NCBI GenBank assembly: GCA_029561455.1
Contig: JAKQIY010000069.1
Coordinates: 1 to 34,127, forward strand
Length of the DNA: 34,127 bases
Direction of reading: 5' to 3'
Source of the DNA: a bacterium
Lineage (GTDB): Bacteria > Zhuqueibacterota > Zhuqueibacteria > Residuimicrobiales > Krinioviventaceae
In this document: piece after piece, positions 1 to 34,127 of the stretch
Position numbering within the stretch: the stretch's first letter is position 1
Layout: each line of letters begins with the position of its first letter
Notes under the pieces: generated by a model
Database searches by the model: none
What the model was told of the DNA's origin: nothing
What the model saw: only the letters and a program-made list of their open reading frames with translations
Position numbers and translations under genes: made by a program

Positions 1-74
1 CTACAAAATTGTCATCTGCGCCATCTGCGGATAACTTCGATAAATAATTTCCCCATTCCCCCCTATAAATAATC

Positions 75-103
75 TTGACATTCAGCTTTTCTGTGGTTAA
101 TTT
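75..103 (+). promoter_or_regulatory. Putative sigma70-type promoter
   Basis: A perfect TTGACA (75-80) is followed after 17 bases by TAATTT (98-103), 20 bases before the glycosyltransferase ATG at 124. This is read directly from sequence; activity is inferred. It would drive the glycosyltransferase-alr pair. Confidence 0.5.
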
Positions 104-123
104 ATACAAAAACCGGGAATTGT

Positions 124-783
124 ATGAATCAAAACAAAAAAATATCCGTAATACTACCGGTATATAACCGTAAACATCTGATCATGCGGGCGATCAATTC
201 ACTGGCAGCGCAAACCTGTAAGGACTGGGAACTGCTGATCATGGATGACGGCAGCAGCGACGGCCTGGCGGAGATGCTCTTTCCCCTGCTCGATGCCAAT
301 CCACACTGGCGTTATTGCCGGCACAGTCATCGCGGCCTGGCGCTGACCCGTAACCTGGGCATTGCAACGGCAAGCGGAGAATATCTGACATTTCTGGATT
401 CGGACGATGAATACAAACCCGAGCACCTGGCGGTACGGCTCGATTATATGCATTCTCACCCGGACGTAGATTTTATTCACGGCGGCGTGGTACTGAACGG
501 TCCCCCGGAATCGCATTACGTGCCCGACGCCGTTCATAAAGGCAAAATGATCCACCTGTCCGAATGCTATATCGGTTCCACCTTGTTCGGCAAAACCGAA
601 ACTTTTCGCCGCAGCGGCGGGTTTAAACCCCTGCCCTATTCCGCCGAATCGGAATTTTTACCGCGTATCGCCGCGCAGTTTCGGGTTGAAAAAGTGGCTT
701 TTCCAACCTACATTTATTACACCGGCTTGCCGGACAGTATTTGCACAATAAAAGGGCAAAACGAGGGTATAACAACCAGATGA
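124..783 (+). CDS. Family 2 glycosyltransferase (short)
   Basis: A 219-aa GT-A fold glycosyltransferase that would transfer a sugar from a nucleotide-sugar donor, probably in the cytoplasm or at the inner membrane; the acceptor cannot be told. The N-terminus ISVILPVYNR (7-16) is the usual nucleotide-binding strand, DDGSSDG lies at 41-47, and the metal-binding DxD appears as DSDD at 92-95. It is shorter than many GT2 enzymes and has no C-terminal membrane helices, so it consists of little more than the catalytic core. Its stop overlaps the alr start in ATGA (780-783), so the two are translationally coupled. A cell-envelope role is suggested by the partnership with alanine racemase, but that is inference. 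Confidence 0.85.
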   Translation: MNQNKKISVILPVYNRKHLIMRAINSLAAQTCKDWELLIMDDGSSDGLAEMLFPLLDANPHWRYCRHSHRGLALTRNLGIATASGEYLTFLDSDDEYKPEHLAVRLDYMHSHPDVDFIHGGVVLNGPPESHYVPDAVHKGKMIHLSECYIGSTLFGKTETFRRSGGFKPLPYSAESEFLPRIAAQFRVEKVAFPTYIYYTGLPDSICTIKGQNEGITTR

Positions 784-1967
784 ACATAACGGAACAGCAC
801 GAATTTATTAACAACATCATCCGCCCCGCCTGGATCGAAATCGATCTCGACGCCGTGGCGCAGAATGTCCGCAACATTAAACAATACCTGGGCGGGGTGC
901 AATATCTTGCCGTGGTCAAAGCGGACGGCTATGGCCTGGGCGCGGTGGAAACCGCGCAGGTCATTCTGGAAAACGGCGCCGATCGTCTGGGCGTAGTGAT
1001 GCTGGATGAAGCCATACAACTGCGGCGAGCCGGTATAACTGCGCCGATTCTCAATATGGGGAACATTCGCGCGGATCAGGCGTATTATGTCCCTGAATAT
1101 GGTCTGGAACAAATCGTCTTTCGTCCCGATGTGGCTAAAGCTTTATCCCATGCGGCCGGGGCTAAAAGTTCGATTGCACAAATTCACGTCAAGATCGATA
1201 CCGGCATGAGCCGTTACGGTGTGCGCTATGACAAGGCCGCTGCGTTTATCGAGAGTATTATCAACCTGCCGAACCTGGAGATCATCGGCGCCATGACTCA
1301 TTTCCCCAAATCGGACGCCATTGATAAAAGTTTTGCCCTGCTGCAAATCGAACGGATGCTGGCTATAAAAAAAGCGCTGGTAAATAAAGGCATAACCATT
1401 CCGCTATGGCACACCGCCAATAGCGGCGCCACGCTCGATCTGCCGGCCGCCCATTTCGACATGGTGCGGGTGGGACTGATGAATTACGGCTATTTCCCCT
1501 CGAGCGATGTGCGCCGGCCGTTCACCCTGCATCCGGCTATGAGCGTTAAAGCCCGGATCATCAACATCAACCGCATCCGCCGCGGCGACAGCGTCGGCTA
1601 TGGGCGCAGGTTCATTGCCGAAAAAGACGAAACCATTGCCGTACTGCCGATGGGCTATTCGGACGGCTATAGCCGCAAGTTAAGCCAGGTGGGACAGGTG
1701 CTCATCAAAGGGCGGCGCATTCCTATCGTCGGCGGTCTGTGCATGGATGCTTTTTTCATCAAGATCACCGATCACCCGGATATCCAGGAGGGCGACATTG
1801 CCACGCTTATGGGCATTGATGGGGACGAAGAAATTTCCCCGCATGACATTGCCCGCCTGGCCGGGTCCGTATCTTATGAAGTCATATCCTGCTTTGGTAA
1901 AAGATTGCCGCGCGTACACATTCGCAACGGCAAAATCGTCAAAATCAAAAATTATTTGCTGTCCTGA
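780..1967 (+). CDS. alr: Alanine racemase
   Basis: Pyridoxal-phosphate enzyme interconverting L- and D-alanine for peptidoglycan. The PLP-binding motif AVVKADGYG places the Schiff-base lysine at K47, and the second catalytic residue is Y274 in SVGYGRRF. The conserved VRVGLMNYG and MGYSDGYSRK segments and the CMD loop are present, and the length of 395 aa is normal for the family. The start at 780 is chosen because it begins the family-like N-terminus and overlaps the upstream stop as ATGA; an in-frame ATG at 741 would add 13 unlikely residues inside the glycosyltransferase gene. GAGGG upstream is a plausible ribosome site. The position just after a glycosyltransferase is unusual and suggests a small envelope operon. 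Confidence 0.95.
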   Translation: MNITEQHEFINNIIRPAWIEIDLDAVAQNVRNIKQYLGGVQYLAVVKADGYGLGAVETAQVILENGADRLGVVMLDEAIQLRRAGITAPILNMGNIRADQAYYVPEYGLEQIVFRPDVAKALSHAAGAKSSIAQIHVKIDTGMSRYGVRYDKAAAFIESIINLPNLEIIGAMTHFPKSDAIDKSFALLQIERMLAIKKALVNKGITIPLWHTANSGATLDLPAAHFDMVRVGLMNYGYFPSSDVRRPFTLHPAMSVKARIININRIRRGDSVGYGRRFIAEKDETIAVLPMGYSDGYSRKLSQVGQVLIKGRRIPIVGGLCMDAFFIKITDHPDIQEGDIATLMGIDGDEEISPHDIARLAGSVSYEVISCFGKRLPRVHIRNGKIVKIKNYLLS

Positions 1968-1995
1968 ACTTTATACAACACATGGAGACCTGGTT

Positions 1996-4875
1996 ATGCC
2001 GAAGAGAATGCTGATCATCTTTTCACTATTCATGCTGACACTAGTACCTTACACCCATGCACAAAACGGTTTTGCAACCTATAACAGTCGAAATCATCCT
2101 GAACTCAAATGGCAGGAACTGGAAAACGAACATGTGCGCATTATTTACCATCAGCGCCTGGAAGCGACTGCGGTTATGGCCGCAGCCATAGCCGAAAGCT
2201 GCTACGGGCCGATCACCCAAAATCTTGGTTTTACGCCAAAGCAGAAAATCCCCATTTACATAACCGACCAGGACGACATCACCAACGGCTTTTCCGCGCT
2301 GGATAAATACATTGGCATTTGGGTAAATGTGAATGATTATATCGACTGGACCACCGGAGAGGATAAATGGCTGCGCATGGTCATCGGCCACGAATTGGTA
2401 CACTATGTACATTTTGCGGCCACCAGAACCTGGGCCGGTATTATCGGTGTTGGTTTTAACGGCACACCGGGCTGGTTTTACGAAGGTATGGCCCAGTACG
2501 AATCCGAAACCTGGAATGTGCACCGCGGCGACCTGCTGTTGCGCTCGGCGGTGATGGAAGACGAAATGAATTTCATGCAGGGCAAGTGGCCCACCAACGG
2601 TGGCCTGATGTACGCCGCCGGCAATTCGATGGTTCGCTACATTGCCGATCAATATGGCGACAGCACGTTGATGAAAATCATTCACCACCGTAAAAATATC
2701 CTCGGTTTGTCCAATTACAGCTTTTCCGGGGCGTTTAAAAAAGCCATCCCCAACAAGTCTATGGATGATTTTTACCGCGAATGGCGGCGCCATGTCAACA
2801 TCTATTACAATACCAGCTATGGTCAGAAAGAACGGTATGACGATTTTAGCAAAACAGTAAAACTGCCTTTTGTATATGTTAACAGCATACAAATATCACC
2901 GGACAAACAATGGTACGGTGTGGTGGGTTTGACCAGCCTGGATGAACCCATCAATAAACTATGCCTGGTGAAAAACGATTCCACCACCAGTTTACGCATC
3001 CTGGTGCAGAGCGCCGTCAATCCGCATTTCAGCTTTTCTCCGGATGGTAAACGCCTGGTTTATGCTCAAGCCCGGCGTGGTCGACACGGTTCGCTGCTGG
3101 AAGAATTGTTTGTTTGCGATCTGCGCGGTAAATCCAAACGGATCACCACCAACCTCGGCGCCTCACAGCCGGACTGGTCCCCTGATGGCGCGAAACTGGT
3201 TTGTGTGATAGAAGACAACGGTACAGCCAACCTGTACACGCTGAAACCCGATGGCGCCGATTTGCAGCCATTAACACATTTGACTGGCGATGTGCAATTA
3301 TTATCCCCGCGCTGGTCGCCTGACGGCAAGGCAATAGCCGTAACATTGAACGATTCCCTGGGCAACCGTGAAATTGCCCTGGTGAATGTGGAAAACGGCG
3401 AATTAACCTACCTGACGACCGATACCGACGACAACCGTACGCCGGTGTGGGCGCCGGACGGCAAAAGTCTGGTTTATACCGGCTATCAGTCCGATACGCC
3501 GGATATATATCGCAAAAATATCCCCCCGGATAACGAACCGCCGCAGCAGATTACCGACACCGCCGCCGGCCTAAACACCGCCGCATGGGATGGCGACAGC
3601 CTGCTCTGCCTGCTGACCGATTCCAGGCGCAAAGCCGGTGTGGTAAAACTCGACGCTAACCGGTTAGCCGCCGTTAAACCGCTGCAAATCAATCCGCGCT
3701 ATACCTCATGGCTGACCCACGAGCCGCCGCACGGCCTGCCGCCGATGCGTACTGCGTCCATTCCGGCAGCGCCGATTGTTAAACAACAAACGTACCGGGC
3801 CTGGCGCAACCTGCAGCATTACCTCACCGTGCCCTTTCCCGTCGAGGTTGAAGATCACTGGAATATTTTTTATCTTTCTGCCTGGGCCGAACCATTAGGC
3901 AAACACATTATCAGCGCTTTTGGTTTTGCCGATCTGGAACAGCCCAAGGACAGCCGTTATGCGCTGGTCTATATGAACAACGCCTTTGGTCCGGCCATCA
4001 CTTCCACGCTGTTCCGTATGCCGGCCACCGGCCAGGTGCTGGACGGCAAGGCGTTGGTCGAAGAGGCGCAGGGCGGTTATATAAATATTAGCTGGCCATT
4101 TAATTTCGGCAATAACCTGTACGCCAACCACACACTGGCTGTGCAGGGCTCGTGGACAAAAAACGATCCATACAATAAAGAAGATTTTAAGGATACGTTG
4201 ATTCCGGTGGAAAGCTACAAGGTTGGGGAATTCAGCCTGTTCTACACCTGGAAACGGCAGCGATTTAATTACAGCAATACCATCCATCCCAAACAGGGCG
4301 CCGGCTTGCTGCTGGAAGCCAACTTTGCGGATGAGAAATGGAACAGCGATCTGACCTATCAAAAAATGACCGCCGACGCCTTTGTTAACCTGACCGTCCC
4401 CGGCATGGGCGATGTCTTCTATCTGCGCGGCCTGGCGCAGGGCGCCAACGGCAAGTTACCCGCGCAGTACTTTATCGGTTTTGACAAGTATGATCAGCCG
4501 GATTTCGGCATGGGCATAAAATTCTCGGACCGGGAGCGGCTGCGCGGCATCAGCGAGTATATGTTCGGCGACCGGTTATGGCTAGCTACCGCCGAATACC
4601 GCATCGACCTCATCGAGAATCTCGGCTGGCAGGCGGCGGGCATTACCCTGGGCCGCGTTACCCTGGCCGGATTTACCGACATTGGCTCGCTGTGGTACGA
4701 AAAGCAATCCTCGTATAAAAAGGCAACAATTTATAAAACCTATGGCTGGGAGCTTAAAAATGAAGTGAATTGGGGCGGCTTTGTGTTCGCCCATGAATTT
4801 GGCCAGGCCTGGGTGTGGGACAGCGATGACGATCCGGAATTGTACTATCGCATTCGCGCCGTGGCGCCGTTTTGA
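1996..4875 (+). CDS. Secreted gluzincin-like peptidase with TolB-type propeller and C-terminal barrel
   Basis: A 959-aa envelope protein. Residues 1-22 form a signal peptide ending THAQ. An N-terminal peptidase domain carries HELVH (132-136) and a downstream glutamate in WFYEGMAQYE (E163), the HExxH...E zinc arrangement of gluzincins such as the peptidase MA-like family. The middle has several WD40-like TolB repeats marked by SPDGK-type motifs (for example around 340, 395, 440 and 480). The last roughly 300 residues are rich in alternating aromatic strands and end in AVAPF, as expected of an outer-membrane beta-barrel with a terminal phenylalanine. The start at 1996 has GGAGA 7 bases upstream and a good signal peptide. 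It is probably anchored in the outer membrane with its protease and propeller exposed to the periplasm or surface. Substrate unknown. Confidence 0.85.
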   Translation: MPKRMLIIFSLFMLTLVPYTHAQNGFATYNSRNHPELKWQELENEHVRIIYHQRLEATAVMAAAIAESCYGPITQNLGFTPKQKIPIYITDQDDITNGFSALDKYIGIWVNVNDYIDWTTGEDKWLRMVIGHELVHYVHFAATRTWAGIIGVGFNGTPGWFYEGMAQYESETWNVHRGDLLLRSAVMEDEMNFMQGKWPTNGGLMYAAGNSMVRYIADQYGDSTLMKIIHHRKNILGLSNYSFSGAFKKAIPNKSMDDFYREWRRHVNIYYNTSYGQKERYDDFSKTVKLPFVYVNSIQISPDKQWYGVVGLTSLDEPINKLCLVKNDSTTSLRILVQSAVNPHFSFSPDGKRLVYAQARRGRHGSLLEELFVCDLRGKSKRITTNLGASQPDWSPDGAKLVCVIEDNGTANLYTLKPDGADLQPLTHLTGDVQLLSPRWSPDGKAIAVTLNDSLGNREIALVNVENGELTYLTTDTDDNRTPVWAPDGKSLVYTGYQSDTPDIYRKNIPPDNEPPQQITDTAAGLNTAAWDGDSLLCLLTDSRRKAGVVKLDANRLAAVKPLQINPRYTSWLTHEPPHGLPPMRTASIPAAPIVKQQTYRAWRNLQHYLTVPFPVEVEDHWNIFYLSAWAEPLGKHIISAFGFADLEQPKDSRYALVYMNNAFGPAITSTLFRMPATGQVLDGKALVEEAQGGYINISWPFNFGNNLYANHTLAVQGSWTKNDPYNKEDFKDTLIPVESYKVGEFSLFYTWKRQRFNYSNTIHPKQGAGLLLEANFADEKWNSDLTYQKMTADAFVNLTVPGMGDVFYLRGLAQGANGKLPAQYFIGFDKYDQPDFGMGIKFSDRERLRGISEYMFGDRLWLATAEYRIDLIENLGWQAAGITLGRVTLAGFTDIGSLWYEKQSSYKKATIYKTYGWELKNEVNWGGFVFAHEFGQAWVWDSDDDPELYYRIRAVAPF

Positions 4876-4883
4876 AAGATAAT

Positions 4884-5054
4884 CTGGAACAAGGGGCTGT
4901 TGCCCCGTGTTTTGAAAATAACACACAGCCTGGAACAAGAGGCTTTTGCCCCTTGCTTTGAAAATAACACACAGCTTGGAACAAGGGGCTTTTGCCCCTT
5001 GCTCTGAAAATAACACACAGCCTGGAACAAGAGGCTTTTGCCCCTTGTTTTGTT
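4884..5054 (+). repeat. Four 46-bp hairpin repeats (tandem terminator-like array)
   Basis: Units begin at about 4884, 4929, 4975 and 5021 with spacings of 45, 46 and 46 bp. Each contains GGAACAAG, then an inverted repeat of the form CAAGGGGC-tttt-GCCCCTTG, then T-rich TTTG; units are joined by AAAATAACACACAGC. The first hairpin (4893-4906, loop TGTT) begins 18 bases after the stop of the peptidase gene and is followed by GTGTTTTG, so it can act as a terminator. The same hairpin in reverse orientation recurs near 8697 and 8861. Confidence 0.9.
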
Positions 5055-5080
5055 GTATTATAAACGAAAAATAGAACTTT

Positions 5081-7048
5081 ATGGCAAGATTTTATTATCA
5101 AAACACAATAAGTTCCTTCCTTATTGATGACAATCAAAAAATTCTTGGAGAGTTAGTTAGTAAACATGAATATAACCTTGAAGAGCAACAAAAAAATTCT
5201 TGGGCAACTCAAATAACTCTATTAAAAAAATGGCTTAAAAGTATTGATGGGACAATTATCTTTGAATATAACATACCACGTATGGGGAAAAGAATAGATT
5301 GTGTTCTTTTAAGTAATTCAATAATATTTGCAATAGAATTTAAAATTGGTGCGGAGCAATATGATTCCAACGCTATTGATCAAGTCATCGATTATGCATT
5401 AGATTTGAAGAATTTTCATGAACAAAGTCACAAAAAATATATTGTCCCAATATTAATATGTACATCGGCAAAATATAAATCAACAACTCTAATTTTTGAT
5501 GATGATCAAGTTGCAAAAGTAATTCTTTGTTCTGGAGAACAATTACCAGATATAATTAAAACAACAACAAAACAATTTAGCACAATTAAAATCGATTCCA
5601 ATAGTTGGTTGAATTCTATTTATAAACCAACACCCACAATTATTGAAGCTGCGCAAGCATTATATAATGGACATAAAGTAAAAGAAATATCCCGTTCAGA
5701 CTCAGGAGCAATAAATTTATCAAGGACAGCAGCAGCGATACACTCAATAATCTCATATTCAAAAGAAAATAAAAGAAAAAGTATCTGTTTTTTAACAGGT
5801 GTTCCAGGGGCTGGGAAAACTCTTGCTGGATTAAATTTGGCAAATTCTTGGCACAATAGTAAAAATTCTGAGCATGCAATTTTTTTATCAGGCAATGGAC
5901 CATTAGTGAAGGTCTTACGAGAAGCATTAGCAAGGAATGAGGTTATTGTATCAAGAGAAAGAGGAATAAAAACAAAAAAGAGCATCACAATGAGAAAAGC
6001 AAAAGCTTTTATTCAGAATATACATCATTTTAGGGATGATGCTTTAGATTCTACACTTGCACCTAATGAAAAAGTCGTAATATTTGACGAAGCCCAAAGA
6101 GCTTGGACCTTAAAGCAAACGGCTTCTTTTATGAAGATAAAAAAAGGCAAATTAAATTTTAACCAATCCGAACCTGAATTACTTATTAGTGTGATGGATA
6201 GACATAAAGATTGGGCAACAATTATATGCCTAATTGGTGGTGGACAAGAGATTAATACTGGGGAAGCAGGTTTAATTGAGTGGTTTGATTCGTTAAATAA
6301 ATCATTCAAGAATTGGGATATATATATTTCAAGCCAATTATCTGATAGTGAATATACTCAGGGGAAAGTGTTATTTAGTAATGAGCTATTAAAAAGAATT
6401 ATCAATAATGATGATTTGCATCTTTCTGTATCGGTAAGATCATATAGGTCGGAAAAGGTTGCGGCTTTGGTTAAATCGATTCTTGATATTAATAAATCAG
6501 TAGCAAAACAATTATTAAAAGATATTAAACATTTTTATCCAATTGTAATAACAAGAGATCTTACTATTGCAAAAGGATGGCTAAGAAGCCATGCACGAGG
6601 ATCGGAAAGATATGGTATTGTTGCGTCTTCTGGTGCAATCCGCTTAAAATCTTTTGGTTTTAATGTTACAGCATCTATTGATCCTGTAAATTGGTTTTTA
6701 AATAATAAACAGGATATTAGATCTGCTTACTATTTAGAAGATGTTGCAACTGAGTTTGACATACAAGGATTAGAATTAGATTGGGTATGTGTTGCATGGG
6801 ATGCTAATCTAAGATTCTCAGATAATATATGGGAATTAAAATCATTTCATGGTAGTTCTTGGCAAGAAGTAAATAATGAAAATAATAAACGATACTTGAT
6901 AAATTCTTATCGTGTTTTACTTACTCGTGCAAGACAAGGAATGATTATTTTTATACCAAAAGGTGATGAAAATGATCATACCCGTTTACCAGACTATTAT
7001 GATAGAACTTTTAATTATTTTAAATCAATAGGGTTTGAGGAAATTTAA
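5081..7048 (+). CDS. DUF2075-type DNA/RNA helicase with N-terminal PD-(D/E)xK-like nuclease
   Basis: A 655-aa protein. Residues about 55-90 look like a PD-(D/E)xK nuclease core: E62, D73 and E86-F-K88 are spaced as in that fold. A superfamily 1 NTPase follows with Walker A GVPGAGKT (240-247), Walker B IFDEAQ (D336, E337), and a C-terminal motif VI NSYRVLLTRAR (608-618). This matches the DUF2075/Schlafen-group-3 helicase family. The gene is strikingly AT-rich against its GC-richer neighbours, lies between a repeat array and pfkA, and has no strong ribosome site before ATG 5081, all signs of recent acquisition. Members of such nuclease-helicase families occur among phage-defence genes; a defence role here is inference. 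It ends 25 bases before the pfkA start. Confidence 0.8.
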   Translation: MARFYYQNTISSFLIDDNQKILGELVSKHEYNLEEQQKNSWATQITLLKKWLKSIDGTIIFEYNIPRMGKRIDCVLLSNSIIFAIEFKIGAEQYDSNAIDQVIDYALDLKNFHEQSHKKYIVPILICTSAKYKSTTLIFDDDQVAKVILCSGEQLPDIIKTTTKQFSTIKIDSNSWLNSIYKPTPTIIEAAQALYNGHKVKEISRSDSGAINLSRTAAAIHSIISYSKENKRKSICFLTGVPGAGKTLAGLNLANSWHNSKNSEHAIFLSGNGPLVKVLREALARNEVIVSRERGIKTKKSITMRKAKAFIQNIHHFRDDALDSTLAPNEKVVIFDEAQRAWTLKQTASFMKIKKGKLNFNQSEPELLISVMDRHKDWATIICLIGGGQEINTGEAGLIEWFDSLNKSFKNWDIYISSQLSDSEYTQGKVLFSNELLKRIINNDDLHLSVSVRSYRSEKVAALVKSILDINKSVAKQLLKDIKHFYPIVITRDLTIAKGWLRSHARGSERYGIVASSGAIRLKSFGFNVTASIDPVNWFLNNKQDIRSAYYLEDVATEFDIQGLELDWVCVAWDANLRFSDNIWELKSFHGSSWQEVNNENNKRYLINSYRVLLTRARQGMIIFIPKGDENDHTRLPDYYDRTFNYFKSIGFEEI

Positions 7049-7073
7049 AAATTACAATACAGGAGACCCAATC

Positions 7074-8174
7074 ATGTCAAAAATCAAACGCGTCGGCATA
7101 CTCACCGGTGGCGGCGATTGCCCCGGACTGAACGCCGTTATCCGCGCCGTTGCCAAATCGCTCATTACCCATCACCACATCGAGGTGATCGGAATTGAGG
7201 ATGGCTTTGAAGGGCTGATCGAAAACCGCACCCGGCCGCTGCATTATGATAATGTATCCGGTATTTTGCAGGTCGGCGGCACTATACTCGGCACTTCCAA
7301 TACCGCCAATCCCTTTCATCACCCGGTAGTCCAAAACGGCAAGACTGTTTACGTGGATTGTTCCGACCTGGTCATCGCCCACATGCAGGATCTGGGCATG
7401 GAAGCGCTGGTGTGCATCGGCGGGGACGGCACTATGACTATGGCCAAACAACTGATTGAAAAAGGCGTGCGCGTGATCGGCGTTCCCAAAACGATCGACA
7501 ACGATCTGTATGGCACGGATATTACGTTTGGGTACGATACTGCCATGTCCATTGCCGCCGAAGCGATTGACCGCATCCACACTACCGCACAGTCGCACCA
7601 CCGGGTGATGCTGATTGAAGTCATGGGTCGTTATGCCGGCTGGCTGACGCTGGGCGCGGGCATTGCCGGGGGCGCGGATGTGATCCTGATTCCGGAAATT
7701 GAATACGACCTGGAAGCGATCTGCGCGGCCGTCAAAAAGCGCGAGGATATGGGCCGCAAGTTTAGCATTATAGCGGTTGCCGAAGGCGCCAAACCCAAAG
7801 GCGGTGAACTGACGGTCAGCCGCATCGTCGAAGGCAGTCCCGATAAATATCGCCTCGGCGGGGTAGCCGTCAAGCTGGGTAATGACATTCAGGATCGCAC
7901 CGGCGTGGAAACCCGTGCCACGATTTTGGGACATTTGCAGCGCGGCGGCACACCGACTCCCAACGATCGGGTGCTCTCTACCCGCTATGGCGTCGGCGCG
8001 GCGGATTTGATCGGCGCCGGACAATTCAACCGCATGGTAGCGCTGCAGGGCAACAGTATCGTGTCCGTACCCATTGCCGAGATCGGCGGTAAAACCCGCA
8101 CTGTGCCGATGGATTGTGAATTACTGCACGTAGCCGTGCAGGTCGGCACCAGTTTGGGGGTTGATAAAATATAG
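7074..8174 (+). CDS. pfkA: 6-phosphofructokinase (clade with G/K active-site pair)
   Basis: Phosphorylates fructose 6-phosphate to fructose 1,6-bisphosphate in glycolysis. The phosphoryl-donor loop GGGDCPGLNAVIRAV lies at 12-26, GGDGT at 116-120, PKTIDND at 138-144 with catalytic D142, and the substrate motif MGRYAGW follows. The pair G119 (ATP-type position) and K139 (typical of PPi and group III enzymes) matches the ATP-dependent or mixed-substrate group III PFKs rather than the E. coli type, which has glycine at both sites. ATG 7074 is preferred to 7035 because AGGAG lies at 7061-7065 and the protein then starts just before the first beta strand. Length 366 aa is normal for this group. Confidence 0.93.
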   Translation: MSKIKRVGILTGGGDCPGLNAVIRAVAKSLITHHHIEVIGIEDGFEGLIENRTRPLHYDNVSGILQVGGTILGTSNTANPFHHPVVQNGKTVYVDCSDLVIAHMQDLGMEALVCIGGDGTMTMAKQLIEKGVRVIGVPKTIDNDLYGTDITFGYDTAMSIAAEAIDRIHTTAQSHHRVMLIEVMGRYAGWLTLGAGIAGGADVILIPEIEYDLEAICAAVKKREDMGRKFSIIAVAEGAKPKGGELTVSRIVEGSPDKYRLGGVAVKLGNDIQDRTGVETRATILGHLQRGGTPTPNDRVLSTRYGVGAADLIGAGQFNRMVALQGNSIVSVPIAEIGGKTRTVPMDCELLHVAVQVGTSLGVDKI

Positions 8175-8217
8175 CCATGATCGCGCCGGGGTTGCATCCC
8201 GCGGTGGAAACGAGTAG

Positions 8218-8246
8218 GATGGGGCCTCTGCCCCATCATTTTTTAG
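8218..8246 (+). terminator. Rho-independent terminator after pfkA, built from a dispersed repeat
   Basis: GATGGGGC (8218-8225), loop CTCT, GCCCCATC (8230-8237), then ATTTTTTAG. The stem is perfect and the T tract immediate. The same hairpin recurs near 8546 and, changed, near 9096, so a mobile or repeated palindrome serves here as terminator. Confidence 0.75.
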
Positions 8247-8569
8247 TTTGCTCGCAACAGGGTTGATCAGAAAGAATTATCCGCAGATGACACAGATTTA
8301 CACAGATGAATACTCTGTTCGGACTGGGGATGTTCCCCAGTCTGCACTATAATGCAGGGCATCTTGCCCTGCCGAGCCGCAGGCCCGATCTGCGCTATCT
8401 GGCGTTAGGCATACTAGACTGATCTTTAACAGTTGAAAAAATTAAGTTATAAAAAAAACAATAGGATATACCACTCCATTTTTTTCTTGGCACCACAAAT
8501 GTTCGCTCGCGCCGGGGTTGCACCCCGGTGCGTCAACGAGTAGGATGGGGCCTCTGCCCCATCATTTCC

Positions 8570-8975
8570 TGCTCGGACTGGGGATGTTCCCCAGTCCGTA
8601 CCATATTGCAGGGCATGTTGCCCTGCCGGGCTACAGGCCCGTCGTATGCTTTACCGTCCATACTGTCCAATTAGTCCACCACTGAATTATTTTTCAAGGG
8701 GCAAAAGCCCCTTGTTCCAGGGTTTATATTTCATGCTCGGACTGGGGATGTTCCCCGGTCCGCACAATAATGCAGGGCATCTTGCCCTGCCGGGCTACAG
8801 GCCCGTCGTATGCTTTACCGTCCATACTGTCCAATTAGTCCACCATTGAATTATTTTTCAAGGGGCAAAAGCCCCTTGTTCCAGGGTTTATATTTCATGC
8901 TCAAACTGGGGATGTTCCCCAGTCCGCACCATAATGCAGGGCATTTTGCCCTGCCGGACCGCAGGCCCGTCCTGC
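8570..8975. repeat. 164-bp tandem duplication (about 2.5 copies)
   Basis: The landmark TGCTCGGACTGG starts at 8570 and 8734, and as TGCTCAAACTGG at 8898, spacings of exactly 164 bp. GTCGTATGCT recurs at 8641 and 8805 with the same spacing. Each unit carries three hairpin modules plus a spacer containing TACCGTCCATACTGTCC. The copies are almost identical, so the duplication is recent. Confidence 0.9.
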
Positions 8976-9291
8976 AAGCTGTTTCGCCACTAACGTGGCT
9001 TGTTGCTGGTTTGTGGGGTTGCTATAAACATTTCACCCCTGACGGGGTTTTGACAAGATCGCGCTGGGGTTGCATCCCGCTACCGGAACGAGTAGGCTGG
9101 GGCCTCTGCCCCATCATTTCCTGCTCAAACTGGGGATGTCAGGCTGTCCCAAAACCCAAGTCCCTCCGCTCCAAACTCCAGTTTGGAGCGTAAGTTGGAT
9201 GCGAAACTCAGTTTCGCAATTTGCTCGCGCCGGGGTTGCACTCCCCTGCTTGGACTGGGGATGTTCCCTGGGTCGATCCGCCTTATAAAAC

Positions 9292-9328
9292 AAAAATCCC
9301 CGCAAGCTCTAATAACCTGCGGGGATTT
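9292..9328 (-). terminator. Rho-independent terminator of the surface-protein operon
   Basis: AAATCCCCGCA (9294-9304) pairs with TGCGGGGATTT (9318-9328), an 11-bp stem with a 13-base loop. Read on the minus strand the stem is followed by TTGTTTT. It lies about 25 bases after the stop of the 552-aa gene, so it ends the minus-strand operon. Confidence 0.85.
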
Positions 9329-9353
9329 AATTTAAATTGCCTGATCCAAAAAA

Positions 9354-11012
9354 TTAACGTACCAGGATCATCTTTTTAATAGCTGTAAAATCACCGGCCT
9401 TGATCTTGTAGAAATACACGCCGGAACCGACCTGGTTGCCCAAGCTGTCCTTGCCGTTCCAGGTAACGCGATATGCGCCCATACCCTGGCTGGCATCGAT
9501 GAGCGTGGCAATTTTCTCGCCGCGTACATTAAAGACGCTCAACTCAACCTTGCCGCTGTGTTGCAACGAATAGTCGATAGTTGTTTCCGGGTTGAACGGG
9601 TTCGGATAGTTTTGCTCCAGCATATAGGCGGACGGAGTCGTTTGCGGACGCGGTTTAACACCGGTAACAACGCGCTTGTCAAAATCCCAGCGGTTATAGA
9701 ATATCGGGTCGATGCTGCCGAACTGGGCGTTGATGAACGCGGTGGGCTGGCTGTCGTCGATATTTTCCACATGGTTATTGCCATAGCCGCCTTCGTTATC
9801 GCCGCCGCAAATCCCGAATTTGAATTCCTGGCCGACAAACACATCCGAGCTGTCCTTGTAAAACTGGAACTGGATAGTGAAAATGCTGTCACCGGCCACA
9901 GCGTCACCGTGGGTGCCGTCGTCGTACATGCGTTTATTCTGCAGGGTCATCAAATGTTTGCCCCAGTCCGGGCCAATATCGTTGCTCCAACTACCGGTGG
10001 CCGGGCCATTGATAGCTACGCCCATTGCCAGAACACTGTCAGGATGAGTGATATCCACCGTACCCTGAATATCTTCAAGAATATCATGACCGTATTTGAT
10101 CTGGGCGATAGCCGGACGAACATCGCAGGTAAAGGTGACCAGCACATCCCGCGAAAGCGACGACAGGTTCTTGAAGAACGGCATACGATCCGAAGCGCCG
10201 GTGCTCGCTACCGTATCTGCTACTGAAGTGGTTGGCGAAGAAACAATCACCTGGCGGCGCTGCGCCTCACCGGTTGTTGTACCATTATAAAAGAAATTGT
10301 AATACAATTCAGTGAATTCCTGACTGCCCTTTTGTACAAAGTACTGGTAATCCAGGGTATCGCCAATAGTAGTAACCACCTCGGCAGCGCCGGTATACAG
10401 GGAGGTAAAACCAATGCGGGTCATGGGAACAGTAACCACTTCATTGGCAGTGCTGAAAAAGCCCACCTGACATTCCAGGGTATCGCCAAAGGAAAAGCCT
10501 CTTTGTGAAATGGCTGAGGACATATCGACCAGGGCTTCAAACTGCAGGGTATCATCATGAGTGGGGGTAATGGGGCCGCCGCCGGTCAGATCGAGTTCCC
10601 AGTCCACACCGCCCGGGGCTTTATCCCAAAGAGTGCCGTTGGTGATGACAAAATCGATTGTGCGGATAGTATCGTTAGTAGCAATGGTTATTTCCCACTT
10701 GTTCTGTGCCGTCAGGATCATGGGCGATTGTACGGAAACGCCTTTGGTATGAACTATTGTGCCTTCCGGCCACATAGATGCCGGCGGTTCTTTCCATTTG
10801 CCATAACCGACTTTATTGATACCCCAGTGTAACTTGACGGTTTTATCAAATTTCTTGATAATACCCACTTCAGGATCATAAGTCAGGGTGATAACATCGC
10901 CGGGCTGGGCATCTTCCGGCACCCAGGATACCGCGCCGACAACTTTTTGCGAAAAGGCGGATGATACCGCGAAAAATGAAACCAGTAAAACAAGCATGAC
11001 ATATTTTTTCAT
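9354..11012 (-). CDS. T9SS-secreted protein with carbohydrate-binding-like modules
   Basis: A 552-aa secreted protein. The start at 11012 has AAGGAGG upstream and gives a clean signal peptide (1-21, ending AFSQ); a longer frame from 11072 lacks both. Residues about 30-125 resemble a CBM25/26 starch-binding module (KLHWGINK near 50, then a WEI...FVITNG...WD pattern). Two further beta-sandwich stretches follow, with VDMSSAISQRGFSFGD and later MYDDGTHGDAVAGDSIFT, which recall the CBM20/48-like modules often found in T9SS cargo. The C-terminus has NYPNPFNPETTIDYSL, GSGVYFYKI and KKMILVR, a standard type A sorting domain. No catalytic domain is seen, so it is likely a surface binding protein. It is the last gene of the operon. 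Confidence 0.85.
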   Translation of the reverse strand: MKKYVMLVLLVSFFAVSSAFSQKVVGAVSWVPEDAQPGDVITLTYDPEVGIIKKFDKTVKLHWGINKVGYGKWKEPPASMWPEGTIVHTKGVSVQSPMILTAQNKWEITIATNDTIRTIDFVITNGTLWDKAPGGVDWELDLTGGGPITPTHDDTLQFEALVDMSSAISQRGFSFGDTLECQVGFFSTANEVVTVPMTRIGFTSLYTGAAEVVTTIGDTLDYQYFVQKGSQEFTELYYNFFYNGTTTGEAQRRQVIVSSPTTSVADTVASTGASDRMPFFKNLSSLSRDVLVTFTCDVRPAIAQIKYGHDILEDIQGTVDITHPDSVLAMGVAINGPATGSWSNDIGPDWGKHLMTLQNKRMYDDGTHGDAVAGDSIFTIQFQFYKDSSDVFVGQEFKFGICGGDNEGGYGNNHVENIDDSQPTAFINAQFGSIDPIFYNRWDFDKRVVTGVKPRPQTTPSAYMLEQNYPNPFNPETTIDYSLQHSGKVELSVFNVRGEKIATLIDASQGMGAYRVTWNGKDSLGNQVGSGVYFYKIKAGDFTAIKKMILVR

Positions 11013-11096
11013 AAGCGAACCTCCTTGAATTGTATTTATGAATGATTTACCTTTATACTTGTCTCTCCACATACTGCTGCCTGGGTTGTTACCCGG

Positions 11097-12128
11097 TTAA
11101 AAAGTAACTCCCAGGGAAAACATATTAATATCTTCCAGCAAACCAAAATCGGCAAAAGTATAATCAAACGCCCACGAAAAACCGGGGCCGGTGGAAAAAT
11201 TCAAACCCATGCCCAGGGTGAGGCCCTCTTCGCTGTCTTCGCGGAACAGGGATTTATAACCGCCGCGCAAAAACAACAGGCGGTATAATTCCATCTCTGC
11301 GCCGACATTCAGCACTTCGGAATTATCACTGGGACGCAGCGCATCAATTGCGGTGGTCAGACGTAAATTCTCCTGTTTGAGTACATCCATTGCCAGGCCG
11401 ACCCGGAAAAATAACGGCAGCGGCCAGTCGTCAGTTTTAAGCCGCGACACAATATTCTCATTATGACCGATCGCATCGGGATCCAGGTCTACCCGTTTTA
11501 ACAAATCTTTGCCGTCCAGGCGCATATCAGTGCCGAAATTGGTTATGCTCATACCAAGACGCATATCATGCAACTCGGTAATATACAGCAATCCAACATC
11601 AAAAGCAAATGCAGAAGCGGATTCATTCCACAGCTTTTCCTGGATATACTTGGCATTTCCGCCGATGGAGAACCGGTCGGTCAGATTCCGGGCATAAGAT
11701 AAAGCAATGGATATATCGGAAGCGCCCCATTTTTCACCGGTGCCTTCCGGGTCCAGCACTGTGGTTACCTCTTCTTCGCCATAGTTCAATTGGGTAAGGC
11801 TCAGACCGATGGCATTGGTGCCGTCCAGATTGAACATTAAACCGATCCAGCTAAAATCGGTATCAACCAGCCAACTGGTATAAGCAAAAACAAACTGTGA
11901 ACGCCCCGCCCTGGCGATGCCGGCCGGATTATAATAGAGAGAAGTAGCATCGTCGGCGACAGCGGCAAAAGCGCCTCCCAACGCTGTAGCGCGTGGCCCG
12001 ACACTGATCCCCAGAAATGACGCCGCGGTCGTGCCGACCTTGGACTGCCCGAACGCCGAACCGGTAAAGGCAGCAAGGAGTGTTAGAACCAGGATGGTTG
12101 CGGCTGTATGTGCACATTTTTGAATCAT
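11097..12128 (-). CDS. PorV/PorQ-family outer-membrane beta-barrel protein
   Basis: A 343-aa protein with signal peptide (1-28, ending AFGQ) followed by FLGISVGPRATALGGAFAAVADDATSLYYNPAG split across 39-68, the signature N-terminus of the PorV/UPF0164 family of FadL-like barrels. The rest is alternating amphipathic strands ending in SLGVTF, with a terminal phenylalanine typical of outer-membrane barrels. In Bacteroidota PorV shuttles T9SS cargo from the translocon to the attachment complex. Here it sits between two genes whose products carry T9SS sorting domains, so a role in their delivery is a reasonable inference. The start at 12128 is supported by GGAG 7 bases upstream. Confidence 0.88.
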   Translation of the reverse strand: MIQKCAHTAATILVLTLLAAFTGSAFGQSKVGTTAASFLGISVGPRATALGGAFAAVADDATSLYYNPAGIARAGRSQFVFAYTSWLVDTDFSWIGLMFNLDGTNAIGLSLTQLNYGEEEVTTVLDPEGTGEKWGASDISIALSYARNLTDRFSIGGNAKYIQEKLWNESASAFAFDVGLLYITELHDMRLGMSITNFGTDMRLDGKDLLKRVDLDPDAIGHNENIVSRLKTDDWPLPLFFRVGLAMDVLKQENLRLTTAIDALRPSDNSEVLNVGAEMELYRLLFLRGGYKSLFREDSEEGLTLGMGLNFSTGPGFSWAFDYTFADFGLLEDINMFSLGVTF

Positions 12129-12183
12129 GATTTACTCCAGTTAATATTTTAAAATTCGACTGAAAGCAAAACTCGTTACTGAA

Positions 12184-15100
12184 TCACTTGATTAAGGCAA
12201 TCTTGCCGCGTTTGGTACCGACCTCAGAGTCGACCACGTAGAAATAAATACCCGCGGCCACATCCAGGTTTTCCTTGGTTTTCAAATTCCAGGAAACAGT
12301 GCCGTCCTCGATATAACTATCGTGCTCCAGGGTTTGAATATGTTCGCCGCGTGAGGTGAACAGGTAAATTTTAGCGCCGGCCGGTAAATGAATAAAATCG
12401 ATTTTCCGCTCGCCGCGCCCGCTGGATATTGCCGGCGGCAGGGGCAGTTCATGCGCAGTACCCACCACATAGGGATTGGGCACCACTTTGACCTGCTCCA
12501 GGGTGGCGGCAGCCTGTTTTTTGTCAACAGATGGTTTGACTGTTTCAAATTCAAAAACATCACCTTGCCGGAACGGTTTTTTCACTTTAATTGTCAGGGT
12601 ATCACCCATGACAAAATCATAAGATTTGGTGGGTTCCGAAGGCTTGGTCGTGGTGATAAAATACAAGTCCCAGCTAAACAACACTGCGTCGTTATTTCCC
12701 TCTTCTATAAACACCAGTTCATCGCCTTCGGATAGCTTTTTATCGCGATTATTATCATAAAATAAAAAGTCGATATACTTTTTATCCGTAATATTATAGA
12801 TTTTGAAATTTACTTCATAAGCTTTGGAATAGTACTTTTTAATTTCCAGTGAAGTATCGGCAACCTCATTATAGAACTCGATACGATAATCAGCGGGATG
12901 TTTAAAGCCGATCAATTTTTCCGTTATGAAATCGGCGTCGACTTTAACAAAGGTAAAGCTGTTATAGGCCCGTTCCGGGTTAGTCCACACACAATTAGTC
13001 GTATCTATCACAACAGTCCAGTAATTATGATAGGCCAGGCGTACACCGTCGAAAATATCGGAATCGAGGGTTTCCGAAACCCAGGGGCTTTTTTCAATAT
13101 AGGGGCTCCGGTATACCGGGTAATATTGGTAGGTGATATAATAGGTTTCGCCATACAGCAGGTCGCGTACCTGGCGTCCCCTGATTTTACCGTTCACCGG
13201 GTCAATAGTATATTTTTCTTGCGGCACAATGCTGCCGTCGCTATCGGTTATGGTTATGGTACCTTCTATCAGATGCTGGTCGGGCAGACGGACCAGGATG
13301 GTATCGCGCGCCACAAACGGCTTGGTTTGGCCGGTCAGGTCGCGTACCGAATAAAGCGTAGTAATGGGCACAAAATATTCTTCCGGATCTTTATGATCGA
13401 TAGCCGGCTCGCCCAGGTCGGGAACGCCGTTATACTCGGTGCCGTCCGGGTCTTCGCTATCAGCAATGCCGTCACTACCCAGGTCATCGGTGCGGATATT
13501 CCAGTTATCATTGTTATCTACGCCGTCGGCGGCTGTATCCAGGAACTCTACCCGGTATTTATGCCCGGTAACGGCAGATTCATCCACTACCGTATAGAAT
13601 ACCCTGCCCGTACCATCCGCCTGAATTTTGGAGAGTTGTACACTGTTTTCCGGAGGAGTATAACCGGATACCGGGGCATTGGGCGTAACAACCGCGGTGT
13701 TTTGAAAGGCGGTTACCACACCGGTTGGATCAATATCGATGCGTTTGTCATTCTCTTTGGGGAAAATATCTTCCAGTTCATCGCCATTATCATAAGCCAC
13801 AACCGCATAAAAATAGCGATGGCCGTTTTCCACATCATAATCGACAAAGCTGTGCTCCAGACCGGAATCATTGCCAAGGTAAAAAGAGGCGCCGCGGCCT
13901 TCCTGGAACAATTCTGCGCTCGGCCGGAAATACCCTTTAATGCCGTCATCGAAATCGAACTGAGCCAGAGGTTTATAAGAAATCGGCGTGCCGTCGGTAT
14001 CGGTAATGCCGAACACTTCATTAAAATTATGATCGGTTGCCTTGTAGATCTTGTAGCCCTGAAAATCATATTTCTTTAAAACGGGGTCAAAAGACTTTTC
14101 CGCTTTACGATCCCAGTAAATCGTTACCTTGCCGTCGCCGGGGGTTACGCTGATGGTGGGTTTATCCGGCGCGGGCGGGAAGCGGTAATCGCTGTCATAG
14201 ATTTTTTGCACGGTTTCGCGGTTTTTCAGCAGATCGACAATATCTACCTGCGGACCGCCACCCTGACCATAGACCAGCGCCAGGGAGAAGAACTGGCTTT
14301 CGCCGGCGCGCAGCGGGAAATACCCGGAGCCATAGGTAAAATCGCCGTCTTCGCCGCGTTCCGGTTTGCCGTTGACAATAGAGGCCGGCACTTCAAAGAA
14401 TCCGGGGGCCAGGCGATTCCAGAGGTCTTCATCATCGGCCATGGAAAATTCACCCGCCGGGGAAAAATATTCAAAGCTGGTCAAACCAATCTGGTCGGAT
14501 TCATCCACATCGGTATCGTCAAAATTCGGTTCGTTGTTTGTCGGCATACCGTCGTTTTCACCCCGGTCGTTGGTGCCGATCAAACCGTCGGCGCCGACAT
14601 CGTCAAATTCGGGATTCCAATCGCCGTCATTATCAATGCCGTCGGTGCGCTTTTCATCAATCATCAAGTCCATAACACCCTGGCCGGTTAGATAATCTTT
14701 ATACCGCACCGGGTTCAACTTGTCAAATAAAACTTTACCTTCTTTGGTTTTACGGATTTGCCGGTAATGCAGGTAAAAATTCTCGTCGATCAGGCCGTCC
14801 AGGTCGTTATCGATACCATCATAGGCATTCGGGTTAATGATCTCTTCCCCGCCAAATACCAGCACATTGCCTTCGGACAGTTCGGTGATGCCGGGGACGA
14901 TCTCGATTTCGTACATGCTTTTCTGGTTCATGCGGGTTTTAAAAGCCTTGCCCTCGGCCGGCACAGAATCTATAGTCCGGTTATAATCTTTGTCGATTAA
15001 TACAACTTTATCGCCCGCCTGGATGATACGGGGGTTGAAACTGGTTTCGGCAAAATAGGGGCCGGTGGCAGGTATGGCGGGATTGGCATTGGCGTCGCCG

Positions 15101-16062
15101 TCATTATCAATACCGTCGTAATGGTTGCCGGGGCTTTCCAAAAAAGCATAACCAACCACACCTACATCGCCTGTCCAACGGGGATTTCGGCTGGCGTTAT
15201 CGTCAAAATCCGCCGTAAAGGTCAGGTCTTTTTCCACATCAAAAAAGGAATAATCATCATCGTATTCACGATAATCTTCGGTGGCGGTAACGCCGATGTA
15301 TGTGCCCACCAGCATACCGAACAAGACTTTGGAATAATCGGTGGTGCTGGTATTGGTTATTTCATATAGCCAAAAAATCACATCCTGGGCCAGAAAATCC
15401 TGCCACTGCATGCCACGGACTTTGACCTGCAATCCCAGGCCGTTGCGGGCAGGATTGGTAGAATCGGGTTTAAAAGCCACATTCCACTTGTTAAAAGACG
15501 GCACATTAAACTCTTCATCATTATTATCATCCATAATAAAAAAGCACTCTTCGGCAGCGGTGGTGGTTTTGCCGAAAAAGCCGTTCCATGAGCCGGGCCA
15601 GCCGGGATCTTCGCTGTCATTCATTTTATCCGGCCAGTATGGCGGCCAGGAACTCGGATCGCTGTACAACGCCACGCCTTCTTTATCTTCATTAAAATAG
15701 CCGGCAATCGGTTCAAAGCCCCATTGTTTGCTGCTGGGGGAGATTTCGGACTGCTTGGTGGGGCGGCTTACCGGGCATACGACCACGGAATGAAAGGTTT
15801 GATCACCTTCGGTCACTTCAGCGCCAACCAAAAGGCTGACATCGCCGATATAGCCATTGTTATCATATATCCAGGCGCCGCGTGTTCCTTTGGAAGCCGG
15901 CTGCCCGATAACTCCCCAGTTGCCGAATACGGACTTGACCAGGTTGCCGCGCATAACTGCCGAGCGGCGGTATTCCAGGCCGCTCTGGGCAAATAACCGG
16001 GTCAGGGAAAATCCTGAAATTAAAAGCATGATGACGATAAAATAACGATACGCTTTATTCAT
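12184..16062 (-). CDS. Large T9SS-secreted surface protein with Ca-binding-like repeats and FN3 domain
   Basis: A 1292-aa protein. The start at 16062 (MNKAYRY) uses GGAG lying inside an upstream alternative ATG at 16074. The signal peptide ends near LFAQ (26). Aspartate-rich DGIDNDGD-type motifs occur at 316-323, 415-422, 474-481 and 846-853, resembling thrombospondin type 3 calcium repeats. A fibronectin type III-like domain (KPTISVTPGDGKVTIYWDR) begins near 640. The C-terminal 100 residues contain VVPNPYVVG, HLPAGAKIYLFTSRGE, AAGIYFYVV and GKIALIK, a sorting/FlgD-like Ig domain. No enzymatic motif was found. It lies directly downstream of the TonB-dependent receptor (37-bp gap), so it may be that receptor's surface partner, in the way SusD partners SusC, though it is not SusD-like. 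Confidence 0.85.
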   Translation of the reverse strand: MNKAYRYFIVIMLLISGFSLTRLFAQSGLEYRRSAVMRGNLVKSVFGNWGVIGQPASKGTRGAWIYDNNGYIGDVSLLVGAEVTEGDQTFHSVVVCPVSRPTKQSEISPSSKQWGFEPIAGYFNEDKEGVALYSDPSSWPPYWPDKMNDSEDPGWPGSWNGFFGKTTTAAEECFFIMDDNNDEEFNVPSFNKWNVAFKPDSTNPARNGLGLQVKVRGMQWQDFLAQDVIFWLYEITNTSTTDYSKVLFGMLVGTYIGVTATEDYREYDDDYSFFDVEKDLTFTADFDDNASRNPRWTGDVGVVGYAFLESPGNHYDGIDNDGDANANPAIPATGPYFAETSFNPRIIQAGDKVVLIDKDYNRTIDSVPAEGKAFKTRMNQKSMYEIEIVPGITELSEGNVLVFGGEEIINPNAYDGIDNDLDGLIDENFYLHYRQIRKTKEGKVLFDKLNPVRYKDYLTGQGVMDLMIDEKRTDGIDNDGDWNPEFDDVGADGLIGTNDRGENDGMPTNNEPNFDDTDVDESDQIGLTSFEYFSPAGEFSMADDEDLWNRLAPGFFEVPASIVNGKPERGEDGDFTYGSGYFPLRAGESQFFSLALVYGQGGGPQVDIVDLLKNRETVQKIYDSDYRFPPAPDKPTISVTPGDGKVTIYWDRKAEKSFDPVLKKYDFQGYKIYKATDHNFNEVFGITDTDGTPISYKPLAQFDFDDGIKGYFRPSAELFQEGRGASFYLGNDSGLEHSFVDYDVENGHRYFYAVVAYDNGDELEDIFPKENDKRIDIDPTGVVTAFQNTAVVTPNAPVSGYTPPENSVQLSKIQADGTGRVFYTVVDESAVTGHKYRVEFLDTAADGVDNNDNWNIRTDDLGSDGIADSEDPDGTEYNGVPDLGEPAIDHKDPEEYFVPITTLYSVRDLTGQTKPFVARDTILVRLPDQHLIEGTITITDSDGSIVPQEKYTIDPVNGKIRGRQVRDLLYGETYYITYQYYPVYRSPYIEKSPWVSETLDSDIFDGVRLAYHNYWTVVIDTTNCVWTNPERAYNSFTFVKVDADFITEKLIGFKHPADYRIEFYNEVADTSLEIKKYYSKAYEVNFKIYNITDKKYIDFLFYDNNRDKKLSEGDELVFIEEGNNDAVLFSWDLYFITTTKPSEPTKSYDFVMGDTLTIKVKKPFRQGDVFEFETVKPSVDKKQAAATLEQVKVVPNPYVVGTAHELPLPPAISSGRGERKIDFIHLPAGAKIYLFTSRGEHIQTLEHDSYIEDGTVSWNLKTKENLDVAAGIYFYVVDSEVGTKRGKIALIK

Positions 16063-16099
16063 GTTTCGCTCCATGTATTAAAATGCGTTTCACGCTTGT

Positions 16100-19000
16100 C
16101 TAAAAATCTAAAGATACGCCAAATTCCACCCGCCGCGGCGCCGAATAATAGGTTGCCTGGGTGTACCATTCGTCGAGGGAATTGATGGTTTCCGCCGGAT
16201 TGGTCGCGCGGTCGGTTTCCTTGTCCGTTGAATAACCGGCCCGACCGGTATCGTTGAACACATTGATCTCATTCAGGGTGTCGAACAAATTAAAGACCCG
16301 GACGAATGCGGTAAGGTTTTTACCACCAACGACAAAACTTTTAAACGCCCGCATATCCACATTATAAGTAGCGGGTTTGCGCTGGCTGTTGGTCAGCAGA
16401 GTGGTAATATCCTCGGAACGGCGGGGAGTATAGGGCAGGCCGCTGCCGTATTGGGCAATGAGGCTGACGCCGTAACTTTTACCGGCATAAGATACCGTGC
16501 TGTTGACGGTATGTTTTTGATCCCAATCCAGAGAGGTCAACTGCACTTCGGGCATGGACCCGCCGGCCAGGGCATTGCGGGCCGCTTCCGGATCGGAGTT
16601 GCTGCCTTTGGCTAACTGCAGGGTATAATCGACTGTGGCCGACAAACCGCCGCTGAACCGTTTGTTAAGAGACAGGATAATACCCTTAACCAACCCGAAA
16701 TCGCTGTTGACGAATTTACTGTAACGGGCCGAGCCGCCAAAAATTTCGATTTCTTCGGCGCGGGTGCCGGTCAAGCTGCGAATATCACGGAAATACCCGG
16801 TGATGGATAAGGCAATATCATCGGCTAACTGTTGCTGCAAACCGATTTCGCCGCTTACGGTTTGTTCCGGTTCCAGGTCCGCATTACCGATAACGCCCAC
16901 ATTGCCGGTGCCGGAACCCAGTTCAAAATCGGGATTCTGGTATAAACGTTCAAAATGCGGGATTTGCAAAAAATGACCATAAGAGAAATAGATCACGCCG
17001 CGGTCGGTAACGGGAAATGAAACACCCAGGCGTGGCGACAGTTTAAACTTGGCGGTAGCATCTTTGTACCAGTAAGCCTGGCGTTCCGCCAGGGTTACAG
17101 AAGTTTCCCCGGCCTCGCGGATATTGTTATTTTCGGTGCCGTCAGGGTCATGAGTATTGGCAATTCCATCCGTGCCGTAATCGTGATAACGGTTTTCAGG
17201 TTTTATGGGGTTATAGATATTGGGATCGCTCTCGTCGGTTAACACCACGCCGTCCGGTTCAAAATAATCAAATCGCACGCCGACATTCACAATCAAACTG
17301 TTGAATTCCATTTTGTCCTGTATATAGGCAGAAAATTCCAACGGTTTATGACGGTATTGGCTGTGATAAGTTGTGCTGTCCGGCCAGATTTCTGTTTTGA
17401 TATATGGCCCATCCCATACCGGGTCGATCGTCAATTGGCCAAGCGCCGGACGCAGCACATAATCCTCGCGGTACACATCGTGGGTGCGCATTTCCACACC
17501 GGTCTTAACCTGGTGAGTGTTGGTGACCTGACTGGTTAAATCGAACTTGCCGAGCCAGGTTTTGGTTTCGCGCCGGAAAACCGAATTATCCAGCGCGGTG
17601 CCGGCGGTGCCGGCGGTTTTAAAGCTATACGGCTGCTGAATAGCCAGGTCGGAATGTACATAACGCGGGTCGTGGTCGTTTTCATAGACATATTTATCAA
17701 AGCTTTTATTGAAATAGGAAACGCCCACTTTATAAAAGGTATTACTGTTCACGGCATGGGTCAACTGCATAATGTGTGTTGAACCGTAACGATACTTGGA
17801 CGGCGCGCCATCCGGATTGTATTTAAAATCGCGTTCATGGTCAAAACCGCTCCATTCGCGGTAATCGACCTTGTCGTATATATAGTTATAAGCCAGTTTA
17901 AGGGAAGGCGTAAAACGGTACACCAGCTTTGCCTGTCCATACAATTTTTCTTCAGAATTCATGGGCACCCAGGCGCCATCGCCCTGGCCGTTTTTATGCA
18001 GTGCCCGGAATTTATTGTAATAATAAGCAAAAGAATCTGGATTGGTGCGCACTTCGGTAGCCAGGTTATTGAAAACCACCATGCTGTCGATAACAGCGCT
18101 GCTGCCGAGGATATATTCAAAAGAATGATTATTGCCATCAACGTCTTTACCGCCCCGCAAATACATGGGAGCAATTTCCGCCAGCAGGTCGCTGTTCATG
18201 GTCACGGTGCCGGTCACCGCGCCGGGATTATACCGGCGTTGGCCGTATAAATAGCCGTCGTTATAATCGTAACGGCCATTGACATAAAAAAACAGTTTAT
18301 CTTTGATCAAAGCGCCCTGCAAACTGCCGTCCACATCGCGGATCGCCGCCGGGTTGAGATGGTCGATATGCGAAAAGATATCATCATGCCCGCTGAGGTA
18401 ATCGCCATAATAAGTGGTGATCGAGCCGCCGAAATCATTGCTGCCGTCTTTGGTGGCGATATTAACGATGCCGGACATGGCCTGGCCGTATTCCGCATTA
18501 AAGGCGCCGCTAACCACTTGCAGTTCCTGTACCATGTTCTTGTTCACTTCAACCACCGAACCACCGTCGTAAACATCGGTAACCGGCATACCGTCGATCC
18601 AGTAGCTTATTTCACCGGAACGACCGCCGCGGATATGCAGCCCGCCCCCGGAATCTTTAATCAATCCGGCCTGCAATTCAACGGCATCCATCACTTCGGT
18701 TACCGGCAGGGTGGCAATCTCTTCTGCGCCAAGCACGGCGGTTGAAGCGGTGAGGTCTTTAACCACCATCGGCCGTTCGGCGATGATCGTTACCTCTTCG
18801 CCGGATTCCAGCACGGTTTCCTGCATTTGAAAATTGATTTTCGTAGTGAGGTCGATAGAAACTTTGACATTTTGTACACTCACATTCTTGTAACCGATCA
18901 TCTGCGCGCGCAGGGTGTAAATACCGGGGGGCACATTTAAAACATTATAAATGCCGTCCGTGTTCGAGGCGGCGCCCATAGTCGTTCCCTCGATCACGAT

Positions 19001-19144
19001 ATTGGCGCCGGGCAGTCCTTCGCCCGTTGCGGCATCGGTTACAACTCCCGAGATTTTTCCCGCCGAACCCGCGAAAACGCCGGTAGCCAGAAAAACCAGT
19101 AAAATAACAAGGCACATTTTGTGGTGATTGATCATATTGTTCAT
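16100..19144 (-). CDS. TonB-dependent receptor with carboxypeptidase-like regulatory domain
   Basis: A 1014-aa outer-membrane active transporter. Signal peptide 1-25; CarboxypepD_reg-like domain about 29-110 (GKISGVVTDAATGEGLPGAN); a TonB-box-like EEVTIIAERP near 115; plug domain about 125-235 with GGLHIRGGRSGEISYWIDG and SGIVNIATKDG; then a barrel ending GVSLDF. Start 19144 has AAGGA 6 bases upstream. At 656-673 an extracellular-looking segment carries GTDGIANTHDPDGTENN, closely similar to a segment of the neighbouring 1292-aa cargo (about 860-878), so receptor and partner share a likely calcium-binding motif. The substrate is unknown; carbohydrate is suggested only by the CBM-like modules encoded downstream. 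First gene of a four-gene operon. Confidence 0.93.
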   Translation of the reverse strand: MNNMINHHKMCLVILLVFLATGVFAGSAGKISGVVTDAATGEGLPGANIVIEGTTMGAASNTDGIYNVLNVPPGIYTLRAQMIGYKNVSVQNVKVSIDLTTKINFQMQETVLESGEEVTIIAERPMVVKDLTASTAVLGAEEIATLPVTEVMDAVELQAGLIKDSGGGLHIRGGRSGEISYWIDGMPVTDVYDGGSVVEVNKNMVQELQVVSGAFNAEYGQAMSGIVNIATKDGSNDFGGSITTYYGDYLSGHDDIFSHIDHLNPAAIRDVDGSLQGALIKDKLFFYVNGRYDYNDGYLYGQRRYNPGAVTGTVTMNSDLLAEIAPMYLRGGKDVDGNNHSFEYILGSSAVIDSMVVFNNLATEVRTNPDSFAYYYNKFRALHKNGQGDGAWVPMNSEEKLYGQAKLVYRFTPSLKLAYNYIYDKVDYREWSGFDHERDFKYNPDGAPSKYRYGSTHIMQLTHAVNSNTFYKVGVSYFNKSFDKYVYENDHDPRYVHSDLAIQQPYSFKTAGTAGTALDNSVFRRETKTWLGKFDLTSQVTNTHQVKTGVEMRTHDVYREDYVLRPALGQLTIDPVWDGPYIKTEIWPDSTTYHSQYRHKPLEFSAYIQDKMEFNSLIVNVGVRFDYFEPDGVVLTDESDPNIYNPIKPENRYHDYGTDGIANTHDPDGTENNNIREAGETSVTLAERQAYWYKDATAKFKLSPRLGVSFPVTDRGVIYFSYGHFLQIPHFERLYQNPDFELGSGTGNVGVIGNADLEPEQTVSGEIGLQQQLADDIALSITGYFRDIRSLTGTRAEEIEIFGGSARYSKFVNSDFGLVKGIILSLNKRFSGGLSATVDYTLQLAKGSNSDPEAARNALAGGSMPEVQLTSLDWDQKHTVNSTVSYAGKSYGVSLIAQYGSGLPYTPRRSEDITTLLTNSQRKPATYNVDMRAFKSFVVGGKNLTAFVRVFNLFDTLNEINVFNDTGRAGYSTDKETDRATNPAETINSLDEWYTQATYYSAPRRVEFGVSLDF

Positions 19145-19255
19145 AATTATTCCTTAAGATTTTTTACAAACAATTCTAATACACGACAGGAAGGTTTAAA
19201 AATCTCACCCTTGATTTATAAAGCTATGGAGAAAATGTAAGCGAGAAGAAGTTCA

Positions 19256-19284
19256 TAGATATATTGATTTTTTCAAATAATCAA
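19256..19284 (-). promoter_or_regulatory. Possible promoter/dyad of the surface-protein operon
   Basis: On the minus strand TTGATT (19284-19279) and TATCTA (19261-19256) are separated by 17 bases, about 110 bases before the receptor start. They overlap an inverted repeat ATTGATT...AATCAAT (19263-19285) that could be an operator. The whole 19145-19490 stretch is AT-rich and gene-free, so chance matches are possible. Confidence 0.3.
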
Positions 19285-19494
19285 TTATATAATGATAATA
19301 TAATAAATTAAAATTCAAGACCCTAATTATTTTGAACGAAACAACGCAGAAGTGTAACAAATTATGAATTGAGGTTTATTTCAAATAAAATGGGAAAAAA
19401 CCGGTTCAATTTTATATACAATGAATAAAAATTTATAATTTATAACATCTAAACCCGGGGTGTCTATATACAAGGAAACCGGATAATTAAGAGT

Positions 19495-19523
19495 TTGAGA
19501 AATAAATATCTGACGGGTATTGT
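19495..19523 (+). promoter_or_regulatory. Putative mscL promoter
   Basis: TTGAGA (19495-19500), a 17-base spacer, and TATTGT (19518-19523), followed 31 bases later by the mscL ATG. AGGAGG at 19542-19547 is the ribosome site. Confidence 0.45.
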
Positions 19524-19554
19524 TAGAGTATCGACTTTAACAGGAGGACATTTC

Positions 19555-19959
19555 ATGAAATTTGCACAAGAATTTAAACAGTTTGCCATGCGCGGCAATG
19601 TAATGGATATGGCGGTCGGTATCATCATCGGCGCGGCGTTCGGCAAAATAGTTTCCTCATTTGTTGCCGATGTACTCATGCCGCCGCTGGGGCTGCTGAT
19701 CGGCGGGGTGGATTTCAGCAACCTGGCCGTAACGCTGAAACAGGCAGTTGGCGATACCCCCGCGGTGGTGCTGGGCTACGGCAAATTCATCCAAACCATT
19801 GTGGATTTTATCATTATTGCCTTTGCCATTTTCCTGGTCATTAAGGGTATGAACAGCCTCAACCGGAAGAAAGAAGAAGCGCCTGCCGCTCCAGCGGCTC
19901 CCCCCAAACAGGAAGTGTTGCTCACCGAGATCCGCGATTTGCTAAAAGAGCGGAAATAA
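19555..19959 (+). CDS. mscL: Large-conductance mechanosensitive channel
   Basis: A 134-aa homopentameric inner-membrane channel that opens under membrane tension and releases solutes during osmotic down-shock. The N-terminal amphipathic helix and TM1 ([20 protein letters not shown], then [20 protein letters not shown]) are typical, with TM2 about 75-97 ([20 protein letters not shown]) and a charged C-terminal helix ending EIRDLLKER. Length is close to the E. coli protein (136 aa). ATG 19555 is chosen over an upstream TTG because AGGAGG lies 7 bases before it and the family N-terminus starts there. It is a single-gene unit, with a likely terminator at 20002. Confidence 0.96.
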
Positions 19960-20001
19960 CTTTTTTCTCACTTTAAACAAAAGTTCTTAGGGGTTAACTT
20001 G

Positions 20002-20040
20002 TACGCTCTGGATTTCACAATTCAGGGCGTATTTAGTTTG
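20002..20040 (+). terminator. Likely terminator after mscL
   Basis: TACGCTCTGGA (20002-20012) pairs with TTCAGGGCGTA (20021-20031) over 11 positions including two G-T pairs, with an 8-base loop, followed by TTTAGTTTG. Confidence 0.55.
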
Positions 20041-20114
20041 GGGAATTGTGTAGCCCGCGCCGGGGTTCTTCGGTAAATTACCGGTAGTTCTTATGTTTAA
20101 AAGTCCCTTGAAAA

Positions 20115-20184
20115 GACGGATCCAAATTACTAATATTATTCTGTAATAAACAATACATAGTAATAAAAAAAGAAAGGATCCGTC
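20115..20184 (+). promoter_or_regulatory. Inverted repeat burying the transposase ribosome site
   Basis: GACGGATCC (20115-20123) is the exact complement of GGATCCGTC (20176-20184), which abuts the transposase ATG at 20185. The Shine-Dalgarno AAAGGA overlaps the right arm. Paired RNA would hide the ribosome site, the kind of brake known in other insertion sequences. The 52-base loop is AT-rich. Confidence 0.5.
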
Positions 20185-21255
20185 ATGCGTAATATAAGAA
20201 AACTCGATTTTTCAAACAACAATTTCTACATTGGCATTGATGTACACAAGAAGAGTTGGTGTGTAACCCTAAATAGCCAACAAATGAACCTTGAGACATT
20301 TTCGATGAATCCATCGCCTTCTGAATTAAAAAAGTATCTCAACAAAAATTATCCTAACGGAAAATATTTTAGTGTATACGAAGCCGGTTTTTGCGGCTTC
20401 TGGATTCATCGCGAATTATGCAAATTGGGAATTAACAACCTGGTTATAAATCCTGCCGACGTACCGACCACCGACAAGGAGAAACGTTATAAAACCGATA
20501 GCCGGGATTCACATAAATTAAGCCGGGAACTGGCCAATCACTGTTTACGAGCGATATATATTCCGGATGAATTTGCAGAATCTATTCGCGGTTTATGCCG
20601 GTTACGGGAACGGATCGTCAGCCATCAGACTCGCCTGAAGAACAGGATCAAGTCCTTCCTGACAGTGAAAGGGAAAGATTTTACACCCAATTCGGAATGT
20701 AAACATTGGTCCGCAAATTTTGTGAGAACTCTTAAAGAGATGACCTTTTCTCAGGAAATTGATAAACAGACCTTCCAGTTCCATCTGAAGGAATTAGAAG
20801 AAACCCGGCAACAAGTATTAGAGGTTACCCGCCAATTACGCAGTCATACCAAAACCGACACCTGTCAGGCAATCATAAAATACTTGTTAACAGTCCCCGG
20901 AGTAGGATTTATTGTTGCCATAACTTTCTATACGGAAATTATAGATATCAGCCGCTTTAAAAATAATGACCATCTGGCTTCATTTGTTGATTTTACGCCA
21001 GGAACGCACAGTTCCGGAGAAAAGAATCGAACAACCGGCCTGACACCCAGACGGAATAGATACTTACGCTATCTTTTAATAGAAGCAGCATGGGTTGCTA
21101 TACGTAAAGACCCGGCATTATTTATACAGTACTCAACGTTGCTGAAACGTATGCCAAAACAGAACGCAATCATACGGATCGCCAAGAAAATGGTAAGTCG
21201 AATGCGTAATGTATGGATTAAAGAAAGGCCTTATTTATTAGGCATTCTCGAATAG
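20185..21255 (+). CDS. IS110-family transposase (DEDD type)
   Basis: A 356-aa recombinase. The RuvC-like DEDD residues are visible as D19 (GIDVHKKS), E66 (YEAGFCGF), D105 and D108 (KTDSRDSHKL). The C-terminal Tnp domain has VPGVGF (237-242) and the serine motif HSSGEKNRTTG, with S277 the likely nucleophile, followed by RRNRYLRYLLIEAAW. All catalytic positions are intact, so the element may be active. IS110 transposases use an element-encoded RNA to choose target and donor; that RNA would lie in the adjacent non-coding tracts. The start is fixed by AAAGGA 6 bases upstream. Confidence 0.93.
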   Translation: MRNIRKLDFSNNNFYIGIDVHKKSWCVTLNSQQMNLETFSMNPSPSELKKYLNKNYPNGKYFSVYEAGFCGFWIHRELCKLGINNLVINPADVPTTDKEKRYKTDSRDSHKLSRELANHCLRAIYIPDEFAESIRGLCRLRERIVSHQTRLKNRIKSFLTVKGKDFTPNSECKHWSANFVRTLKEMTFSQEIDKQTFQFHLKELEETRQQVLEVTRQLRSHTKTDTCQAIIKYLLTVPGVGFIVAITFYTEIIDISRFKNNDHLASFVDFTPGTHSSGEKNRTTGLTPRRNRYLRYLLIEAAWVAIRKDPALFIQYSTLLKRMPKQNAIIRIAKKMVSRMRNVWIKERPYLLGILE

Positions 21256-21483
21256 TACACATAACAGTCAAAGTGATTTTTTGCGCAATTGCCGACCGTT
21301 TTTTGCCCCTTGCACAAGGCAATTATATTGTGATTAACGCCTGTGTTTCTTGTAGTTTACGGCGGCATATTAATAACGCATTGAAAAGAGAATGCAGCAT
21401 CGCATGTACGTTTTATAACATGGATTGGCTGTTTATAACAGGTTAAAGAAAATCACTAATTTGTGACTGTAGGTACTAATGTT

Positions 21484-21611
21484 ATTTTTGGTCTCTGCAA
21501 TAAAAAAATACTCGCCTTTTCCGAGACTGTCAAGGCTACCCTCCGGCGGAAAAGAACCGGCCTTGACAGTCTCGGAATGGCGAGTGAAAAACTTTTGCAG
21601 AGACCAAAAAT
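21484..21611. repeat. 128-bp fold-back element (possible MITE-like or structured RNA)
   Basis: Three nested complementary blocks: 21484-21499 with 21596-21611 (16 bp, outer sequence ATTTTTGGTCTCTGCA), 21510-21516 with 21579-21585 (ACTCGCC/GGCGAGT), and 21519-21536 with 21560-21577 (18 bp, TTCCGAGACTGTCAAGGC). The paired length is 41 bp, with small asymmetric internal loops and a 23-base apical loop. No obvious target-site duplication flanks it. No credible protein is encoded. Confidence 0.85.
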
Positions 21612-21689
21612 GGAAGGGAGTTTTTTGTTTATAAAAAAAATGCGGATCTGCCATATTTTAGCTAAAAAAACACTTGACTTTTAACATAA

Positions 21690-22015
21690 CAGGGGCAACC
21701 CTTGCGGTTGCCCGTCTCCGGTTACGGGCAGGGGCGAGCCCTGCCCCTACAGATCGCGCCGGATATTTATCCGGCATGATCAATATATTCATTAATTGGC
21801 GCAAAACATTGTCCTGCCTTGTCCATGCCGTCCACAAACCATACGCCGGATGACAATCCTTTTTTCATGTTGTTTTATTTGCTTTGTATAATGCAGGACA
21901 ACATGTCCTGCCCTATTTTACGTCCTGGAATTGATTTCCAGGGCGAGCTATCCCCTTTGCTTTTATTTCCAATCTCCTGATTGGAACCGGCTAGCTCAAA
22001 ATCTCTGATTTTCTG
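21690..22015. repeat. Cluster of palindromic repeats before the ABC transporter
   Basis: Hairpins include GGGCAACC-cttgc-GGTTGCCC (21693-21713), GGGCAGGG-gcgag-CCCTGCCC (21726-21746), GCAGGACA-aca-TGTCCTGC (21893-21911), a CCTGGAA...TTCCAGG stem near 21925, TCCAATC-tcct-GATTGGA near 21969 and AAAATC-tct-GATTTT near 21999. Together with 21256-21483 (the probable IS right-hand non-coding tract), the region 21256-22100 has no convincing gene. Confidence 0.7.
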
Positions 22016-22035
22016 CTTGCCAAAAATATTATTTA

Positions 22036-22062
22036 TTGTAAATTGTCCTACATCTATATAAC
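22036..22062 (+). promoter_or_regulatory. Possible promoter of the ABC transporter genes
   Basis: TTGTAA (22036-22041) and TATAAC (22057-22062) are 15 bases apart; alternatively TTATTG (22033-22038) with an 18-base spacer. It lies about 40 bases before the ATG. Weak evidence. Confidence 0.3.
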
Positions 22063-22100
22063 TCATGAAAAACACATTCTTCCCTGATGAGGGCAATTAA

Positions 22101-23063
22101 ATGGCTAACAATCTTTCTTCTCCCAACTCCCCCGCCATCACCATCGCCAACCTGGGCAAAAAATTCGGCAACTTTACTGCCGTGTACGGTCTCTCCATGC
22201 AGATCAACCGCGGCGAGGTATTCGGCTTTCTTGGTCCCAATGGCGCCGGTAAAACCACCACCATCAACATGATCAGCGGCCTGAGCAGAGCCACCTCCGG
22301 CCAGATCAGCTTTCACGATTCCCCACCCGGTGGCAAACAGGATATAAAAACCCGCATCGGCATCTGTCCCCAGGAAAATATCTTTTGGCCCAAACTGACT
22401 TGTCTGGAGCAACTGCGCTTTATGGGCGAAATGTACAACCTGTCCCGCCAAGCCGCAGCCGCCCGCGGCAAAGAACTGCTGTCCCTGATGGGACTGGACA
22501 CCAAAAGCAACGCGTTGGCGGCCAAGCTCTCCGGCGGCATGAAGCGGCGACTCAACATCTGCCTGGCGCTGGTGCATGACCCGGACATCCTCATCCTGGA
22601 CGAACCCGAAGCCGGACTCGACCCGCAAAGCCGCATCCTGGTGCGTGATTTCATCAAATCCCTGGCTAAGGGCAAGACCGTCATTCTCACTACCCACAAT
22701 ATGGATGAAGCCGACCGCTTATCCGACCGGGTGGCGATCATCGACCACGGTAAGTTGTTATTGCTTGATACCCCGGCCAACCTGAAAAAATCCATCGGCG
22801 AAGGCGATGTGCTGGAAATTACTCTCGATACCCACGAACAGCACACCCTCGACGCTGTCACCGGCGATCTGGGTGCAATCTGCGCGCGGATCTATGACAA
22901 CGGCTCGGCGCTGATCCTCAAAGCCAATGACCTGTTGCAAAAGGTGCCGGAGATTACCCGCATTATTACCGACAGGCAGCTCAAGATCAATAAAATCACC
23001 CTGCGGGAAAACACCCTTGAAGATGTATTCATCCATTTAACCGGGAGGAAATTGCGCGAATGA
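22101..23063 (+). CDS. ABC-2 type transporter ATP-binding protein
   Basis: A 320-aa cytoplasmic ATPase that powers the permease encoded next. Walker A GPNGAGKT (45-52), Q-loop Q91, signature LSGGM (143-147), Walker B LILDEP (164-169) and the switch histidine H199 in TTHNMDEADRLSDR are all present, so it should hydrolyse ATP. Arrangement and C-terminal extension (about 220-320) match the CcmA/DrrA-like exporter class. GAGGG lies upstream of ATG 22101. Its stop overlaps the permease start (ATGA at 23060-23063), giving coupled translation. Cargo is unknown; relatives export drugs, lipids or glycans. Confidence 0.93.
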   Translation: MANNLSSPNSPAITIANLGKKFGNFTAVYGLSMQINRGEVFGFLGPNGAGKTTTINMISGLSRATSGQISFHDSPPGGKQDIKTRIGICPQENIFWPKLTCLEQLRFMGEMYNLSRQAAAARGKELLSLMGLDTKSNALAAKLSGGMKRRLNICLALVHDPDILILDEPEAGLDPQSRILVRDFIKSLAKGKTVILTTHNMDEADRLSDRVAIIDHGKLLLLDTPANLKKSIGEGDVLEITLDTHEQHTLDAVTGDLGAICARIYDNGSALILKANDLLQKVPEITRIITDRQLKINKITLRENTLEDVFIHLTGRKLRE

Positions 23064-24226
23064 AACTGACCTCCGTTATCGCCAAGAGCGCCCGCGAACA
23101 ATGGCGCCACTTTTGGATACTGGTTCTGACTGTGAGCATGGCGCCGTTTTTCATCTTTGTCTATTACCTCATCATTGGCGCCTCAACCCCGCATTATGAC
23201 CTGCTGGTCATCAACCGCGATCGCGGCCTGCAAACGGCTGCGGCGCGGCAATCCCATGGTCAAACGCTGGCGGATTATCTGCAATACAGCAAAACGGACA
23301 GCCTGGGATTCCCGGTTTCCGTGCAAGCGATACAGGACAGCGCCGCGGCCATGACGCTGTTAAAAGACCGCAAAGCCGATGCTTGTATTGTCATTCCCCC
23401 CAACTTTAGCGATTATGTTGAGGAGTTAACACTAGCCGCTCCGGCTCAGCCGTTGGAAATTGAATTCATCGGTGATTTAACCAACCTGAACTATATGGTC
23501 ACGGCCATCTGGGCCAACGAACTGGTTGCAGAATTCCTGTATCATTACAACCGGCAAGCGCGCGTGCTGCAGGTCAAAGAGACCAGCCTGGGCGTTTCCG
23601 GTAGTATCAGCGAATTTGATCTGGTGGTGCCGGGTTTACTGATCCTCGCCCTCATCATGCTCATGTTCCCTGCCTCCATCGCCATTGTCACCGAAGTGGA
23701 AAACAAAACCATGCTGCGCCTCAAACTCTCGCGGCTCACCGCCCTGGAATTCCTGGCCGGCATCAGCGTCATTCAGGTTGTGGTGGGACTGGTCGCCATT
23801 CTGCTGACCCTGCTGGTGGCGGTTATGCTGGGCTTTCACTTTACCGGTTCCCTCTTTCCCCTGCTGCTCATTGCCGTGCTGACCAGCATTTCTATCATCG
23901 CTTTCAGCCTCATCCTCGCCGCCTTGACCAAAACCGTTAACGAAATATTGATCGTCGGCAATTTCCCCATGTTTTTATTCATGTTTTTTACCGGCGCGGC
24001 TTTTCCCATGCAGGGCAGGGAATGGTTCAGCATAGCCGGGTACCCGGTGAGCTTGCAGGGACTAATGTCCCCCACCCACGCCATCCGCGCGCTGAACAAG
24101 GTGATGATCATGAATTTACAACTGGGCGATGTTGTACCGGAAATATGCGCCCTGTTGATATTGACTGTTATTTATTTTATTGTCGGCGTCTGGCTGTTCC
24201 AGCGGCGGCACATGCGCGTGGAATAA
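23060..24226 (+). CDS. ABC-2 type transporter permease
   Basis: A 388-aa inner-membrane permease partner of the preceding ATPase. One membrane helix near 18-40 (LVLTVSMAPFFIFVYYLIIG) is followed by a soluble extracytoplasmic domain of about 130 residues and then five or six helices from about 190 to 385, the layout of the long ABC-2 (YhgE/DrrB-like) permeases. The transporter needs two copies for one channel. It is translationally coupled to the ATPase by a 4-bp overlap. No cargo-specific motif is visible. Confidence 0.9.
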   Translation: MKLTSVIAKSAREQWRHFWILVLTVSMAPFFIFVYYLIIGASTPHYDLLVINRDRGLQTAAARQSHGQTLADYLQYSKTDSLGFPVSVQAIQDSAAAMTLLKDRKADACIVIPPNFSDYVEELTLAAPAQPLEIEFIGDLTNLNYMVTAIWANELVAEFLYHYNRQARVLQVKETSLGVSGSISEFDLVVPGLLILALIMLMFPASIAIVTEVENKTMLRLKLSRLTALEFLAGISVIQVVVGLVAILLTLLVAVMLGFHFTGSLFPLLLIAVLTSISIIAFSLILAALTKTVNEILIVGNFPMFLFMFFTGAAFPMQGREWFSIAGYPVSLQGLMSPTHAIRALNKVMIMNLQLGDVVPEICALLILTVIYFIVGVWLFQRRHMRVE

Positions 24227-24230
24227 GTAA

Positions 24231-24690
24231 TTATCCGCAGATATCGCAGATGACGATTTTTCGTAAGGGCAACCCTCGCGGTTGCCCAAAGCTCACGCCG
24301 GGATTCACTCCCGGTTGGTAACCGTAGGGGCATCCCTCGCGGATGCCCTGCGTACAATAATACAGGGCATGTTGCCCTGCCGGGCCGCAGGCCCGACCTG
24401 CAAGCTGTTTCGCCACTAACGTGGCTTGTTATGGGGAAACGGGGTGGTTATAAACATTTCACCCCTGACGGGGTTTTGGCAAGCTCGCGCCGGGATTCAC
24501 ATCCCGTTGCGGGAAAAAATGGTTCAATTCTGTAATACATAGGTTTTCGTAGGGGCGATGCATTCGTTCCAGATGTTCTAAAAATTACACCTGTTTCTCT
24601 GACAGAATGCATCGCCCATTTAAAAACATATCCGGTTTTCCGGCAAGAGCGTAGTATTCAACAGGTAATTTTTAAATGGGCGAAACATCC
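24231..24690. repeat. Second palindromic repeat cluster, with alternative hairpins
   Basis: Gene-free. It contains TTATCCGCAGATATCGCAGATGACG, here split as a repeat of the tract near 8278; GGGCAACC-ctcgc-GGTTGCCC (24267-24287); GGGCATCC-ctcgc-GGATGCCC (24328-24348); an AGGGCatgttGCCCT hairpin near 24364; and a 24400-24490 stretch that repeats the order of modules found at 8980-9065 (GTTTCGCCACTAACGTGGC, then ACCCCTGACGGGGT at 24461-24474). The tract 24549-24690 has GGGCGATGCATTC pairing with GAATGCATCGCCC, and CGCCCATTTAAAAA pairing with TTTTTAAATGGGCG near 24670; the two stems share bases and exclude each other. Confidence 0.8.
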
Positions 24691-24775
24691 GGGGAAAATA
24701 TAAAATTATTCTTGCATATTATTGTTCTTTTGCATATCATTATCACAGGAAATGCGAAAAGATGACGATTAACAA

Positions 24776-25251
24776 CTTCCAGGGCGCGCATTACCTGAAC
24801 ACTGTATAAAAAAATTGCAAATATATATAGAAAGGGTAAAACGCTTACACAAAACAGATATTATTAATGGATATGGCAGTGTAGCCCGGCCCAATGCCCT
24901 TGCAAAAAAATACCCAAATGCTTCATGGATATTGCCTGGCAACGAGTATTTCCCGCGCCTGATATTTCCAAGGACCCTGAATCAGGCATATTCAGGAGAC
25001 ACCATCAGGGTGAATGGATGATCCAAAGAGCCATACATGAGGCCAAACTAAAATCCGGTATTGCCAGGCATTTTGGATGTCATACTTTACGTCACTCCTT
25101 TGCAACCCACTTATTAGAAGCTGGTTATGACATCCGAACAATACAAGAATTATTGGGGCATAAAAATTTGAATACAACCATGATTTACACACACGTTCTG
25201 AATAAAGGCGGTAAAGGTATTTGCAGTCCTATTGACGCTATATTGCAATGA
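24776..25251 (+). pseudogene. intI: Integron integrase, 5'-truncated and frameshifted
   Basis: The first reading frame gives LPEHCIKKLQ, then RVKRLHKTDI and [11 protein letters not shown], matching the IntI-specific region before the catalytic core (IntI1 has PDALERKYP). At about 24917-24927 the match shifts by one frame and continues as [53 protein letters not shown] and [11 protein letters not shown] to the stop at 25251. The C-terminal tyrosine-recombinase residues HxxR, the second His and the Tyr nucleophile are present, but the first catalytic Arg and the whole N-terminal half are missing and no open frame precedes 24773. It is therefore inactive unless the frameshift is an assembly error, and even then it is truncated. 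Confidence 0.85.
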
Positions 25252-25339
25252 AGTTCAGTTATATTATAAAGTTGTATAACATAAAATAAAAGCTATTGTA
25301 TTTTAATAACAAATATATAATTTTAAAAGACTTAACATA

Positions 25340-25368
25340 TTGTATGTTTTTATTATGTAACATATTTA
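25340..25368 (+). promoter_or_regulatory. Possible promoter of the first cassette
   Basis: TTGTAT (25340-25345), a 17-base spacer, TATTTA (25363-25368), 54 bases before the first cassette ATG. The surrounding 25252-25422 tract is very AT-rich, so this could be chance. It is where attI would be expected, but no convincing attI core was recognised. Confidence 0.3.
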
Positions 25369-25422
25369 TGCTTTCTATAGTTAGTTATCAAACTCGTTTA
25401 ATACTATGTTAGTTGATAAAAG

Positions 25423-25929
25423 ATGAAAAATAAGAATAAAAAATTTCTTGCCATTTTTCCATTTATGGGAAAATGGTCTGTAGCAAACAGAATCGCATTC
25501 CTAATGTTGCTATTAGCTTTTGTTGGCATATTGTTTAATGCGCTAAGGATCGTTCTTGATTATAGTCACCCTAACTCTCAACCTTCTAATTTTAAAACTA
25601 TTGATTCATTAGGTTTCAATTCAATTCAAGAACAAAAAAGTGATTCATCATTAGAAAGGAATCAAACGATTCAAGAAAGCAGTACAAACCTGCATTCATT
25701 AATAGTTCATGCCGTAAAAAATGCAAGAATTACAATTTCTAACGAAAGAGTCAATAGAGTTCAAAATACATATATTAGCGCTCAACTTGAAGAGGGTCAA
25801 TATAAAATAATTGTTGAAACTGACTCATTGATTTATATTGCGAATATTTATTTGAATAATAAAAAATATCTTAATATAAGATTAAGAGACATGAAAGATA
25901 AAAATAATTTAACGGGAGATATTCAATGA
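25423..25929 (+). CDS. Single-pass membrane protein of unknown function (cassette gene)
   Basis: A 168-aa protein not recognised. A short basic N-terminus is followed by one membrane helix at about 21-46 (ANRIAFLMLLLAFVGILFNA), then a polar, Ser/Asn/Gln-rich linker and a C-terminal region with alternating strands (YISAQLEEGQYKIIVETDS, IYIANIYLNNKKYLNIRL). The bulk is likely periplasmic. The stop overlaps the next ATG (25926-25929), so it is co-translated with the CsgG-like gene, and the two probably act together. Strong AT bias matches the other cassette genes and differs from the host. Ribosome site is weak. Confidence 0.7.
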   Translation: MKNKNKKFLAIFPFMGKWSVANRIAFLMLLLAFVGILFNALRIVLDYSHPNSQPSNFKTIDSLGFNSIQEQKSDSSLERNQTIQESSTNLHSLIVHAVKNARITISNERVNRVQNTYISAQLEEGQYKIIVETDSLIYIANIYLNNKKYLNIRLRDMKDKNNLTGDIQ

Positions 25930-26792
25930 ATAAACATGCTTTAAATTCAATCGCTGTTCTATGTATCTGCTTTTTTTTCACCAATGGAATTTCACAAGAC
26001 TTACATTTAGTCGCACTTGATTTTTGGCTTGATTCCGTCCCAGATTCGTTAAATTATTTAGAAAAAGAATTGCCCGAAGCACTTGAGGCAGAAATTCTAA
26101 ACTCGTGCAATTCTATAAAGGTACTCGAAAGAAACCAACATTTGGATGTATTAGAAGAAATTGAATATGAGTATAATCGAGAAGGGATTTTTAATGATTC
26201 TACGATTAATAAATTAAATAAACAGATAGGAGCGAATTCTGCCTTAATTGGCAAAGTAAAGCACAGAGCTGGCGAAGTTCGAATTGATATAAAAGTAGTA
26301 AAAATAGAAACTGGCGAACGGCAATTTCAAGGCTACAGCATTGCGAATATTAATGACCTTCAATCTTTTAGTCAAATTGCTTTAAATATGAGGGAGCTAT
26401 CTCAAAATCTTTGTCATCACTTCCAACCGAGCCAATCTATCCCTGATTTTGAAGTAGAATATCCTCAAAATCAGCAGCGATTGCCAGCGAATCAGGTTAT
26501 TACTGCCTACGGCACTCATTCAATTTCACTTGAGGAAAATGTTTGGGCAGTACTGGGAGACACTTATGGTAATTTTTATCTGCAAAATCCCCCAGTTCAA
26601 TTGCGAAATGAGAGATGGTCTTGTACAGGAATTCGACCAGGTAATGGCATTATAGAAATCAATTTTGTCAGAGTGACAAATGCAGGTCATATGAGTTTTC
26701 AAAATAAGGTCTCAAATAGTGATTTTGGAGCATTTACAAACTTGCCGTCAGGTAGTGAGATAATTTCAAAAGTTTATATAAATGTCGAATAG
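25926..26792 (+). CDS. CsgG/FlgO-like periplasmic or surface protein (cassette gene)
   Basis: A 288-aa exported protein with signal peptide (1-23, ending NGISQ). Residues about 45-160 fit the CsgG-like fold seen in CsgG, FlgO and LpoB relatives: EALEAEILNSCNSIKVLERN, then an EEIEYEYNREGIFNDSTINK stretch, GANSALIGKVK and KIETGERQF. Residues about 190-288 form a separate beta domain (ITAYGTHSISLEENVWAVL, FYLQNPPVQL, ERWSCTGIRPG) of a kind often attached to envelope proteins as an Ig-like module. No lipobox cysteine is visible at the cleavage site. Coupled to the membrane protein upstream and followed 16 bases later by an attC site, so it is the last gene of its cassette. Role unknown. Confidence 0.75.
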   Translation: MNKHALNSIAVLCICFFFTNGISQDLHLVALDFWLDSVPDSLNYLEKELPEALEAEILNSCNSIKVLERNQHLDVLEEIEYEYNREGIFNDSTINKLNKQIGANSALIGKVKHRAGEVRIDIKVVKIETGERQFQGYSIANINDLQSFSQIALNMRELSQNLCHHFQPSQSIPDFEVEYPQNQQRLPANQVITAYGTHSISLEENVWAVLGDTYGNFYLQNPPVQLRNERWSCTGIRPGNGIIEINFVRVTNAGHMSFQNKVSNSDFGAFTNLPSGSEIISKVYINVE

Positions 26793-26808
26793 GAGAGTTT
26801 AAATAAAG

Positions 26809-26937
26809 CAACTAACCCAAAGCTGCACCCGACTGCAACAGCAGAGCGCTTTGGCTAGTTTTTGCGGGATTTGAACAACCGGTACTTATTATATCTTAGT
26901 TCTATGCTGTTGCAGCGGGTGAGCTAAGCGTTAGCCC
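26809..26937 (+). other. attC site 1 (integron cassette recombination site)
   Basis: The left arm 26812-26843 (beginning CTAACCC) pairs with the right arm 26905-26934 (ending GCGTTAG) over 27 positions. Two left-arm bases, G26825 and A26832, have no partner: these are the extrahelical bases that mark attC sites. A short mismatched patch next to the core is the unpaired central spacer. The cleavage core is G26930^TTAGCC. The 61-base variable terminal loop lies at 26844-26904. Confidence 0.88.
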
Positions 26938-26995
26938 GTCCGCCAATATTTAAAAAAAAGGTTAATACATTCAATAATCTCAAAGGTGTGAGACC

Positions 26996-27886
26996 ATGAT
27001 TGCAGACCTAATATTAAAATTTCTTGATGGCTCAATCGAATTGCTAAAAATAAAGCAAGATAAGCGTAAAAACTATTTCACTACCTTAATCGAGCCGCTA
27101 TACCAAAATTTTGAGATATTGCACCAAGATTATTTGCGGTCTTTTGAGAATTACCGACACATGATTAAGACATCTCAATCGTTTGATAGCGAACACCCAG
27201 TATTAGATTTGATTGTAAAAGAGCATTTGTTTTCTCAGTGTATTCGCAAAAAAATAAAAGCCGCATCAAAATTGTTTCCTGAATCCCCATATCCCTATTC
27301 TGTTTATAGACGCGGCAAATTATCAACAATAAAACCAAGTTCCAAAGCACGCGATCGAGATGAAATAGAAAAATTCTTATCAAGGGTGATTGGATACTTT
27401 GAGATGACATCTGATTATTATGTTTTTAATGATCGCCATGCAATGATAGATAACTCACCTAGAAGTAGCCTGATTTCTGGATTAAAGTTTATTTTCTCTA
27501 TTGATCAGAAAACTGCGCTATACCTCATTGAGCAGTTAGATGAATCCTCACATGTCATAGTTAGAAACAGCAACCCTTCTGCCTATATGGGTGAAGGAAA
27601 GTACAAGACGCCAACCGATTACTATCTCTTCGTATTTTCATTTGAGAACTACAGGGCTAAGTCGAATCCAACAACAAAACTCCTCGATTTTGTTCCAGAT
27701 GGGATGTGGGACAAACTGAGAAATGAACTTCAAACAACAAACGGCAACTTAAATAAAAACAAACTAAATAAAATTAAATCTGCTTTGGCAATAGGACTGA
27801 TTGATGTTATCGTCGCCAATATTCAATCCGATTATGGAAACGTACAAGAGAGTTATATGGAGTTGAAAAAGAAATTTATTTTATAG
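26996..27886 (+). CDS. Unknown cytoplasmic protein (cassette gene)
   Basis: A 296-aa protein I do not recognise. It has no signal peptide or membrane helix. The N-terminal half is helical and charged (LKIKQDKRKNYFTTLIEPLY, then an FENYRHMIKTSQ region); the C-terminal half has SGLKFIFSIDQKTALYLIEQ, YYLFVFSFENYR and a lysine/asparagine-rich helix. The start at 26996 has AAGGTG about 8 bases upstream. It lies alone between attC 1 and attC 2, so it is a complete one-gene cassette in the forward direction, 59 bases after the first core. AT-rich like the other cassette genes. Orphan genes of this sort are the usual content of sedentary integrons; a defence or toxin role cannot be read from the sequence. 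Confidence 0.75.
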   Translation: MIADLILKFLDGSIELLKIKQDKRKNYFTTLIEPLYQNFEILHQDYLRSFENYRHMIKTSQSFDSEHPVLDLIVKEHLFSQCIRKKIKAASKLFPESPYPYSVYRRGKLSTIKPSSKARDRDEIEKFLSRVIGYFEMTSDYYVFNDRHAMIDNSPRSSLISGLKFIFSIDQKTALYLIEQLDESSHVIVRNSNPSAYMGEGKYKTPTDYYLFVFSFENYRAKSNPTTKLLDFVPDGMWDKLRNELQTTNGNLNKNKLNKIKSALAIGLIDVIVANIQSDYGNVQESYMELKKKFIL

Positions 27887-27899
27887 AAAACCAAACACG

Positions 27900-28028
27900 G
27901 GCTAACAAAGCGTACACCTGACGTATGGGATTCTGCGGCATTTTCGAACATTTTTCTCGCTTCGAGTTTTTCCTACTCCCAAGCATTGTCCACGCCCGCC
28001 CACACGCAGGTAACGCAAACCGTTAGAC
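27900..28028 (+). other. attC site 2
   Basis: The left arm 27900-27929 (GGCTAAC..., ACCTG, CGT, TGGG) pairs with the right arm 27999-28028 (CCCACACG..., CAGGT, ACGC, GTTAGAC). The core G28022^TTAGAC matches the GTTRRRY consensus exactly. A27921 is extrahelical and a second bulge sits near 27914. Length 129 bp is the same as attC 1, but the internal stems differ while the fold is conserved, as expected for attC. Confidence 0.85.
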
Positions 28029-28030
28029 AG

Positions 28031-28662
28031 TATATTAAATTCAATTCTCATTATATCAGATCGGATGGCACTACTGAAGAAATTGTTGATTTATTTTGTG
28101 CACATATCCTTTACAATGATCAAATCATCCATTCACAAGGTATTACTTTAGGGGAGAATAATGAGTTCTGGATATTAGGGAGCCTTGGCGATAAAGATAG
28201 TAGTAATGCTTTTCTCTCCTGATTGGGGGTGACGATAGACAAGATTTTTCAACAGCCGGGAGCTTACCAATATCTCGCCATCAGCAGCGCCGGGCGGTAT
28301 GTATGGATTGCCGGGAAAAATGGCGCCATTATGAAATATTACCCGGAACCGACCGGCATTGCCCCAACAGTTCAACCAATCCAGTTTGAGTTGCACCAGA
28401 ACCATCCCAATCCCTTTAGCGCCAATACGCAGTTTCATTTTACCCTGCAAAAACCGGGGCAGGCCCAGGTTGTTATTTACTACCTGTTGGGAAGGCGCAT
28501 TCGTACCCTGGAAGCCGGTCCGTTAAACCCAGGCAACCATTACCTGACCTGGGACAGGCTCGACAGCCACAGCCAGATCGTTCCCGCCGGGGTGTATTTT
28601 TACCGCCTGCAAAACGCTGACGGTTCTGTTAGCACGGCTAAAAAATGGTGATTATGCAATGA
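28031..28662 (+). pseudogene. Broken C-terminal remnant of a T9SS-secreted beta-propeller-type protein
   Basis: One frame gives GENNEFWILGSLGDKDSSNA, then meets TGA at 28220-28222 and continues in the same frame with GVTIDKIFQQPGAYQYL, AGRYVWIAGKNGAIMKYY and a sorting domain (NHPNPFSANTQFHFTL, PAGVYFYRLQ). The middle resembles one blade of a Ycf48-like propeller. At the end an A run of six at 28640-28645 gives AKKW-stop; one more A would give KKMVIMQ-stop at 28662, the usual ending of such domains. A G run of five at 28214-28218 is also suspect. The gene has no 5' part: the integron lies directly upstream. Decay is most likely, homopolymer errors are the alternative. Confidence 0.7.
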
Positions 28663-28743
28663 GCTATATACCCTCAGGCATTGACTTTTATGTTATAAAA
28701 ACGAATACAAAACAATTTACTAACAAAATGACAATGGTAAGAT

Positions 28744-28773
28744 AAAACAGCAGGGCAGGCCCCCGACCCGCCC
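28744..28773 (-). terminator. Possible terminator of the tail-like gene cluster
   Basis: On the minus strand GGGCGGG (28773-28767) pairs with CCTGCCC (28759-28753), including one G-T pair, and is followed by TGCTGTTTTATC. It lies 14 bases after the stop of the 91-aa gene. Confidence 0.4.
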
Positions 28774-28786
28774 CGATTACACCCGC

Positions 28787-29062
28787 CTAATCCCCGTCCA
28801 CGTTCGCCAATGCCACGCCGAACTTTTCCGCAACGTCTTCAATCACGGATTTGAGGGTCGCCACCGCGCAATCGTCCAGCGCCGTGGCGGTTTTGCCGGT
28901 CAGCGGTTCCAGTTCCGCATCGATTACCGGGTACATTGCGGCCAGCGCCACTGCGCCGTGTTCCGGTTCGCGCGTCATCATGCCGGTTAGCAACGGCGTC
29001 AACACCTGTTTCAGCGCCAGACCAATGATCGGCGCCAGCAATTCGATCAGTTTTTCCACCAT
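28787..29062 (-). CDS. Small helical protein, phage-module associated
   Basis: A 91-aa protein with a hydrophobic N-terminal half (LIELLAPIIGLALKQVLTPL, 5-24) and an acidic C-terminus with a helix SVIEDVAEKFGVALANVDGD. A good ribosome site AAGGGGTGA precedes ATG 29062. It is last in a minus-strand cluster that looks tail-like; the position and membrane-active N-terminus would suit a holin or a small structural protein, but it is not recognised. The next gene upstream ends only 31 bases away. Confidence 0.6.
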   Translation of the reverse strand: MVEKLIELLAPIIGLALKQVLTPLLTGMMTREPEHGAVALAAMYPVIDAELEPLTGKTATALDDCAVATLKSVIEDVAEKFGVALANVDGD

Positions 29063-29093
29063 AGGATCACCCCTTGTTTTGAGTTAGTTTGTG

Positions 29094-29312
29094 TTATTGT
29101 TGCGATTTTGTGAGTTTATTGAGCAGCTTTTTCTCGTTTTCCAGCGGATCGCCTCCTTTCTTTGCCCGGCCCAGCTTTTCACCCAGACCAAAGGTTGTCC
29201 ATAAAAATCCGGCTTTGCAGACCCACGGCGAAATCACCGGCCCCACCGCCGGGATCAAATTCGCCGCACCGCCCAAGCCGATGAGCAGCAGTCCTGTTAA
29301 TGTTTTTGGCAT
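29094..29312 (-). CDS. Small membrane protein, holin-like
   Basis: A 72-aa protein whose first 45 residues are hydrophobic and glycine-rich (LTGLLLIGLGGAANLIPAVG, then VISPWVCKAGFLWTTFGLG), enough for one or two membrane helices, followed by a basic, hydrophilic tail (LGRAKKGGDPLENEKKLLNK). This size and layout fit phage holins, which time lysis by making pores. GGGAGG lies 5 bases before ATG 29312. It is paired with the 91-aa gene. Family membership is not certain. Confidence 0.6.
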   Translation of the reverse strand: MPKTLTGLLLIGLGGAANLIPAVGPVISPWVCKAGFLWTTFGLGEKLGRAKKGGDPLENEKKLLNKLTKSQQ

Positions 29313-29324
29313 AGCGCCTCCCTT

Positions 29325-29592
29325 TCAAGTTCCACCCCTAAAGGGGTTTGTTGTTTAGTTTACTTTTTTGCTAGAAACATATCACCCCTCCGGGGTTCTG
29401 TAAAACTCTATTAATAAGATATTTAGAATGTGAATATTTAAAACCGAGATTATCGTCCCCCTTGTCCAAACCGTCCACAACCAAAATTTACCCGCTTGCC
29501 ACAAATCTCTGATTTGAAAACTCTTTCACCCCTTTTGAGCTTTGGGAAGCAGAGATTCCTGAACAATTCCCTATTGCCGGGCCATAGGCCCG
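29325..29592. repeat. Gene-free gap with palindromic repeats
   Basis: Between the two small genes and the tail-like genes lie ACCCCtaaaGGGGT near 29334, ACCCCtccGGGGT near 29382, CAAATC-tct-GATTTG near 29504 and CGGGCC-ata-GGCCCG (29578-29592). These are further copies of hairpin families seen elsewhere in the window. They separate the minus-strand cluster into two transcription blocks. Confidence 0.65.
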
Positions 29593-29600
29593 ACCTACTA

Positions 29601-30002
29601 TTATTCTCCATCCGCCACAGTCTCAAAAAAGGTTAAAACCTGCGTTCGTTCCGCCGCCAGGCGACCCATACTGTACTGCGCGGCAATCCCCGGTTGCAAA
29701 AATACCGGCGCATACAAATCCGGATGGTTTTTATAATCCATGTACAGGTTCATCGTACTATGATTAGCTCGCAGCATTTCCAGTTTGTCCACCGTTTCGG
29801 GACGAACAGTGATCACCTCGATTGTATACTCGCGGATTTCCCCGGACAACAAATACAGCAGCGGACGACGGTTCTGCAATCTTTTGAGTACATAGTTACA
29901 GCGGCGGCGCGTCGTCACCAGACCGGTCTCCTGCGCCGCAAATTCAACAGCTTTAATTTCCGCGCCGTCAAAATATTCAATTCGCACCACCGTCCCGCTC
30001 AT
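29601..30002 (-). CDS. Tail-module protein of unknown function
   Basis: A 133-aa soluble protein (VVRIEYFDGAEIKAVEFAAQ, then RRRCNYVLKRLQNRRPLLYL, and MDYKNHPDLYAPVFLQPGIA). It shows no signal peptide and is not recognised. Its ATG overlaps the stop of the 998-aa gene (29999-30002), so it is co-translated with it and probably part of the same structure. The arrangement resembles small baseplate or tail-tip accessory genes. Confidence 0.65.
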   Translation of the reverse strand: MSGTVVRIEYFDGAEIKAVEFAAQETGLVTTRRRCNYVLKRLQNRRPLLYLLSGEIREYTIEVITVRPETVDKLEMLRANHSTMNLYMDYKNHPDLYAPVFLQPGIAAQYSMGRLAAERTQVLTFFETVADGE

Positions 30003-32995
30003 TGCGCGCCTCCCGCTGCCGGCGCGACCAAGCCAATGAGTCGTATGTCCAGGCCCTCGCGGAATGTCACCTGGCGGCCGATCAGTTCCACATCCAGATC
30101 AAGCGCCGGGGATTCGCTGTGCAGATGCACCCGGTCGCCGATGTTCAGCAACAAGCCCTGCAAGCTCGTCTGGAAGGCAACCATCTTGATGCCGTATTGC
30201 CATAACTCATACTTTTTGTCGATCACCGCCAGCGCTGTTTGTTTTCTGTAAAAACCGGGCAGACTCAATACCGCGCCGCGTATAAATCCATGCCGCCGGT
30301 AACTCTTGTTGGTATTTATCGATTCTGGAAAAGTGCATTTAACCAGGTAGCGGCTGTTTTCATAATCATAGCAATAACGAACGGTAAACTCGTTAATCAT
30401 CGGCCGGGTGAGAATCTCCGGGTTCGGCAGCAGGTTGGTCTGTCCGGTGATCAGCACCGGCGTCTTGAGCTGCGGCCGGATAGTATAAATCTGCTCCACG
30501 CCCCAGTTATCCGTATATAAAAAACCGTCAAAAAGCGCGCATACGGTTTGCAGCGCCTGTAAAATGGACATGTCCCGGTCCAGCGACAGGCTGACGCAAA
30601 TATTGGCAGTTTCGCAATACCCGTACTCCCGGTCAAAATTGTAATCCGCATCGGTCGCTTCCTGCTGCTGCACAATAACCGCAGTTCCCGCCGGAATATC
30701 CGCGCCGGTGTGGGCGGCAATGGTGAGACTGATCTGCGGCGGGTACGAGGTCTCGGCAGTGTTCCCCCCGTTGACGCTGACCATATAAGCGCCAATTTTC
30801 AGACCTGCCCCGGCTTTGATCAGGGTCGGCACAGTGACCGTTACCTTGACTTCCGTATCCGCGGTTTCCAGCGCTTCCGCCAGTACCCCGATATGCTTAT
30901 CCCCGAAAAATGCCGAGGCAGCCAGCAAATGCGCAGGGATAGCCGCGCTACGGGACAACAGTTCATAAAGAATGCGCGCGGGATTTTCCTGCTGCCAGGA
31001 AAGCGCCGTTGTAAACCGGACGATTTCCCCGGCATGGGGATGTCCGCCCCAGGCAGCGGGTATAATTCGCAATTGCGTCCCTCCCTGGTTGTTGGTGATC
31101 ACTGTCGATATACGATAGACCGTTACTCCCCCCTCGGCGACAAGAAAGACATAACCATTGCTGACTGCGAGACCGGTTGCATTGGCCAGGTAATGTGGCT
31201 CCCCGGCCCCGCTGATCGCTTCAAAATGCGCCGGCGAGTCCGGTTCAGCAAGATCAAACAGACTCAATGCGCCATCGTTCATGCTGGTGGTATACAAAAA
31301 GCCATCGCTGACCTGCAATCCATAGCCATCAGTATAATACGGCGCACCCGGTCCGCCAAAACTGCCTGCCAATACCGGCGAAGCTGGATTGGCAATATTC
31401 ACAATGGTAATCCGGCCATCGCCGGTTTTGATATACGCATAATTCCCGGAAACGGCCACATCGGAGCCGCCATAATCCAGGGACAATGAGCCCGCCAGAG
31501 TCGGACTATCCGGATTGGTTATATTGATAATGAGAAATCGCCGGTCAAAATACGAAGCAGTATACAAGTACTGTCCGGCAATGCAGAAATTCCACAAGCC
31601 CTGCATGTACCAGGGAGAACCGCTGCCGCCGATTTGCGCGACATAAACAATATTGGCGGGATTGCTGATGTTAAAAATATAGATCGTATCGTAGCCCTGC
31701 ACAAACAACCGGTTGCCATAGACTTTGCAGGAATAACAGAAAAAATCCTCCGGCACGCCCTCTTGTCCCGCCGTTTTGGTATCGACCAATACGGGATTGT
31801 ATTTATCCGCCACATGATAGCATTTCAGCGCCCCGGTAAATCCCGCGCCCATGTCGACGTACGCGACAAACACGTAATTGCCGTTTTTTGCAACATCGGC
31901 GTACGAGGGGAAATCGGCAAAAGCGATAGACGACACTTTGACCGGCGCCGCAGGATCGACGGCATCCGCTATGACCAGCTTGCCGGTATCGATAACCGGA
32001 ATATACAGATAGTTCAAATCCTTTATTAAATGCCAGGCGAATCCCATATCATTTTCCACCCCGGCCAGCCGTCCGCTATAACCGTAGCGCGTATCGCAGT
32101 GCAAGCCATCGACTCCCGGCCCGGAGACAATGTATTCATTATCGCTGATAAACTCTAGTTCCCAATTCCCCGGCCGGCAATTCGCCAATGGATAAACCAG
32201 GCTGCGGTTCAAAGTACCGTCCGCGCCCTCGCTCCACTGTATGCTGCTCGCCAGTTCGCCATTGCTGTTAATACGCATCAACTTTTTATCCGCGTCCCGG
32301 TCCACGCCTGTCAGGGACAAATCCAGGGTATTCTTTTGCAATTCCACCAGGGTCAATGTTATGTAACCGCTGCCCGCCTCCGGCGTTTTCAGCAATCGTC
32401 CCCGAAACAGGGTTACGGGATTAGCGGTGTTGTCGGTTCGTAAACGAATTAACACCTGGCTGTTTTCCAGCGCATTAACGTAGACAATACAACCGGCGGC
32501 AAAATCGAAACTTGTCGCTTCCTGCAGTGTCAGCAGGTCAAATTCTTCCTGTTTTTCAAATCCGGATACATGGCAGGTTTGCTGCACAATGCCGCCGGAA
32601 CCGACTGCCGGGCCTTTGATCGTCACGGCTTCGCCATTGCTGAAAGCGACCTGCTGCTGCGGCGCTAACCGCAGCGTGTGTGAATTGCGCGGCGTGGTTT
32701 CCAGCAATTCACTCACCGCATCATGAAACGGACTGGCAGGATTACCCGGATTCAGACGTCCGTCCGGGTCGCGCAGGGTTACAACCACCTCGCGCATGGT
32801 CGGGCGGCGTTCCCAGGTCACATCCATATCCAGCGTCTGCGCCAGTCCTGATATTGCAGAAATACCGTATTTGCCATTCAGCATAACATTTTTGCCTTCA
32901 GGATCAAAAACCAGTTCCGGCATAAGATGAATGCCCGCTTTTCGCTCCAGTTCGTTCCGCCAATCCGGCGGTAATGATTCGTATCCGGCCATCAC
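29999..32995 (-). CDS. Phage tail-hub-like protein with inserted seven-bladed LVIVD propeller
   Basis: A 998-aa protein. Residues 1-300 (for example RRPTMREVVVTLRDPDGRLN and a VTLFRGRLLKTPEAG segment) and 780-998 (NEFTVRYCYDYENSRYLVKC, LLNIGDRVHLHS, VELIGRQVTFREG) resemble the baseplate-hub or tail-tip proteins of phage tails. Between them, about 305-640, are seven repeats of a strand-rich unit such as YLYIPVIDTGKLVIADAVDP, ITIVNIANPASPVLAGSF and LSLFDLAEPDSPAHFEAI: the LVIVD propeller pattern, normally found in secreted surface proteins. No signal peptide. Overlaps by 4 bp with genes on both sides. The fusion could add a receptor- or ligand-binding module to a tail tip. Confidence 0.75.
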   Translation of the reverse strand: MMAGYESLPPDWRNELERKAGIHLMPELVFDPEGKNVMLNGKYGISAISGLAQTLDMDVTWERRPTMREVVVTLRDPDGRLNPGNPASPFHDAVSELLETTPRNSHTLRLAPQQQVAFSNGEAVTIKGPAVGSGGIVQQTCHVSGFEKQEEFDLLTLQEATSFDFAAGCIVYVNALENSQVLIRLRTDNTANPVTLFRGRLLKTPEAGSGYITLTLVELQKNTLDLSLTGVDRDADKKLMRINSNGELASSIQWSEGADGTLNRSLVYPLANCRPGNWELEFISDNEYIVSGPGVDGLHCDTRYGYSGRLAGVENDMGFAWHLIKDLNYLYIPVIDTGKLVIADAVDPAAPVKVSSIAFADFPSYADVAKNGNYVFVAYVDMGAGFTGALKCYHVADKYNPVLVDTKTAGQEGVPEDFFCYSCKVYGNRLFVQGYDTIYIFNISNPANIVYVAQIGGSGSPWYMQGLWNFCIAGQYLYTASYFDRRFLIINITNPDSPTLAGSLSLDYGGSDVAVSGNYAYIKTGDGRITIVNIANPASPVLAGSFGGPGAPYYTDGYGLQVSDGFLYTTSMNDGALSLFDLAEPDSPAHFEAISGAGEPHYLANATGLAVSNGYVFLVAEGGVTVYRISTVITNNQGGTQLRIIPAAWGGHPHAGEIVRFTTALSWQQENPARILYELLSRSAAIPAHLLAASAFFGDKHIGVLAEALETADTEVKVTVTVPTLIKAGAGLKIGAYMVSVNGGNTAETSYPPQISLTIAAHTGADIPAGTAVIVQQQEATDADYNFDREYGYCETANICVSLSLDRDMSILQALQTVCALFDGFLYTDNWGVEQIYTIRPQLKTPVLITGQTNLLPNPEILTRPMINEFTVRYCYDYENSRYLVKCTFPESINTNKSYRRHGFIRGAVLSLPGFYRKQTALAVIDKKYELWQYGIKMVAFQTSLQGLLLNIGDRVHLHSESPALDLDVELIGRQVTFREGLDIRLIGLVAPAAGGAQ

Positions 32996-33375
32996 TCACA
33001 CTCCATAAAGGTTAAGCGGTGTACATGCTCCGCCAAAGCATCGTCATGATAATGATAGAATTCCACCTGTTCCGGCAGCAAAAACGCCGTTAGGGATTTA
33101 TCGGGATCATGGAGCATGGCGTAATACACCGTCTTTTCATTTTTATCATTCAGCAATGCGGCAATCTTTGCCCCGGTATCCGCTGCCGCTTCCAGGATAT
33201 TGACTTGCAGAACCGCCCAGTCCTCGCCCTCGCTGCGAATCACCGGCTGGGTTTTTTCATTATTCTGCGCCTGGTAATGCCGCAATAACTGCACTTCCGC
33301 ATCCGGGATTTCTTCAGTATAGAAATCCACAGTACCGGACTGCTGCACAAATCTTATGGCAATTTGTCGGTTCAT
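32992..33375 (-). CDS. Tail-module protein of unknown function
   Basis: A 127-aa soluble protein (IRFVQQSGTVDFYTEEIPDA, DWAVLQVNILEAAADTGAKI, FLLPEQVEFYHYHDDALAEH). Not recognised. Starts at ATG 33375 overlapping the stop of the 81-aa gene, and its own stop overlaps the start of the 998-aa gene, so it lies in the middle of a tightly coupled chain. The size and position fit a tail-completion or baseplate wedge protein, which is inference from context. Confidence 0.65.
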   Translation of the reverse strand: MNRQIAIRFVQQSGTVDFYTEEIPDAEVQLLRHYQAQNNEKTQPVIRSEGEDWAVLQVNILEAAADTGAKIAALLNDKNEKTVYYAMLHDPDKSLTAFLLPEQVEFYHYHDDALAEHVHRLTFMECE

Positions 33376-33617
33376 TGGAATGGCGCCTCCGGGGTTTCCA
33401 TATAGCGTTCCTTGAATTTCAGGCGCGGATAAATGACCTCATCGACCAGATCGGTCCAGGTATCACCCTCCGTACCCACAATTCCCTGCGCGCCGCCGCT
33501 GCCTTTGTGCAAACTCGTCATCACCTGCTGCGGTAAAGAAGACAAGTCCTCTCCGGCTAAATTACTTGATAAATTGTTTGGAGAATTATTAACCACAATA
33601 TTATTATCTCTTTTCAT
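33372..33617 (-). CDS. Small protein heading the tail-like cluster
   Basis: An 81-aa protein, with ATG 33617 preferred to a TTG at 33623 because AGGA lies 6 bases before the ATG. The first third is Asn/Ser-rich and probably disordered (NNIVVNNSPNNLSSNL), followed by SLHKGSGGAQGIVGTEGDTW and a C-terminal helix-strand (VDEVIYPRLKFKERYMETPE). Not recognised. First gene of the coupled chain; no capsid, portal or terminase gene lies upstream within the window. Confidence 0.6.
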   Translation of the reverse strand: MKRDNNIVVNNSPNNLSSNLAGEDLSSLPQQVMTSLHKGSGGAQGIVGTEGDTWTDLVDEVIYPRLKFKERYMETPEAPFQ

Positions 33618-33639
33618 AACCAATCCTGTTTTTGTGTTA

Positions 33640-34127
33640 ATCTAATAACTTTAATATACCACCTGTTTCCTCTGCGTTCTCTGCGCCTCTGCGTTTAAAA
33701 ACTCTTCTTGTTCCCAATCTCCAGAGACTGTGATAAAAGGAATTGTGTTTATTAATTAGAGATTTGGAGCCTGATTAAAAATGATTTTTGTAGGGGCGAA
33801 GCATTTGTTCCAGAATTTTTCAAATAGTTAAAATTTATTTGTAAAAATGCTTCGCCCCTACCAGATTTTTATGATAACTTGCATAGTAAAAGTGATAACG
33901 ATAATTTTCCAAAGAGTATGCATTTCCTTCGTTCCAAACTCCGGAGACTGTGTGAAAACAAAAAAAATTACTATAAAAGTGGAGTGCATCGCCTTTATGC
34001 GATGCGTTGGGCCGAAGGTCCAAATATTATCTGAATTTTGAAAACCTTACTGATTATTACAGATATAATTAATGTTAGGTAACTATATATTTTTATTCAA
34101 ACAATAATCGTTTCGAGGCCGCCTGCG
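33640..34127. repeat. Gene-free end region with hairpin repeats
   Basis: Contains a CTCTGCG tract (33669-33695, CCTCTGCGTTCTCTGCGCCT and on), a 17-bp stem GTAGGGGCGAAGCATTT (33790-33806) with AAATGCTTCGCCCCTAC (33845-33861), GCATCGC-ctttat-GCGATGC (33986-34005), and two copies of a CTCC-(A/G)GAGACTGTG motif near 33718 and 33939. Any promoter for the minus-strand cluster should lie near 33650-33720; none was convincing. Short open frames here look spurious. Confidence 0.6.

What the first reader, a model, noticed from the sequence alone, without database searches (positions are those of the whole stretch)
21484..21611. Giant 41-bp fold-back element next to the IS110 copy
Three nested stems form a 128-bp near-perfect hairpin. 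It is far longer than a terminator and has no gene. It could be a MITE, a structured RNA or a recombination substrate.
Basis: seen in the sequence. Interest (0 to 1): 0.6.

Follow-up and report, generated by a model that had tools for sequence, protein, structure and literature searches.

The report
Long hairpin inside an RNA-guided transposon
The long hairpin is real, but it is not a separate element beside the transposon: it is part of the right end of an IS1111-type mobile element, just after the RNA that guides that element to its target.

Summary
The hairpin at 21484-21611 is real: 17+7+18 Watson-Crick pairs, no G-U, and 0 of 200 shuffles fold as well. The IS belongs to the IS1111 group and spans about 20086-21690. 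It has subterminal inverted repeats at 20091-20105 and 21676-21689, an intact transposase (20185-21255), a bridge/seek RNA after the transposase (about 21264-21470), then the hairpin, then the right end. The RNA carries guides matching the target (TTGCCCCT against AGGGGCAA; CTTGTAG against the REP left half TTGTAG) and the element's own end (ATAACAGG). Guide-flank matching over 18 related elements beats all 20,000 permutations. A second, partial right end, including part of the hairpin, sits at another REP-like palindrome on contig C81. No other copy was found in this genome or in 81 others of the phylum, so a dispersed MITE is not supported. Related elements have unrelated structures, or none, in the same gap; a Bacteroidota subset has a covarying double hairpin there. 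Best reading: an accessory terminal stem-loop of the transposase-bridge-RNA transcript. Its function is inferred, not shown.

The parts
20084..20087 (+). GTAG: left target half; AG (20086-20087) is the probable core dinucleotide repeated at the right end
   Evidence: Intact REP-like palindromes in the window and genome read GTAG|GGGC
20091..20105 (+). Left subterminal inverted repeat TTATGTTTAAAAGTC
   Evidence: Local alignment with the reverse complement of the right end, 14 identities and one 1-nt gap; same motif at the left ends of relatives
20185..21255 (+). IS110-family (IS1111-group) transposase, 356 aa, intact
   Evidence: PF01548 and PF02371; NF033542 IS110 family RNA-guided transposase, 210 bits, cutoff 140
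21264..21470 (+). Predicted bridge/seek RNA with long closing helix
   Evidence: Fold; guide complementarity; position 3' of tnp as in relatives
21303..21310 (+). Target guide TTGCCCCT, complementary to right target AGGGGCAA
21349..21355 (+). Target guide CTTGTAG, same sense as the REP left half (T)TGTAG
   Evidence: seen by inspection, not scored statistically
21435..21442 (+). Donor guide ATAACAGG, identical to the right end of the IS
21484..21611 (+). The 128-nt hairpin (fold-back)
21501..21509 (+). 5' side of the 9x9 A-rich internal loop (3' side 21586-21594)
21676..21689 (-). Right subterminal inverted repeat; the motif CTTGACTTTTAACATAAC runs 21673-21690
   Evidence: same motif in C81, G056 and G001
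21691..21751 (+). Right half of the REP-like target palindrome (AGGGGCAACCCTTGCGGTTGCCC...GCCCCTACA)

Best explanation
The fold-back is an integral part of the right non-coding end of an IS1111-group insertion sequence (about 20086-21690), lying between its bridge/seek RNA and its right subterminal repeat. Shown: its location inside the IS, the IS ends, RNA guides matching target and donor, and a second right end carrying part of the hairpin. Inferred: in the excised circle, TTGACT of the right end and TATGTT of the left end come together at 17 bp and drive one transcript through tnp, bridge RNA and hairpin. The hairpin, starting 13 nt after the closing helix of the bridge RNA, then acts on that transcript as a terminal stem-loop. 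The most likely role is a cleavage and protection point (RNase III type, in the way long stems bound rRNAs) that gives the guide RNA a stable 3' end; next most likely is a barrier that keeps transcripts from running through the recombination end. My probability for 'part of the IS right end' is about 0.95; for the terminal stem-loop role about 0.4.
For: Ends: inverted repeats 20091-20105 / 21676-21689. Guides: own-flank complementarity averages 7.4 nt against 5.0 for other elements' flanks, and the observed sum is reached by 0 of 20,000 permutations (18 elements); donor-guide match likewise 0 of 20,000. The right-end motif lies 3' of the hairpin, so the hairpin is inside. C81 right end: 120 nt identical, ending exactly where target matching ends (AGGGGCAA), at a different REP-like palindrome. 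Junction promoter spacing of 17. In the spacer between bridge RNA and right end, 9 of 18 elements have a structure with z of -3 or lower on at least one strand, and 8 Bacteroidota-type sequences share a covarying double hairpin there (10 of 34 pairs with compensatory change, 0 of 500 shuffles). Literature: IS1111-family IS keep the guide RNA downstream of tnp, form a junction promoter, and the short guide RNA derives from a longer form (PMC11187229, passages and section 6).
Against: No RNA data. The 51%-identical IS of G056 has the same right-end motif but no significant structure in the spacer (z +0.6 / -1.2), and L075 and L077 have spacers of only 44-45 nt, so the hairpin is not required by the family. 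All 42 pairs are Watson-Crick with no G-U, which also suits selection or repair at the DNA level. The C81 copy covers only 33 of the 128 hairpin bases. Nesting depth of the fold does not set the window apart (4th of 35), although its energy does (-85.2, next -66.9).
Confidence: 0.6

Rival explanations
1. An independent fold-back transposon or MITE that inserted into the right end of this IS and now travels with it.
For: The IS spacer is variable among relatives (44-211 nt), so it tolerates insertions. Outer flanks read TA on the left and TG on the right if the element is taken to start one base inside the outer stem, one mutation from a TA duplication (sequence).
Against: No duplication of 3-9 bp at the outer ends. 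No second copy in the genome: arm pattern with up to 2 mismatches gives only the two arms and one unrelated place; 22 one-mismatch outer-arm places carry no second hairpin. None in 81 other phylum genomes, phages or plasmids, or exact-pattern scans of genome and viral contigs.
Confidence: 0.12
2. A transcription barrier or insulator: the hairpin stops or slows polymerase entering from outside or leaving the IS, protecting tnp, guide RNA and recombination ends.
For: Position between guide RNA and right end; a palindrome, so it works in both directions; the IS lies in REP-like sequence between genes.
Against: No U-tract after the stem on either strand, so it is not an intrinsic terminator of the usual kind.
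Confidence: 0.25
3. An antisense promoter element: the hairpin carries the best sigma-70-like site of the region (TTGACA-17-TATTTT, minus strand, 21533-21505), which would make an RNA antisense to the guide RNA and tnp end, as a brake on transposition.
For: 10 of 12 consensus matches, the highest in 20000-22100; the -10 lies in the internal loop and is present on one arm only. IS110-family ISPpu9 is controlled by small RNAs encoded on both sides of tnp (PMC8450116, section 16).
Against: 9 sites found against 5.8 expected in shuffles, so one site is weak evidence; promoters of this phylum are not known to me.
Confidence: 0.12
4. A passive quasi-palindrome made by replication template switching, kept only because the IS tolerates it.
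For: Perfect Watson-Crick arms; found in only one IS lineage; absent from relatives.
Against: The 9x9 internal loop is A-rich on both strands, which an inverted copy would not give; retained at both right ends in the genome.
Confidence: 0.2

Closest known systems
IS1111-group insertion sequences with downstream seekRNA (ISEc11 and others; PMC11187229)
   Same: DEDD transposase, subterminal inverted repeats, non-coding region with guide RNA downstream of tnp, short guides matching both target strands, junction promoter
   Different: A 128-nt hairpin between guide RNA and right end; the passages and sections I read do not mention such a structure
IS110-group bridge RNA elements (IS621; PMC11208160)
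   Same: RNA guides for target and donor; insertion at REP elements; core dinucleotide
   Different: Guide RNA upstream of tnp, short subterminal repeats, short right end
ISPpu9 with Ssr9 (PMC8450116)
   Same: REP target, AG repeat at the junctions, and an optional small-RNA unit downstream of tnp that some copies lack
   Different: Ssr9 is an sRNA with its own promoter and occurs as orphans flanked by A and B boxes; a nested left-end box before this hairpin is not significant (159 of 1000 shuffles as good)
Bacteroidota IS1111 double-hairpin module found here (L038, L042-L045, L064, L082, L083)
   Same: Same place, between guide RNA and right end; outer stem, A-rich internal loop, inner stem
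   Different: No sequence similarity noted; shorter stems; conserved across genera, unlike the window hairpin

Membership tests
IS1111 group of the IS110 family (the host IS) | IS110-family DEDD transposase with PF01548 and PF02371 | tested here: met
IS1111 group of the IS110 family (the host IS) | Subterminal inverted repeats of about 7-17 bp | tested here: met
   15 aligned columns with one gap; lengths from PMC11208160 passages
IS1111 group of the IS110 family (the host IS) | Long non-coding region downstream of tnp, short left end | tested here: met
   about 97 nt left, about 435 nt right
IS1111 group of the IS110 family (the host IS) | Guide RNA in that region with complementarity to target and donor | tested here: met
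   18 elements, 0 of 20,000 permutations; 4 of 18 have a longest target match of only 5 nt
IS1111 group of the IS110 family (the host IS) | Terminal extensions of 7 bp left and 3 bp right beyond the repeats | tested here: inconclusive
   GTAGTTC and CAG fit 7 and 3 if GTAG is counted in the IS, but GTAG is also the REP left half
IS1111 group of the IS110 family (the host IS) | Circular intermediate and transposition | not testable with these tools
   needs an experiment or reads
MITE / fold-back element | Several dispersed copies | tested here: not met
   the only second copy is within the same IS right end
MITE / fold-back element | Target-site duplication at its ends | tested here: not met
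   no 3-9 bp repeat at the outer ends; the repeats listed there lie at or inside the stems
Intrinsic terminator | G+C-rich stem followed directly by a T run | tested here: not met
   one search does not list it
Known Rfam family | Match at gathering score | tested here: not met
   none in the window; below-threshold hits to microRNA models are generic hairpin hits

The most novel reading that the evidence does not exclude
Some IS1111-type elements carry a second structured RNA domain between the guide RNA and the right end. It differs by lineage (a 128-nt hairpin here, a conserved covarying double hairpin in Bacteroidota) and matures, stabilises or controls the guide RNA, so that the natural RNA of these recombinases is larger than the bridge/seek RNA now described.
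Probability: 0.3. Interest if true: 0.6.

Novelty: new variant of a known kind. Interest (0 to 1): 0.36.

Why it matters
IS110/IS1111 recombinases are programmable by their RNA and are being developed as tools. How the guide RNA of IS1111 types is made from the transposase transcript is not settled in what I read; an accessory stem-loop at its 3' side, and a covarying module in the same place in Bacteroidota elements, are direct candidates for that step and easy to delete and test. It also settles the finding: the large fold-back is not a free element.

Tried and rejected
Free MITE or fold-back: rejected for lack of dispersed copies and duplication. Upstream bridge RNA (IS110-type left end): first considered from the structured sequence at 19980-20085, rejected because the inverted repeat and guides place the left end near 20086 and the guide RNA after tnp. 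Intrinsic terminator: rejected. Nested mini-element starting near 21469 with its own left end, on the ISPpu9/ssr9 pattern: the alignment is no better than shuffles (159 of 1000). In the same call two right-end-like stretches (21262 and 21501) scored at 7 of 300 shuffles each, not corrected for several tests; I do not build on them. Empty site in the sister genome G001: its mscL neighbourhood is not syntenic, so no empty site. Assembly chimera of an inverted read: unlikely, because the two arms differ in the 9x9 loop and the C81 end matches one arm. Scans of genome contigs and viral contigs for the inner stem and of viral contigs for the right end found nothing. Plasmid and phage searches: none for phages; for plasmids one 31-nt chance-level match at E 0.5; none in plasmids for the Bacteroidota module. 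Nesting depth as a measure of the hairpin did not discriminate, and the single-hairpin count missed the window hairpin because small helices form in its apical loop.

Rows dropped: of the 52 loci plus L091 and the window, 18 elements entered (right end recognised by eye, near-duplicates left out). One search examined 46; a right end was found in 37 (2 duplicates, 35 used) and not in 9. The right ends were chosen by similarity to the inverted left end, which I judged by eye.

Full report
OBSERVATION. The structure is real. 21484-21611 folds into stems of 17, 7 and 18 pairs, 42 of 42 Watson-Crick with no G-U, with a 9x9 A-rich internal loop, a 2x1 mismatch and a 23-nt apical loop. The DNA fold is -49.4 kcal/mol against a shuffled mean of -16.3 (sd 2.9), 0 of 200 shuffles as good. 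Two of its three stems are the only 100% complementary pairs among the 14 inverted repeats (arms of 17 nt or more, within 300 nt) listed for the window. RNA energy alone does not make it unique: in 1698 windows of 170 nt, G+C-richer stretches near 8481 and 24261 fold more strongly. No ORF of 80 aa or more lies in it.

WHERE IT LIES. The neighbouring ORF 20185-21255 is an IS110-family transposase (PF01548, PF02371; NF033542 'IS110 family RNA-guided transposase', 210 bits). I fetched 51 relatives from genome contigs, one from viral contigs and two from genomes of the same class (one of these, L090, reads the same as L041, a candidate division KSB1 MAG, so the window's organism is in the same order as a KSB1 bacterium). 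Most of their left ends begin shortly before tnp with TATGTTTG / TTATGTTTAAAAG-like motifs and their long non-coding region is after tnp. In the window the left motif TTATGTTTAAAAGTC (20091-20105) has its inverted copy at 21676-21689 (14 identities, one 1-nt gap), that is, 65 nt beyond the hairpin. The same right-end motif occurs in C81 of this genome and in genomes G001 and G056, in G056 at the right place behind a transposase of 51% identity. So the hairpin is inside the IS.

GUIDE RNA. Between tnp and the hairpin, 21264-21470 folds with a long closing helix and two loop domains. It contains TTGCCCCT, complementary to the right flank AGGGGCAA; CTTGTAG, in the same sense as the left half of intact REPs of this genome ((T)TGTAGGGGCAA, 6 places; 5 of them printed); and ATAACAGG, identical to the right end. 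I scored this over 18 elements: the longest exact complement of each RNA to its own flank averages 7.4 nt against 5.0 for the flanks of the others, and no permutation out of 20,000 reached the observed sum; the donor match gives the same result. Against: 4 of 18 elements (L042, L053, L061, L038) have a target match of only 5 nt, no better than background; L038 and L039 have truncated or masked flanks. The elements are partly related, so the permutation is not a strict probability. Examples across unrelated targets: G056 AAACCT/AGGTTT, L040 GATCCCGG/CCGGGATC, L049, L064, L069, L070, L077.

TARGET. The right flank is a REP-like palindrome in both places (C27: AGGGGCAACCCTTGCGGTTGCCC...; C81: AGGGGCAAAGCATCTGTTCCAG...AGATGCTTTGCCCCT). 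Intact relatives read GTAGGGGC, for example in the window at 33790-33861 and 24549-24617. The left flank of the IS is ...CCGGTAG. This fits insertion at GTAG|GGGC with AG as the shared core, so the IS is about 20086-21690. Whether GTAG is counted to the IS or the target depends on convention; PMC11187229 gives 7-bp and 3-bp extensions. With the core counted once, the circle junction puts TTGACT and TATGTT 17 bp apart; a junction promoter is described for these families (PMC11187229; PMC11208160).

COPIES. In its own genome there is one complete hairpin and the C81 right end, which shares 120 nt (window 21579-21698), covering 33 of 128 hairpin bases before the contig stops. tnp has one copy in the assembly, so C81 is either a collapsed second IS or a truncated one; I cannot tell. 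The inner stem with up to 2 mismatches occurs 3 times: the two arms and one unrelated place in C26 (the place read). The outer 12-mer with one mismatch occurs at 22 further places against 9 for the backward control; none of the 22 carries a second hairpin. In 82 genomes of the phylum, 3 match at E 0.01 or better; the two others are short matches of 32 and 22 nt outside any hairpin.

RELATIVES' SPACERS. Between guide RNA and right end, 18 elements have 44-211 nt. z is -3 or lower on at least one strand in 9 of 18: the window (-10.7) and L038, L042, L044, L045, L046, L049, L061, L064. L061 has a hairpin of about 80 nt. G056, L039, L070, L075, L077 and the remaining four have nothing at that level. 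In 35 elements the window's last 210 nt before the right end have the lowest energy (-85.2; next L061, -66.9), although nesting depth ranks only 4th. Eight Bacteroidota-type sequences share a double hairpin: 34 pairs, 10 with changes on both sides, 96.3% of cells paired, 0 of 500 shuffles as high; sliding the partner by 1-3 columns drops it to 49% or less. One of the five measures (further pair types) is not above the shuffles (445 of 500), and the structure was derived from the same alignment, which favours it. No Rfam family matches at gathering score.

MECHANISM. Shown: position, ends, guides, two right ends. Inferred: one transcript from the junction promoter runs through tnp, guide RNA and hairpin. 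In ISEc11 the short guide RNA derives from a longer form and no other promoter was seen (PMC11187229). A long stem 13 nt after the closing helix would suit cleavage and protection of the guide RNA's 3' side, or a barrier before the recombination end. The lack of a U-tract speaks against an ordinary terminator. A minus-strand sigma-70-like site inside the hairpin leaves an antisense role open. ISPpu9 gives a precedent for an optional RNA unit downstream of tnp (PMC8450116 section 16), but the box arrangement of that element is not found here. The comparison with rRNA-processing stems and RNase III is from general knowledge, not from a call.

LITERATURE. Read: PMC11187229 abstract, passages, sections 6 and 13; PMC11208160 passages; PMC8450116 passages and section 16; PMC11208158 in search listings only. 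Searches for IS1111 with hairpin and right end and with stem-loop and non-coding region returned no paper; the library lacks most subscription journals and supplementary files were not read.

VERDICT. A real and unusually long hairpin, explained as part of an IS1111-group right end. The element is a new member of a known kind; the hairpin makes it a variant. The part that deserves follow-up is the class of structures after the guide RNA, above all the covarying Bacteroidota module.

Noticed in passing
L042 4262-4395, L064 4247-4376, L038 3798-3930 and five others (alignment A2): A conserved double hairpin between guide RNA and right end of Bacteroidota IS1111-type elements, with compensatory changes at 10 of 34 pairs and no Rfam match.
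   Followed up: partly
window 33790-33861 and 24549-24617: REP-like palindromes starting GTAGGGGC; members of this repeat class are the target of the IS.
   Followed up: partly
window 21259-21266: CATAACAG, identical to the right end of the IS, also occurs directly after the tnp stop; unexplained, could be chance.
   Followed up: no
Bacteroidota relatives (L042-L065), IS ends: The left end TATGTTTG and right end TTTG would form a Bacteroides-type promoter (TTTG / TAnnTTTG, consensus recalled, not from a call) across the circle junction, whereas the window element forms TTGACT-17-TATGTT; the junction promoter seems fitted to the host group.
   Followed up: no
G001 contigs C133 (start) and C166 (end): L036, L034: Right ends of a related IS at two contig ends, with no tnp found in that assembly at E 1e-60: probably a multicopy IS lost from the assembly.
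   Followed up: no
G000 C4:127644-127811 (L030): A 79% identical remnant of the left end and tnp start of this IS, without the rest.
   Followed up: no

Follow-up and report, generated by a model that had tools for sequence, protein, structure and literature searches.

A predicted seven-bladed LVIVD β-propeller within a probable phage tail-tip protein of a KSB1 bacterium

Proteins of the LVIVD (PF08309) and choice-of-anchor B type are described as cell-surface proteins (PMC2447325), and the locus studied here raises the question of what a domain of the same repeat family and fold is doing inside a protein that appears to belong to a phage tail. The window, a stretch of 34,127 nucleotides, is one whole contig (C27) of the 5.85-Mb genome G000, from a member of the uncultured KSB1 group, and carries on its minus strand an open reading frame for a 998-aa tail-hub protein (29999..32995), with a listed GTG start codon and no internal stops. 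The true start is probably the ATG at 32992, since this codon directly follows the listed GTG and the ortholog in the same genus has a methionine at the same place. The initial annotation had counted seven LVIVD-like repeats in this frame, and both its coordinates and its repeats proved right, the Pfam LVIVD score lying above the cut-off. When homologs were sought, the whole architecture, propeller included, was found again in a second species of the genus (genome G001), whose hub is likewise 998 aa long, colinear along its entire length and 55% identical over residues 1 to 989. Hub comparisons cover these two orthologs, both from fragmented assemblies.

The repeat domain was assigned by family, by internal similarity and by predicted fold. 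Pfam LVIVD matches the G000 hub with 45.8 bits (E 3.6e-12) and the G001 ortholog with 48.8 bits in six stretches, both above the curated cut-off of 20.2, which places the two hubs in the LVIVD family. By eye, seven units could be counted between residues 318 and 639, namely 318-358 (31922..32044), 359-408 (31772..31921), 409-457 (31625..31771), 458-506 (31478..31624), 507-548 (31352..31477, with the best Pfam stretch at residues 511-546), 549-596 (31208..31351) and 597-639 (31079..31207), all on the minus strand. Summed over all pairs, the similarity of these units comes to 780, whereas 300 shuffles gave 427 ± 20 and at most 487. AlphaFold2, supplied with an alignment of 22 sequences that comprised both hubs, LVIVD proteins from bacteria and one from a phage, modeled residues 300-645 with a mean pLDDT of 85 and a pTM of 0.87 as 28 strands in seven four-stranded blades, and the first strand (residues 309-314) closes the ring by supplying the fourth strand of blade 7. 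In the PDB, this model matched seven-bladed propellers (Z 31.8), and it also resembles many predicted propellers of viral proteins. Residues 309-632 (31100..32071, minus strand) are thus predicted to be a closed seven-bladed propeller, and in the model they form a separate domain between two flanks rather than part of one continuous unrelated domain, the outcome that the initial annotation had named as damaging to its proposal. With blade 7 completed by the first strand, the two ends of the propeller would exit at one point, and the domain could project without breaking the hub. Modeling of the full-length hub from the hub and its only ortholog reached a pLDDT of 33, and no fold claim rests on that model, so the AlphaFold analysis proposed earlier was informative for residues 300-645 and not for the complete protein.

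The flanks had both been described as tail-tip-like, and comparison with tail-hub families bore this out for the C-terminal flank and not for residues 1-300. The C-terminal flank (residues 633-998; 30002..31099, minus strand) of the G000 hub matches Phage-tail_3 weakly (13.7 bits, below the 23-bit cut-off), and at the same place that of G001 matches NMB1110-like_C ('Tail protein, C-terminal domain'), also below cut-off, and aligns with 'host specificity protein J' at a sub-significant level. A profile search reached an 828-aa open frame in genome G121 (E 0.005), the 820-aa product of which matches the PHROG tail family phrog_11439 (E 1.1e-37) and also Phage-tail_3 at E 0.002 and 18.3 bits, again under the 23-bit cut-off. 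The G121 gene belongs to a prophage-like tail module that also encodes an amidase-like lysin and is unrelated to the cluster in the window. The segment common to the hub and the tail-hub-type protein of G121 is residues 903-975 (30071..30289, minus strand). By hhalign, the C-terminal flank and the G121 protein gave E 3.4e-5 and a score of 45, compared with 24 for the best of 290 phage-ORF comparisons, and Smith-Waterman scores of the two C-terminal flanks were 60 and 90, compared with 33 ± 5 for shuffles, none of 1000 reaching either value. When the flanks were compared as single sequences with 145 phage ORFs by hhalign, a comparison of low power, no signal emerged. The hub C-terminus is therefore called tail-hub-like through its clear homology to the G121 tail-tip (hub-type) protein, a link made through one intermediate that itself matches a tail family; since the scores stay below the Phage-tail_3 cut-off, the hub is described as hub-like and is not filed as a member of that family. 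Weak matches in four further genomes (G285, G245, G221 and G092) look on inspection like unrelated proteins.

For the N-terminal flank (residues 1-308; 32072..32995, minus strand), Pfam, profile and pairwise searches and tblastn against phages returned no similarity, and no homolog was found beyond the genus; in the rest of the phylum outside the genus, neither flank had a match. By eye, the stretches 'TLRDPDGRLNP' and 'LFRGRLLK' may resemble hub attachment domains; an N-terminal attachment barrel was found neither by sequence match nor in the two-sequence AlphaFold model, which was poor (pLDDT 33). Scans of viral contigs with the hub, both flanks and the propeller yielded no relative, nor did scans with the portal, and tblastn in phages gave nothing for the whole hub or for the G000 hub's own flanks.

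The gene neighborhood supplies the second line of evidence for a tail protein. In G001, the cluster reads portal, a 440-aa protein that is probably a protease with a zinc ribbon, a decoration-like 148-aa protein, major capsid, two connector-like proteins, proteins of 161, 263, 75 and 155 aa, the hub, and proteins of 150, 88, 73 and 91 aa. The portal (phrog_30703, E 2.6e-66) and the major capsid protein (phrog_3922, E 2.6e-51, with HK97 capsid Pfam matches) are certain, and the roles of the small proteins are tentative assignments from gene order. In G000, a contig break interrupts the cluster; the last 129 bp of the window (33999..34127) overlap exactly with the end of contig C78, on which the genes for protease, decoration, capsid, connectors and tail follow the G001 order, and the joined operon runs protease-decoration-capsid-connectors-tail-hub. 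The G000 portal, 82% identical to that of G001, lies on a separate contig (C4) beside curli-like genes. Within the window, all on the minus strand, the cluster includes an 83-aa protein (33372..33623; 47.6% identity to G001 over 63 aa), small tail proteins of 127 aa upstream (32992..33375; 40.6% to G001) and 133 aa downstream of the hub (29601..30002; 48% to G001), a hydrophobic protein of 72 aa at the cluster's end (29094..29312; 87%) and, as the last gene, a 91-aa protein (28787..29062; 77%). Both small tail genes overlap the hub gene by 4 bp, and their products are paralogs of each other (hhalign 93.8%, E 1.7e-7). By its gene content the setting of the hub is phage-derived, and this position in a capsid-tail operon, together with the C-terminal homology to the G121 protein, supports the view that the 998-aa protein is very probably a tail-tip protein.

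Comparison of the two species suggests that the cluster has been kept. For 13 cluster gene pairs and three parts of the hub, pN ranged from 0.06 to 0.40 and pS from 0.50 to 0.82 (saturated for the hub), and all shared cluster genes are open in both species, a pattern that indicates purifying selection on the cluster, the hub included. Identities between G000 and G001 are 89% for the capsid protein, 82% for the portal, 55% for the hub and 74% for the host protein MscL, and most cluster genes diverge to a degree similar to MscL. The MscL gene adjoins the cluster in the same orientation in both genomes, at a distance of 1.7 kb in G001 and of 8.8 kb in G000, where the interval holds an IS110 transposase, ABC transporter genes and low-GC DNA; on the basis of this single neighboring gene, one ancestral locus in both species is suggested. 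A recent arrival marked by odd base composition was considered and found unsupported, as the G000 cluster genes have 49-60% GC and MscL 52%.

A tail hub with an inserted propeller had been called a novel design, a description that needs qualification, because propellers are already known in phage tail proteins and LVIVD propellers occur in other phages; what stands apart is the insertion into the hub. Hubs of the gp27/gpJ type (Phage-tail_3; RcGTA megatron and hub) share with the present protein the position in the tail operon and a C-terminal segment of the Phage-tail_3/NMB1110 kind, and in RcGTA and T4 the hub barrels likewise carry an oligosaccharide-binding-type domain (PMC7296036). In contrast to those hubs, the insert here is a seven-bladed LVIVD propeller, the N-terminal part is unrecognizable, and the Phage-tail_3 match stays below Pfam cut-off. 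The receptor-binding protein of the Staphylococcus phages phi11 and 80alpha also places a propeller at the tail tip, with a proposed role in binding cell-wall sugars, but that propeller has five blades and belongs to a separate trimeric protein with a coiled-coil stem, outside the hub (PMC4901313, PMC7048315). As far as the description in PMC4901313 goes, PhiKZ gp131C is a seven-bladed propeller on the baseplate with a putative role, and it differs in being the C-terminal domain of a peripheral baseplate protein and not a hub insert. The crAss001 muzzle protein gp44 has a seven-bladed propeller in a tail-end protein that resembles the propeller of the T7 nozzle (PMC10172136); these two differ in that they make up the end of the tail channel, have a ring-joining domain and lack a gpJ-like C-terminus. 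The hub would be a new site for a phage-tail propeller, distinct from fibers, nozzles and stand-alone receptor-binding proteins.

A DNA pattern for VSGNYAYVA retrieved five IMG/VR contigs. Three related ones (G388, G390 and G391) encode a 716-aa protein that ends in LVIVD repeats (PF08309 E 7.1e-36; L073, 4513-6663) and sits two genes after a tape-measure-type protein (phrog_25337, E 3.1e-12). A fourth (G389), from a phage with large internal-virion-like proteins, encodes a 485-aa fiber-like protein with seven repeats (PF08309 E 8.8e-68; L074, 12908-14365), and the fifth has one short repeat. In these proteins, the repeats stand at the end of a tail protein or in a fiber-like protein and not inside a hub. 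Tail proteins of at least two other phage lineages have thus acquired LVIVD propellers, as end domains or fibers. LVIVD proteins near a capsid gene in genome G088 were set aside as likely ordinary surface proteins, whose C-termini resemble type IX sorting signals by eye. The repeats, known in bacterial and archaeal surface proteins, are therefore shared by tail proteins from several unrelated phages, and this recurrence suggests a shared pool of adhesion modules.

With respect to function, receptor binding as initially proposed is plausible, and we regard it as an even chance that the hub is the tail tip of a KSB1 phage-derived particle whose propeller projects to bind a cell-surface ligand through its d-a face. 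Between the two species, no part of the hub is as conserved as the propeller (60% identity, compared with 55% for the N-terminal and 51% for the C-terminal flank). Within the propeller, identity is 69% in the d-a loops, 78% in the loop into blade 1 and 46% in the b-c loops, small counts from two sequences; four of the d-a loops are 10-13 residues long and glycine-rich, with proline and aromatics, and W, Y, F and H are present. Because the d-a loops all lie on one face and are conserved, it is reasonable to expect a conserved ligand site there, and this combination of best-conserved domain and long, aromatic-rich loops leads us to favor receptor or glycan binding. The LVIVD propellers in tail-fiber and tail-end proteins of unrelated phages also support a binding role, for which the five-bladed propeller of the phi11 receptor-binding protein, proposed to bind GlcNAc of wall teichoic acid, offers a functional parallel (PMC4901313). 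In the mechanism that we propose, the LVIVD propeller, set between the N-terminal part and the gpJ/Phage-tail_3-like C-terminal part, would project from the tail tip; its d-a loop face may bind a stable ligand of the cell surface, either a glycan or a surface protein, and binding would place the tail tip on the envelope. The particle itself may be what selection has preserved of a prophage, or a gene-transfer-agent-like particle that has been domesticated. The low variability of the propeller, the least variable part of the hub, unlike many receptor-binding domains, counts against binding, as do, for the reading as a whole, the N-terminal flank without a homolog, the sub-threshold Phage-tail_3 match, the tape measure that was not recognized and the restriction to two orthologs. 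A binding test could be aimed directly at the conserved loop face.

The main rival is a structural one, in which the propeller is a gating part of the tail end and binds no receptor, and we consider it unlikely. It draws on crAss001 gp44, where a loop of the T7-nozzle-like seven-bladed propeller gates the channel (PMC10172136), and the conservation of the propeller would suit such a role. When the ORFs lying from the 263/266-aa gene to the hub were read, no tape measure was recognized in either species, with a contig break in G000, and a short tail is accordingly possible. Such a lack would be unusual in a long-tailed phage. Against a gate, the hub C-terminus is of the hub/gpJ type and not a ring-joining nozzle domain, and the LVIVD units come from a surface-protein family (PMC2447325).

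That the cluster is a decaying prophage and the hub lacks a present function is unlikely. No lysis, replication or intact integrase gene was recognized in the cluster, and the lack of terminase matches (two families) and of a recognized tape measure, the G000 portal on another contig and an integrase fragment 3.5 kb away fit such decay. The shared genes, however, all retain open frames in the two species, and their dN is much lower than dS, which is high or saturated; dead genes would be expected to have acquired stops by such divergence.

An enzymatic role of the lactonase or polysaccharide lyase/hydrolase type, or a role as effector or cargo holder, is very unlikely, for while certain propellers are enzymes and the related phage LVIVD fiber L074 also matches Pfam Lactonase (E 1.3e-9), the hub matches no enzyme family, and effector loading, the other function put forward in the initial annotation, found no support, as no candidate effector was recognized among the genes adjoining the hub. 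That the host exports the protein as an ordinary LVIVD surface protein, encoded beside phage genes by chance, is highly improbable and largely refuted, since, despite several other LVIVD-type proteins in G000 (open frames of about 870-1170 codons), the gene overlaps small tail genes by 4 bp on both sides, has a syntenic ortholog within a capsid-tail operon and encodes a C-terminus homologous to a tail-tip protein, and the sequence has no type IX sorting domain that we could find and no evident signal peptide.

Returning to the favored tail-tip hub, we infer that the particle comes from either a decayed prophage or a gene-transfer-agent-like element, and the cluster was compared with published features of gene transfer agents (PMC9662315). 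Caudoviricete-like structural proteins are present (portal, capsid and hub), and G000 has them at multiple loci (the cluster on C78/C27 and the portal on C4); such dispersal is seen in one species only, as the G001 portal lies within its single cluster. As to vertical inheritance, two species have the MscL-adjacent cluster, and the capsid protein was not found in the eight other genomes of the family that were searched. No Terminase_6N above cut-off and no GpA_ATPase match was obtained in G000 or G001, while control genomes were positive; two weak terminase matches (L088 and L083) are by eye an AAA ATPase and a UvrD-type helicase. As the features found concern the structural genes and, in one species, multiple loci, the cluster is not filed as a gene transfer agent. 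It is quite unlikely, in our estimate, that an undescribed KSB1 gene-transfer-agent-like particle has recruited an LVIVD propeller of the bacterial surface type into its hub to recognize its own kind of cells. A literature search pairing gene transfer agents with this phylum found nothing, and, if the cluster is one, it would be, as far as we know, the first candidate in the phylum.

The tail genes of the phage-derived cluster are parted in G000, the genome to which this contig belongs, by several hundred base pairs of AT-rich, repeat-like DNA, versus about 57 bp in the same-genus genome G001. This gene-free stretch occupies window 33634-34127 together with the end of locus L038, and the G000 assembly break falls within it; because the assembly broke there, the stretch may be a repeated mobile element. 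An apparent recombinase remnant is separated from the cluster by 3.5 kb: the 108-aa fragment at window 24925-25248 matches the C-terminal half of Phage_integrase (PF00589, E = 4.5e-21), and an upstream part lies in another reading frame. The locus looks like a broken tyrosine recombinase, and its sequence, judged by eye, suggests the integron-integrase type.

G000 additionally carries a lone phage portal gene (G000:C4:186266-187624, equivalent to L058 16264-17625), which shares 82% identity with the portal of the G001 cluster. By appearance, the genes adjoining it resemble a curli-type amyloid operon.

In another genome, G090, a 474-aa protein (L041 9662-11086; BNR_2, E = 0.031) reads from its sequence like a BNR-type propeller, and is possibly another case of a propeller within a phage-derived cluster. 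Its gene is located downstream of a related capsid gene. The two small genes that flank the hub gene in G000 (window 29601-30002 and 32992-33375) are paralogs, giving a symmetrical layout. Elsewhere in the window, at 9354-12128, the gene for a PorV-like type IX secretion protein is adjacent to one whose exported product bears a type IX sorting domain.
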